Shown one piece after another: positions 1 through 51,200 of a stretch of 51,200 bases of DNA. The stretch comes from Verrucomicrobiaceae bacterium. Lineage in GTDB: Bacteria > Verrucomicrobiota > Verrucomicrobiia > Verrucomicrobiales > Verrucomicrobiaceae. The stretch's first letter is position 1; each line of letters begins with the position of its first letter. The stretch is taken from the NCBI GenBank assembly GCA_027487315.1, contig JAIYDW010000032.1:1-51200 (forward strand), in the 5' to 3' direction. The translations under genes and the position numbers were made by a program. The notes beneath the pieces were generated by a model, which saw nothing but the letters and a program-made list of their open reading frames with translations, ran no database searches and was not told the origin of the DNA.

Positions 1-22
1 GGCTCAACGCAAAAGCGAAGAC

Positions 23-114
23 GGAAGGGTGGCTGAGCTCGGTTTAAGGCACTCGACTCGAAATCGAACGTGGGGTAATACTCACCGCGGGTTCGAATCC
101 CGCCCCTTCCGCCA
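23..114 (+). tRNA. tRNA-Ser (anticodon CGA)
   Basis: A full class II tRNA can be folded by eye. The 7-bp acceptor stem GGAAGGG/CCCTTCC is followed by discriminator G and an encoded CCA. The D arm, a long variable arm around GTGGGGTAATACTCACCG, and a T arm with GGTTCGAATCC are all present. The anticodon loop reads CTCGAAA, giving CGA, which decodes UCG serine codons. The outermost anticodon-stem pair is a mismatch. The gene lies directly upstream of a truncated kinase gene, which makes it a candidate integration site. Confidence 0.95.
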
Positions 115-228
115 GCTTTTACAGTCAGAGAGCCGTTCTCTAGGAGAACGAAAGTCTCAACAAAGCTATTCAGGTAGCTGAAGTAGGCACTCCCATTTCA
201 GGCAAGCACTGAGCGTTACCAGCCAGGT

Positions 229-1803
229 TTGATTTTCATGAGCGCGACAGCGGCGCATGGGGTGGCGGACATCTCCCTGGATGAAAAAAAGGACTTGGTT
301 CTGACCACCCTGAAGAGCATTGGTGAGCAATACTTGCAAGCCTCCGCCAAGCGGCTGCAACTGGAGACCGAGCTGGAGGCCTGCAAAAAAGGGGATCTTT
401 CCGAAGTGGAGTTGCTTTCACTTCCAACGGTAGCCAACCACCCCAAAGTCGCTGCCACCATGGCGGATATTAGCCGACTCAACGGGGAGATGGACGTGAT
501 GCGGGAGCGTTACAAATCCAAGCATCCCAAATATGTGGCTTTGGAGAGGCAAATTCAAAGTGCGGACGACAGATTAAAGACATTCCTCACAGAGGTCGTT
601 GCGCTCCTGGAATCCACCCTGCAAGGCGTGCGGTCTCTAGAGCTCAAGTTGGCATCGCAGCTCAAAGAGCGCGAGAACGAAGCTCTGGAGCTCGAAAAGC
701 TGGCTGTGAATTACAACTCGCTCCGGCGGGAAATGGAAACCGATTCCGCGGTCTTTCAATCGGTGCTGGCGCGACTGAAGGAAGTGGATGTGATGCAGAG
801 CCAGGACCGGCCGGTTTTAAGATTCTACCAAAGCGCCGAGGCACCGAAGGCCCCTTTTTCACCCAACATTCCGCTCATTTTGGGCGGCTCAGCGGTCGGA
901 GGGCTGGCGCTGGCTGTGGCCCTGGTCATGGGCTTGGTCATGATCGACTCCAAAATTCGCACCGTGGCGGATGCTGAGCAGCACTTTCAGTTGCCTATCC
1001 TGGGTGTTGTCGGTGATGAGGAGGATGCCGCCGTGTCCGCCCCCAGTGGGTCAAGTGAAGGGGGAGAACCCAAAGAGGCCAAAGTGAAACGGAGGCGGTC
1101 TTATTACTACCGCCAAGGCAACCAGGAATCGTTCCGCACGCTGCGCAACATGGTGTCACTGCTGGGACGGAAGGACGCCACCCGGTTCATCCTGATAACC
1201 AGCGCCGTTCCCGAGGAGGGCAAGACGTTTTGCTCCGCGAATTTGGCCAATAGCTACGCGGCCCAGGGAACGCCCACCCTAATCATTGATGCTGACCTGC
1301 GCCGGCCTGCCTTGGCCCGTCACTTTCCTTCAGACAAGGACACGGTTGGATTCACGGATGTGCTGCTCGGCCATGTCGAACTGGCGGCGGCTGTCCGCCC
1401 GGCGGATTCATCAGGCGGCCTCTATGTTCTATCATCCGGTTCCAGGGTGCCAAATCCCGGAGAATTGCTGGGCAATGAAAATCATCTCAGCCGGTTCTTT
1501 AAGGCCTTGCAGGAGACAGGCTTTGAGCGGGTGGTGTTCGATTCCGCCCCGCTCCTGCCAGTGAGCGACACGCTGCTGCTGTCCCGCCTGGTGGACACCG
1601 TGCTCATGGTGGCGGCATGCAATAAGACTCCCATCGCTGCCACACAGAGCGCACTGAAGAGGCTCAAAGCGGTGGATGTGAAGGTATCCGGGCTCATCCT
1701 GAACAGGTTCCGTGCGCACTCTGTCAGCGGCTACTATTACTCCTCGTACTACTACCGCGGCTACTACGGTGAAACGCAAAAACCGGTCCTAGAATCCGCC
1801 TAA
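229..1803 (+). pseudogene. N-terminally truncated Wzc/BY-kinase-like polysaccharide copolymerase
   Basis: The C-terminal part of a polysaccharide biosynthesis tyrosine autokinase. Residues 20-200 are coiled coil with the typical 'RYKSKHPKY' stretch. A proline-rich approach and one membrane helix follow at about 213-238. The cytoplasmic ATPase has a Walker A-like SAVPEEGKT, an A' motif TLIIDADLRRP and a Walker B-like RVVFDSAP. The C-terminus is a tyrosine cluster (YYYSSYYYRGYY), the usual autophosphorylation tail. Full-length relatives (about 700-800 aa) also have a first membrane helix and a Wzz domain. These are missing here, because the frame is closed by a TAG at 184-186 and tRNA-Ser ends at 114. 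The first start is TTG 229, with ATG at 238. The protein may be a non-functional remnant or a soluble-start variant. No other exopolysaccharide gene is adjacent inside the window. Confidence 0.75.
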
Positions 1804-1905
1804 CGCAGGTTTCTTGGCTGCCTCGCGCAAATGGCGTGCGATGCAGATTTCGGCGTGGCAGTGAGAGCCGGAATACTCGCGCGGGCACCGTTTTGATCAG
1901 CTGAA

Positions 1906-1958
1906 CGCATTGGCAATGGCTCGATGCCTTTCAAAACCAGCCTAGTGATGCCAATGCG
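1906..1958. repeat. 10-bp perfect inverted repeat downstream of the truncated kinase
   Basis: CGCATTGGCA at 1906-1915 is repeated in inverted orientation as TGCCAATGCG at 1949-1958, with a 33-bp spacer. It lies 100 bp after the kinase stop codon. It could be a terminator-like structure or a leftover binding site. There is no following T-run, so a classical terminator is unlikely. Confidence 0.4.
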
Positions 1959-1991
1959 GGCTTGCCGCAAAGTCACAGTAGCATTTCGTGA

Positions 1992-2185
1992 TTAGGTCAG
2001 GTTAGAGCCCTGCTTGCCTAACTTCTCCAAGTCATCGGCATTTTCTTGGGCCTTCCTTCGTTTGACCTCTTTGAGGGAGCGTTGAGCTCGCTTGCCGTCG
2101 GGTAGATTGATGGACGCATACCAGACCCTGGACTGAGGAAACGCCTTTGGATCCGGGAGTGCCCTGAGAATCAGTCCATGATGCG
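1992..2185 (-). pseudogene. possible tyrosine-recombinase N-terminal fragment
   Basis: This reverse-strand frame is open from 2185 to a TAA at 1992-1994 but has no ATG. Its last 45 codons read like protein: WYASINLPDGKRAQRSL, then a basic helical stretch ending in a lysine/glutamine-rich tail. The 'W-x-A-x-x-x-x-P-D-G-K-R-x-x-R-S' pattern resembles the start of the arm-binding region of phage-type integrases. The catalytic domain is absent. It overlaps the 3' end of the lipoprotein gene by 15 bp. If the reading is right it is a remnant of an integrative element near tRNA-Ser. The similarity is judged by eye only, so the call is tentative. Confidence 0.3.
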
Positions 2186-2371
2186 GTCAAACCAGGCTTG
2201 GTAACGCTCGTCACGGGCCTGTTGCCGGAGTTTGCGGCGCTCCTGCCAGTTGAAGTAGGCATCGTTGCGTTTGTCCAAGCGGCGAGCGAGTTCTTCATTG
2301 CTCTTGCTTGAGCAGGAACTGAAAAGGATGATGGATCCAACCAGGATGAGGGTGAGACGTGCAGCGAACAT
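2171..2371 (-). CDS. small lipoprotein, function unknown
   Basis: A 66-residue protein with a hydrophobic leader (residues 1-19) ending in FSSC, which resembles a lipobox with Cys20 as the lipidated residue. The rest is a highly charged helix rich in Arg, Lys and Glu, with repeated 'R-x-x-R' spacing. It lies upstream on the map of the outer-membrane barrel gene, and both are read leftward, so it could be its downstream operon partner (gap about 117 bp). No enzymatic motif is visible. It may be an envelope-anchored linker, but that is a guess. Confidence 0.6.
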   Translation of the reverse strand: MFAARLTLILVGSIILFSSCSSKSNEELARRLDKRNDAYFNWQERRKLRQQARDERYQAWFDRIMD

Positions 2372-2488
2372 GGGAAAACTGAGGGGTTTATCAAATCAAA
2401 ATAGAGAGGGCTCCACTTGTCCAATGAAAACGGCCAGCGCCGGTGAGCGCTGGCCGTCGATTCGGTTAATCTGAAGAGAAGTGCTGGC

Positions 2489-3028
2489 TTAGAAGCCAAA
2501 CTTGAGGCCGGCGCGAATCATTTGGTAGTCTTCGACGTCGTCCTCACCGCCGCCGCCGCCGGGGAAAGTGTAGATCCAGTCAGTGAAGATTCCGAACGAA
2601 GCGGTGGGGCGGAACTCCAGGCCGACGCCTGCACGGCCAAGGATGTTGGCTTGATCTTCAACGATCGCACCACCACCGACGAGCGCGTAGGGGGCAATGT
2701 AAGCCGTCTCGATTGGAGCACGAAGGACAAGGTCCAAGGTGTAGTTGTGCCAGATTTCGTCGGTGCCAGGGTCTGCCCAGGAACCGGATGCCTGAAAGCC
2801 CACCCAGGGGCTGATAAAGTAGTCCAGATTCACACCGCCGCCGAAGGTGTCATCGGCGCGATCTGCATCCGGAGTGAGAAACAAACCGTGGCCACCGATA
2901 TGGAAGCCGGGACCAAAGAGTTGCTCAGCGGGGCCGGAAGGCATGACTGGAGGCGGCGTGTACATGGGACCAGCAACGGCGATGCCGGTGAGAGCAACGA
3001 AGGCGAGGAGGAGGGATGTTGATTTCAT
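2489..3028 (-). CDS. outer-membrane beta-barrel protein
   Basis: A 179-residue secreted protein. The start MKSTSLLLAF at 3028 gives a clear signal peptide ending near AVA-GP; an upstream in-frame start at 3061 would add 11 non-signal residues. The mature part consists of alternating short strands with Gly and aromatic residues (GPGFHIGGHGLFL, GGGVNLDYF, GVGLEFRP, RAGLKFGF). It ends in Phe, the usual C-terminal signature for BamA-dependent barrel insertion. Small eight-stranded barrel proteins of this kind occur widely in Gram-negative bacteria, with no single function. A glycine run (PGGGGGED) forms a likely loop. Confidence 0.75.
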   Translation of the reverse strand: MKSTSLLLAFVALTGIAVAGPMYTPPPVMPSGPAEQLFGPGFHIGGHGLFLTPDADRADDTFGGGVNLDYFISPWVGFQASGSWADPGTDEIWHNYTLDLVLRAPIETAYIAPYALVGGGAIVEDQANILGRAGVGLEFRPTASFGIFTDWIYTFPGGGGGEDDVEDYQMIRAGLKFGF

Positions 3029-3120
3029 AGTGTATTGAGGTTGGCGCTTTGACTGGCTCAAGGACCGGAGATCAGCGAATCAAATTCACCACCAATCCCA
3101 GAAAGCTCGATAACGCTGAT

Positions 3121-3148
3121 ATTTAACATATATTTATTAAATTACCAA
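3121..3148 (-). promoter_or_regulatory. possible promoter of the barrel gene
   Basis: The gap between the barrel gene and the TolC-like gene is unusually AT-rich around 3115-3165. On the reverse strand a TTGGTA (3143-3148) is followed after 16 bp by TTAAAT (3121-3126). This spacing is acceptable for a sigma-70-type promoter, though neither box is perfect. It lies about 95 bp before the chosen start. The rest of 3029-3297 shows no gene. Confidence 0.3.
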
Positions 3149-3297
3149 ACTCTTTATTTTGCTTTTTGACCCCTGAGAACTGGATCCTTGGGTCGGCCAC
3201 AGCCTAGCGCGGGTGCGATCGAATGTGGGGTTAAGATAAACAGCGCATGAGTGAGACTTGTCACTCTATCCGAGTCTCAACAAGCAGAGTGAAAAGG

Positions 3298-4782
3298 TCA
3301 TTTGCCGGAGGGCGCGCGAAAATCACCACCAAGTGCGAGGTGCAGATTGGTGCGTTCGCGGAGACGGGAAGCGCGAATCTTGGTAAGTTCCATTTTTGCA
3401 GCCAGATTCTCACCGACTAACCGCAGGATCGTAAACATATCCGTCTGGCCCTGGTCGAGTTGCACCTTACCGAGTTTCACAGCTGTGGCGCTGTGAGTGA
3501 CCATGTCGTTGAGGGCACCTTCGCGGCGGCGCAGGTGATAGTCACTATCGAGGGCGTCTTCGACCTGTTTGAACGCCTGCAGAGCTGCGGAAGTGTAAGA
3601 GGCAGCAGCGGCGCGCTGCTCCGCTTTGCGAATGTCTTCGGCGGCCTTGAGCTCGCCACCGAAAAAAATGGGTTGGACAATTCCGTTGGCGAGGGTCCAA
3701 TTGACGGCATTAACAACACCAACGCCGTCCAATTGAGCGGTTCCAAGACCACCATTGGCGCTGAGTGCAAAACGAGGGAGGCGCGCAGCCCGGGCTTCCT
3801 TGGCACGATGAAAAGAGGCGGCGAAGCGGCGCTCCGCCGCGATCAAGTCCGGGCGACGTTCGAGCAACTCGGAAGGCAGGCCGGACGGCACCGATCGAAC
3901 CTGGGCAGGGAACGAGGCGCGGACACTGAGTTTCCCGGATGGGTAATAGCTGGTGACGACTTCGATGGCACGGATCGCCTGAGCGCGGGCGGCTTCGGCT
4001 GCATATAGGGTATCCTGGGCCCCTGCGGTTCGGGACTTCAACTGGGCTAACTCATAGTCGCTCGAGAAGCCCTGTTCTTTCCTCTTTCCCGTTAGACTCA
4101 CGTACTCTTCATAAAGGCCAAGAGCTTCGCGGGCATTTGAGGCTTGCTGGGAGGCTTCAATGGTCGAAAAATAGGCCTTGGCGACGGAAGCGGCGAGGGA
4201 TTGTCGGGCGAATTCATAATCGGCCTCCAGGGCTGCGCTTTCGGCGCGTGCAGAAGCTCGTTTTGAACGGACTCGCCCCCAAACGTCGGCTTCCCACGAG
4301 GCACCGATGCCAATACCCGTGATCCAACGGCCCATTGAACTGTCGACGGTATTGATGTCGGTGCTGCCACCGCTAAGGTCGACCCCGACGGATCCAAGGT
4401 CCGGTGGGTTGATGCCTAGACCCAGGCTACCCGACATTTCACGTCCTTGGCGTTCTCCAAGCCCTTTCATGGCGACACGCGGATAAAGCGAAGCGGCGGT
4501 AACGCGGACAGCGGCTTGCGAAGCTTCGACGAGAGCGTAGGCGGATTTAAGGTCCGGATTTCGGATAAGCGCGTCTTCGACGATGCGGGTGAGGGTGCTG
4601 TCGCCAAAAGAGCGAATCCATCCAGGCACTAACGGTCCGCTATTGTTAGATGCCTGCCAGGTGCTGGGGATTTCGGCTTTGGCGGCATCGGTGAGGATTT
4701 CTGCCCCCTTAGGTGCCGGTTTGATGGTGCATCCCAGCAAGCCAAAGCAGCCGACAGAAATGTAAAAATGGGGAAGTTTCAT
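3298..4782 (-). CDS. TolC/NodT-family outer-membrane efflux lipoprotein
   Basis: A 494-residue outer-membrane channel of the OprM/NodT type, the exit duct of tripartite RND pumps. The start at 4782 (MKLPHFYISVGCFGLLGC) gives a lipoprotein signal with lipobox LLGC; the longer in-frame N-terminus has no signal character. Two homologous OEP halves are visible. Typical helical phrases include NPDLKSAYALVEASQAAVRVTAASLYPRV and LLERRPDLIAAERRFAAS, the latter being the family hallmark near residue 320. The periplasmic adaptor and the RND pump are not next to it, so the partners must be elsewhere or outside the window. Codon use is less C-biased than in the genes after 5.5 kb. Confidence 0.88.
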   Translation of the reverse strand: MKLPHFYISVGCFGLLGCTIKPAPKGAEILTDAAKAEIPSTWQASNNSGPLVPGWIRSFGDSTLTRIVEDALIRNPDLKSAYALVEASQAAVRVTAASLYPRVAMKGLGERQGREMSGSLGLGINPPDLGSVGVDLSGGSTDINTVDSSMGRWITGIGIGASWEADVWGRVRSKRASARAESAALEADYEFARQSLAASVAKAYFSTIEASQQASNAREALGLYEEYVSLTGKRKEQGFSSDYELAQLKSRTAGAQDTLYAAEAARAQAIRAIEVVTSYYPSGKLSVRASFPAQVRSVPSGLPSELLERRPDLIAAERRFAASFHRAKEARAARLPRFALSANGGLGTAQLDGVGVVNAVNWTLANGIVQPIFFGGELKAAEDIRKAEQRAAAASYTSAALQAFKQVEDALDSDYHLRRREGALNDMVTHSATAVKLGKVQLDQGQTDMFTILRLVGENLAAKMELTKIRASRLRERTNLHLALGGDFRAPSGK

Positions 4783-5201
4783 GGGTTGCGAGAGTGGTAT
4801 TGTTTTGGTTTCACTCAAATGAATCAGACAAGTGCTAGATGCTAAACCCGTCAACTTCGACTTGATCATGAAGGACGGCTCTGAGTTAGGCGTTTTGGGA
4901 CCAGATGGCAAGATCGCTGATTGAGCATTTTTTCCTTTCTTCTCATATGAAATTGAGAAAGCCGAACAGTGGCCAAGGGCTATAGATTGGGTATTCAAAC
5001 ACCTCGCAGATGCTCCGAATCAAAGTTCGACGCGAGCATTAGTTTCGCAGCTTTCCGCAAGGCTGACTAGCTACCAGCAAGGATCATGCTCCAAAACTCT
5101 GATTCCAGAAGGCAACCACCTTCTCAAATTCACATTGAATACAAACCAGCCCGTTACACCCGTCTTTGTCGATCTGACCAGTAACCAATACCTTTGACCG
5201 A
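4783..5201. other. gene-free stretch
   Basis: No convincing gene is seen here. Reverse-strand fragments in shifting frames around 5040-5200, next to the small secreted ORF, could be decayed coding sequence. No structured RNA is recognised. Confidence 0.5.
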
Positions 5202-5354
5202 TCAACCTAGGCCCGCCTTCTCATCAAAGTCATAGCGAGACAGAGTAAAACTCGCATTGGAAGAGCGGCGACCGTTTCGAAAGCCGGTGTGTATGGGTTC
5301 ATCGCCGACCGCTTGCAAGACGCACACCATAAAGACGAACCAAACAACTTTCAT
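5202..5354 (-). CDS. tiny secreted peptide or start of a decayed gene
   Basis: A 50-codon frame that begins MKVVWFVFMVCVLQAVGDEP, a plausible signal peptide with cleavage near residue 17, followed by about 33 polar residues rich in Arg, Ser and Asn. It starts 38 bp downstream of the tRNA-Lys gene and is read in the same direction. The frame ends early with TGA, and downstream frames contain short protein-like stretches. It may therefore be the surviving 5' end of a frameshifted gene. The function is unknown. Confidence 0.35.
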   Translation of the reverse strand: MKVVWFVFMVCVLQAVGDEPIHTGFRNGRRSSNASFTLSRYDFDEKAGLG

Positions 5355-5391
5355 CAGAACATCATCCCAACACAAATCTCAAGAACTAGTG

Positions 5392-5467
5392 TGGTACCCC
5401 CGGAAGGATTCGAACCTTCGACAAAAAGATTAAGAGTCTTCTGCTCTACCAACTGAGCTACGGAGGC
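5392..5467 (-). tRNA. tRNA-Lys (anticodon CTT)
   Basis: On the reverse strand the sequence starts GCCTCCG-TAGCTCAGTTGG and ends GGTTCGAATCC, with acceptor CGGGGGT, discriminator A and an encoded CCA. The acceptor stem pairs with one terminal G-U and one internal U-G. The anticodon loop CTCTTAA gives CTT, decoding AAG lysine codons. No duplicate of its 3' end is seen in the window. Confidence 0.95.
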
Positions 5468-5587
5468 ATCCCAATGACGAATGACAATCTGCCCCCTTTT
5501 GCCCTCTTCGGCAAGCGCTTCTTTGCATCCCCTACTCTTCCCAATCTCCCGAAAGCCCAGCCCCCTTTCTCCCGTTCTCACCCCGCC

Positions 5588-7150
5588 ATGACTCGCGCCC
5601 TCGCCACTCTCTGCCTCCTACTCGTCTCTCTCGCTCCCGCCGCCGAATCCCGCCCCAACATCCTCTTCGCCATAGCCGACGATTGGGGTGCACACGCCGG
5701 AGCCTATGGCACACACTGGGTCAAAACCCCCGCCTTCGACCGCATCGCCAAAGAAGGCCTGCTCTTCCCAAACGCCTACACCCCCGTCGCCAAATGCGCC
5801 CCGTCCCGCGCCATCGTCCTCACCGGTCGCAATGCCTGGCAACTCGAGGAAGCAGGCAACCACATGGCCATGTTCCCCCCAAAATTCAAAAGCTGGCCCG
5901 AAGTCCTCACCGACTATGGCTGGCCCATGGGCATCACAGGCAAAGGGTGGGGCCCCGGCATCGCCAACGACGCCTCCGGCAAACCCCGCCAAATCACCGG
6001 CAAACCCTTTTCCAAACGCAAAACCAAGCCCCTCACCCCTGACATCAGCCCCACCGACTACGCAGCCAACTTCACCGACTTCCTCGATGCCTCCGAACCC
6101 GGCAACCCCTGGTGCTTCTGGTACGGCAGCACCGAACCCCACCGGGGCTACGAGTACCAAAGCGGCGTCAACAAAGGCGGCAAAAAACTCTCCGACATCC
6201 CCCGCGTCCCCGCCCAGTGGCCCGACACCGACACCGTCCGCCACGACATCCTCGACTACGCCCTCGAAGTCGAACACACCGACGCCCACCTCGGCCGCAT
6301 GATCGCCGAACTCGAAAAACGCGGCCAACTCGACAACACAATAATCATCGTCACCGCCGACCACGGCATGCCCTTTCCCCGCTGCAAAGGCTACGCCTAT
6401 GAAGGCTCCAACCATGTCCCTCTGGCCATCCGTTGGCCCAGCCAAATCAAAAACCCCGGCCGCGTCATCCATGACTTCGTCAGCTTCATCGACGTCGCCG
6501 CTACCATCCTCGACGTCGCCGGCATCCCACAGAAAGACAGCGGCATGCAACCCATCACAGGCCAAAGCTGGCGGGAAATCTGGGAAAGCGACAAAACCGG
6601 CCAAGTCATCGCCTCCCGCGACCACGTCCTCATCGGCAAAGAACGCACCGACGTCGGTCGCCCCCATGACCAAGGATACCCCATCCGTGGCATCATCACC
6701 AAAGATTGGCTCTTCCTCAAAAACTACGAACCCAACCGCTGGCCCGCCGGCAATCCCGAAACCGGCTACACCGACACAGATGCCAGCCCAACCAAATCAC
6801 TCATCCTCGAAAGAGGTCGAAAAGACCGCTCCGACAAGTTTTGGCAGTTCAACTTCGGCCTCCGCCCCGTCGAAGAACTCTACGACCTCAGCAGTGACAT
6901 CGACTGCGTCCACAACCTCGCCGGCGACTCCGTCCAAGCCAAACGCAAATCCACCCTTCTCACGGCCATGGAAGACGAACTCAAGACCCAAAACGACCCC
7001 CGCATGTTCGGCAACGGCAAGGTCTTCGACGAATACATCCCCACCAACAACCCCGGCTACTACGACCGCTACCTCAAAGGCGACCCCACCGCCAAAGCCG
7101 GCTGGATCAACCCATCCGACATTGAACCCACCCCCATTACAGCACAGTAG
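5588..7150 (+). CDS. secreted sulfatase, type I (formylglycine-dependent)
   Basis: A 520-residue sulfatase that removes sulfate esters (or N-sulfate) from a glycan in the periplasm or outside the cell. The start at 5588 gives the signal peptide [21 protein letters not shown]. The metal site begins with IADDWG (Asp31, Asp32). The nucleophile motif is CAPSR at about 70-74 with TGR following, so Cys70 is the residue expected to be converted to formylglycine. Later come TGKGWGPG, an STEPH histidine, TADHG for the remaining metal ligands, and RCKGYAYEG with the catalytic Lys. All key residues are present. The TGKGWGPG form resembles heparan N-sulfatase-like groups, but the substrate is not known. 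No maturation enzyme is adjacent. Confidence 0.92.
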
Positions 7151-7166
7151 ATTTTCAGCGATCGGT

Positions 7167-7180
7167 CAGGCTGAAGCCTG
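7167..7180. terminator. short hairpin after the sulfatase
   Basis: CAGGCTGAAGCCTG is a perfect palindrome with 6-bp arms about 17 bp after the sulfatase stop. There is no long T-run, so termination strength is uncertain. Confidence 0.3.
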
Positions 7181-7228
7181 TTCGAAATCTCCCCTGTTTG
7201 CTTCTGGCATACAGATCACGCGCCCGTA

Positions 7229-7313
7229 GGATAGCCCTCTTGCTCCCCACAGAGTAAGCCGCAGATGTCCGTCCGCTCACAACCTTGCCCACCTCTTCTA
7301 AGCGAGGCTATCC
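7229..7313 (+). promoter_or_regulatory. inverted repeat in the transporter leader that would hide the RBS
   Basis: GGATAGCC at 7229-7236 pairs perfectly with GGCTATCC at 7306-7313, which ends four bases before the chosen ATG at 7318. The 3' arm covers the only purine-rich ribosome-binding candidate (GCGAGG, 7302-7307). If transcribed, the 85-nt loop could control translation of the transporter. It does not match the M-box or yybP-ykoY consensus that I know. Confidence 0.35.
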
Positions 7314-7317
7314 CCTG

Positions 7318-8658
7318 ATGCATAAACATCTCCATCGCACCGCCCACAAGCACCGCCTGCAAAACAAAGCACCACCCCATGCCGTAGCACACCATCATCG
7401 TGGCATCGGCCTCAGATTTGCCGAACTCATGAAGTCTGGGCGCAGTGCCTGGGTCGCCTTTTTGGCCGTGCTCGGGCCAGGCCTCCTCGCAGGTCTCTCC
7501 GACGATGATCCCGCCGGCATCACAACCTACTCCGTGCTCGGAGCCGATTTTGGCTACCAGCTGCTCTGGATCATTCCAGCTTCAACGGTGCTGCTCGTTC
7601 AGTTTCACCTCATGGCCGTCCGAATCGGCGCGGCCACTGGAAAGGGCTTCGTTCGCGTCATTCGCGAAAAATGGGGCCGCGCTGCGGGCTACTTCGCAGT
7701 AGCCGGCCTCTTGTTGGCAAACTTCGGGACGATTTGCGCCGAGTATGCCGGCATCTCCGCAGCCGGCAGTCTTGTGGGCATTCCTAACTGGATCAGCTCA
7801 CCCGTGGCGGGAGTATTAATCTCAGTGGTAGTCGTCTTCGGTTCATTTCACCGCGTCGAACGCGTGCTGCTAGTCATCTCATCCACCTTGGCACTTTATA
7901 TCGTCGATGGACTGCTCGCCGGCCCCGATTGGGCACAGGTCCTGCATCACTCCGTCGTCCCGCACCTGCCCACCAGCCCCGCGGGCTGGATCGGAATCGC
8001 CGCCGCGCTCGGCACGACATTAGCCCCCTGGGGGCTAGCCTTCATTCAATCCTATGCCGTCGATAAAAAAATCACCCTCGAGTCACTCCGCTGGGCCCGC
8101 GCCGATGTGATCATCGGCTCCGTCCTCACCGGCGTCATCGGCCTCGCCATCTCAGTCGCTTGCGCCGCGACTCTCAACAAGGCTGGCATTCACATCACGG
8201 ATGCAGGAGACGCAGCCAAGTCCTTGCAACCCCTCGCCGGCCGCTTCGCAACCGTTCTCTTCGGTGCCGGCCTCCTCGGCGCCTCTTTGCTCGCCGCCGC
8301 CATCGTGCCCATCGCCACCGCTTACTCCATCGCCGAAGGCTTCGGCAAGGCTGCCTCTCTGGACTTGGACTCCCATCACTTTCAATGGTTCTATTCCGCC
8401 TTTGTCGTTCTGACCATCGCGGCAGTCAGTGTCGTGTCTCTGCCAAGCCTGCCCTTGATCCCATTGATCTACACCAGCCAAGTGGTCAACGCCTTGCTCC
8501 TGCCTGTGCATGCCATCGCATTGCAGTTGCTAGCGGCTGACCACTCAATCATGGGCACCGCCCGAACCAGCCCCTCATCACGCATCGCCGGCTGGATCAG
8601 CATCGCCCTCATCCTGGCTTGCGTCTCTGCACTCGGCTGGAGTTGGATCTCAAACTAG
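7318..8658 (+). CDS. Nramp-related divalent metal transporter with His-rich N-terminus
   Basis: A 446-residue inner-membrane protein of the SLC11/Nramp fold with about eleven helices. Helix 1 has GLSDDDPAGITTYS, keeping the metal-binding Asp but with DPAG instead of the usual DPGN. Helix 6 reads GTTLAPWGLAF where classical Nramps have a Met-Pro-His type motif, so the soft metal ligand Met is replaced by Ala. That substitution is described for Nramp-related magnesium transporters, so Mg2+ or Mn2+ may be the cargo. The start at 7318 keeps a cytoplasmic tail with about nine His in the first 29 residues; starts at 7285 or 7429 are possible. Codon use is milder than in its neighbours. Its TAG stop is part of a repeat element. 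Confidence 0.85.
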   Translation: MHKHLHRTAHKHRLQNKAPPHAVAHHHRGIGLRFAELMKSGRSAWVAFLAVLGPGLLAGLSDDDPAGITTYSVLGADFGYQLLWIIPASTVLLVQFHLMAVRIGAATGKGFVRVIREKWGRAAGYFAVAGLLLANFGTICAEYAGISAAGSLVGIPNWISSPVAGVLISVVVVFGSFHRVERVLLVISSTLALYIVDGLLAGPDWAQVLHHSVVPHLPTSPAGWIGIAAALGTTLAPWGLAFIQSYAVDKKITLESLRWARADVIIGSVLTGVIGLAISVACAATLNKAGIHITDAGDAAKSLQPLAGRFATVLFGAGLLGASLLAAAIVPIATAYSIAEGFGKAASLDLDSHHFQWFYSAFVVLTIAAVSVVSLPSLPLIPLIYTSQVVNALLLPVHAIALQLLAADHSIMGTARTSPSSRIAGWISIALILACVSALGWSWISN

Positions 8659-8784
8659 ACCGCTTCTTGAAAAATTGTCCTTTTGATCCAGCGAGCGCAG
8701 CGGCTTCAGTAGCAAGCGCCTGACGCAGCCAATGAGGCTGCTCCGCTGCTGGGCTAGGTGACAAGATTTTCAAGAACCGGTCTA
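8655..8784. mobile_element. MITE-like inverted-repeat element, copy 1
   Basis: Terminal inverted repeats of about 22 bp flank a 127-bp element: AGACCGCTTCTTGAAAA at the left (from 8657) and the inverse of AGACCGGTTCTTGAAAA at the right (to 8783). The interior contains further palindromes such as GCAGCC-N5-GGCTGC. No coding capacity is present. The left end CTAG supplies the stop codon of the transporter gene. A hand alignment of its right 71 bp with the right end of the element at 24045-24208 gives 52 matches and one gap. It can also act as a strong hairpin between the two genes. Confidence 0.6.
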
Positions 8785-8875
8785 AACTCCAACCTCACCC
8801 CGTCGCCGAATCCAGAACCAAATGATGAATCAACGTGCATTCCGCCGTTCTTTGCTTTCCAATCGCCTCTCCCCT

Positions 8876-11377
8876 ATGAAACCGCTTCTCTCCGCCCTCT
8901 TCTTCCTTCTCACAGCGAGCACCCCAGCGGCTGATGTCTTTGAGGCTAACCTCGGTCGCGAAGCCGAACTCCCTAAAGGCAAAGAAGCGGACGGCATCCG
9001 CGGCGATTTCGTTCTTCGTAACGACCTCTTCGAAGCCGTCATCTCCGGCAATCAACCCAACCGCCGCGCCAACATGAGCACTTTCTACGGTGCCGACGGC
9101 ATCAGCCCAGGCTGCCTTTACGATCTTACCCTGCGCAGCGCCAACAACGACCAACTCGTAATCTACGCCCCCTGCGGCCACGGCCCCGTCTCCTATGTCC
9201 GCATTCTTCCCACCGAAAACCGCGCCGAAGCTGCCGTCGAAAGCGTCTCCACCGCCGCCATGAACGCAGGCATCTACAAACGCCACGAATACCGCGCCAA
9301 AGACGGTCACCAGGGCCTCTTCATCACCACCACCCTCCGCAACGAAACCGACAAACCCCAAAAAACCAACACCAAAGCCGACTTCACTCGCTTCGAATCC
9401 ACCGGCATGGCCTCCGGAGGCATCAACTGGTCAGACGCCATCAACCCCGCACACAAAACTGCCTACGCTGTCAGCATCCTCAATGTCACAGGCATCGAAA
9501 GCCGCGCCGACACCATCGAACTCGCCCCCAAACAAGAAGTCATCATCACCCGTTTCTTCGCCGTCGGCACCTCTCCCGCCCAGGCCGTTGGCGAATCCCT
9601 CGCTGCCAATGGCACCAAAACCGGCCGCATTGATGGCCTCCTCACCGACGAAAAAGATCAACCCCTCGCCACCGGCTCCATCCGCATCCCTCTCGGCGAC
9701 AGCACCGTCCTCGCCTACCCTGATGACAAAGGCCGCTTCACCCTCCAACTCCCCGCCGGCAGGTACGAATTCACCGCCACCGACCTCGGCCGCAATGAAG
9801 TCAAAGCCAACGTCACCGTCACCGCCGGCCAAACCGCTAAACCCGCCTTCGGCCTTTCCTCCGCCACCGCCATCCAATTCGACATCACCGACGAATCCGG
9901 CAAATCCCTCCCCTGCAAAGCCCACTTCGAACCCCTCGACCCCGCCGCCCCCAAACTCAACCTCGGCCCCAAACACCGCGCGCACGGCTGCGTCGACCAA
10001 TACCACAGCGAAGTCGGCCAATTCACCGTCCAACTCCCCCCAGGCAAATACCGCGTCATCGTCGTCCGCGGCCCCGAATACAGCCACCTTTCCCAAGAAA
10101 TCACTCTCGCTCCAGGCAAAGTAGCCGCCTTCAAAGGCACCCTCAAACGCCTCGTCGACACCACCGGTTGGATCAGCAGCGACTTCCACAACCATAGCAC
10201 CCCCAGCGGCGACAACGTCTGCGACACCGACGGACGCCTCATCAACATCGCCGCCGAACACCTCGAATTCGCCCCCACCACCGAGCACAACCGCCTCTAC
10301 GACTGGGAGCCCACCATCAACGCACTCGGTCTCGCACCCTTCATCAAAACCGTCAAAGGCATCGAACTCACCGGCAGCCGCCAACACTTCAACGCCTTCC
10401 CCTTCGAACCCGACCCCCTCATTCAGGACGGCGGCGCTCCCATCTGGAATGACGACCCCCGCATCACCGCCCTCACCCTCCGCCGCTGGCAAGGCGAACG
10501 CGCAGACCGCTGGATCCAGTTCAATCACCCCGACCTCTCCAACATGTTCATCGACCGTGACGGCGACGGCATCGCCGACGGCGGCTTCGTCGGCGTCGGC
10601 TCCATGATCGACGGCAACGAAGTCCAAAACGGCCCCGGAACCGACATCCTCCATGACGCCCCCTTCCGCGTCACCCGCAAACCCGGCGCCCTCGCCGCCA
10701 AAGCCTCCACCGTCCGCGAGTTCGTCTGGAAACAGCTCCTCAATCAAGGCCACCGCATCGTCGCCGTCGGCGTCGCAGATGCCCACAGCGTCTACGGCAA
10801 CGGCGTCGGCTGCTGGCGCACCTACCTCCCCTCCAGCACCGATGACCCCGCCAAAATCGACTGGGCCGAACTCGCCCCCCGCGCCAAAGCCGGCAACATC
10901 ATCCTCTCCACCGGACCCTTCCTCGAAGTCACCACCCCCGACGGCAAAATCGCCGGCGACGACGTCCGCGCCACCGGCTCCATCGACCTCAAAGTCCGCG
11001 TGCAATGCACCGACTGGATCGACATCAACCGCGTCCAACTCCTCGTCAACAGCCGCCCCCATCCCGACTTCAACTTCACCCGTGCCACCCACCCCCAAAT
11101 GTTCCAAAACGGCGTCATCAAATTCGACCAAACGCTCAAGGTCCCCCTCCAACAAGATGCCCACCTCATCGTCGTCGCCCTCCACGAAACCGGCGACATG
11201 AAAACCGGCTTCGGCACCAGCGACTACGCCACCATGCGCCCCTGCGCCTACAACAATCCCATCTACGTCGACGCAGACGGCGGCGGCTTCAAACCCAACG
11301 GCGACACCCTCGACTACGACCTCCCCACCATGGGCGCCACCGCCGACAAAGCCCGCGCCATCCTCGAAGCCAAATAG
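8876..11377 (+). CDS. secreted CehA/McbA-type PHP-fold metallohydrolase
   Basis: An 833-residue exported protein. The start at 8876 (MKPLLSALFFLLTASTPAADV) gives a good signal peptide; the in-frame start at 8822 would precede it with charged residues. Two carboxypeptidase-regulatory-like beta domains lie at roughly 255-430 (GRIDGLLTDEKDQPLATG; LPPGKYRVIVV). A PHP-type metal site follows with SDFHNHSTPSGDN near residue 435, then TTEHNR and further His/Asp ligands (IQFNHPDL, GVADAHS). CehA and McbA are carbaryl-type ester hydrolases, but most family members have unknown substrates. Only 10 bp separate it from the next gene, so the two are probably co-transcribed and act on the same extracellular compound. 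Confidence 0.82.
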   Translation: MKPLLSALFFLLTASTPAADVFEANLGREAELPKGKEADGIRGDFVLRNDLFEAVISGNQPNRRANMSTFYGADGISPGCLYDLTLRSANNDQLVIYAPCGHGPVSYVRILPTENRAEAAVESVSTAAMNAGIYKRHEYRAKDGHQGLFITTTLRNETDKPQKTNTKADFTRFESTGMASGGINWSDAINPAHKTAYAVSILNVTGIESRADTIELAPKQEVIITRFFAVGTSPAQAVGESLAANGTKTGRIDGLLTDEKDQPLATGSIRIPLGDSTVLAYPDDKGRFTLQLPAGRYEFTATDLGRNEVKANVTVTAGQTAKPAFGLSSATAIQFDITDESGKSLPCKAHFEPLDPAAPKLNLGPKHRAHGCVDQYHSEVGQFTVQLPPGKYRVIVVRGPEYSHLSQEITLAPGKVAAFKGTLKRLVDTTGWISSDFHNHSTPSGDNVCDTDGRLINIAAEHLEFAPTTEHNRLYDWEPTINALGLAPFIKTVKGIELTGSRQHFNAFPFEPDPLIQDGGAPIWNDDPRITALTLRRWQGERADRWIQFNHPDLSNMFIDRDGDGIADGGFVGVGSMIDGNEVQNGPGTDILHDAPFRVTRKPGALAAKASTVREFVWKQLLNQGHRIVAVGVADAHSVYGNGVGCWRTYLPSSTDDPAKIDWAELAPRAKAGNIILSTGPFLEVTTPDGKIAGDDVRATGSIDLKVRVQCTDWIDINRVQLLVNSRPHPDFNFTRATHPQMFQNGVIKFDQTLKVPLQQDAHLIVVALHETGDMKTGFGTSDYATMRPCAYNNPIYVDADGGGFKPNGDTLDYDLPTMGATADKARAILEAK

Positions 11378-11387
11378 AGCACCCACC

Positions 11388-12353
11388 ATGCGCCCCCAAA
11401 TGCTTCTTCCGTTCTTTCTCGCCACCGCAGCGTTCGCCCAGGACTCCGCCGACCCCAAACAAAAAGCCCTCACCGCAGCGGAACAAAACGCCGTCACCCT
11501 CCAACTCGACCTCCCCTACGCCAACAACGAAAACCAGAAGCAGGCTGTCGACCTCTACCTCCCCAAAAAACCCAACACCCAAAAACCCCTACCCGTCATC
11601 GCCTTCATCCACGGTGGCGGCTGGGTCAATGGCGACCGCATCGGCTACAGCGCCGCCTGTATCCAAATGGCACGCACGGGTGATTACGCCGCCATCGGCG
11701 TCGGCTACCGCCTCAGCAAAGAAGCCTCCTGGCCCGCTCAAATCCACGACTGCAAGGCCGCCATCCGCTGGATTCGCGGCCATGCCAAAGAATACAACCT
11801 CGACCCCGACCGCATCGCCGTCTGGGGCAGCTCCGCCGGTGGCCACCTCAGCTCCCTCCTCGGCACCAGTGGTGATGTCAAAGAACTCGAAGGCTCCCTC
11901 GGCTCCTTCCCCACTCTCAGCAGTCGCGTCCACTGCGTTGTCAACCTCTGCGGCCCCCAGGACTTCGCCCAGGCCCTCATGTTTGACCCCAAAAACCAAC
12001 CCATCTTCAAAGACGATGCCGTCACCGGCCTCCTAGGTGGCCCCGCCCCGGATAAGCCCGACATCGCCAAAGCCGCCTCCCCCATCACCTACATCACCCC
12101 GGACGATCCTCCCTTCATCACCTTCCACGGCACCGCCGACCAACGCGTCGCCTACCGCCACGCTGAAACCCTTCACGCTGCCCTGCAAAAGGCCTGCGTC
12201 CCCACCCTCCTCATCCCCATCACCGGCGGCGGCCATAGCTCCGTCAGCCATCCCGACGTCAAAAAACGCGCCGAACCATTCGTCGCTAAATACCTCTGCG
12301 GCATCGACTCCACCATCGACATCTCCCCCATCGAAGCCCTGCCCGCTAAGTAG
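11388..12353 (+). CDS. secreted alpha/beta-hydrolase esterase (BD-FAE / Aes type)
   Basis: A 321-residue exported esterase with a short signal peptide (MRPQMLLPFFLATAAFAQ). The oxyanion motif HGGGW lies near residue 73, the nucleophile elbow GSSAGG has its Ser near 147, and the catalytic His is expected in GGGHSS near 282. These are the hallmarks of the hormone-sensitive-lipase-like group that removes short acyl or feruloyl groups from polysaccharides. It follows the CehA-like gene by 10 bp in a likely two-gene operon and converges on the oxidoreductase gene. The exact acyl substrate cannot be told from the sequence. Confidence 0.87.
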   Translation: MRPQMLLPFFLATAAFAQDSADPKQKALTAAEQNAVTLQLDLPYANNENQKQAVDLYLPKKPNTQKPLPVIAFIHGGGWVNGDRIGYSAACIQMARTGDYAAIGVGYRLSKEASWPAQIHDCKAAIRWIRGHAKEYNLDPDRIAVWGSSAGGHLSSLLGTSGDVKELEGSLGSFPTLSSRVHCVVNLCGPQDFAQALMFDPKNQPIFKDDAVTGLLGGPAPDKPDIAKAASPITYITPDDPPFITFHGTADQRVAYRHAETLHAALQKACVPTLLIPITGGGHSSVSHPDVKKRAEPFVAKYLCGIDSTIDISPIEALPAK

Positions 12354-12365
12354 TCACTCAAGGAC

Positions 12366-13664
12366 TCACGCGATCTCCGGCAGCTTCCACTCACCCCTAA
12401 ACGGCCGCGCCTCAAGCAGCGCATTCGCCGCCGCATCCCCCCCAAACGTCTCCGCCACCGGATCCCATTCCAACTTCCGCCCCGCCTTCAAAGCCATGCT
12501 CGCCAACTGGCACAGCATGTCCGACCTCACCGCCGTCTCGATATCACAAATCGACTTCCCGCCCGCCTTCGCCGCATCCACAAAATTCCGCGTGTGCTCC
12601 AAACTCTCCGGAAGTTGAATCGGCATCGTCCCCGCCTTGTTCGCCGGATCCCGCAGCAACGCCTCGTCGCTCGCCTCGATCACCCCGCGCTTCACATGAA
12701 CCCACCCGTTCTCCCCGATGAACCGCGTCCCATGCCCGATCCCATCCCGATCCTGATTCACAAACGTGATCGGCGCCGCATTCGCAAATTCATACCTCAC
12801 CCGCCAGCTCAGCACCGCGTCGCATCCCCCGCCCGCCTCCGGATACGTCCCCTCTCCCGCCACACTCACCGGCCCCGTCGCATCCGTCCCATTCCCCCAG
12901 TTCGCGATGTCCAAATGATGAATCCCCCAGCACGAAATCATCCCCAGCGAAAAATTCGTGATGTTCTCATGGTTGTCACGCCGCAGCTTCTCCGCATGAA
13001 ACGGCGTCATCGGTGCCGGCCCCACCCAGCGCTCCCAGTCCAGCCCCTCAGGCACCGCCTGCTCCGCAAACGCCGGCATCGACTTACCCCCAGGCACCCC
13101 CACCTGAATCTCCTTCAACTTCCCCAACCGCCCATTGCGCGCCAGCTCGCACGCCCACCGAAACTTCAGATCGCTCCGCTGCTGAGTCCCAAACTGAAAC
13201 ACCACTCCTTTCTTCCGCACCGCCGCCCGCACATGCCTGGCCTCAGCAAACGACATCCCCATCGGCTTTTCATGGTAAAGGTGCTTCCCATTCAACACCG
13301 CATCCGTCGCCGGAATGCTGTGCCAGTGCACCGGCAACGCCATCAGCACCGCATCCACCCCCGCATCCCGATGCAGCTCCCTGAAATCCGCAAACTCCCT
13401 CACATCCGCCTTCCCATACCGCTCCGCCACAAACCCCTTCGCCCGCTCCAAATTCGCCGCCTTCACATCACACAGCGCCACCACCCGAACATCGTCATGA
13501 TTCAAAAACGCCCGCAAATCCACCACCCCCTGCGCCCCCGTCCCCACCACCCCCAGCGTGATCTTGTTTGAAGGCGCCGTCTCCGACCTCAAAACCCGCG
13601 CGGGCACAAACCAAGGCGCCACCCCCGTGGCCAAAATCGTCTTCAAAGAACTGCGTCGATTCAT
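12366..13664 (-). CDS. exported Gfo/Idh/MocA-family oxidoreductase
   Basis: A 432-residue NAD(P)-dependent sugar or cyclitol oxidoreductase. The start at 13664 gives MNRRSSLKTILATGVAPWFV, a twin-arginine-type signal, common for these enzymes in PVC bacteria. The Rossmann motif GVVGTGAQG follows near residue 38, then the EKP motif in YHEKPMG, and a C-terminal substrate domain with HHLDIANWG that contains the usual catalytic His/Asp pair. The longer in-frame N-terminus has no such signal. It is divergent from the LRR-kinase gene (88 bp apart) and convergent with the esterase. It probably oxidises a sugar released by nearby hydrolases. Confidence 0.9.
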   Translation of the reverse strand: MNRRSSLKTILATGVAPWFVPARVLRSETAPSNKITLGVVGTGAQGVVDLRAFLNHDDVRVVALCDVKAANLERAKGFVAERYGKADVREFADFRELHRDAGVDAVLMALPVHWHSIPATDAVLNGKHLYHEKPMGMSFAEARHVRAAVRKKGVVFQFGTQQRSDLKFRWACELARNGRLGKLKEIQVGVPGGKSMPAFAEQAVPEGLDWERWVGPAPMTPFHAEKLRRDNHENITNFSLGMISCWGIHHLDIANWGNGTDATGPVSVAGEGTYPEAGGGCDAVLSWRVRYEFANAAPITFVNQDRDGIGHGTRFIGENGWVHVKRGVIEASDEALLRDPANKAGTMPIQLPESLEHTRNFVDAAKAGGKSICDIETAVRSDMLCQLASMALKAGRKLEWDPVAETFGGDAAANALLEARPFRGEWKLPEIA

Positions 13665-13752
13665 AGCCCTTAAAACGACACCCCGCTCCGCTTCATTCGG
13701 ACATGTTTTATGTGAAATCCGCTCGCCCCTCGCCTCTATTCCCCACCCCCGC
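13665..13752. promoter_or_regulatory. divergent promoter region
   Basis: An 88-bp gap separates the divergent starts of the oxidoreductase and LRR-kinase genes. It contains the least C-rich sequence nearby (CATTCGGACATGTTTTATGTG). Promoters for both genes are expected here, but I cannot fix their boxes. Confidence 0.3.
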
Positions 13753-15045
13753 ATGCACACCCTCGCCCAACTCCGCTCCGGAGCCCTCGCCGGCACCCAC
13801 CGCCTCGACCTCCAAGACGGCCTCACCGAATTTCCCCCCGAAATCTTCTCCCTAGCCGACTCCCTCGAAATCCTCAACCTCTCCGGCAACCGCCTCCACG
13901 CCCTCCCCGAAGACCTCCACCGCCTCCACAAACTCCGCATCCTCTTCTGCTCCGACAACCCATTCACCCATCTCCCCGCCTGCCTCGGCGCCTGCACCAG
14001 CCTCACCATGATCGGCTTCAAAGCCAATCAAATCACCACCCTCGACCCCGCCGCCTTCCCTCCAAACCTCCGCTGGCTCATCCTCACCGACAACCAAATC
14101 ACCACCCTCCCGGATTCCCTCGGCGCTTGCACTCAGTTGCAAAAATTGATGCTCTCCGGCAATCGCCTCACCCACCTCCCCGACTCCCTCGCAGCCTGCA
14201 CCCGCCTCGAACTCCTCCGCATCGCCGCCAACCACTTCACCACCCTCCCCGACTGGCTCCTCAACCTCCCCCGCCTCGCCTGGCTCGCCTTCGCCGGCAA
14301 TCCCCTCTCCACCCCCGCCCTCCCAGCCTCCCTCATCGACATCCCCTGGCAAGCCCTCGAACTCCAGACCCTGCTCGGCGAAGGCGCCTCCGGTTCCATC
14401 CACCGCGCCCTCTGGAACCAAGACCAACCCGTCGCCGTCAAACTCTTCAAAGGCGCCGTCACCAGTGATGGCCTCCCCGCCTCCGAAATGCAGGCCTCCC
14501 TCGCCGCCGGCACCCACCCGAACCTGATCCCCGTCCACGGTCGCCTCACCCTGCACCCCGACCAAACCGAAGGCCTCATTCTCGACCTCATCGACCCCGC
14601 CTACCAAACCCTCGCCCTCCCCCCCAGCTTCGATTCCTGCACCCGCGACGTCTACCCCACCCCTCTAAACCTCTCCCCCAACACCTCCCTCGCCATCGCC
14701 CGCAGCATCGCCTCCGCCGCCCACCACCTCCACTCCCACCACATCAATCACGGCGACCTCTACGCCCACAACGTCCTATGGCACACCAACGGCCACGCCT
14801 ACCTCGGCGACTTCGGCGCCGCCGCCTTCTACCCACCCAAACTCTCCACCAGCCTCCAACAAATCGAAGCCCGCGCCTTCGGTTGCCTCATCGAAGAACT
14901 CCTCACCCACACCGCCTGGACCCCCGAAACCCACTCCCTCCAAACCACCCTCCAAACCCTCACCACCCGCTGCCTCACGCCCGCACCCTGCGAGCGCCCT
15001 CTCTTCGAAGAAATTCAGACTACCCTCATCAGGGATCAATCCTGA
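13753..15045 (+). CDS. leucine-rich-repeat protein with C-terminal protein kinase domain
   Basis: A 430-residue cytoplasmic protein. Residues about 20-205 hold seven or eight leucine-rich repeats of the L-x-x-L-x-L-x-x-N-x-L type (LEILNLSGNRLHALPEDL, LQKLMLSGNRLTHLPDSL). A compact kinase follows with glycine loop LLGEGASGSIHRA, VAVKLF with the ATP Lys, catalytic loop HGDLYAHNVLW (HGD in place of HRD) and LGDFGAA. The key Lys, Asp, Asn and DFG are all present, so the kinase is probably active. The start at 13753 is preferred, because upstream in-frame sequence overlaps the divergent gene. LRR-kinase fusions of this order are known in bacteria; their targets are mostly unknown. Confidence 0.85.
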   Translation: MHTLAQLRSGALAGTHRLDLQDGLTEFPPEIFSLADSLEILNLSGNRLHALPEDLHRLHKLRILFCSDNPFTHLPACLGACTSLTMIGFKANQITTLDPAAFPPNLRWLILTDNQITTLPDSLGACTQLQKLMLSGNRLTHLPDSLAACTRLELLRIAANHFTTLPDWLLNLPRLAWLAFAGNPLSTPALPASLIDIPWQALELQTLLGEGASGSIHRALWNQDQPVAVKLFKGAVTSDGLPASEMQASLAAGTHPNLIPVHGRLTLHPDQTEGLILDLIDPAYQTLALPPSFDSCTRDVYPTPLNLSPNTSLAIARSIASAAHHLHSHHINHGDLYAHNVLWHTNGHAYLGDFGAAAFYPPKLSTSLQQIEARAFGCLIEELLTHTAWTPETHSLQTTLQTLTTRCLTPAPCERPLFEEIQTTLIRDQS

Positions 15046-15101
15046 TGCCAAATCCCCCCTCTGCGGCTATCCGATCTCTGCGGTGTTAAATCGCCAACCG
15101 A

Positions 15102-16574
15102 TTAAAACTTCACCGCAAAGCCCGCGCTCAAAATCAAATCATTGCTCTGCGCCCCAGCCGCCGGCGTGTTATCAAACGTGTTCGTCACCGCCGTCCGGAA
15201 ACTCACCCGATCACTCATCGCCACATCCACAAACGCAGTCGCCAAAATCAGGAAGTCATCGAAATTCTCAGGACTTCCGATGTAACCCAGCGTCTCACCG
15301 ATCGAGATCGTGTCACTCACCTTCCAGCTCAGCTTCTGCAGCGCTTCCACCGTGAAATAATCCGCCGCAATGCCGCCCACTTCTTCCCAAATGTAGCCCG
15401 GACCCGCCTCAAACGAAAGCTGCACCGCATCCGTCCGCACCAGGTAGTAACCCAACGCCGCACGTGGCATCAAACGATAGTCCACCAGCGACACCGAATC
15501 ATACAGGAACCGCGTCGCCACCGCCCCATACCAGCTCTCATTGAACAACCGATTGTACTGCGCCGACGCCCGCACGTTCTCCACATTCTTCACCCCCGAG
15601 TTCTCGCCATAAGCACCGCTCGCGCCCAAAAACAACTCATCCTCTGCACTCCGATGCTCAGCCAGCAAATCCGCCGTCACCAGCAGAGCCTCCGAGTTCC
15701 CTTGCGATGTTGAAAAACCAATCGCCGCTGTCCGCGTCCATCCCATCGCAGGCGCCGCCGGATCCGCCTTCGCTGGCTTCAATGACCGCCGCACCGGTGC
15801 CGCTTCCTCCGCTGGCAACCCAGCCAACGCATACGACAACCCCGCGATCACCGACAAATCATTCTCCTCACGTCCTCCCGCAGGAGTCGCATCATACGTG
15901 TTCCGCACAAACGTCCGCAACGCCCAGCGATCCGACAACCGCGTCTTCAAACCCGCCTCAGCCAGGAAATAGTGATTGGCAAAATCAGCCGCCTCCGGCA
16001 CAAACGAAACACTCTCCCAAAGCGAAACCCGCTCGCTCAGCTTCCACTCCAACCGCTGCCCAAAACGCAGCGTCCAATAGTCCCGGCTCGTCTCCTGATT
16101 CTCCCAAAGATAACCCCCACCTGCTTCCAGCGCCAACTTCACATTCTCGCTCTTCAGCAAGTAGTAGCCCACGTGCGGCATCGCACTCACCCGATAATCC
16201 AGGTCCGCCAGCTCGTCCGTGAAATACTCCGCCGCACCGCCCACATACCACCGATCCGACAGCAGCCTGTTATAGGTCGAAAACAAACGCAGGTTGTTCG
16301 TCGTCTGCACGCCCGCACCCTCTGCATAAAAGTAATCCGCACCCAGATACAACTCATTCGGCCCCTCAAGGTAGGACGCCAGCAACTGCGCACTCAAATT
16401 GAAGTTCTCACTGTTCCCAGTCGCCAACCCCACCCCACTCGCCGCCGTCACTTCCCAAGGACTGATCGCCGGAGCCGGCTCAGGAGCCTTAGGCGCAGCC
16501 TCACCAGCCATGGCCAGCGGAGACAGACCACACACAGCAATCAAACAAAGGGAACGAGTCATAAGGAACTTCAT
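15102..16574 (-). CDS. tandem DUF481-type outer-membrane barrel protein
   Basis: A 490-residue secreted protein. The start at 16574 (MKFLMTRSLCLIAVCGLSPLAMAG) gives a signal peptide. The mature protein has two homologous halves. The first, near 35-265, begins WEVTAASGVGLATGNSENFN. The second, near 290-490, begins WTRTAAIGFSTSQGNSEALL. Both continue with DxLYLGADYFYAE/DELFLGASGAYGE-like strands, then YNRL, an RW/SWY strand and repeated barrel phrases. Each half resembles the YdiY/DUF481 salt-induced outer-membrane family, which is normally a single domain of about 230-300 residues. The protein ends in KF, a barrel-type terminus. An Ala/Pro/Lys linker joins the halves. Confidence 0.75.
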   Translation of the reverse strand: MKFLMTRSLCLIAVCGLSPLAMAGEAAPKAPEPAPAISPWEVTAASGVGLATGNSENFNLSAQLLASYLEGPNELYLGADYFYAEGAGVQTTNNLRLFSTYNRLLSDRWYVGGAAEYFTDELADLDYRVSAMPHVGYYLLKSENVKLALEAGGGYLWENQETSRDYWTLRFGQRLEWKLSERVSLWESVSFVPEAADFANHYFLAEAGLKTRLSDRWALRTFVRNTYDATPAGGREENDLSVIAGLSYALAGLPAEEAAPVRRSLKPAKADPAAPAMGWTRTAAIGFSTSQGNSEALLVTADLLAEHRSAEDELFLGASGAYGENSGVKNVENVRASAQYNRLFNESWYGAVATRFLYDSVSLVDYRLMPRAALGYYLVRTDAVQLSFEAGPGYIWEEVGGIAADYFTVEALQKLSWKVSDTISIGETLGYIGSPENFDDFLILATAFVDVAMSDRVSFRTAVTNTFDNTPAAGAQSNDLILSAGFAVKF

Positions 16575-16636
16575 AAAAGCGAATTCGAATTTGGCGGAAT
16601 AAACGGCCCCGTTTTTGCCGCAACCTCCGCCTTTCG

Positions 16637-17875
16637 TCAACCCCTAACCTCAAAGAATCCACGCATCGGCAAGCCCGGCTCCCCAATCATATCCAGAGGG
16701 TAATGCCGCACCGCCTCCCGACATAGAACATCCACCCGCTCACCCTCCCCCCGCACCCGCGCCACCTCCACCAATGCCGCCTGCGCCGTGATCCACGTCA
16801 GCCCCCCATCCTCCGGCAGCGTCATTCCATGCACCGCCTCCGCATGACCCCGCGCCGCCTCCAGCATCCCCCCCTTCGCCTCGGCGAACGCCAAACACGC
16901 CAGCGTCTGCAACCGCTCCGTCAGCCGCCGCTCAATCACCCGCACATCCACCCTTTTCCCACCGCCAACCTTCCCATCCCGCACCTTCAACGCCAAACCC
17001 AAAGCCTCCACAGCCCCCGCCCAATCCCCCTTCTCCAGCAAAGCCACCCCCAACTCATGCTGCACCGCCGCCCACCGCTCCTCCTCACTCATCCCACCCA
17101 GCGCCTCCTCAAAAGCCACCAACGCCTGCTCCAGCGCCCCTCCATCCCTCACCTCAGCCAGACACGCACGCCGCAGCAAAAACCGCCCCCTCAACCTCCA
17201 AGCCGCCCCCACCTCATCCACCGTCCGCCCCGACTTCATCGCCAACAACTGCCCCACCGCCTCCAGCCCCCGCTCCATCTCCACCACCGGATCCTCCGGC
17301 CGAAACAACACCCGCTCCCAGTGCCACCCCGCCAAATCCTCCAGCAACTCCCCCCGCAACCTCGCATCCCCATCACCCAACACCTCCAACGCCTCCCTTA
17401 ACACCACCCCCGCATCCTCCAACTGCCCCCGCCAAAGCGCATCCGCACGCCGCCGCAACCACCGCGCCCGCTCCACCGCCCCCTCCCCCTCCCGCCCCTG
17501 CCAATCCGCCATCTGCCCCGCCAACACTGCCGCCACCTCCACATTCCCCGCCAGCAACTGCCCCTCCGCCCGATACCCCGCATCCTTCGCATTCGCAGCC
17601 CGCCTCACCAACCCCTTCAACCCAGCCGTGCTAATCCCCACCCGCACCGCCAGCGTCTCCTGAATCTCCCACAGCTCCCGCTCATTGAGGTGCGCTCCCT
17701 CCACCCAAAGCTCCTTCCGCCACTTCCCCTCCTCCTGCAAAACTCGCGCCAACCCCATCCCATGAACTCCCTCATCCCCCCTCCAAAACACCGCCAGCAC
17801 CACCCCCATCCCCACCACCAAAACCCCCACCGCCAGCCAAGCGGCACGTTTCGCAGGTTCATCAGGCAATCGCAT
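16637..17875 (-). CDS. membrane-anchored helical-repeat (TPR-like) protein
   Basis: A 412-residue protein with one N-terminal membrane helix (AAWLAVGVLVVGMGVVLAVF) and a long helical part rich in Ala, Leu, Glu and Arg. Repeating helix pairs such as ALVAFEEALGGMSEEERWAAVQHELGVALLEKGDWAGAVEALGLAL look like tetratricopeptide repeats. The start at 17875 is preferred because the 17-residue extension from 17926 adds nothing recognisable. No catalytic motif is visible. It is probably a periplasmic or cytoplasmic scaffold anchored to the inner membrane, but its partner is unknown. Confidence 0.65.
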   Translation of the reverse strand: MRLPDEPAKRAAWLAVGVLVVGMGVVLAVFWRGDEGVHGMGLARVLQEEGKWRKELWVEGAHLNERELWEIQETLAVRVGISTAGLKGLVRRAANAKDAGYRAEGQLLAGNVEVAAVLAGQMADWQGREGEGAVERARWLRRRADALWRGQLEDAGVVLREALEVLGDGDARLRGELLEDLAGWHWERVLFRPEDPVVEMERGLEAVGQLLAMKSGRTVDEVGAAWRLRGRFLLRRACLAEVRDGGALEQALVAFEEALGGMSEEERWAAVQHELGVALLEKGDWAGAVEALGLALKVRDGKVGGGKRVDVRVIERRLTERLQTLACLAFAEAKGGMLEAARGHAEAVHGMTLPEDGGLTWITAQAALVEVARVRGEGERVDVLCREAVRHYPLDMIGEPGLPMRGFFEVRG

Positions 17876-17973
17876 CCCACCCACCCTAAACACGACCCTC
17901 CACAAAAACGACCCCAAAATCCCCATCCCCCCAACGTTACCTCTCCACTCACTACTGACAACTCACCACTCAC

Positions 17974-19173
17974 ATGCATCTCCCACTCACACTCCTTCTC
18001 CTCCTCACCGCCACCCTCCACGCCGCAGAACCGGAAAAAATCCCCCTCTGGCCCCAGGGCGCCCCCGGAGCCAAAGGCACCGAAGACAAAGACCAGCCCT
18101 TCCTCCTCGCTTGGCCCGCCCCCAAAGCAACCGCCACCGGCGCCGCCTTCGTCGTCTGCCCCGGCGGCGGATACGGCGGCCTCGCTGCCGACCACGAAGG
18201 CACTCAGGTCGCCCGCTGGCTCAACGGCCTCGGCGTCTCCGCCTACGTCCTCCACTACCGCCTCGGCACCAACGGCTACCACTACCCCATCCAACTCATG
18301 GACGTCCAACGCGCCGTCCGCTGGGTCCGCGCCAAAGCCCCCGAACACGGCCGCGACCCCGCCCGCATCGGCATCATCGGCTTCTCCGCCGGCGGCCACC
18401 TCACCTCCATGGCCGCCACCCTCTTCGATGAAAAACCCGCCGCCATGACGCATGACGACATCGACCAACTCAGCGCCCGCCCCGACGTCGCCGTCCCCGT
18501 CTACCCCGTCATCTCCATGAGCGACGCCACCGCCCACCAGGGCTCCCGCAAAAACCTCCTCGGCCCCGACCACACCGAAGACCAAGCCCGCCACGTCAGC
18601 ACCCAGCTCCAGGTCACCCCCAACACCCCGCCCACCTTCCTCTTCCAGACCGATCAAGACACCGTCGTCCCCGCCGAAAACGCCGTCGCCTTCTACCTCG
18701 CCTGCCGCCAAAACAAAGTCCCCGCCGAACTCCACATCTACGAACCCGGCCCCCACGGCGTCGGCCTCTCCCTCGGCAATCCCGTCCTCGGCTCCTGGCC
18801 CGGCCACCTCCGCGACTGGCTCCGCAACCGCGGCTTCCTCTCCCCCGCCCCTCGCACCGCCATCAAAGGCTCCGTCAAAATCAACGGTACCCCTGTCAGT
18901 TGGGGCTTCCTCGTCTTTCGCCCCCGCGACCCCTCCGCCCCTGTCGCCACCGCCCGCATCATGAAAGGCAACTTCAAGCTCGACGCCGCCAACGGCCCCG
19001 CCCTCGGCGAAAACCTCCTCACCCTCAGCTACTCCGCCGCCGACACCCCCGGCGCCACCTCCCCCGACGGCACCCTCACCACCTCCCACCCCACCCCCGA
19101 CCACCAAGGCGACTGGATCCAAACCCTCACCCCCGAGCAAGCCGACCTCCACCTCGACGTCCAACACAAATAG
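17974..19173 (+). CDS. secreted alpha/beta-hydrolase, acetyl-xylan-esterase-like, with C-terminal extra domain
   Basis: A 399-residue exported esterase. Signal peptide MHLPLTLLLLLTATLHA. The fold starts with the sequence IPLWPQGAPGA typical of this group and has an oxyanion loop CPGGGYGGL, nucleophile GFSAGG (Ser near 138), catalytic Asp in TDQDTVVP near 226 and His in GPHGVGL near 259. After the hydrolase ends near 290, about 105 further residues form a second beta-rich domain that resembles a transthyretin or carboxypeptidase-regulatory fold (IKGSVKINGTPVSWGFLVF). It probably removes acyl groups from a plant or algal polysaccharide. A 100-bp palindrome separates it from the next sulfatase gene. 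Confidence 0.87.
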   Translation: MHLPLTLLLLLTATLHAAEPEKIPLWPQGAPGAKGTEDKDQPFLLAWPAPKATATGAAFVVCPGGGYGGLAADHEGTQVARWLNGLGVSAYVLHYRLGTNGYHYPIQLMDVQRAVRWVRAKAPEHGRDPARIGIIGFSAGGHLTSMAATLFDEKPAAMTHDDIDQLSARPDVAVPVYPVISMSDATAHQGSRKNLLGPDHTEDQARHVSTQLQVTPNTPPTFLFQTDQDTVVPAENAVAFYLACRQNKVPAELHIYEPGPHGVGLSLGNPVLGSWPGHLRDWLRNRGFLSPAPRTAIKGSVKINGTPVSWGFLVFRPRDPSAPVATARIMKGNFKLDAANGPALGENLLTLSYSAADTPGATSPDGTLTTSHPTPDHQGDWIQTLTPEQADLHLDVQHK

Positions 19174-19183
19174 CCAATCGCTT

Positions 19184-19283
19184 GAGCCTCTTGCAAAACT
19201 CACCATACCCGCGTTCTGGCCAACGAACCTATGAGAGGCGGTGTAGGCGCATTCGCCAGAATGCGGGGTTTTGCCAGTGGCTC
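19184..19283. repeat. 100-bp interrupted palindrome between esterase and sulfatase genes
   Basis: GAGCCTCTTGCAAAAC (19184-19199) faces an inverted partner at 19268-19283 with 14 of 16 matches. Inside it, CCCGCGTTCTGGCCAACG (19208-19225) faces 19250-19267 with 15 of 18. The right inner arm carries the dispersed palindrome also found at 20795 and 45933. The whole structure would form a long cruciform or RNA hairpin in the gap between two genes. There is no reading frame in it. Confidence 0.65.
19243..19265. repeat. REP-like palindrome, copy 1
   Basis: GTAGG followed by CGCATTCGCCAGAATGCG, a 7-bp stem with a 4-base loop. The same 23-bp unit occurs at 20795-20817 (identical) and 45933-45955 (one difference). 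All copies lie between genes. Confidence 0.75.
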
Positions 19284-19305
19284 GCTTAACCAGCAACCCG
19301 CCCCG

Positions 19306-20766
19306 ATGAAACACCTCCTTCTCCTCCTCACCCTCATCGCCTGCACCGTCGCCGCCGAACCCAAACCCCCCAACATCCTCTGGATCGTCGCCGAAAACGC
19401 CAAACTCGACTTCGGCTGCTACGGCGCCCCCAACGTCCACACCCCAAACATCGACCGCCTCGCCGCCGAAGGCACCCGCTACACCCGCGTCTTCTCCACC
19501 GCCCCCGTCTGCGCCCCCAGCCGCTCCGCCTTCATGGTCGGCATGTACCAAACCAGCACCGACACCCACAACATGCGCTCCCATCGCACCGACGACTTCC
19601 GCCTCCCGCCCGGCGTCCGCCTCCTCACCCACCGCCTCAAAGACGCCGGCTACCTCACCGCCAACATCAAGCAAATCGAAGGCGAAACCGTCGGCACCGG
19701 CAAGCTCGACCTCAACTACGTCAACGAAGGCACCGTCTACGACACCGAAGACTGGTCCGCCCTCACCTCCAGCGACAAACCCTTCTTCGCCATGATCAAC
19801 ATGCCCGAAGCCGAATACGACATCTACGACCGCCAATCCTGGAAAAAAGACCGCGTCAAATGGGTCGGCGAAGACGACCCCCGACTCCCCAAAACCGCCA
19901 CCCCCGAAAACGTCACCCCTCCCCCCTACTACCCCGACCACCCCATCGTCCGCGAAGAATGGGCCCGCTACCTCAACACCACCTCCCTCATGGACGTCCA
20001 CGTCGGCCGCATCCTTGAGCAACTCAAAAAAGACCGCCTCCTGGAGGACACCATCATCCTCTTCTTCGCCGACAACGGCCGCCTCGAAGCCCGCGGCATC
20101 CACTGGTGCTACGACAGCGGCCTCCACGTCCCCATGATCATCCGCTGGCCCGCCAATCTCCCCCCGCCCCCCCAACTCAAACCCGGCACCGTCAACGAAA
20201 ACGTCGTCTCCGTCCTCGACGTCACCGCCACCACCCTCGCCCTCGCCGGAATCCCCCGCCCCGGCGGCATGCACAGCCGCAACCTCCTCGGCCCCGACGC
20301 CGATCCCCCCCGCCAATACGCCTTCAGCGCCCGCGACCGCATCGACGAAACCTACGCCCGCATCCGCAGCGTCCGCGACACACGCTACCGCTACATCCGC
20401 AACTACCCCCCCTACACCAACCTCGCCTCCCTCAATCGCTACAAGGAAAAGTGCTTCCTCATCATCCCCCTCCTCCGCCAGCTCAAAACCGTCGGCACCC
20501 TCACCGGCCCACCCCTCGCCCTCATGGCCGACCGCGCCCCCGAAGAAGAACTCTACGACATCGAAACCGACCCCTACGAAATCACCAACCTAGCCACCTC
20601 CACCCAACCCCAGCACAAAGAAACCCTAGCCCGCCTCCGCGGCGCCCTCGACACCTGGATCACCGAAACCAAAGACCTCGGCCACCACCCCGAACCCCCA
20701 TCCATCACCGCTCCCTTCACCCCCGAAATGCACACCTGGTTCGGCACCCCCCCCTGGGCCCAATAA
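19306..20766 (+). CDS. atypical secreted sulfatase-family protein
   Basis: A 486-residue protein with a signal peptide (MKHLLLLLTLIACTVAA; start 19306). It has the formylglycine motif CAPSR at Cys69 and FFADNGR (Asp256, Asn257) for the metal site. Several other positions depart from active sulfatases. The first metal pair is Glu30-Asn31 rather than Asp-Asp, a variant seen in some families. The motif normally read as RGK-x-W is RGIHW, so the catalytic Lys is Ile265. The histidine expected after FFAMIN is absent (MPEAEYDIY). It may be inactive, bind rather than cleave, or use another chemistry. Its position next to an acyl esterase suggests a role with the same glycan. Confidence 0.8.
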   Translation: MKHLLLLLTLIACTVAAEPKPPNILWIVAENAKLDFGCYGAPNVHTPNIDRLAAEGTRYTRVFSTAPVCAPSRSAFMVGMYQTSTDTHNMRSHRTDDFRLPPGVRLLTHRLKDAGYLTANIKQIEGETVGTGKLDLNYVNEGTVYDTEDWSALTSSDKPFFAMINMPEAEYDIYDRQSWKKDRVKWVGEDDPRLPKTATPENVTPPPYYPDHPIVREEWARYLNTTSLMDVHVGRILEQLKKDRLLEDTIILFFADNGRLEARGIHWCYDSGLHVPMIIRWPANLPPPPQLKPGTVNENVVSVLDVTATTLALAGIPRPGGMHSRNLLGPDADPPRQYAFSARDRIDETYARIRSVRDTRYRYIRNYPPYTNLASLNRYKEKCFLIIPLLRQLKTVGTLTGPPLALMADRAPEEELYDIETDPYEITNLATSTQPQHKETLARLRGALDTWITETKDLGHHPEPPSITAPFTPEMHTWFGTPPWAQ

Positions 20767-20794
20767 CCCCAATTCTCCCACACCAGCCAACCCA

Positions 20795-20817
20795 GTAGGC
20801 GCATTCGCCAGAATGCG
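20795..20817. repeat. REP-like palindrome, copy 2
   Basis: Identical over 23 bp to the unit at 19243-19265, here as an isolated copy 28 bp after the sulfatase stop and before the convergent toxin gene. It could help end transcription from both sides. Confidence 0.75.
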
Positions 20818-20854
20818 ATTGGGGCACGCTGCCATATCATAAACAGCCCACCCC

Positions 20855-21178
20855 TCAAAGCCCCAACAAATCCCGAACAGCCTCTTTGACTTCATTCAAC
20901 TGAACGGCGCTCAACTTCCCCAGCCTCCTTTGAAGAGCACCCGGATCGATGCTGGCAAAACCCTGCACATTGACCGCCGAAGGTTTGGGTAGCCAGCGCG
21001 GTTGCCCTAAATCCACTTCACCGCGCAGCCCTCGTTTTTGAGAGGTGAGCGGCACCACAACAACCAAAGCCCGCGCATCATGGGGTTCTGGATAGGCAAG
21101 CACGAGGACCGGTCGCTGTTTGGCCACCATTCCAAAGTCCACAATCCACACTTCCCCGGCCACCGCCTTAATACTCAC
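20855..21178 (-). CDS. PemK/MazF-family toxin
   Basis: A 107-residue protein of the PemK/MazF type, ribosome-independent or mRNA-cleaving endoribonucleases. It reads AGEVWIVDFGMVAKQRPVLVLA and later VVVPLTSQKRG, the two conserved strands of the family. The chosen start is GTG at 21178, which overlaps the last codons of the antitoxin gene by 11 bp and gives the normal family length; an upstream ATG at 21250 would lie inside the antitoxin gene. The C-terminal VNVQGFASIDPGALQRRLGKLS fits the family's end. It is translated together with its antitoxin. Confidence 0.82.
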   Translation of the reverse strand: MSIKAVAGEVWIVDFGMVAKQRPVLVLAYPEPHDARALVVVVPLTSQKRGLRGEVDLGQPRWLPKPSAVNVQGFASIDPGALQRRLGKLSAVQLNEVKEAVRDLLGL

Positions 21179-21395
21179 CGAGAGCCTCCTCCCAAACCTT
21201 CCCTTGCTCCGCCGTCGACAGCAACCGTTCAGGATGAGTCGTAACCGCAAATGGCAGATCGTCCCTCAGTTCAACCTGAGCAAGAAACAAGTTCAACGCA
21301 TCACCCGGCTTCATCCCCAGCCTTGCAAACACCTTCTCCGCCCGGCGCAATCGCTGCGTGGAAACCCGTGCCCGGAAAAGCGTCGTCGTACTCAT
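21168..21395 (-). CDS. RelB/DinJ-like antitoxin
   Basis: A 75-residue protein upstream of, and overlapping, the toxin gene. The N-terminal part (STTTLFRARVSTQRLRRAEKVFARLG) resembles the ribbon-helix-helix DNA-binding region of RelB/DinJ antitoxins, followed by MKPGDALNLFLAQVELRDDLPF, the typical second helix of that family. The rest would wrap the toxin. The start at 21395 is chosen for length; ATG 21413 is in frame. Pairing a RelB-type antitoxin with a PemK-type toxin is a mixed combination that has been seen in other genomes. It probably represses its own promoter through the repeats at 21397-21426. Confidence 0.75.
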   Translation of the reverse strand: MSTTTLFRARVSTQRLRRAEKVFARLGMKPGDALNLFLAQVELRDDLPFAVTTHPERLLSTAEQGKVWEEALGEY

Positions 21396-21396
21396 G

Positions 21397-21426
21397 GGCT
21401 CAAAATGGCTCAAAATGGCTCCAAGT
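21397..21426. promoter_or_regulatory. three 10-bp direct repeats at the antitoxin start
   Basis: GGCTCAAAAT occurs twice in tandem (21397-21406, 21407-21416) and once degenerate (GGCTCCAAGT, 21417-21426). The period is exactly one helical turn and the array abuts the antitoxin ATG. This is the expected place for an autoregulatory operator. Confidence 0.5.
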
Positions 21427-21540
21427 CAATCCCCAGCCGTTTCATCCACCCAACCATCACCTCCCCCTCTACCCAAGAAACACACACCTGATTCGCCCCC
21501 CCCAACGGGCCCAATGGCACCAATCCGTCACCTGTTGTGA

Positions 21541-22065
21541 TCATCGGAAGTAATGATGGGTCTCAGGCGATGGTATATGAGGAAGTGCAAGGTGTAACCA
21601 AGGCTGAATGACCCCGTGGGTAGCAATCTCAGCTCCGAACTCAGTGCTCATGTAGCTGGGATGAGGTATCATACCGACGCGGCCCAGATCAAGTCTGTCT
21701 GCATCCCAGCATGTTCCAATGGTCGGGTCCTCATGGTGGTGACCGTCCGTGTGCCAAACGCAGGCGTAATGGAGCAGTTCAAACTGGTCGTCTGGCAGTT
21801 GAAACCATGAGCCTCGAACTTTGGCCGCAAACTCAGCTCCACGTCGACCATGATCTGAATCATAGCCGTCATTCTCGCGGCGACTGTCATGAAAAAGGGC
21901 AAAAAGCCGGACGACAGGCACAATCGCCCCAGTGCGGGCAGCTAAGATGCAGGCATTTCGCTCGACTCGTCTCCAATGATCTGGACCATGCACAGAATAT
22001 CGATCCCGATGATTTGGCTCGGCGATCACTGAAGTCCAAAGGGATTCGAAGTCAATTTGCAGCAT
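21541..22065 (-). CDS. HD-domain phosphohydrolase-like protein
   Basis: A 174-residue cytoplasmic protein. The HD fold is clear: HGPDHWRRV (His26, His30), LFALFHDSRREN (His59-Asp60, the signature pair) and CWDADRLDLGRVG with a later Asp ligand. This set coordinates one or two metal ions in phosphohydrolases acting on nucleotides. An extra His cluster (TDGHHHEDP) lies before the last motif. The product of the reaction cannot be told. Its codon use is milder than in the catabolic genes. It is not clearly in an operon with the toxin-antitoxin pair, from which about 145 bp separate it. Confidence 0.8.
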   Translation of the reverse strand: MLQIDFESLWTSVIAEPNHRDRYSVHGPDHWRRVERNACILAARTGAIVPVVRLFALFHDSRRENDGYDSDHGRRGAEFAAKVRGSWFQLPDDQFELLHYACVWHTDGHHHEDPTIGTCWDADRLDLGRVGMIPHPSYMSTEFGAEIATHGVIQPWLHLALPHIPSPETHHYFR

Positions 22066-22385
22066 TGCGCGTGATGGGTTGCCTGGGGCAAGGATTCAGA
22101 TCAGAAAACACCAAATGGGATGCATCAACGATTGGAAAGATGCCACAAGAGCCCTTGCTCGCATTCATTTTGTGTCGATCCGCACCACCAGCAGCACATC
22201 AAAACTGCTGCCATCCGCCTTATTGCGGAAAAAGTTAGAATGACCCAGGCACCCGCAAATGCAGTTTTTCGACAGTACCACACTGTCCAATTTCACTGCC
22301 TGCTTGAAACCCGCAGGCATCGACTCCCTAATCTGGCCTGCCCAAAATAGGGCCTCACTGACTCACCGATTGATTTGACCGTCTC
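22066..22385. other. gene-free gap with an acnA-derived patch
   Basis: No gene is seen in these 320 bp. The divergent promoters of the HD-protein and channel genes must lie here. Bases 22172-22221 copy part of the acnA coding sequence (listed separately). Confidence 0.5.
22172..22221. repeat. 50-bp direct copy of an acnA internal segment
   Basis: Bases 22172-22221 match 24289-24338, inside the 3' part of acnA, at 49 of 50 positions and in the same orientation. Flanking sequence is unrelated on both sides. The two copies flank the channel gene and the two repeat elements, a segment of about 2.1 kb. Confidence 0.85.
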
Positions 22386-23882
22386 ATGTCCGCTTTCCTG
22401 AACCGATCCAAACCCCCGCGCATACGGTCATTCGTGATCGGCGGCATTCTGTTTCTGCTTGTCTTTCAGATCATCGAGAACTGGCCCACCCTCATCCAAA
22501 GGCTTGGACTCAAGGAGGAATCCAGAGCCTCCAGACAAATATTGACCGGCATTGAAGTCTCCTTCTGGGTCATCGGTGCCTATCTCGTAAACCGACTCAT
22601 AAACCGGTTCTTCTGGGATGGAGCCATGAGTCGTGCGATGCAGCGCACGGTTCCCAGCGTGCTCAAGGATATCGGCACCGTCTTCGTGTACATCATCACT
22701 GGGGCCTGCATCGCCGGATTTGTCTTCAATCAATCCATCACAGCATTTCTCGCCACCCTTGGCGCCGGCGGGGTTGTCCTGGGCTTCGCTCTGCGCAATT
22801 TGCTGGCCGACCTCTTCACCGGCCTTGCCGTGAACTTTGACAACAACTTCGCCATCGGTGACTGGCTGGTCGTCCCTTCCGTTTCGGGTGGCGAGGGCAC
22901 CGTCGGTCAGGTCGATGAAATCGGCTGGCGCTGCACCCGGCTTACCTGCGAGGATGGCACGACCATTGTCCTACCCAACTCGATCCTAGGCCTCGAAAAA
23001 ATCGTCAACATTTCCCGCCCCTCGATCATGACGCGTTTTGAGGTCGGCGTGACGATTGACTACACCGTGCCCGTCGAGCGTGTCCGCCGCATACTGCTGG
23101 CTGCGCTTGAGTCGGTGTCTTCCCAGGAGGGGTTCTCCAAAGAAACGAAACCCAAGGTGCTCGTCTGCAACACCGGCAAACGCGGAGTCAAATACAACCT
23201 GCGCTACTGGATTCATCCCTGGCACCCCCTGTCGCCAAACACGAGCCGAGATCTCGTACTCACCGCCGCTCTCCAGCACCTGCAAACAGCTGGCATCACG
23301 CCTGCCTACACCAAGGCCGAAGTCTTTCATGAGCCAATGCCTGCCAAACACTTCCATGGGCACAGCATTGCGGACAAAGTATCGCTCCTTTCCCGCATCA
23401 CCATTTTTGAAAGGCTGGAGGAAGCGGAACTTGAGAGAGTGGCCACTGAGATGCGACGTTTCCAGCTCAGTCCCGACGAAATCTTGTTCCGGCGCAACGA
23501 CGAAGGCCAATCCCTCTTCATCCTCATCGAGGGTCTGCTCAATGTTCAAGTCGATCTCAACAACAGCGGCCATGAGCAGACTGTCAGCCAGCTATCACCC
23601 GGTGATTTCTTTGGCGAAATGGCACTTCTCACCGGCGAACCCCGTTCCGCCACCATTCAAGCACGCACTGCCGCCGTCATCTATGAGATCAGCCGTCCCA
23701 CCATCATCCGCCTCATCGAAAACCGGCCCGAAATCTCCGAATGCATGTCCCTTGCCGTGGCACAGCGCCAGATGAAGCTCGATCAAGCACGCAATCGCAC
23801 CACCAATGACGATACTGCGGACAAAGTTCAAAGCATCAGCAAGCAGATCATGTTCAAAATGAAGAGCTACTTCAAGAGCTAG
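22386..23882 (+). CDS. MscS-type channel with cyclic-nucleotide-binding domain
   Basis: A 498-residue inner-membrane protein of the bacterial cyclic-nucleotide-gated MscS family. Four hydrophobic segments precede residue 170. The last is the pore helix region LATLGAGGVVLGFALRNLLADLFTG, followed by the MscS beta-domain (VDEIGWRCTRLTCEDGTTIVLPNS). The C-terminal part, about 330-455, is a cNMP-binding fold with the phosphate cassette GEMALLTGEPRSA, including the Arg that holds the cyclic phosphate. Gating by cAMP or cGMP is therefore plausible; many such channels respond poorly to tension. Its TAG stop is formed by the end of a repeat element, and its codon use is milder than in the neighbours. 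Confidence 0.88.
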   Translation: MSAFLNRSKPPRIRSFVIGGILFLLVFQIIENWPTLIQRLGLKEESRASRQILTGIEVSFWVIGAYLVNRLINRFFWDGAMSRAMQRTVPSVLKDIGTVFVYIITGACIAGFVFNQSITAFLATLGAGGVVLGFALRNLLADLFTGLAVNFDNNFAIGDWLVVPSVSGGEGTVGQVDEIGWRCTRLTCEDGTTIVLPNSILGLEKIVNISRPSIMTRFEVGVTIDYTVPVERVRRILLAALESVSSQEGFSKETKPKVLVCNTGKRGVKYNLRYWIHPWHPLSPNTSRDLVLTAALQHLQTAGITPAYTKAEVFHEPMPAKHFHGHSIADKVSLLSRITIFERLEEAELERVATEMRRFQLSPDEILFRRNDEGQSLFILIEGLLNVQVDLNNSGHEQTVSQLSPGDFFGEMALLTGEPRSATIQARTAAVIYEISRPTIIRLIENRPEISECMSLAVAQRQMKLDQARNRTTNDDTADKVQSISKQIMFKMKSYFKS

Positions 23883-24048
23883 AGCATTTTAAGAAAAGAG
23901 GTGGCCGATGATTTGGGAGCGCCGGAGGTGGAGGTGGGCCGTTGGCAGCGCAGGGGCATATCAAGGCATACGTCCCGAGATGACGACGGCCCAGATCCGC
24001 CTACGCCGCCCCAAAGGAGCGGTTACAGTTTTTCTTAAACTGCTCTAG
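23879..24048. mobile_element. MITE-like inverted-repeat element, second family
   Basis: A 170-bp segment with 20-bp terminal inverted repeats. CTAGAGCATTTTAAGAAAAG at the left matches the inverse of the right end (24029-24048) at 18 of 20 positions. No reading frame of note lies inside. The left CTAG overlaps the channel gene's stop codon, and the right CTAG is shared with the next element. The ends differ from those of the 8655 and 24045 elements, so this is a separate family. Confidence 0.65.
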
Positions 24049-24208
24049 ACCGTCTCTCGCAAAGATTTTGAACTGGGAAGAGCATCGGCGACAGTGGCAC
24101 GAAAACCGCGCTCCCCGCTATCTGAGCGATAACGGCCAAGCGGCTGCCGCAGCCCATGAGGCCGCCCAGCCGCAGGGCAACGTGAGAAGAAATCGAAAGC
24201 CAGTCTAG
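24045..24208. mobile_element. MITE-like inverted-repeat element, copy 2 of the 8655 family
   Basis: Bounded by CTAGAC at both ends with more degenerate inverted repeats (CTAGACCGTCTCTCG against CTAGACTGGCTTTCG). Its right 70 bp align with those of the 8655-8784 element (52 of 71, one gap). It abuts the element at 23879-24048 and ends one base before the stop codon of acnA. Together the two elements fill the whole gap between the convergent channel and acnA genes. Confidence 0.55.
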
Positions 24209-24209
24209 T

Positions 24210-27026
24210 CTAGGCATTCGCCCGCAAAATCTGCGCCAGCACATACGGCAGGATTCCCCCCGCACGGTAGTAGTCGATCTCCACCGGCGTGTCGATCCGC
24301 ACCACCAGCGGCACATCAAAACTGCTGCCATCCGCCTTGTGCACCCGCAGCGTCGCCTCACCCTGCGGCTTGAACTCATTGGACAAACCCAGCACATCAA
24401 AGGTCGCATCACTGAGATCCTTCACCTTGTCGTAATCGTCCTTGTTCTTGAAGTTGCATGGCAGCACGCCCATGCCCACCAAGTTCGAACGGTGAATCCG
24501 CTCAAACGACTTCGTGATCACCGCCTTCACCCCCAGCAACCGCGTCCCCTTCGCCGCCCAGTCCCGGCTCGATCCCATCCCATAGTCCTCACCACCAATC
24601 ACAATCGAAGGGATCCCCGCCGCCTTGTAACTCTCCGCCGCGTCGTAAATGCTCGTCTCCGTTCCAGCTGGCTGCAAAAGCGTGTTGCCACCCTCTTTGC
24701 CACCCAGCATCAGATTCTTGATCCGCACGTTCGCAAACGTCCCGCGCGTCATGATCAAATCATTCCCACGACGGCTGCCATAGCTGTTGAAATCCGCCTT
24801 TGTCACCCCGTGCTCCATCAAGAAGCGACCCGCCGGACTGTCCGCCTTGATCGCCCCCGCCGGACTGATGTGGTCCGTCGTCACACTGTCACCAAAGATG
24901 CCCAAAGGCCGCGCTCCGTGAATCTCCGTGATGTCACTCAACTCCATGCTGAATCCGTCAAAGAACGGCGGCAGCTGAATGTAAGTGCTCGCACCGTCCC
25001 ACTCAAAGACCTCACCCACCGATCCCTTGATCTCGTTCCACTTCGGATTCTGGCTCGCAAAATCTGTGTACAACGCCCGGAACACATCCGGAGACAGCGC
25101 GCTCTCCATCGCATCCTTCACCTCTTTCAGCGTCGGCCAGATGTCCTTCAAATACACCGCATGACCATCCGCCGCCACACCCAGAGGCTCGCTGCTCAGG
25201 TCAATGTCCACCGTGCCCGCGATCGCATACGCCACCACCAACGGAGGCGACATCAGGAAGTTCGACTTGATGCTCTGATGCACCCGCGCCTCAAAGTTCC
25301 GGTTTCCCGAAAGCACCGAAGCCGCCACCACATCATTCGCCTTCACAACGTCCTCAATCCCCGCATCCAGCGGACCCGAGTTCCCGATGCACGTCGTGCA
25401 CCCGTAACCCACCGTCTGGAAACCCAGTTTATCGAGCTCCACCTGCAGCCCTGTCTTCGTCAAATAATCCGTCACCACCCGGCTGCCAGGCCCAAGGCTG
25501 GTCTTCACCGCCGGCTTGATCGTCAGGCCGAAGGCATTCGCCTTCTGCGCCAACAAACCCGCCGCCAGCATCACACTCGGATTGCTCGTGTTCGTGCAGC
25601 TCGTGATCGCCGCAATCAGCACCGATCCATCTGCAATCGCGTCCTTGATGCCCGCCTTCGAATCCACCGTCACCTCAAACAGCGTCTTCCCGTTCGCATC
25701 CGCAGGTTCCATCACCACGCCCACTTCCGCTCCAAACGCCTGCGACACCGAATTGCCATCCGCCTCACCATCCAGCCCAGGACCCACATCCAACTCACCT
25801 GCGCCATTCCCGGTCGGCTTCTTGCCGTAACCACCCGCCTTCACATCCGCCACCAGCAACTCATTGAACTTGCTCTTCAACGCCGGCACCTCAATCCGAT
25901 CCTGCGGACGCTTCGGTCCTGACACGCACGGCACCACATCACCCAGATCCATCTCCATCTCCGTCGTGAAATCCAGCACACCCTTCTCGGTCGGAATCCC
26001 CCAGAGACCCTGCGCCTCATAGTAATTCTTCACCGTCACACACTGCTCCTCGCTCCGGCCCGTGCCGCGCAGATACGCGATCGTCTCCTCATCAATCCCA
26101 AAGAAGCCCATCGTTGCCCCATACTCCGGCGCCATGTTCGCGATCGTCGCCCGATCCGTCACCGGCAAACTCACCGCACCCGGCCCATAGAACTCCACAA
26201 ACTTGCCCACCACACCCAGCTTCCGCAGCTTCTGCGTCACCTCGAGCACCAAATCCGTCGCGGTCACACCCTCCTTCAGAGATCCCGTCAAATAAACGCC
26301 CACCACCTCCGGCACCAGGAAGGTCACCGGCTGACCCAGCATCCCCGCTTCCGCCTCAATCCCACCCACACCCCAACCCACAACACCCAGGCCATTGATC
26401 ATCGTCGTGTGCGAATCCGTCCCCACCAGCGTGTCCGGATAATACACCCCGTCCTTCTCCAGCACCCCCTTCGCCAAATACTCCAGATTCACCTGGTGCA
26501 CAATCCCGATCCCTGGAGGCACCACCTTGAACGTGTCAAACGCCTGCTCGCCCCACTTCAAAAACTGATACCGCTCCCGGTTCCGCGTGAACTCCAAATC
26601 CAAATTCTGATTCAGCGCCGCCTGCGTTCCCGCGAAGTCCACCTGCACACTGTGGTCCACCACCAGGTCCACCGGCACCAGCGGCTCGATCATCTTCGCA
26701 TCCTTGCCCATGCCATGCACCGCCGTCCGCATCGCCGCCAAATCCACCAGCAGCGGCACCCCCGTAAAGTCCTGCAACACAATCCGCGCTACCGTGAACG
26801 GAATCTCATAATCCCCCGGCGCCTTCGCATTCCAGTTCGCCAGATTCTTCACATCCGCCTCAGTCACCTTCTTGCCGTCGAGATTCCTCAACAACGATTC
26901 CAAAACAATCCGGATCGACACCGGCAAACGCGAAATCTTGCCAATGCCTTGTTTTTCAAGATCAGGCAGCGAGAAATAAGTGCCAGGAGTTCCGAAACCG
27001 GTAGTGAATGTGCTGGGATTTTTCAT
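24210..27026 (-). CDS. acnA: aconitate hydratase A
   Basis: A 938-residue aconitase that converts citrate to isocitrate in the TCA cycle in the cytoplasm. The iron-sulfur cluster cysteines are visible in [11 protein letters not shown] and [12 protein letters not shown]. The N-terminal domain has [23 protein letters not shown], and the C-terminal swivel domain has [16 protein letters not shown], both family hallmarks. Length is close to AcnA (about 890), with an extra Gly-rich stretch of some 40 residues near 405-445 before the cysteines. The start at 27026 ([12 protein letters not shown]) is preferred over 27050. It is a single gene, convergent with the channel gene. A 50-bp copy of its 3' part lies at 22172. 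Confidence 0.96.
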
Positions 27027-27222
27027 GAAAAGGTCTGACGTGAGAAACAACGAATAGCTTGTAGAGCAGTTTTGACACCCATTTTTTCATGATTTCACCA
27101 TCATCCCCCATTCCCTCCAACCACCCCTTCCAACACCCCCTCAAAAAGCTCCCAAACCAAAATCCACACACGAAACCCCGTTGCGAAACTTCCCCGCTGC
27201 GCGTATCCCTCATATCAAACCC

Positions 27223-27459
27223 ATGAGCAATTCCCCAGAGCCAGACGACTCAAGGATCAAGCAAGCCGAAAAAATCGCCAGCCACCCTGAGCAATACAAG
27301 GTCTGCGAAGGCTGCGGTTCCATTGTTGTCGCTCGCGCCATCACCTGCCCCAGTTGCCACGCCTACCGATTTGACGCCACCGCCCAGCGTGTCATCACCC
27401 AGGCCCGCGACCTCGCTCTCAAAAACCCCGCCTCGGTCCTCTCCTCCGATTTGAACTGA
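27223..27459 (+). CDS. small zinc-ribbon protein
   Basis: A 78-residue cytoplasmic protein. Residues from about 36 carry CEGCGSIVVARAITCPSCHAYRF, a Cys4 zinc ribbon, followed by a helix (DATAQRVITQARDLALKNP). The N-terminus is acidic and helical. The start ATG 27223 is chosen; the frame could begin at TTG 27181, but that extension is unlike protein. It is divergent from acnA and upstream of the small basic protein gene. Such ribbons often bind nucleic acid or another protein. No function is known to me. Confidence 0.75.
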   Translation: MSNSPEPDDSRIKQAEKIASHPEQYKVCEGCGSIVVARAITCPSCHAYRFDATAQRVITQARDLALKNPASVLSSDLN

Positions 27460-27587
27460 GCGCCACACCTGCCACAGACCCCCAATCTGAGCCCCATCAC
27501 CCCCCTCGGGTAAAAAACGGTTGCACCCCCGGTTCTAAGGCGTATTCTCCCAGCCCGTTTTTCAGAACCCTTTACCGCAACTCCATC

Positions 27588-27740
27588 ATGTCACAGCATC
27601 GCAGCCTCAAGACCGCCGGCTCCGTCGGCACCAAGCGCAGCGTCCTCAAGCGCGGCGAGCGTATCAAGCTCCTCAAGTCCCGCGGTGTCTGGAAAGAAGG
27701 ACGTCTGCCCACCAGCCTTCCGAAAACGAAACCGGATTGA
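27588..27740 (+). CDS. small basic protein of the Verrucomicrobia/Chlamydiae family
   Basis: A 50-residue, strongly basic protein: it begins MSQHRSLKTAGSVGTKRSVL and continues with KRGERIKLLKSRG and WKEG, ending KTKPD. This layout matches a conserved small basic protein known from Verrucomicrobia and Chlamydiae (TIGR04137, by memory). Its size and charge suggest a ribosome-associated protein, but its role is not established. The gene has a long leader (27460-27587) and lies 40 bp upstream of the pseudouridine synthase gene, which suggests a shared transcript in a translation-related unit. Confidence 0.85.
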   Translation: MSQHRSLKTAGSVGTKRSVLKRGERIKLLKSRGVWKEGRLPTSLPKTKPD

Positions 27741-27780
27741 TCCCGGTCTCCTTTTCTGTCCCCCCTGAGGCCCTGCCATC

Positions 27781-28878
27781 GTGCGACTGAACCGCTTTCT
27801 TAGCCTGTGTGGCCTCGGTTCTCGCCGGGGCGTCGAAGCCATCATCGCTGAAGGCCAGGTCTCCATCAACGGGTCCTACACCCGCAGCCTCGGCACCGTC
27901 GTCAGCGACGAAGACGAAGTCCGCGTCAACGGCCGCATCATGCGCGCTGCCAAAGGCGTCGTCCTCGCCCTCCACAAACCCAAAGGCTACGTCTGCAGCC
28001 GCGGTGACACCCACGACCGCCTGACCATCTACGACCTCCTCCCCGCCAAGTTTCAAAACCTCCACCACGTCGGACGGCTCGATAAAGAAAGCGAAGGCCT
28101 CCTCCTCATGACCAATCGCGGTGACCTTTCTCACCGCCTCATGCACCCCAGCCAGGGCGTCGAGAAGGAATACGAAGTCGTCGTCGACAAACCCCTCGAC
28201 CCCGAAGTCCACTTCCCCAAGCTCGTCAAAGGCATGATGACCCCCGAAGGCTTCGCCAAAGCCGAGCGCGTCTGGGCCGAAAACAGCCACTACCGCTTCC
28301 ACCTCGTCCTCAAACAGGGCCTCAAGCGGCAGATCCGCCACATGCTCTACTTCCTCGGCTTCGAAGTCGAGCGCCTTATCCGCGTCCGCATCGGCTGGCT
28401 CGCCATCAAAGGCCTCACCAAAGGCGGCTACAAAGAACTCACCGAAACCGAAGTCGCCCGCTTCTTCAGCGAAACCAAACCCGTCTCCGCTGCCCCCAAA
28501 AAAGCCCGCGCCAACTCGGAAAAATCATCTCCCAAGGCCCCCAAAGAACCTTCCCACGACGCCTTCGACTCCGAAGACGCCCGACCGACCACCCGCTCTC
28601 GCCCCCGCGAAGACGGCCGCAAACGCACCGCCGCCTCCACCTCCCGCTCCAAGCGTGAGGCCTCGCCAAAGGACAAGTCCAAATTCGACTCCCCCGCCAA
28701 ATCCCCGCGCTCCCGCTCCAAGCGCCCCGGCCAAAGCGAAGGCTACGGCAAGGATCGCCCCCAAGCCCCCCGCAAACCTTCCTCCACCGGCAAATCCCCC
28801 CCCAGTGGTTCCCGCAGCCCCGCCCGGAAAAAACCCAGCCCCGGTGGCAAACGCCCCCCTGGCCGCGGCAAACGCTAA
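27781..28878 (+). CDS. RsuA/RluB/E/F-family pseudouridine synthase with basic tail
   Basis: A 365-residue RNA-modifying enzyme that isomerises uridine in rRNA. It starts at GTG 27781. An S4 RNA-binding domain occupies about 1-60 (MRLNRFLSLCGLGSRRGVEAII). The catalytic domain has GRLDKESEGLLL with the nucleophilic Asp near 100 and ends near 240. The last 120 residues are disordered and rich in Lys, Arg, Ser and Pro (ending PPGRGKR), an extension often seen in RluB-type enzymes and likely to contact rRNA. It is close to the small basic protein gene. Confidence 0.93.
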   Translation: MRLNRFLSLCGLGSRRGVEAIIAEGQVSINGSYTRSLGTVVSDEDEVRVNGRIMRAAKGVVLALHKPKGYVCSRGDTHDRLTIYDLLPAKFQNLHHVGRLDKESEGLLLMTNRGDLSHRLMHPSQGVEKEYEVVVDKPLDPEVHFPKLVKGMMTPEGFAKAERVWAENSHYRFHLVLKQGLKRQIRHMLYFLGFEVERLIRVRIGWLAIKGLTKGGYKELTETEVARFFSETKPVSAAPKKARANSEKSSPKAPKEPSHDAFDSEDARPTTRSRPREDGRKRTAASTSRSKREASPKDKSKFDSPAKSPRSRSKRPGQSEGYGKDRPQAPRKPSSTGKSPPSGSRSPARKKPSPGGKRPPGRGKR

Positions 28879-28882
28879 CCAC

Positions 28883-29761
28883 TCACAATCCCGGCGGCCG
28901 CTGCGACGCCGTCCGCCCCGTGCTCTTCGGAGTCACCACCGGCGCATTGGGATCAAACAAAATGCCGCCCGTCACAAAAATCTCCCCCGCACGTGTCGCC
29001 AGCATCGGCCGATTGTCCTTGCCCTCCTTGTAATACTTCCGCGACACCAAAGTCCCATCCGGACCAATGATGCAGTGCACAAAAATCTGCGGTGCCGCCA
29101 AAAAGAACGCCTGCAGGCGATTCTGAGAGTCCATCGTGAACGAAGGATCCAACGCCAAGTTCACCGGCCCCAGGGAAAAAGTCGCCATCCTCATCTGACT
29201 CCGATCATCCGTCAGCCGGAAATACAACCGGCTGCCATCATCCTCCCTCAGCACATGCAGCGAGTACTTCCTTACCCGTCCCGCATCCTGCATCCCCTGT
29301 GGCACCCCAAAATCCTGCTCCCAAAACGCCTTCACCTCCGTCACCGTAAAACGCAGCCTGTTGGACTGATAATACGACTGGGTCGGTGCGTGATAAACCA
29401 CCGCGTGCACCGCATACGGCCCGATATCCGCAATGGCGTGATTCTCTGACATCAAAATCTGGCGCTTCATCACCGCTCCCGCCTTGAAAACAAAAGGCTC
29501 CTCCACCTCCACCTGAACCGGCGGATACTGCCTCCCCGTCGCATCTTCCAAGTGAAACGACAGCCAATTGGTGTTCGCAGGTCCCCCCATCACCACATCC
29601 GAACCGCTGTTGTTCGACAACTCCACCGTCGCCCGCATCGGCTCCTGGGACAAAAACGTCTTCTTATCCAGACTCAGCTTGATCATGTACTGCCCGCTCG
29701 CTTCCGGCACCCAAACCGCAGCCAGCACAAGCGCATAAAAAATGGCAACAAATCGATTCAT
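28883..29761 (-). CDS. secreted protein with an Ig-like beta domain, function unknown
   Basis: A 292-residue protein with a signal peptide (MNRFVAIFYALVLAAVWVPEASG). Residues about 25-140 look like an immunoglobulin or intracellular-proteinase-inhibitor-type beta sandwich (IKLSLDKKTFLSQEPMRATVELSNNSGSDV, then FHLEDATGRQYPP). The second half has alternating strands with no known motif and ends in a Pro/Thr/Arg-rich tail. It is the last gene of the leftward trio, 98 bp after the pseudokinase gene, and may be its exported partner. No enzyme motif is visible. Confidence 0.65.
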   Translation of the reverse strand: MNRFVAIFYALVLAAVWVPEASGQYMIKLSLDKKTFLSQEPMRATVELSNNSGSDVVMGGPANTNWLSFHLEDATGRQYPPVQVEVEEPFVFKAGAVMKRQILMSENHAIADIGPYAVHAVVYHAPTQSYYQSNRLRFTVTEVKAFWEQDFGVPQGMQDAGRVRKYSLHVLREDDGSRLYFRLTDDRSQMRMATFSLGPVNLALDPSFTMDSQNRLQAFFLAAPQIFVHCIIGPDGTLVSRKYYKEGKDNRPMLATRAGEIFVTGGILFDPNAPVVTPKSTGRTASQRPPGL

Positions 29762-29859
29762 AAACAGCTCAGAAAAAGAAATCAGCTCCAGCGCATTCCG
29801 GCCAGAACCCTCATCACATCACAAAACATCGGCCTCGTCCAGAACAACCGCCACCCACC

Positions 29860-31821
29860 TCACGGCGCCGCTTGATCCGACACCGTCCGAAAACCCCGCG
29901 CCGGACTCCTCTCCTGCGCACTGTCGGCAAAATGTCGACTCGTCAGCAGCATGTCCCCTGGCGGATACGCATAGTGCCCGCCCCGCGCCACCGGCACCCG
30001 CACATCCGGATAGTCCGGGTGCTCCGACCACGCCTGCCCGCGACCCTCCCCGGCCGTCCATTCCTGCACATTCCCCGCCAAATCCTGAATCCCAAACGCA
30101 CTCACGTCCTCCGTCTTCCGGTCAACCGGCGCCCACAAATTGAATCCATCGACCTCCCCGCCCTTCACCCCTTTCGCATCGTAATCCCCACCCAAATTCG
30201 CCGCCGCTTTCCGCTCCTCTTTCCCCCACGGATACACACTCCCGGACACCCCGCGGGCCGCCTTCTCCCACTCCTCCTCAGTCGGCAACCGTTGCCCCTT
30301 CCACTTCGCATACGCATACGCATCCCACCAGTCCACTCCTTGAATCGGCGTCTCCAGGGAGATCTTCTGCCCGTTGACCGACGCCCCGGACCGCGCCGCC
30401 GCCAGCAAATCCTTCCACCCTTCCGGCGCATGCCCCGACTTCGTCTTCGGCTGGTCAGGATGATCAAACGACGTCCCCTTGCTGCCCACCGCCTGCAAAA
30501 ACTCCGCATACTGCCCCAGCGTCACCTCCGTTCGACTCATCCAAAACGCCGGCAACGTCCGCTTCTCCCCCTTCTGATACTGAAACGGCCCCGCAGGAAT
30601 CAACACCATCTCCGCAGGTCGCGCCTCCGCCACCTTCTGCGTCGGATTCCCCGTCAGCGCCCCCAACGCCGCCACCACCACCAGCGCCACGCCCGCACTG
30701 ATCCACACCCACCACGGAATCGCCCGCTGCGCCGACCCCTCATACTCCGCCGGATGCGCCTTCTCGATCCGATGCTGAATGCTGTGCTCCCTCATCGCCT
30801 CCCGCACACTCGTCATCTCTTGCAAAAGACTGGCCCAGTCATGCTTCACCAGCATCACCGACTGCAGCAAACCCGATGCCTTCCCCCCCGAAACCCGGCC
30901 CCTCAACAACTCCAAAAATGCCTCCACCGTCTGCTTCGACGCATCCCCCTGATCGTCCCCCTCCGGCCGGAAAATGTTCACCAAACTCGCCTGATGATCC
31001 TCGTCCAAATACACATCCCAATCCGAAATCTCGCGGTAAACAAAACCCCGGCTCGTCGCATGCTCCATCACTTCCGCCACCCCATAGATCAGCTCCGCCA
31101 CCGCACGCTCCCCCAACATCTCGCCCTTGCCATAAATCTCCCGCAGTGACCGCCCCCGCGGCACCTCCCGCGTGTAGTAATGATATCCCCCCTCCTCGCC
31201 CGCCTCATACAGCGGCGCGATTCGCGGATGGTTCAGCGACGCCTTGGCCCGCACCCGCGCCGTAAACAACTCCAACTGCTCCGGCACCTCCGCCCGGTCC
31301 GGCCTCAAAACCACCAGCCCCACCAACCGCTCCACCCCCTGCTGCACCGCCAAATACGTCTCCGTCATCGAGTCCTCCCGCACCAGGTCCTGCACCACAT
31401 AGTTCCCCATGTGCGTCCCCGCCCGCAGCAGCGGCCCCTCCGCATCCATCACCGGCGGACCCGGCGCCTTCAAAACCGCATTCACCGTCTCAATCAGCTC
31501 CCCCGTCTCATACGGCGTGTCCAGCAGCACCGGTGCCCCGGCCAGCAACCCCTCAAACCCCTTCAAATCAAATCGCGTCGTGAACAACACCCGCACCCCG
31601 GGAAACCGCTCCCGCGCCGCATCCCTCAACTCAAACCCCGTCGATCCCCCCTCAAAAACCGCCTCAGTTACCACCAAATCCAAGACCCGCGCCTCCTTCG
31701 CCAGCCAAACCATTGCCTCCCCAACCGTCGCAAAATCCTCCACCCCCCAGCCCCGCGCCATCAAGGCCGTCGCCCGGGCCAACCGGAGACTGTCATTCGA
31801 ATCGACAAACAAAGCTTGCAT
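29860..31821 (-). CDS. degenerate receiver - pseudokinase - membrane helix - FGE-like protein
   Basis: A 653-residue protein. Residues 1-118 have the receiver fold, but the phosphorylated Asp is Glu53 and the conserved Lys is replaced in the TPYE turn. Residues about 135-340 have a Ser/Thr kinase fold lacking catalytic residues: the ATP Lys of VALKVL is Val (VGLVVLRPD), HRD is YRE, the catalytic Asn is Asp and DFG is NIF. One membrane helix lies at about 369-389. Residues 403-648 form a formylglycine-generating-enzyme-like (C-type lectin) domain with EVTLGQYAEFL, GQRLPTEEEWEKAARG, DLAGNVQEW and GGHYAY. The protein has no cysteine, so it cannot be an active FGE. It probably senses or scaffolds across the inner membrane. 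The upstream gene ends 32 bp before it. Confidence 0.88.
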   Translation of the reverse strand: MQALFVDSNDSLRLARATALMARGWGVEDFATVGEAMVWLAKEARVLDLVVTEAVFEGGSTGFELRDAARERFPGVRVLFTTRFDLKGFEGLLAGAPVLLDTPYETGELIETVNAVLKAPGPPVMDAEGPLLRAGTHMGNYVVQDLVREDSMTETYLAVQQGVERLVGLVVLRPDRAEVPEQLELFTARVRAKASLNHPRIAPLYEAGEEGGYHYYTREVPRGRSLREIYGKGEMLGERAVAELIYGVAEVMEHATSRGFVYREISDWDVYLDEDHQASLVNIFRPEGDDQGDASKQTVEAFLELLRGRVSGGKASGLLQSVMLVKHDWASLLQEMTSVREAMREHSIQHRIEKAHPAEYEGSAQRAIPWWVWISAGVALVVVAALGALTGNPTQKVAEARPAEMVLIPAGPFQYQKGEKRTLPAFWMSRTEVTLGQYAEFLQAVGSKGTSFDHPDQPKTKSGHAPEGWKDLLAAARSGASVNGQKISLETPIQGVDWWDAYAYAKWKGQRLPTEEEWEKAARGVSGSVYPWGKEERKAAANLGGDYDAKGVKGGEVDGFNLWAPVDRKTEDVSAFGIQDLAGNVQEWTAGEGRGQAWSEHPDYPDVRVPVARGGHYAYPPGDMLLTSRHFADSAQERSPARGFRTVSDQAAP

Positions 31822-31853
31822 CGTAACAAAAAAAGGACGGCGCTTTCACCGCC

Positions 31854-33092
31854 TCAACGTCCAGAGCGAAGGGTTGATGGCGCAGCCAATGTCGAACCCG
31901 GGCTCTCCTCGAGCAACTCCCGGGGCTCGGCCACCACCGCCTGAAGCCGGTCCTGGTAATACAACTTCACCAGGTATCCGTGAAAATCACGCCGCCCATG
32001 ATCCAGCTGCTCCTGGGCACTCATCGGCGGCAAAAAATACGTCACATCCAGCAGCTCCATCCCCTCCCCCGCCCAGTCCACCGGAGACGCCACCCAACTC
32101 GACACCGGCGGATCCGCCCGCGTCGGCTCCACCTTGGTCCCATTCACCCGATCGTAAAAAAACACATCCACATTCACCGCTTCCGGCTCGATCGGACTCG
32201 CCCCCACTCGCACGATCGGTATCCGCAAGGTCCGCTTGTCCCCCTTCGCCACCGCCAAATCCCTCACCACCTTGCACCCGCCCACCCCCAAAGCCGCACC
32301 CGCCTCCGACGTCACCTTCGCCGTCGTCATCTCACTCCCCCCCAACGGCATTCCCCCCACCACATTCGGCTCCGTCAAAATCGCCGCCGGTCCTGCCGGA
32401 AACACCGCACTCGGCGCCCCCGCCCCCAAACGCTCCAAACGCTGCTGCGCCAACCCGTAAAACATCCCCGACACCGCCTCCCCCAGCCCCACGATGCGCT
32501 CCCAATACTCCCGCGCCTTCTCCGTCAACCCCATCTGCTCATAGGTCAGCGCAAACTCTTTCAACACCGCCGGATGATTCTGATCCATCCCCTCCGCCGC
32601 CTTCAGCAACTCCATCAACCCCTCCGTCTCACCCCCGGCCCGCAACTGCGCCACCGTCTGCAAAAGCTCCGCCACCTCCGGGTCCGGCGTCGGCAAACTC
32701 GCCACCCCACCGCCCATCGGCACCACCGGAGCAGCCCCCAGCCCCGGCTCCGGCGTCTCCCCGGCCAGCATCCCCGGCACCGGCGGCATCAACCCCGAAA
32801 CCACCCCGGTCACAGGCGATCCCTTCACCCCCGCCAACTCCCCCGGCCGCGGTGGCATCGACAATTCCGGCACCTCAACCTCCCGCTCCACCTGCCCCCC
32901 CATCGACCCCGGACGCTCCACCAAAACCTCCACCTTCGGCCCCTTCCCCTCCCCCGACTCCTTCACCGCCTCCCACGCACTCCACCCCAACAGCCCCAGC
33001 TGCAGCACCGCCAAAGTACACAACACCCCCAAAGCAGCGGTTTGAACCCGCCCCGTATCTTTGGCCAATAGGTTGGATTCAGGGCGCGCCAT
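31854..33092 (-). CDS. membrane-anchored protein with proline-rich linker and TPR-like helices
   Basis: A 412-residue protein. A short basic N-terminus leads into one membrane helix (TAALGVLCTLAVLQLGLLGW), then about 100 Pro/Gly/Val-rich residues that look extended. TPR-like helices follow near 165-235 (AVLKEFALTYEQMGLTEKAREYWERIVGLGEA). The last 150 residues are beta-rich (LRIPIVRV, VNVDVFFYDRVNGTKVEPTRADPPVSSW, VTYFLPPMS). The helices and beta part are outside the cytoplasm if the N-terminus is inside. It begins the trio with the pseudokinase gene and is divergent from pabB, 55 bp away. The function is unknown. Confidence 0.7.
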   Translation of the reverse strand: MARPESNLLAKDTGRVQTAALGVLCTLAVLQLGLLGWSAWEAVKESGEGKGPKVEVLVERPGSMGGQVEREVEVPELSMPPRPGELAGVKGSPVTGVVSGLMPPVPGMLAGETPEPGLGAAPVVPMGGGVASLPTPDPEVAELLQTVAQLRAGGETEGLMELLKAAEGMDQNHPAVLKEFALTYEQMGLTEKAREYWERIVGLGEAVSGMFYGLAQQRLERLGAGAPSAVFPAGPAAILTEPNVVGGMPLGGSEMTTAKVTSEAGAALGVGGCKVVRDLAVAKGDKRTLRIPIVRVGASPIEPEAVNVDVFFYDRVNGTKVEPTRADPPVSSWVASPVDWAGEGMELLDVTYFLPPMSAQEQLDHGRRDFHGYLVKLYYQDRLQAVVAEPRELLEESPGSTLAAPSTLRSGR

Positions 33093-33147
33093 TGGGATTC
33101 GTTGTCGTAATACTGAGGTATGGTACGGTGACAGACAGATTGTGTCA
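33093..33147. promoter_or_regulatory. divergent promoter region of the pseudokinase trio and pabB
   Basis: A 55-bp gap between divergent starts. It contains less GC-rich sequence (GTCGTAATACTGAGGTATGG). Promoters for both units must lie here or overlap the gene starts; the boxes cannot be fixed with confidence. Confidence 0.3.
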
Positions 33148-34443
33148 ATGATTCACGGCTCCCACTCCGAGAAGATCCCCCTCAGCTCCCCCGCTGCGGT
33201 CGGGACCGCTCCGCCCTTTTCCGGCTTCGTCCAGCGCCCCTGGCAATTCCCCCCCGAAACCCTCGCCCGCCAGCTCGCCCACCTCCCAGGCCTCATCTGG
33301 CTCGACAGCGCCCAAACCGGCCCCGGCGCCGTCTCCCTCCTCTCCGCCGCACCCCTCGAAATCCTCACCGGCACCCTCGATCACGACTGGCACCGCGTCG
33401 AATCCCTCCTCCAACGCCACGCCCAACCCTACCACCCCGACTGGCCCCTCCCCTCCGGCGGCCTCTTCGGCTGGGTCGGCTACGACCGCCACTTCACCTT
33501 CGGCCACTACCCCCACGCCCTCCTATACGTCCACGACACCGCCACCTGGTTCGAATCCGGCCACCTCTCCGACCACTTCACGCCCGCCCCCCTCCCTCCC
33601 TCCACCCCTCCCACCCTCCACTTCACCCCCCAAACCACCCGCGAAGACTTCACCACCAGTGTCCGCACCGCCAAAAACTACATCGCCGCGGGCGACATCT
33701 ACCAAGTCAACCTTTCCTACCCCTGGCAAGCCGATTGGCCCCCACACGCCCGCCCCCTCGACAGCTACCTCCACCTCCGCGCCGTCTCCCCCGCCCCCCA
33801 CGCCGCTTACCTCGACCTCAACGGCACCCAGGTCCTCTCCGCTTCCCCCGAACTCTTCCTCCGCCTCAGCGACCGCCGCATCATCACCCGCCCCATCAAA
33901 GGCACCCGCCCCCGCTTCCCCCACGACCCCGCTCGCGACACCGCCGCCCGCGCCGACCTTCTCGCCTCCGCCAAGGAACGCGCCGAGCTCCTCATGATCA
34001 CCGACCTCCAGCGCAACGACCTCGGTCAAGTCTGCGCCTACGGCAGCGTCCAAGTCCACGAACTCTGGAAAATCGAAGCCTACCCGCAAGTCTTCCACCT
34101 CGTCTCCACCGTCGAAGGCCAACTCCCCGCCTCCGTCAGCCACAGCGCCGCCTTCCGCGCCTGCTTCCCCGGCGGCTCCATCACCGGCGCCCCCAAAAAA
34201 CGCGCCACCGAAATCATCGCCGAACTCGAGCCCCATCCCCGCGGCCTCTACACCGGCGCCATCGGCGGCTTCGGCTTCAACGGCGAAAGCCTCTTCAACA
34301 TCGCCATCCGCACCGCCATCCGCCAAAACAACACCATCCACTTCCACACCGGCGCCGGCATCGTCGCCGACTCCGACCCCGACCTCGAATACCAGGAAAC
34401 CCAACACAAAGCCGCCGGCCTCCTCCTCATGGGCCAACCCTAA
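33148..34443 (+). CDS. pabB: para-aminobenzoate synthase component I
   Basis: A 431-residue enzyme of the chorismate-utilising family that makes aminodeoxychorismate for folate. The N-terminal region has the typical GGLFGWVGYD. The chorismate-binding core has KNYIAAGDIYQVNLS, ASPELFLRL, RPIKGTRPR, MITDLQRNDLG and PGGSITGAPKKRA, all hallmarks of PabB/TrpE. PIKGT with Lys favours PabB over TrpE, whose residue is Ala. The start ATG 33148 is chosen because the earlier ATG at 33061 lies inside the divergent gene. The glutamine amidotransferase and lyase partners are not adjacent. Confidence 0.9.
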   Translation: MIHGSHSEKIPLSSPAAVGTAPPFSGFVQRPWQFPPETLARQLAHLPGLIWLDSAQTGPGAVSLLSAAPLEILTGTLDHDWHRVESLLQRHAQPYHPDWPLPSGGLFGWVGYDRHFTFGHYPHALLYVHDTATWFESGHLSDHFTPAPLPPSTPPTLHFTPQTTREDFTTSVRTAKNYIAAGDIYQVNLSYPWQADWPPHARPLDSYLHLRAVSPAPHAAYLDLNGTQVLSASPELFLRLSDRRIITRPIKGTRPRFPHDPARDTAARADLLASAKERAELLMITDLQRNDLGQVCAYGSVQVHELWKIEAYPQVFHLVSTVEGQLPASVSHSAAFRACFPGGSITGAPKKRATEIIAELEPHPRGLYTGAIGGFGFNGESLFNIAIRTAIRQNNTIHFHTGAGIVADSDPDLEYQETQHKAAGLLLMGQP

Positions 34444-34495
34444 CCCCTACCCCGTAGCCGCCGATGTCAATCGGTGCCCACTCCCCCAAAAGTAC

Positions 34496-34514
34496 CACGC
34501 CTGTCCCAGGCGTG
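34496..34514. repeat. 8-bp stem hairpin between pabB and mpl
   Basis: CACGCCTG at 34496-34503 and CAGGCGTG at 34507-34514 form a perfect stem with a 3-base loop between convergent genes. It has no T-run but may act as a bidirectional terminator. Next to it, the phrase AATCCTGTTAATCC / AATCCTGTCCC (34541-34583) resembles a dispersed repeat type seen in PVC genomes. Confidence 0.5.
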
Positions 34515-34599
34515 TGCCCCCCGCACCCTAATCCCCTCCCCAATCCTGTTAATCCAAAAATAATCCCGTAAATCCTGTCCCAAAAAAGCCTCGCCCCGC

Positions 34600-35979
34600 T
34601 CAAAGCACCTCCAACAGCTTCCCGTGGATCCCATCAAATCCCCCGTTGCTGAACACCACCACCACATCCCCCTCGCGCACCTCCGCCTTCACCCGTGCCA
34701 CAATCGCCGCCGTGTCCGGCTCATGAAAACACGGCCTCCCCCCCGCCGTCACCGCCCGCGCGACAGCATCCACATCCAACCGCTCCGCCTCCGGCACCTT
34801 GCCCGGATCATTCACCGCCGCCACCACCGACACATCCGCGTGCCCCAGCGCCTCAATCAACTGCCCTTGCAGCACATTCCGCCGACTCGTATTCGACCTC
34901 GGCTCAAACAACGCCACCAGCCGCCTTCCCGGATACCCCTGCCGCAACCCATCCAGCGTCGCCTGCAACGCCGTCGGGTGATGCCCAAAATCATCCACCA
35001 CCGTCACCCCGTTCTTCTCCCCACGCACCTGCTGCCGCCGCCGGATCCCCTTGAACGAACTCAACCCCGCCTGAATCTCCAAATCCGTCAGCCCGCCAAA
35101 GCGCGCCGCACACACACACATCGCCGCATTCCGCGCATTAAATTCCCCGATCATCGGCACCATAAACGCCACCCCGTTGATCTCAAACGTCGTCCCCTCC
35201 GGTTCCGCCTTCGTGATCACAATCCGCTCATCACACCCCTCCCCCGTCCCCACCGTCCGCACCGGCGCCGGACACTTCTCCCGCAGGCTCAAACAATTCG
35301 CATCATCTCCATTCATCAGCACCAGCCCATTGCGCGGCACCGTGTTCAAAAACTGCCGGAAACTCTTCAAAATCGCCCCCAAATCCTCAAAGATATCCGC
35401 GTGATCAAACTCAATGTTGTTCACGATCGCACACTCCGGCAGGTAATGCACAAACTTCGACCGCTTGTCGAAATACGCCGTGTCATACTCATCGCCCTCG
35501 ATCACAAAAAACGCCGACTGATTGAACCGCGCTCCCGACTCAAAATTCTCCGGCACCCCGCCAATCATGAACCCCGGCTCGCGCCCCGCCTGCTCGAAAA
35601 GCCACGCCAATAGTGTCGTCGTCGTCGTCTTCCCGTGCGTCCCGCTCACCACAAAACTCCGCTTCCCCTGAATCACCTCCCGCTTGATCAACTCCGCCAT
35701 CGACCCATACGGCAGCTTCGCATCCAGCACCGCCTCCAACTCCGGATTGCCCCGCGAAATCGCATTCCCCACCACATACAAATCCGCTCCCCCCGGCAAA
35801 TTCTCCGGTTTGTAACCCTCCGAATACTCAATCCCATTCTCCGCCAGCACCGTTGACATCGGAGGATACACCGCCCTGTCAGACCCCGTGATCCGGTGAC
35901 CCAGTTTGCTCAACGCCACCGCCGTCGACCCCATCGCCGTTCCGCCGATGCCGATGAAATGAAAATGCTTGCCGCTCAT
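34600..35979 (-). CDS. mpl: UDP-N-acetylmuramate:L-alanyl-gamma-D-glutamyl-meso-diaminopimelate ligase
   Basis: A 459-residue Mur-ligase-family enzyme that joins recycled murein tripeptide to UDP-MurNAc in the cytoplasm. The Rossmann start HFHFIGIGGTAMGS is typical of MurC/Mpl. The P-loop is SGTHGKTTTT near 112, and the core has IEGDEYDTAYFDKRSKF and NNIEFDHADIF, which are Mpl phrases rather than MurC ones. FEPRSNTSRRNVLQ and the final VVFSNGGFDGIH also fit Mpl. The start ATG 35979 has a purine-rich site upstream. It implies peptidoglycan recycling in this cell. It is convergent with pabB. Confidence 0.93.
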   Translation of the reverse strand: MSGKHFHFIGIGGTAMGSTAVALSKLGHRITGSDRAVYPPMSTVLAENGIEYSEGYKPENLPGGADLYVVGNAISRGNPELEAVLDAKLPYGSMAELIKREVIQGKRSFVVSGTHGKTTTTTLLAWLFEQAGREPGFMIGGVPENFESGARFNQSAFFVIEGDEYDTAYFDKRSKFVHYLPECAIVNNIEFDHADIFEDLGAILKSFRQFLNTVPRNGLVLMNGDDANCLSLREKCPAPVRTVGTGEGCDERIVITKAEPEGTTFEINGVAFMVPMIGEFNARNAAMCVCAARFGGLTDLEIQAGLSSFKGIRRRQQVRGEKNGVTVVDDFGHHPTALQATLDGLRQGYPGRRLVALFEPRSNTSRRNVLQGQLIEALGHADVSVVAAVNDPGKVPEAERLDVDAVARAVTAGGRPCFHEPDTAAIVARVKAEVREGDVVVVFSNGGFDGIHGKLLEVL

Positions 35980-36052
35980 AGTAGATTCCCTCCCTCTCGG
36001 CGATTCCGCCCAAGGAAGCCGCCCAGTAGAGCAGCCCCCCGCCAAAACGCAA

Positions 36053-36901
36053 CTACCGCGTCACACCCCGCAACTCCGCCACCGCCTCCATCCCCCGCCG
36101 CCGGCCATTCTCAAAAAACTCCCGCCCTCGTCGCTCCGTCACAAACAACCCCGGCCGCCGCGTCCGCGTCACCACCCGCGTCACCACCTTCCCCTCCCTC
36201 TCCATCTCCCGCAGCCTCAACTGATACAGCTCTTCCCCAATCACATCATGCGCCAAAGCAAACGCATCTGAAATCCCCAACCGCTTCACCGGAGGAATCA
36301 CCGGCTCCCCCACACAGTGCGCCAACACCCGCTTCACCTCCGCATTCCCCTTCCAATGCGCAAACGGCGGACTCTGCGCAATCCCCCCATCCCACATCGC
36401 ATCCCCCCCAACCACCTGATGCGAAATCAGCGTCGGATACGCGCAACTCGCCACGATCAACTCCGCCAGCGGCCCCTCACACCGCACCTCCGCCCGCACC
36501 TGCGTCAAATTCGTCACCGCAATCCCCAAATCCATCCCGCTGTCCTCCACCCGCCGCTCCCCCAGCACCTCCTTCAAATAACGCAACGCCCGCTTCCCCT
36601 TCGAAGCCCCCGAATACCGACGCTCGTAGATCGGCAAATACGGCAGCCCAATCAGCATCCCCGCCTCCATAAACGCCGTCCGAAACCGCAAGGTGAGCAA
36701 CAACTCCAGCATCCCCTTCGGCGTCCACCCGTTCGCCGCCAGCGCCGCCACCAAGGCCCCCGATGACGCCCCCGCCAAATGCCCCGGCCACACCCCACCA
36801 TCAGCCAGCCCCTGAAGAAAGCCAGCGTGCGTGTAAAATCCCAGAAAGGCGGAGCTCAATGACACCGCCAAACCCGGATCAGCCAAAGGAAGATCATCCA
36901 T
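36053..36901 (-). CDS. patatin-like protein with altered oxyanion loop
   Basis: A 282-residue protein with the patatin phospholipase fold. The nucleophile elbow is GASSG (Ser46) and the catalytic Asp lies in DGG of AMWDGGIAQ near 172. The glycine-rich oxyanion loop near the N-terminus, normally GGGxRG, reads SLSSAFLGFYTHAG. So the catalytic dyad is present but the usual oxyanion hole is not. No signal peptide is present. The gene follows the exporter gene by 6 bp in the same direction, which makes a shared lipid-related role likely: the patatin could free or trim a lipid that the MMPL protein moves. This link is inferred. Confidence 0.82.
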   Translation of the reverse strand: MDDLPLADPGLAVSLSSAFLGFYTHAGFLQGLADGGVWPGHLAGASSGALVAALAANGWTPKGMLELLLTLRFRTAFMEAGMLIGLPYLPIYERRYSGASKGKRALRYLKEVLGERRVEDSGMDLGIAVTNLTQVRAEVRCEGPLAELIVASCAYPTLISHQVVGGDAMWDGGIAQSPPFAHWKGNAEVKRVLAHCVGEPVIPPVKRLGISDAFALAHDVIGEELYQLRLREMEREGKVVTRVVTRTRRPGLFVTERRGREFFENGRRRGMEAVAELRGVTR

Positions 36902-36907
36902 AAACCG

Positions 36908-39304
36908 CTACCCTAACGTCCCCCTCGCTCCCGGCAAGCCCGCAGCAGCATTCCCCGAAAACCACCGCTCCCACAGCCACGGCATCACCAGCAACGCCGC
37001 CACCAAATTCAACCCCAAAGCCGCCGCGCACACCACCCCCATGCTCGCCAGCCCCGAGCTCGACGCCGTCACCAGCGACCCAAAACCCAGCATGCTACTC
37101 CCCGCACACACCACCAGCGCCGGCCCCAATTCCCCCCTCGCCTCCGCCGCCGACGCCCCTCCCTTCATCCGCAAAATCAAGTGAATGAAGTAATCGCTCC
37201 CCGTCCCCAAACTCAGCAGCAACGCCGGCAGCGTGAACGCATGCCAGCGCAAATCCAGCCACGCCATCAGCCCCAGCAGCGCCGCATAACTCACCCCCAA
37301 ACACAGCACCACCAAAACAAACGGTCGCCACGCCCTGAACGCAAACGCCAACAACACCAGCGTGATCACCGCAAACAACACCGAAATCCCCGTGAAACCC
37401 TTCGCCAAATACCGGTCCAGCGTCCGCGTCATCACATCTCCACCCGCCAAATAACACCCCTCCGGCAAAGCCCGCGTCACCTCCCCAATCTCCACCCCCT
37501 TCCCCAGCCGCACCTCCCCCAGCAAAGCGCAGCCCCCATCCTCCCGCACCGACACCACCCGCTCCACCAACCACCGCGCCCCCGCCCCCTCCGGCAACCC
37601 CGGCGCCCCCTCCCGCCCCCACCTCTCCCAGCACCCCAGCACCCCCTCCGCCAACCCCCACGCCTCCTCCGTAAACCCCGCCTCCATCACCCCAGCCCTC
37701 AACCTCCCCGCCGCCCGCACCATTTCCCCAGCCAACCCCAAATTCACCCCCTGCCTCCCTGCCTCCGGCCAAAACCCCTCCGGCAAGGCAAAACCCGCCA
37801 CCACCCCAGCCGCCTTCAACCCCTCCAACACCCGCCGCGCCTCCGCGATCCTCCCCACCATCGCCCCCTCCCCATCCGCCGCCATCACCACACTCAGCGC
37901 CCTCGCCCCGCCCCCCAACTTCGCCTCCAATCGCTCCACCCCCTCATACGCCTCACTCCCCCGCGGCCGAATGCTCCCACTCGCCGCATCCACCTTCGGC
38001 AGCCCCCGCACCCCCAACCCCGCTGCGCACCCCACCAGCACCACCACACCCACCCCGCAGCCCACCTGCCACCCCCGACCCAGCCCGCTCCACCCCTTCA
38101 CCTCATTCCCCCTCACCGGCACCCACCTCCCCAACAACCACGGCAACACCCCCACCATCACCACCCCCCCAATCCCCACCCCCACCGCCACCAGCAACCC
38201 CAAATCCGACAACCCCGGAAACCCCAGTGGCATCAACGCCAAAAACACCGCCGCCGTCGTCGCAATCGCCCAAAAAATCCCCCCCCGCACCTGCCTCACC
38301 GCCTCCCGCGCATCCCCGCCCGCCACCCGATACGCCTCATACAACAGCACCCCGTAATCCGCCGACAACCCAATCAAAATCGACGCAAACCCCACCGTCA
38401 AAGCCGTGATCGATCCCATGATCAATCCGCACGTCGCCAGCGTCAGCACAAAGATCAACCCCAGGCACAGCGCCAGCAAAGGCAGCAACCGCACCCGCCG
38501 AAACACCACCCACACCAGCAGCGTCGTCAAAACCAAAGTCGACAGCGCCGACCCCTTCATATCCGACTCCATGCTCTGCGAAATCTCAGCCAAAAACGCC
38601 GGCTCACCCGTCAGCCTCACCGCCACCTCACCCCCCGCCGCCGCCGTCGCCAACTCACGCACCTCCCCCAACTGCTTCGCCACCTCCCGATAATCCGAAA
38701 GCGCCTCCTTCAAATCCACATACACCACTCGAAACAACCCGTCCGCACTGCCAAACTCAGACCGCTCCCCCGCCCCGCCCATCTCCTTCATCAACGGCCC
38801 CGTCAACCCCAGCGGATCATACCCCGCCAACCCGTCCGCCATGAAAGGCGACGTCGCCAAACCCTCCAGATACACCCCCAGCGTCCCCGCCAAACGCGCC
38901 TCCGACAGCCCCTCCATCCACGCCCTCATCGACGCCTCCGGCTGATTCAACAAGCTCCACGCCACGAACTCCGCCCACGCACCCACCTCATCATCCGCCC
39001 GCCGCCACACCACCCGCTCCACCAGCTCCCGCTTCGCCTCCAAAGCCCCAGCCACCCGCTCCGTCGCCGCCTCCACCGCCTCTGCCGACGTCCCCTCCAG
39101 CAGCACCAGCACCTGCGACCGCTTCAAGAAATGTTCCATGAACACCCGCGCCCCCGCCGCCTCCGGCAAATCCTCCGGCAGCAGCTTCGTCACATCCACA
39201 TCAAACCGGATCCGCGAGATCCCCACCGCACAATACCCCCCCAGCACCAAAACCAGGACACACACCAACAACACCCGTTGCACGCCAGCAAATCGAAACA
39301 CCAC
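36908..39304 (-). CDS. MMPL/RND-superfamily exporter
   Basis: A 798-residue inner-membrane transporter. After a first helix (VLLVCVLVLVLGGYCAV) there is a large periplasmic loop, then a block of five or six helices (VFRRVRLLPLLALCLGLIFVLTLATCGLIMGS). A second periplasmic loop and a second block of helices follow, ending RWFSGNAAAG. This two-fold layout is that of the MMPL lipid exporters. ADYGVLLYEAYR and GSDYFIHLILRMK are the paired helix-4 motifs with charged residues for proton coupling. The length fits the family. Its pairing with a patatin-like gene points to lipid cargo. Confidence 0.87.
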   Translation of the reverse strand: MVFRFAGVQRVLLVCVLVLVLGGYCAVGISRIRFDVDVTKLLPEDLPEAAGARVFMEHFLKRSQVLVLLEGTSAEAVEAATERVAGALEAKRELVERVVWRRADDEVGAWAEFVAWSLLNQPEASMRAWMEGLSEARLAGTLGVYLEGLATSPFMADGLAGYDPLGLTGPLMKEMGGAGERSEFGSADGLFRVVYVDLKEALSDYREVAKQLGEVRELATAAAGGEVAVRLTGEPAFLAEISQSMESDMKGSALSTLVLTTLLVWVVFRRVRLLPLLALCLGLIFVLTLATCGLIMGSITALTVGFASILIGLSADYGVLLYEAYRVAGGDAREAVRQVRGGIFWAIATTAAVFLALMPLGFPGLSDLGLLVAVGVGIGGVVMVGVLPWLLGRWVPVRGNEVKGWSGLGRGWQVGCGVGVVVLVGCAAGLGVRGLPKVDAASGSIRPRGSEAYEGVERLEAKLGGGARALSVVMAADGEGAMVGRIAEARRVLEGLKAAGVVAGFALPEGFWPEAGRQGVNLGLAGEMVRAAGRLRAGVMEAGFTEEAWGLAEGVLGCWERWGREGAPGLPEGAGARWLVERVVSVREDGGCALLGEVRLGKGVEIGEVTRALPEGCYLAGGDVMTRTLDRYLAKGFTGISVLFAVITLVLLAFAFRAWRPFVLVVLCLGVSYAALLGLMAWLDLRWHAFTLPALLLSLGTGSDYFIHLILRMKGGASAAEARGELGPALVVCAGSSMLGFGSLVTASSSGLASMGVVCAAALGLNLVAALLVMPWLWERWFSGNAAAGLPGARGTLG

Positions 39305-39331
39305 CCACCCATAAACTGCCCAGTCGCTGGA

Positions 39332-39727
39332 TCAAGCTAGCAAAGGCAGCGAACCAAAGTAGCGCCGCAAGTAACCACGATCCACAGCCGCCAGCCGGTC
39401 TGCTTGGATGCTAGCATGGGCTGCGATGAGAAAGTCAGGAATCAAATGCAGCCTGGGACCGCCCTCCCGTCGATAACGCAAAAAAGTCTGCCCCGCCAGA
39501 AAAGCCGCCTCTGGAAGGATCGGATCGAACTGAAACTGAAGCGCATCAAACCGTCGCAACGCCGTGTCGGCAGATTCAAATCCAGTCGAACATTCTGCGA
39601 ACACAACAGGGCAAATCAATAGCGGTCCTTCAGACGACGCCTGCTCCAGGCAGGCCCGCCATTGCTGCCAGCCGGTTTGCCGTTTGAGAATCAAAAGCAG
39701 GACCGATGAATCAATCGCCGTTCTCAT
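39332..39727 (-). CDS. vapC: VapC-type PIN-domain toxin
   Basis: A 131-residue PIN-domain ribonuclease, the toxin of a VapBC pair. Acidic residues that bind Mg2+ are at Asp6 (MRTAIDSS), Glu45 (VVFAECS), Asp98 (PDFLIAAHA) and Asp116, so the active site is complete. The start overlaps the last 4 bp of the antitoxin gene (ATGA), the classical arrangement for translational coupling. It lies 27 bp upstream of the MMPL gene in map order and is read in the same direction, but is probably a separate unit. VapC toxins usually cut tRNA or rRNA; the target here is not known. Confidence 0.9.
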   Translation of the reverse strand: MRTAIDSSVLLLILKRQTGWQQWRACLEQASSEGPLLICPVVFAECSTGFESADTALRRFDALQFQFDPILPEAAFLAGQTFLRYRREGGPRLHLIPDFLIAAHASIQADRLAAVDRGYLRRYFGSLPLLA

Positions 39728-39981
39728 CGTCTGCGGCGTTTGGCTGGCAGTTCGACTGGGCCGCGCAACTCATCCAAAGTCTCGGCGACATTCAATTTCG
39801 GAAACGGATCCTGCCACGCCGCAGCCAAGTCATCCCAAGCTTCCGCAGAAATCGCCTTCGTCGCTTTGAGGAATGGAGATGCCTCGTCGAAGTCGAGAAC
39901 GTCTCCCGGCTTGAGTCGGAGCTTGGTGCGCACCTTGAGCGGGATGGTGATTTGACCTTTGCTGGTAAGAGTGGCTTTCAC
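39724..39981 (-). CDS. vapB: AbrB/MazE-type antitoxin VapB
   Basis: An 85-residue protein. The first 45 residues form a swapped-hairpin AbrB DNA-binding domain: MKATLTSKGQITIPLKVR and then LKPGDVLDFD. The C-terminal half (AISAEAWDDLAAAWQDPF...ETLDELRGPVELP) would cover the toxin active site, and it ends in five Arg/Lys residues. It overlaps the vapC start by 4 bp. Autoregulation through the promoter upstream of 39981 is expected. Confidence 0.9.
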   Translation of the reverse strand: MKATLTSKGQITIPLKVRTKLRLKPGDVLDFDEASPFLKATKAISAEAWDDLAAAWQDPFPKLNVAETLDELRGPVELPAKRRRR

Positions 39982-40110
39982 GGCAGAAAAGTAAGCTCAA
40001 AAAGTAAGGAGATCAAACGCCGAAAACTTATGCGCCACCCCACCCCCAACCTCAACCCAATCCCATCTTCGCAAGTCCACCTCCCCACCGCGCGTTAGCT
40101 CCCTCACCCC

Positions 40111-41460
40111 ATGAAATCCCTCCTCGTCTGCCTCCTGCTTTCGCCTCTCCTCACCCTCGCGCAAAGCCCCATCAAAATCGCCACCTTCGACATCGATGCC
40201 ACTCCCCCCCTGGGATCCGCCATGGCCTACGATCCCGTCAAACGCCTCGACGAACTCACCCTGCGCTGCCGCGGCATCGTCATCACCGGCGCCGAACAGC
40301 CCATCGTGCTCTGCGCAGTCGATTGGATCGGCATCGCCAATGAAGCACATGACGCCTTCCGCTCCGCCCTCGCCGAAGCCGCCGGCACCTCCCTCGAACG
40401 CGTCGCCGTCCACTCCCTCCATCAACACGACGCCCCCGGCTGCGACTTCACCGCCGAAAAACTCATCCAGGAACTCCAAATCGATGGCTACTCCCGCTTC
40501 TCCGGCGACTTCCACCGCCGCGTGATCCAAAACGCCGCCGAAGCCATCCGCGCCGCGCTGCCAAACGCCCAACCCGTCACCCACTTCGGCTACGGCGAAG
40601 CCATCGTCAAAGAGGTCGCCTCCAACCGCCGCGTCGAACGCACCGCCGACAACAAAATCGGCCGCATGCGGGGCAGCTCCTGCAAAATCGAAGGCCTCAT
40701 CGCCCTCCCCGAAGGCCTCATCGATCCCGTCGTCTCCCTGCTCAGCTTCTGGAATGAAGACAAACCCGTCGCCGTCCTCAGCGCCTACGCCTGCCACCCC
40801 CAGAGCTACTACCGCCTCGGCATCCCCAGCCCCGACTTCCCCGGCATCGCCCGCTTCATTCGCGGCCAGGATGTCAACGCCGCCCTGCATGTTCATTTCA
40901 ACGGCGCGGGCGGCAACGTCGCCGCCGGCAAATACAACGACGGCACCCAGGCCAACCGCATCATCCTCGCCACCCGCCTCGCCGCAGGCATGCGCGAAGC
41001 CTACGCCAACACCACCAAAACCCCCCTCACCTCCTCCGACATCGGCTGGTCGTTCGAACCCGTCAGCCTACCCCTCTCACCCCTTCTCAAAGAGGAAGAC
41101 CTCATCGCCAAACTCAAAGCCACCCCTCCAAAAGGCTACATCTCCTTCGCCGATCAACTCGCCTTCGTCCGCCGCGTCAAATCCGGGCACCAAATCCACA
41201 TCACCTGCCTCCGCGTCGGCGACACCCGCATGCTCCACCTCCCGGGCGAACTCTTCGTCGAATACCAACTCGCCGCCAAAGCCATGCGCCCCGACCTCCA
41301 CGTCCTCATGGCCGCCTACGGCGACTACGGCCCAGGCTACATCGGCACCACCGCCGCCTACCCCGAAGGCGGCTACGAAACCGGCCCCACCTCATCCAAC
41401 GTCGCCCCCGAAGTCGAACCCATCCTCATGACAGCCATGAAAAAACTGCTCACTCGCTGA
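40111..41460 (+). CDS. secreted neutral-ceramidase-like hydrolase
   Basis: A 449-residue exported protein (signal [17 protein letters not shown]). It resembles the N-terminal domain of neutral/alkaline non-lysosomal ceramidases: [13 protein letters not shown] at the start, and [10 protein letters not shown] near 103 with zinc-binding histidines. Further family phrases are [12 protein letters not shown] and [15 protein letters not shown]. True ceramidases are longer (about 650 residues), so the C-terminal domain is missing. In PVC genomes many such proteins occur near sulfatases and probably act on other amides or esters. It sits alone, facing the repeat protein gene. Confidence 0.82.
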
Positions 41461-41727
41461 TATCTCCCCAGATAACCCGTTCTACTCCCCCCAACCAAGG
41501 ACTGCCCCCTCCCACCCCTCCCCAAGGGCAAACCGCCGTTTCAATTCACCGTGAGTTGGTATGTGTGATCTGTCACTCCAACTGCCTTCTTTGGCCTTGT
41601 ATTTTTTCGATTGTCCACCCTAGAATCTGAGCTCATGAAATTTGCGCTGGGAAACTTCCACGTCTCCGACACCGATGCGCCATTGACTGATCCTTTTGCT
41701 GCTCAATCAACGAATCGCAAAAACTCA

Positions 41728-42729
41728 ATGTTTATGCCGCGTCTGACGTTGATCCTTCTTTTCACAGCTATTTCAGCAAAAGCCTGTCTCTGGGACACGG
41801 ACACTCTCGCTGCCGAACAAGCGCGCTTTCCAGAAATCGCAGAACTAATTACAGGGATGTTTCCGAGGCACTCGAAAGAGTTTCATGCGTGGAGACTTCT
41901 GCATTCTGAGACCTTGATTGCACAGGGCAAGGGCGGACCCGTTGCCTTTGATGACCTCGCCGTTTCTCAGCACAAATTAGGAGACCATCGAGCCGCCATC
42001 GAGACCATGCACTCGAAAGAAAAGCTGTTTCCAGGGCTCTATGAGACCCGGTCCAATCTGGGCACCTTCCACATTTACACGGATGAGCTCGACTCTGCTT
42101 CCAAGTGGATTCGCGAGGCTCTGGCCGTGAATCCCGACGCGCATTTTGGGCGGGAAAAATATCAGCTTTGGCTCGTTGAATGGGCCCAGGAACGCACTAA
42201 GGCACCCCCGCCGCCAATTAACGAAAAACAACGCTTCGATTTGGCCCAAGGCATCCCTAAAGGCTTTGCCGCTTTCGTCGCCCGCCGAGCTTCTAATCAA
42301 GTTCAGGCTGAAAGAGAATCTGGCAAAGTTATCGCACTAACTCGCAGGGAGCAGAGTTCCACCCTGCGTGGACTTTTTGGCATGATGTGGTTTGCCGACT
42401 TCGATAACCCTTTGCTCCTCGAAGCACTCGGTGACGTGCTCATTGCAGGAGACGTCACTACCAATGCCTCGCAGATGGCCGCTTTGGCTTACCTTCATGC
42501 TTCAAGAAGAGCAGCGAAGATTGAAGAGAAGGAGAGGCTACACGATCTGTTCAAAGCTTCTCTCTCGTTCATACCCGACGTCAAAGTTGAGAACTATGAG
42601 AAGAAGCTGGACAGTGGCCTAACAAAGGGGGCTGCCTATTTTGAATCTGTTCGTCAGGATGAACTAAAGTGGATCAAGTCCGGCTTGGATGCGGGTTTTG
42701 AGTTTCAGCAGAAATACCTCAAACCTTGA
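41728..42729 (+). CDS. secreted tetratricopeptide-like protein, function unknown
   Basis: A 333-residue protein. The start at 41728 (MFMPRLTLILLFTAISAKAC) gives a signal peptide; the longer frame from 41611 adds no signal. Residues about 50-140 have TPR-like helix pairs (AFDDLAVSQHKLGDHRAAIETMHSKEKLFPGLYETRSNLGTF). The rest is helical without a clear motif. Base composition and codon use are clearly less GC-rich than in the flanking genes, and 41461-41727 upstream is also lower in GC. The gene may be foreign. No partner is suggested by its neighbours. Confidence 0.65.
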   Translation: MFMPRLTLILLFTAISAKACLWDTDTLAAEQARFPEIAELITGMFPRHSKEFHAWRLLHSETLIAQGKGGPVAFDDLAVSQHKLGDHRAAIETMHSKEKLFPGLYETRSNLGTFHIYTDELDSASKWIREALAVNPDAHFGREKYQLWLVEWAQERTKAPPPPINEKQRFDLAQGIPKGFAAFVARRASNQVQAERESGKVIALTRREQSSTLRGLFGMMWFADFDNPLLLEALGDVLIAGDVTTNASQMAALAYLHASRRAAKIEEKERLHDLFKASLSFIPDVKVENYEKKLDSGLTKGAAYFESVRQDELKWIKSGLDAGFEFQQKYLKP

Positions 42730-42854
42730 ATGGATTGATAGTGCGAGTCACACACTCCGATTCACGAAACTCAAACAAGATTTGAGAATCAGGACCACTC
42801 TTGTGAATGTCCGCCAATTTTCGCGCGTTCTCGTTCAGCCATTCCTTCCCGACC

Positions 42855-45800
42855 ATGACATCTCGCATAGTGTTACCCATCCTCCTCATGGCTTCAGCCG
42901 GCCTCGCCGACGTCCGCCTCCCAGCCATCATCTCCGACCACATGGTTGTCCAGGCCGACGCCAAAGTCCCCCTCTGGGGCTGGGCCGACGCCGGCGAATC
43001 CATCACCGTTTCCCTCGCCGGCAAGTCCGCCACCGCCACCCCCGGCCCCGATGGCAAATGGCTCGCCACCCTGCCCCCGATGCCCGTCAGCGCCGCCCCG
43101 CAAATCCTCACCATCCAGGGCAAAAACACCCTCACTATCCAGGACGTCCTCATCGGCGAAGTCTGGCTCGGCTCCGGCCAGTCCAACATGGCCATGTCCG
43201 TCGCCAGCTCCCGCGACTTCGACAAAGAAAAAGCCGCTGCCCAACTCCCCCTCATCCGCATGTTCACCGTCGAACGCGCCTCCACCACCGAACCGCAGGC
43301 CGACTGCAAAGGCCAATGGACCCTCTGCTCGCCCGACACCGTCGGCACCTTCTCCGCCACCGCCTACTTCTTCGGCCGCGAACTCCATCGCGCCCTCAAA
43401 CAACCCGTCGGCCTCATCAACTCCTCCTGGGGCGGCACCGCCGTCGAAGCCTGGGCCAGCGAGGAAGCGCAATCCAAACTCCCCGACTACCCCACCATCC
43501 TCGCTCCCTGGAAAGAGGCCACCGCCAAACCCTACGACGAAGCCCAAGCCAAAGCCAACTACGACACCGCCCTCGCCAAGTGGAAGGAAGCCGTCAAAAT
43601 CGCCAAGGCCGAGAAAAAAACCGCCCCTCGCGCCCCCAAGCCCCCTCTCAATCCCCGCCTCGAACCCAATCATCCCGCCAACCTCTACAACGGCATGATC
43701 GCCCCGATCATCCCCTACGCCTTCCGCGGCGCCATCTGGTATCAAGGTGAAAGCAACGCCAGCAAACCCTTCGCCCACCTCTACGGCCTCCAGTTGACCA
43801 CCCTCATCAAAGACTGGCGCACCCGCTGGGGCCATGAGTTCCCCTTCGCCTGGGTCCAACTCCCCGACTTCAAAGCCCCCCAGCAGGCCCCCGTCGAACT
43901 CTACCAATCCTGGCCCGTCATCCGCGAACAAATGCTGAAAACCCTCAGCCTCCCCAAAACCGGCATGGCCATCACCCTCGGCCTCGGCGAGGAAAAAGAC
44001 ATCCACCCCAAAAACAAACAAGGCATCGGCCAGCGCCTCTCCCTCTGGGCCCTCGGTGAAGTCTATGGCCAAAAAATCCCCGCCACCTCCGGTCCCCTCC
44101 TCCAAAATCACACCGTCAAAGGCGCCTCCATCGTCCTCACCTTCGACCACACCGGCACCGGCCTCCGCTCCAAAAACGGTGGCGACTCCCTAACCGGTTT
44201 CGCCATCGCCGGCGCCGACAAACGCTTCGTCACCGCCAACGCCCGCCTCATCAACGGCCGCGTCGTCGTCGCCTCCCCCGACGTCAAAGAGCCCGTCGCC
44301 GTCCGCTACGCCTGGGCAGACAACCCCGTTTGGTCCCTCGAAAACAGCGCCGGCCTCCCCGCCTCCCCCTTCCGCACCGACGACTGGGAAATCGATCTCA
44401 AACTCCCCGCCCTCATCTCCGACCACATGGTCATCCAGGCCGGCCAACCCTTCTACGTCTGGGGCTGGGCCAAACCCGGCGACGCCGTCACCGTCTCCAT
44501 CGCCGATCAATCCGGCTCCACCACCGCCGTCTCCGATGGCACCTGGCGCGTCCGCCTCGGCAAACTCGCCGCCAGCGACAAGCCCCAGCAACTCTCCGTC
44601 AAAGGCCGCTCCACCCTCACCGTCAACGACGTCCTCGTCGGCGAAGTCTGGCTCGCCTCCGGCCAGTCCAACATGGCCTTCCAATTCAAAAGCAGCCAAT
44701 ACCCCGAAGCCGAATCCGCCGCCGCCAACCTCCCCTCCATCCGCATGTTCACCGTCAAACAACATGCCACCCGCATCCCCCAGGCCGACTGCCAGGGCGA
44801 ATGGATCGTCGCCTCCCGTGATGCCGTCCAATCCTTCTCCGCCGTCGCCTGGTTCTTCGGCAAAGACCTCCACCAAAAACTCAAAACCCCCGTCGGCATG
44901 ATCAACTCCTCCTGGGGCGGCACCGACATCGCCGCCTGGACCAGCGAAGACGCCCAACTCAAAGTCCCCGCCCTCAAAACCAACATCGATGCCTGGCTCA
45001 AAAAAGCCGCCACCTTCGACGAAACCGCCGCCAAAGCCGCCCACGCCAAAAGCCTCGCCGCCTACAAAGAAGCCGCTGCCAAAGCCAAAACCGCCGGCAC
45101 CCCCGCTCCCCGCGCCCCCCGCTACGAACCCCACCCCGACATCTACCAAAACCGTCCCGCCAATCTCTACAACGGCATGATCGCCCCCCTCCTCCCCTAC
45201 ACCCTTCGCGGCGCCATCTGGTATCAGGGCGAGCACAACTGCGCCACCCTCGAAAAAGCCTCCCTCTACGCCACCCAACTCCCCCTCCTCGTCCAGGACT
45301 GGCGCAACAAATGGCGCGCCAACTTCCCCTTCGCCTGGGTCCAACTCCCCGGCTACGAACCCGCCAGCTTCCGCCCACTCGTCCGCGAAGCCATGCTCAA
45401 ATCCCTCTCCGTCCCCAACACCGGCATGGCCATCACCGTCGATGTCGGCGAAGCCAACGACAACCATCCCAAGGACAAAAAGTCCGTCGGCGACCGCCTC
45501 TCCCTCTGGGCACAAGCCCGCGTCTACCGTCAAAAAGTCCCCGCCTTCTCCGGCCCGCTCCCCCTCAGCCATGAGATCAAAGGCAACCAAATCCTGCTCA
45601 AGTTCGACCACGCCCAGACCGGCCTCAAAGCCCACGGCGACAAAGTGGAAGGCTTCCTCATCGCCGGCGCCGACCAGCAATGGAAACCCGCCACCGCCCA
45701 AATCGTCGGCCGCGACGTCATCGTCTCCCACCCCGACATCCCCCAGCCCACCGCCGTCCGCTACGGCTGGGCCAGCAACCCCACCGGCAACCTCTTCAAC

Positions 45801-45860
45801 AACGCCGGCCTCCCCGCCTCCCCCTTCCGCACCGACACCTGGGAACTCACCGCCAACTAG
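42855..45860 (+). CDS. fused double sialate O-acetylesterase-type SGNH enzyme
   Basis: A 1001-residue exported protein with two complete modules of the sialate 9-O-acetylesterase family, normally about 480-520 residues each. The start at 42855 (MTSRIVLPILLMASAGLADV) is a signal peptide. Module 1 has GSGQSNM (Ser near 109), SWGGT, WYQGESN and GEEKDIHPKN (His near 383). Module 2, from about residue 514, has ASGQSNM (Ser near 604), SWGGT, WYQGEHN (His where Ser is usual) and GEANDNHPKD (His near 871). Each module begins ISDHMV. The modules are similar along their whole length, so they arose by tandem duplication. Both keep the Ser/His residues, so both may be active on acetylated sugars. Confidence 0.92.
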   Translation: MTSRIVLPILLMASAGLADVRLPAIISDHMVVQADAKVPLWGWADAGESITVSLAGKSATATPGPDGKWLATLPPMPVSAAPQILTIQGKNTLTIQDVLIGEVWLGSGQSNMAMSVASSRDFDKEKAAAQLPLIRMFTVERASTTEPQADCKGQWTLCSPDTVGTFSATAYFFGRELHRALKQPVGLINSSWGGTAVEAWASEEAQSKLPDYPTILAPWKEATAKPYDEAQAKANYDTALAKWKEAVKIAKAEKKTAPRAPKPPLNPRLEPNHPANLYNGMIAPIIPYAFRGAIWYQGESNASKPFAHLYGLQLTTLIKDWRTRWGHEFPFAWVQLPDFKAPQQAPVELYQSWPVIREQMLKTLSLPKTGMAITLGLGEEKDIHPKNKQGIGQRLSLWALGEVYGQKIPATSGPLLQNHTVKGASIVLTFDHTGTGLRSKNGGDSLTGFAIAGADKRFVTANARLINGRVVVASPDVKEPVAVRYAWADNPVWSLENSAGLPASPFRTDDWEIDLKLPALISDHMVIQAGQPFYVWGWAKPGDAVTVSIADQSGSTTAVSDGTWRVRLGKLAASDKPQQLSVKGRSTLTVNDVLVGEVWLASGQSNMAFQFKSSQYPEAESAAANLPSIRMFTVKQHATRIPQADCQGEWIVASRDAVQSFSAVAWFFGKDLHQKLKTPVGMINSSWGGTDIAAWTSEDAQLKVPALKTNIDAWLKKAATFDETAAKAAHAKSLAAYKEAAAKAKTAGTPAPRAPRYEPHPDIYQNRPANLYNGMIAPLLPYTLRGAIWYQGEHNCATLEKASLYATQLPLLVQDWRNKWRANFPFAWVQLPGYEPASFRPLVREAMLKSLSVPNTGMAITVDVGEANDNHPKDKKSVGDRLSLWAQARVYRQKVPAFSGPLPLSHEIKGNQILLKFDHAQTGLKAHGDKVEGFLIAGADQQWKPATAQIVGRDVIVSHPDIPQPTAVRYGWASNPTGNLFNNAGLPASPFRTDTWELTAN

Positions 45861-45883
45861 CGCCTTCCCCCCACCCAAGGAGT

Positions 45884-45900
45884 GACGGCTTCTAGCCGTC
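45884..45900. repeat. 7-bp stem hairpin after the double esterase gene
   Basis: GACGGCT-TCT-AGCCGTC is a perfect stem with a 3-base loop, 23 bp after the stop codon. There is no T-run. It resembles in layout the hairpin at 34496. Confidence 0.5.
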
Positions 45901-45932
45901 TCCCTTCCCCATCGTCCCTTCCCAACCCCCCC

Positions 45933-45955
45933 GTAGGCGCATTCACCAGAATGCG
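45933..45955. repeat. REP-like palindrome, copy 3
   Basis: Same 23-bp unit as at 19243 and 20795, with one base changed inside the loop region (ATTCACC for ATTCGCC). It lies between the double esterase gene and the convergent hydrolase gene. Confidence 0.7.
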
Positions 45956-46035
45956 ATCCTCATTCGCGTCATTCGCGATTCCCCCTCAGTTCCCCATCTT
46001 CCATCTCCCATCTCCGGCGGCAAATCCGCCTCCCC

Positions 46036-47358
46036 TCACTCCGACCTCAACCCCACCGTATTCACCGCAATCACCCGATACTCCGCCCCCTTCCCCGCCT
46101 CCGCTCCCCGATCCACAAACACCATCTCCACCAGCGGATTCGTCGGCGTATCGCTATACTGCAACCCCTGAAAAATCGGCCGCCCAAACGGATTCACCCC
46201 CTTCTCCGGCACCCTCCCGATCTCCTTCCCATCGCGCTCGATCACAAAGTGCGCCAGCCCGCTCTCGAAGTCCGCCTCCGCCTCCCACATCACCCGGTTC
46301 CCCTCCACCTTCACCTTCGTCGGCGCTGGCGGCCGCGTCCCATCCACCACCTCCGTATCCTTCACATACGCCATCCATGCCTTCGCCACCGCCTCGTTCG
46401 GCAGCCAAATCGCCCGCGTCTTGTCCCCCTCAAACCCACTCTCCGCCACCGCCTCCGTCCCCAGCAAAGGCGCCAAATATGCCCCCTTCACCGGCATCGG
46501 CCTCAGCGCCTCACCCGCCTTCGCTGGTAACCGCGCCTTCAAACACGCATCCAGCCACAGCACCGCCAAATACCGCTGATTCCCGCACTCATGTGCCGTC
46601 AGCGGATCCACCGCCACCCCGATCAACCCACCCCGCGCCCGCACCGCTCCAAAAAACGCCTCGTTCGACGGCCACACCCCCGCAAACCGCCCCTTCTTCT
46701 CCGTCACCCCCTCCTTCGTCCCCGCATTGCACATCATCGGCACCCCCAGCGCCGCCTCCGGCACCGTATGCACCTGAATCGTCGCCCGCTCCGGATTCGC
46801 CGTCAGCAAAGGCACCCCCGACCGCAACCACGCCGCCGCCACCCGCTCCGGATGCAGCAGCGCCATGCCCCCCGCCCAGTGCCCACCCCCGCTGTGTCCC
46901 CAAAGCGCCCACGGCACCGTCGCCAGCTCCGGATGCCCCGACGCCTTGCCCAAATCCTTCAAACACCGCTCAAACGCCGCGCCCGACCCGTTCCTCGGAT
47001 CACACCACATCTGGCACTCCGCCTTGTCCGGTTGCTCATAAGCCGGCGCCAGCAGCGCGCAATCATGCCGCTTCGCCAAAGCCTGCCAGTGCAAATCAAA
47101 CGCCCCCGTCAGACCCGACTTGCACGACCCCTCCCCGCACCCGTGCTGATGCACAATCACCCCCCGCACCTCCTTCACCCCCGGCGGCACCCACATCGTG
47201 TAGTTCACCGGATACACCAGCTCCCCCGCCTTCACCGACCCCTCATACCGCACCCGATAGTAAGGCGGCTTAGCCTCCGGAAACACATCATAAGGCTTCT
47301 GTTGGGCACCCAGTGGCGCCGCCACAACCATCAAGAAAAACGCAAAACGAAACATCAC
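46036..47358 (-). CDS. secreted alpha/beta hydrolase with C-terminal fibronectin-like domain
   Basis: A 440-residue exported protein (signal [19 protein letters not shown]; start 47358 or 47355). Residues about 25-300 form a hydrolase with HQHGCGEG as a possible oxyanion element, [11 protein letters not shown] (Ser near 171) as nucleophile elbow and HECGNQRY near 255 as a possible catalytic His. The last 100 residues look like a fibronectin type III domain ([33 protein letters not shown]). Four or more cysteines in the hydrolase (CDPRNG, ECQMWC) may form disulfides. The family resembles PHB-depolymerase-like or plant-type esterases; the substrate is unknown. Confidence 0.82.
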
Positions 47359-47402
47359 AGTGAACCCAAACGCCCCTCACGGCCCCCACCCTTCAGCAAA
47401 CC

Positions 47403-47843
47403 TCATTTCCCCTCCACCGGCATCTTGCACGACTGCCAAGCCAAAAACTTCCACTCCCCGCCCTCCTTCCGCCACACCGCCAGATACGACAGCACCGCAT
47501 CCATCTGCCCCTTCGCCGACACCGCCTGCACCCGCGCCCGCCCCGTCATCAACGCCACCCCCGGTGCGGGAAACGTGAACTTCCGCTCCTCATAATCGAT
47601 CCCCACATACTTCGTCTTCCCAGTCGTCAAAGCCTCCACAAACGCCGCCTTCGTATCCACCACCCCGCTCGAATGCGCATAATGCAGCTCATCCGAAAGC
47701 ACCTTCTCAAGACTCGCCTTGTCCGCCGCCTTCATCGCCGCCACCCGCACCTCATCCGCCGCAATCAACGCCGCCACATCCTCCGCCCCAGCAGGCATCA
47801 CCATACCCAAAACCAACACAACAAAAAAAGCTCTCAAGGTCAT
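47403..47843 (-). CDS. secreted NTF2-like / DUF4440-type protein
   Basis: A 146-residue protein with a signal peptide (MTLRAFFVVLVLGMVMPAGAED; start 47843). The rest has the cone-shaped NTF2-like layout: long N-terminal helix (AALIAADEVRVAAMKAADKASLEKVLSDELHYAHSSG), then four strands with YLAVWRKEGGEWKFLAWQS at the end, the hallmark of DUF4440. The longer frame from 47900 adds Trp/Gly-rich residues that do not look real. These small proteins may bind a ligand or act as hydrolases. It follows the hydrolase gene in map order, 44 bp before it, so the two may be co-transcribed. Confidence 0.82.
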   Translation of the reverse strand: MTLRAFFVVLVLGMVMPAGAEDVAALIAADEVRVAAMKAADKASLEKVLSDELHYAHSSGVVDTKAAFVEALTTGKTKYVGIDYEERKFTFPAPGVALMTGRARVQAVSAKGQMDAVLSYLAVWRKEGGEWKFLAWQSCKMPVEGK

Positions 47844-48094
47844 CCCCCCATTCCACCACCCACCCCCACCCCAATCAACCCAAAAATACACCCCCTCCAC
47901 ACGTAACTCCTAACGCCGCCCCCCTTGGACTGCTGCAGCCCGCTGCAGCTTTCCCCCAGCCAGCCCGCTGGCGCCCCAATGCGGCAAAGCCGCCACTTCC
48001 CCCACTCACCACTCACCACTCCCCACTCCCCACTCTCCCACCTCGAACCCCACTTGCATTCCCCCCCCTCCTCGCCACTCCTTAATCCTCCCGC

Positions 48095-49531
48095 GTGGTC
48101 TTCAGTTCCCACATCTTCATCTTCTACTTCCTGCCGCTCGTCGTCGGCATTTACTACCTCCTGCTCTGGTCCGGCACCAGCACCACCCTCCGCCACCTCT
48201 TCCTCACCTGCGCCGGCATGGTCTTCTACGGCTGGTGGAACCCCTGGTTCGTGCTGCTCATGCTCGGCACCACCACCCTCGACTACAACCTCGGCCGCAT
48301 GATCACCAACGCGGGCGACAACCAAGCCCGCCGCAAACTCGGCGTCATCCTCTCCGTCGTCTCCAACCTCGGCGCCCTCGCCTTCTTCAAATACACCTCC
48401 CTCGCCATCGAGACCACCCAGTCTCTCTCCACCTGGCTCGGCGGTGGTGACATCGCCGTCCCTGACTTCTTCCGCAACATCATCCTCCCCGCAGGCATCT
48501 CCTTCTACGTCTTCCAGAGCCTCAGCTACTGCATCGACCTCTACCGCGGCCATGCCAAACCCGCCGAATCCTTCCTCGACTTCACCTGCTTCGTCTCCCT
48601 CTTCCCCCACCTCGTCGCCGGCCCCATCGTCCGCTACAGCATCATCGCCCATCAAATGCGGCACCGGGAGCATTCCATCGAGAAATTCTCCCTCGGCCTC
48701 ACCCGCTTCGGCTTCGGACTCGCCAAAAAAATCCTTCTCGCGGATCCCATGGGCCTCATCGCCGACGCCGCCTTCGGAGCTGGCGACGGCAACCTCTCCG
48801 CCTTCGTCGCCTGGGCCGGCGTCCTCGCCTACGCCTTTCAAATTTACTTCGACTTCTCCGCCTACTCCGACATGGCCATCGGCCTCGCCAAACTCCTCGG
48901 CTTCTACTTCATCGAAAACTTCGACTCCCCCTACAAATCCGCCTCCATCACCGAATTCTGGCGCCGCTGGCACATCTCCCTCTCCACCTTCCTCCGCGAC
49001 TACCTCTACATCCCCCTCGGCGGCAACCGCCTCGGCACCGCCCGCACCTACTTCAACCTCATGGCCGTCATGGTCATCGGCGGCCTCTGGCACGGCGCCC
49101 AGTGGACCTTCGTCATCTGGGGCGCCATCCACGGCCTCATGCTCTCCTGGGAGCGCCTCACCGCCAACCGCGGCTGGTTCAAAGGCACCCCACGCCCTCT
49201 CAAAATCGCCTTCACCTTCACCATCGTCCTCTTCACCTGGGTCTTCTTCCGCGCTGAAAACTTCGACGTCGCCGCCCGCTACCTCGCCGCCATGTTCGGC
49301 GCCAACCCCCTCGTCGCCACCGCCCCCCTCCTCGAAGCCCGCATGCTCAGCAACTTCAACGTCATCCAAATCCTCATCGCCTGCTGCGTCGCCTTCATGA
49401 TGCCCAACACCCAGACCATCCTCCACAAATTCGTCCCCTGGAAAGCCGCCGTCGGCCTCCTCCTATTGATCCTCTCCGTCGCCGTCATGTTCGCCCGCGG
49501 CCACAGCCCCTTCCTCTACTTCCAGTTCTAA
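48095..49531 (+). CDS. MBOAT-family O-acyltransferase (AlgI-like)
   Basis: A 478-residue multi-pass membrane enzyme that moves acetyl groups across the inner membrane for polysaccharide O-acetylation. It starts at GTG 48095 with MVFSSHIFIFYFLPLVVGIYY, typical of AlgI. Family phrases include FYGWWNP, LPAGISFYVFQSLSYCIDLYRG, FPHLVAGPIVRY, FDFSAYSDMAIG and FWRRWHISLSTFLRDYLYIPLGG. The catalytic His is in GGLWHGA near 333. It is followed after 7 bp by the AlgJ/AlgX-like gene, so the two make a transfer cassette. The upstream gap 47901-48094 shows no gene. The polymer could be an exopolysaccharide or cell-wall component. Confidence 0.95.
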   Translation: MVFSSHIFIFYFLPLVVGIYYLLLWSGTSTTLRHLFLTCAGMVFYGWWNPWFVLLMLGTTTLDYNLGRMITNAGDNQARRKLGVILSVVSNLGALAFFKYTSLAIETTQSLSTWLGGGDIAVPDFFRNIILPAGISFYVFQSLSYCIDLYRGHAKPAESFLDFTCFVSLFPHLVAGPIVRYSIIAHQMRHREHSIEKFSLGLTRFGFGLAKKILLADPMGLIADAAFGAGDGNLSAFVAWAGVLAYAFQIYFDFSAYSDMAIGLAKLLGFYFIENFDSPYKSASITEFWRRWHISLSTFLRDYLYIPLGGNRLGTARTYFNLMAVMVIGGLWHGAQWTFVIWGAIHGLMLSWERLTANRGWFKGTPRPLKIAFTFTIVLFTWVFFRAENFDVAARYLAAMFGANPLVATAPLLEARMLSNFNVIQILIACCVAFMMPNTQTILHKFVPWKAAVGLLLLILSVAVMFARGHSPFLYFQF

Positions 49532-49538
49532 CCCCACC

Positions 49539-51200
49539 ATGCGCAACCCCTTCGAAGACGAAAAGGACCTCACCGACTACCGCGTGAGCCGCCGCTCCGC
49601 CATCGTGCTGAGCGCCCTCTTCCTCCTCGCCATCACCTTGCCCCCTCTCGGCGACTTCCTCTACAAAGCCGCCACCGGCCAGCTCGCCACCTCCCCCGTC
49701 GTCCGCCTCCTCAGCTACAACCCCAAAACCGGCCCCACCCTCCACGAACACCTCCTCAGCGTCGAACGCTCCCTCACCGACCTCCCCTACGCCAAAACCA
49801 TCCGCCGCCAGACCCAATACGCCCTCACCGCCTGGGCTGGCGAAGGCAACCTGAAAGTCCACCCCGGCAACAACGGCTGGCTCTTCTACCGCCCCGAACT
49901 CGCCGCCCTCAACGGCTGGGGCCCCATCAAAAAACAGCCCTTCTCCGTCATGAAGGACCCCGCCCTCGGCAAACTCAAACCCGCCCGCGAACTCATCCTC
50001 CAGTTCGCCGCCGACCTCAAAGCCCGCGGCATCCCCCTCCTCCTCGTCCCCCTCCCCGTCAAACCCATGCTCTACCACGAGCACCTCCTCAACAAAACCC
50101 CCGACGAACCCCTCCGCCACCCCGACCAACTCGCCTTCTACGACCAACTCCGCTCCGCCGGCATCGACGTCCTCGACCTCACCCAACCCCTCTACGACCT
50201 CAAAAAACGCTATCCCCTCTTCCTCAAGCAGGACACCCACTGGACCCCCGAGGCCATGAAAAAATCGGCCGAACTCGTCGCCGCCCACATCAAAAAAACC
50301 CACCCCGCCCTGCTCCAAACCGAAACCACCCCCCGCATTGACGCCCGCATCCACGACCGCACCGCCCTCGGCGACCTCGTCAACCTCCTCGACCTCCCCC
50401 ACCCCGAAACCCTCTACCAAAAAGAACCCGCCCAGCTCGTCTCCATCGCCGGCCTCGACCCCCTCACCACCGCCCCCATCTCCCTCCTCGGCGACAGCTT
50501 CGTCAACATCTACACCGACCCCACCCTCGGCTTCGAAGACCCCGCCACCCCCGGCGCAGACCCCGCGCCCCCCATGAACGCCGGCTTCGCCTCCCAGCTC
50601 GCCCTCCTCCTCGGCCAGCCCCTCGACGTCATCGCCAAAAACGGCGCCGGCACCACCGCCACCCGCCGCGAATTCGCCTCCCGCCCTGACGACATCGTCC
50701 GCGCCAAAAAACTCGTCATCTGGGTCATCGCCTCCCGCGACCTCCTCTACTCCCCCACCGCCGCCCGCGAAGCCAACATCGAATGGGACACCGTCACCTT
50801 CAACCCCAACACCTCCAAACCCGCCCCCGACCCCACCAGCGACCTCGCCACCCCCACCACCGAAGGCAAAGTCATCGTCGAAGCCGAACTCCTCATCAAG
50901 TCCACCAACCAAAGCCCCGACGCCACCCCCTACCCCGACGCCCTCCACACCGCCCTCTACCGAGTCAAAAAAGTCATCGCCGGCACCTTCGACCCCGAAA
51001 CCAACTGGCAGGCCATCCAGTGGACCTTCAAAAAGAAAGAGATGCAACCCACCGCCGCCTTCACCCCCGGCCAAACCTACCGCCTCACCCTCGTCCCCTG
51101 GGACACCCAAACCGCCCTGCAAACCCTCAACCGCAGCGCCGACAAAACCGACGAAGACGACTTCCTCGCCGAACGCTGGTTCATCGAATCCGCCGAACCC
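49539..51200 (+). CDS. AlgJ/AlgX-like O-acetyltransferase partner, 3' end beyond window
   Basis: At least 554 residues, with no stop before the window ends. ATG 49539 follows the acyltransferase stop by 7 bp. The N-terminus is cytoplasmic, then one membrane helix (AIVLSALFLLAITLPPLGDFLY). The exported part has the AlgX/AlgJ SGNH-like signature: NGWLFYRPEL near 108, DTHWTPEAM with Asp232/His234, and LLGDSFVN near 318 with the likely nucleophile Ser. These proteins receive acetyl groups from the MBOAT enzyme and place them on a polymer. Residues from about 430 form an additional region that does not belong to the core and has beta-like repeats (EGKVIVEAELLIKST). A long reading frame on the other strand is a shadow of the C-rich code. 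Confidence 0.9.
   Translation, partial: MRNPFEDEKDLTDYRVSRRSAIVLSALFLLAITLPPLGDFLYKAATGQLATSPVVRLLSYNPKTGPTLHEHLLSVERSLTDLPYAKTIRRQTQYALTAWAGEGNLKVHPGNNGWLFYRPELAALNGWGPIKKQPFSVMKDPALGKLKPARELILQFAADLKARGIPLLLVPLPVKPMLYHEHLLNKTPDEPLRHPDQLAFYDQLRSAGIDVLDLTQPLYDLKKRYPLFLKQDTHWTPEAMKKSAELVAAHIKKTHPALLQTETTPRIDARIHDRTALGDLVNLLDLPHPETLYQKEPAQLVSIAGLDPLTTAPISLLGDSFVNIYTDPTLGFEDPATPGADPAPPMNAGFASQLALLLGQPLDVIAKNGAGTTATRREFASRPDDIVRAKKLVIWVIASRDLLYSPTAAREANIEWDTVTFNPNTSKPAPDPTSDLATPTTEGKVIVEAELLIKSTNQSPDATPYPDALHTALYRVKKVIAGTFDPETNWQAIQWTFKKKEMQPTAAFTPGQTYRLTLVPWDTQTALQTLNRSADKTDEDDFLAERWFIESAEP

Follow-up and report, generated by a model that had tools for sequence, protein, structure and literature searches.

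A conserved operon in Verrucomicrobiales encoding a predicted membrane-spanning pseudokinase with receiver and FGE-like domains

The window, a stretch of 51,200 nucleotides, carries an operon of three genes on one strand in the order c1, c0 and c2. The middle gene, c0, encodes a receiver, a kinase fold, a transmembrane (TM) helix and an FGE-like domain. The coordinates of these features are listed in Table 1. A chorismate-binding (pabB-like) gene at 33061-34443 on the plus strand is divergent from the operon.

Table 1. Features of the c1-c0-c2 operon in the window
Feature	Position	Strand	Basis or remark
c1: TM anchor, disordered Pro-rich linker, TPR, C-terminal beta-sandwich, 412 aa	31854..33092	-	directly upstream of c0
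c0: receiver, predicted pseudokinase, TM, FGE-like protein	29860..31821	-	653 aa, ATG start; domain searches and model
Pseudo-receiver domain, residues 1-122 (D7, S8, E53, T82, T102)	31456..31821	-	PDB match, model, residue alignment
Glu53 codon, phospho-Asp position	31663..31665	-	Glu in 45/45 family orthologs
Predicted pseudokinase domain, residues 130-345, C-lobe shortened	30787..31434	-	Pfam, model, fold alignment, residue check
Val170, beta3 (ATP) Lys position	31312..31314	-	residue alignment
Glu264, HRD Asp position (Tyr-Arg-Glu)	31030..31032	-	residue alignment
Asn282, DFG Asp position	30976..30978	-	126 orthologs: Asn 118, Ser 8, Asp 0
Transmembrane helix, residues 370-389	30655..30714	-	model, TM scan
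FGE-like (C-type-lectin-type) domain without active-site Cys, residues 400-650, probably periplasmic	29872..30624	-	Pfam, fold alignment, TM scan
c2: exported protein, AxA-Q-type signal peptide, 292 aa	28883..29761	-	directly downstream of c0

The FGE-like domain was the clearest match in the Pfam search, with residues 403-647 of c0 matching FGE-sulfatase (PF03781) at E 1.6e-41 and 143 bits against a gathering cut-off of 23.3. Residues 157-276 gave a Pkinase match below threshold (E 8.4e-5). The receiver also fell under the Pfam threshold; its residues 3-116 matched the solved receiver 6tne (E 6.7e-5), and c0 orthologs gave full-strength Response_reg matches (E 5.8e-17 and 1.6e-15). A sequence search of the PDB with c0 returned PknA/PknB kinases, FGE/SUMF2 and receivers. 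The AlphaFold model of c0 had a mean pLDDT of 90. In VIA-align comparisons, the kinase part aligned with PknB at Z 19.2 over 208 residues, consistent with a bilobal kinase fold, and the FGE part aligned with human FGE, EgtB and PorK at Z 23.8, 25.6 and 22.5, respectively. The receiver was absent from the fold-match list because the kinase and FGE parts filled it. A single TM helix was predicted in 88 of 93 c0 proteins, but the charge bias across the TM helix was only modest (3.3 versus 2.3 K/R). The receiver and the kinase fold would lie in the cytoplasm and the FGE-like domain in the periplasm.

Catalytic residues were then checked by residue alignment. The initial annotation had described c0 as a fusion of three domains that each lack catalytic residues, and this description was confirmed. 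The receiver carries Glu53 and Thr102 instead of the phospho-Asp and the Lys, its acid pair is D7/S8, and Thr82 is kept. In the kinase fold, Val170, Tyr-Arg-Glu264 and Asn282-Ile-Phe replace the ATP Lys, the HRD Asp motif and DFG. Arg189 stands at the alphaC Glu position, and no glycine loop is left. When the same procedure was applied to three active kinases, two of them from the genome of the window, it gave back the Lys, the Glu and the catalytic-loop Asp, although the DFG column was unaligned in two of the three. Therefore, the losses in c0 are not an alignment artefact. Only about 75 residues separate the DFG site from the end of the domain, so that the activation segment appears shortened or missing. 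The count of Cys was zero both in the FGE-like domain and in the entire protein.

The kinase motifs were compared among 126 distinct orthologs (104 rows with one contig counted twice, plus 13 and 10 new sequences). The HRD motif was intact in none of them, and none had the DFG Asp. The Ser found at the latter position in eight orthologs was confined to a fast-evolving Akkermansia-like group. The beta3 Lys was present in 17 orthologs, 12 of which also had the alphaC Glu, and some relatives of c0 had a glycine-rich loop. The expectation that the replacements are common to relatives thus held for HRD and DFG and failed for the ATP Lys. Since no ortholog had an intact HRD or the DFG Asp, the kinase fold was probably dead already in the common ancestor of these lineages, and the residues of the ATP site would have been lost later and stepwise. 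As far as sequence can tell, c0 is a membrane-spanning pseudokinase, as had been proposed, with the fold and the TM helix present, the essential motifs gone and the orthologs alike. An active Hanks-type Ser/Thr protein kinase was rejected, because the beta3 Lys, HRD Asp and DFG Asp are gone although the fold is present.

Total Cys in the relatives of c0 ranged from 0 to 10, and the zero-Cys state is particular to some members. In the surroundings of the FGE active site (columns 617-628), no Cys was found in any of 58 orthologs. An FGE enzyme was rejected, since the catalytic Cys pair is missing in c0 and in these orthologs. The own genome had 16 FGE-sulfatase domain matches. A variable protein of a diversity-generating retroelement was also rejected, since the own assembly (256 contigs) gave no reverse transcriptase (RVT_1) match.

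The partners of c0 were conserved. Among 60 neighbourhoods in the order, c1 adjoined c0 in 57 and c2 in 40, and the remaining neighbours were variable except for pabB, which took the same place in 27 loci. Every genome of the same order in the sample had c1. Of 142 order genomes, 138 had c2, with few exceptions as a single copy, and across the class c2 occurred in 137 of 188 genomes; it was present even where it stood outside the operon, as in three genomes of the set. One genome (G101) had two copies, on contigs C204 and C365. An AxA-Q-like signal-peptide cleavage site was found in 33 of 38 c2 proteins, and no Pfam or NCBIfam family matched c2. The fold search with c1 gave weak TPR-type matches and nothing convincing for the beta-sandwich, which is not proof of a new fold. 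At nine loci in other classes of the phylum, distant c1 relatives had an N-terminal FHA/YscD-type domain before the TM helix and TPR, and this end is presumably cytoplasmic. In the class of this window, c1 has no FHA domain.

An Amidase_3 gene came after c2 at loci from four families of the order and, beyond the order, from at least three others. The neighbourhood survey found none beside the operon in the window's own family. The role of c0 is better indicated by its conserved neighbours (c1, c2 and the Amidase_3 gene of many lineages), which the initial annotation had not mentioned, than by c0 alone. We put the chance that c0 acts in a cell-wall or envelope process at slightly below even.

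With c0 as the query, almost all genomes of the family gave a strong match, and most of the order (143 genomes) gave a recognisable one; the order apparently includes Akkermansia muciniphila and Verrucomicrobium spinosum. The named c0 loci of the GTDB collection belonged to Verrucomicrobiales, Akkermansiaceae and Chthoniobacterales/Spartobacteria, and the operon including c0 occurred in about six further families outside Verrucomicrobiales. Between two congeners, dN/dS was 0.089 for c0 (kinase 0.096, FGE 0.047), 0.20 for c1 and 0.036 for c2. The FGE-like domain was the most conserved part of c0, with a mean column conservation of 0.57. The three genes belong to the core of an entire bacterial order, and we found no name or function for them.

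The middle gene was altered or missing at a few loci. In one family outside the order, a lone receiver-DUF4388 protein took the place of c0 between c1 and c2 (L144:6866-7543 and L277:4903-5952). At another locus, L145, the middle gene was missing and c1, c2 and the amidase were kept. At L250:4003-4514 (genome G077, contig C70), a receiver piece and an FGE-like C-terminal end stood in different frames between c1 and c2, which may reflect an internal deletion or an assembly error in a possibly metagenome-derived genome. c0 is thus not an absolute requirement: most of it appears to have been lost from one genome, and part of another family does without it, with c1 and c2 retained in both cases.

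The receiver differed between families. Glu occupied the phospho-site in all 45 proteins of family f1, which we take to be Verrucomicrobiaceae, and two of these had the receiver Lys. In sister families, the site held Ser, Gly, Ala, Asn or Thr. In Akkermansiaceae, the receiver domain of c0 was gone and the rest was retained; therefore, the receiver is dispensable for the core function. The receiver was often canonical (DD, D, S/T, K) in other orders of the class, as at six loci of the survey, and was sometimes followed by DUF4388. A tree of the kinase and FGE parts largely tracked the families, and the outside-order sequences clustered with a support of 0.99. The direction of change was read with the other orders as the outgroup, because long branches affect the midpoint root. 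A metagenome bin labelled Akkermansia muciniphila clustered with family f4 and not with Akkermansia, and is probably mislabelled.

The initial annotation had suggested that Glu may lock the receiver on. This fits well, because Glu was found in every protein of the family and the canonical Asp often in other orders. Glu53 may accordingly be read, with some hesitation, as a phospho-mimic that fixes the active state; it may also be merely structural.

The arrangement of c0 was compared to known systems. YukC/EssB, a TM pseudokinase unable to bind ATP, interacts with FHA domains, and an FHA-pseudokinase contact is known for YukC/YukB (PMC9600267). The cytoplasmic pseudokinase of YukC/EssB, about 200 residues long, lacks the P-loop, VAIK and catalytic loops and precedes a single TM helix and an outer domain; the protein works by binding partners, FHA domains included. 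From the model and the TM scan, c0 appears to share this order of pseudokinase, TM helix and outer domain. However, YukC/EssB has no receiver, its outer domain is not FGE-like, and it belongs to a secretion locus (type VIIb), whereas c0 has conserved neighbours other than those of T7SSb, namely c1 and c2 plus Amidase_3 in some lineages, and its outer domain is not of the EssB type. YukC/EssB was not among the best PDB sequence matches shown for c0.

CwlM belongs to an amidase family. In Mycobacterium tuberculosis, a comparable system consists of the kinase-homology domain of MurJ with FhaA and CwlM, and an FHA-pseudokinase contact is known for MurJ/FhaA (PMC6180346). The likeness to c0 lies in a membrane pseudokinase that has an FHA partner and a link to peptidoglycan synthesis; c1 relatives in other classes bear FHA, and in many lineages Amidase_3 comes after the operon. 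However, MurJ is a multi-pass flippase and c0 is predicted to have a single TM helix. In contrast to the CwlM/MurJ system, the amidase next to the operon looks exported, and c1 of this class has no FHA.

The Hanks-type kinases PknB, PknA and StkP share the fold of c0 and are its nearest sequences (profile E 2e-25), but in c0 the catalytic motifs are gone, the C-lobe is shortened and the periplasmic part is FGE-like, not PASTA. With FGE, SUMF2, EgtB, PvdO and PorK/GldK, c0 shares the fold (Z 21.7-25.6) and the Pfam family PF03781; it differs by the absence of the active-site Cys pair, seen in all 58 orthologs, and by its fusion with a kinase fold and a TM helix. c0 scored below the NCBIfam GldK cut-off (57.6 versus 350 bits). 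Response regulators share the receiver fold, and orthologs from other orders are canonical in this respect, some with DUF4388. The receiver of c0 differs from them by Glu, Ser and Thr for the phospho-Asp, the second acid and the Lys, and it is tied to a membrane-spanning protein instead of a DNA-binding or enzyme output. A TM pseudokinase scaffold and a pseudo-receiver are each of a known kind; a protein that unites them with a periplasmic FGE-like domain and lies in such an operon was not found described in the literature. Nothing was found there on such a pseudokinase in Verrucomicrobiota or on an FGE-type protein of Akkermansia.

c0 is very likely a conserved non-catalytic membrane protein that belongs with c1 and c2. 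Its chemistry is disabled, it is near-universal in the order, it keeps the same partners, and an amidase is often adjacent; therefore, c0 is probably a scaffold or envelope switch and not an enzyme. Our main reading, to which we give a probability of about 0.5, is that c0 acts as a non-catalytic adaptor anchored in the membrane, which a phospho-receiver gated in the ancestor and which links the cytoplasm with a complex in the periplasm, probably for the remodelling of the cell wall. In the ancestral protein, a phosphorylatable receiver, with DUF4388 in some lineages, would have stood in the cytoplasm beside a kinase fold without catalysis. The single helix would cross the inner membrane to the periplasmic FGE-like domain, and c0, c1 and c2 would assemble at the inner membrane and in the periplasm into a complex, which probably controls a process of the cell wall or envelope. 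Control by phosphorylation would have been given up in the order Verrucomicrobiales, where Verrucomicrobiaceae fixed Glu at the phospho-site, sister families replaced the phospho-Asp by other residues, and Akkermansiaceae dropped the whole domain.

The direction of the signal is a separate matter. Because outside-order relatives have an intact cytoplasmic receiver, the signal may run outward, and we tentatively place its ancestral start at this receiver. A fuller version, in which c0 is a transmembrane response regulator, is somewhat unlikely as a whole. Here the receiver would act inside-out through the never-active kinase fold and alter the periplasmic FGE-like module, which with c1 and c2 would control the peptidoglycan amidase or the envelope; Glu would have become a fixed switch later in Verrucomicrobiaceae, and Akkermansia would have removed the switch and kept the machine. 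The opposite course, in line with the initial annotation, is an outside-in sensor, whose periplasmic FGE/C-type-lectin-like domain would bind a ligand, for example a glycan or peptidoglycan fragment, with the dead kinase and the receiver relaying a conformation inward to cytoplasmic partners. The strong conservation of the FGE-like domain is consistent with ligand binding, and so is the fold search, in which a treponemal variable protein (2y3c) shared the FGE-like fold. Treponemal variable proteins of this type bind diverse ligands. However, the intact receiver outside the order suggests input from inside, and Akkermansiaceae lost the receiver without an obvious replacement output domain, so that this course is unlikely.

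The same FGE-like domain could be a building block of a trans-envelope machine, comparable to the PorK/GldK ring protein of type IX secretion and anchored by c0 and c1. The fold alignment with PorK and the resemblance of c0, c1 and c2 to binding modules argue for such a structural part, as does a GldK model match at E 1.3e-15, far under its cut-off. However, PorK is a lipoprotein and has no kinase part, and neither a secretion ATPase nor a channel gene was found among the conserved neighbours; we consider the machine improbable. Residual non-canonical activity or nucleotide binding in the kinase fold of c0 would agree with the relatives that have the beta3 Lys, the alphaC Glu or the glycine-rich loop, but c0 itself has none of these, nor the HRD and DFG Asp, and no obvious conserved substitute residue was found; such activity is very improbable. 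The loss of catalytic residues in all three domains might even suggest a decaying, functionless relic of an active signalling kinase. This reading is largely refuted by purifying selection on c0, together with its near-universal presence in the order and its long-term synteny, and its probability is close to nil.

For V. spinosum, a saturated transposon library and targeted mutagenesis exist, and the main text of the essential-gene paper mentions neither kinase, sulfatase, formylglycine nor TPR (PMC12283558). Across the c0 orthologs, the receiver forms a natural series: canonical, then fixed as Glu, then without a phospho-site, and finally absent, with the dead kinase retained throughout. Therefore, the roles of the pseudokinase and of the pseudo-receiver can be addressed directly.
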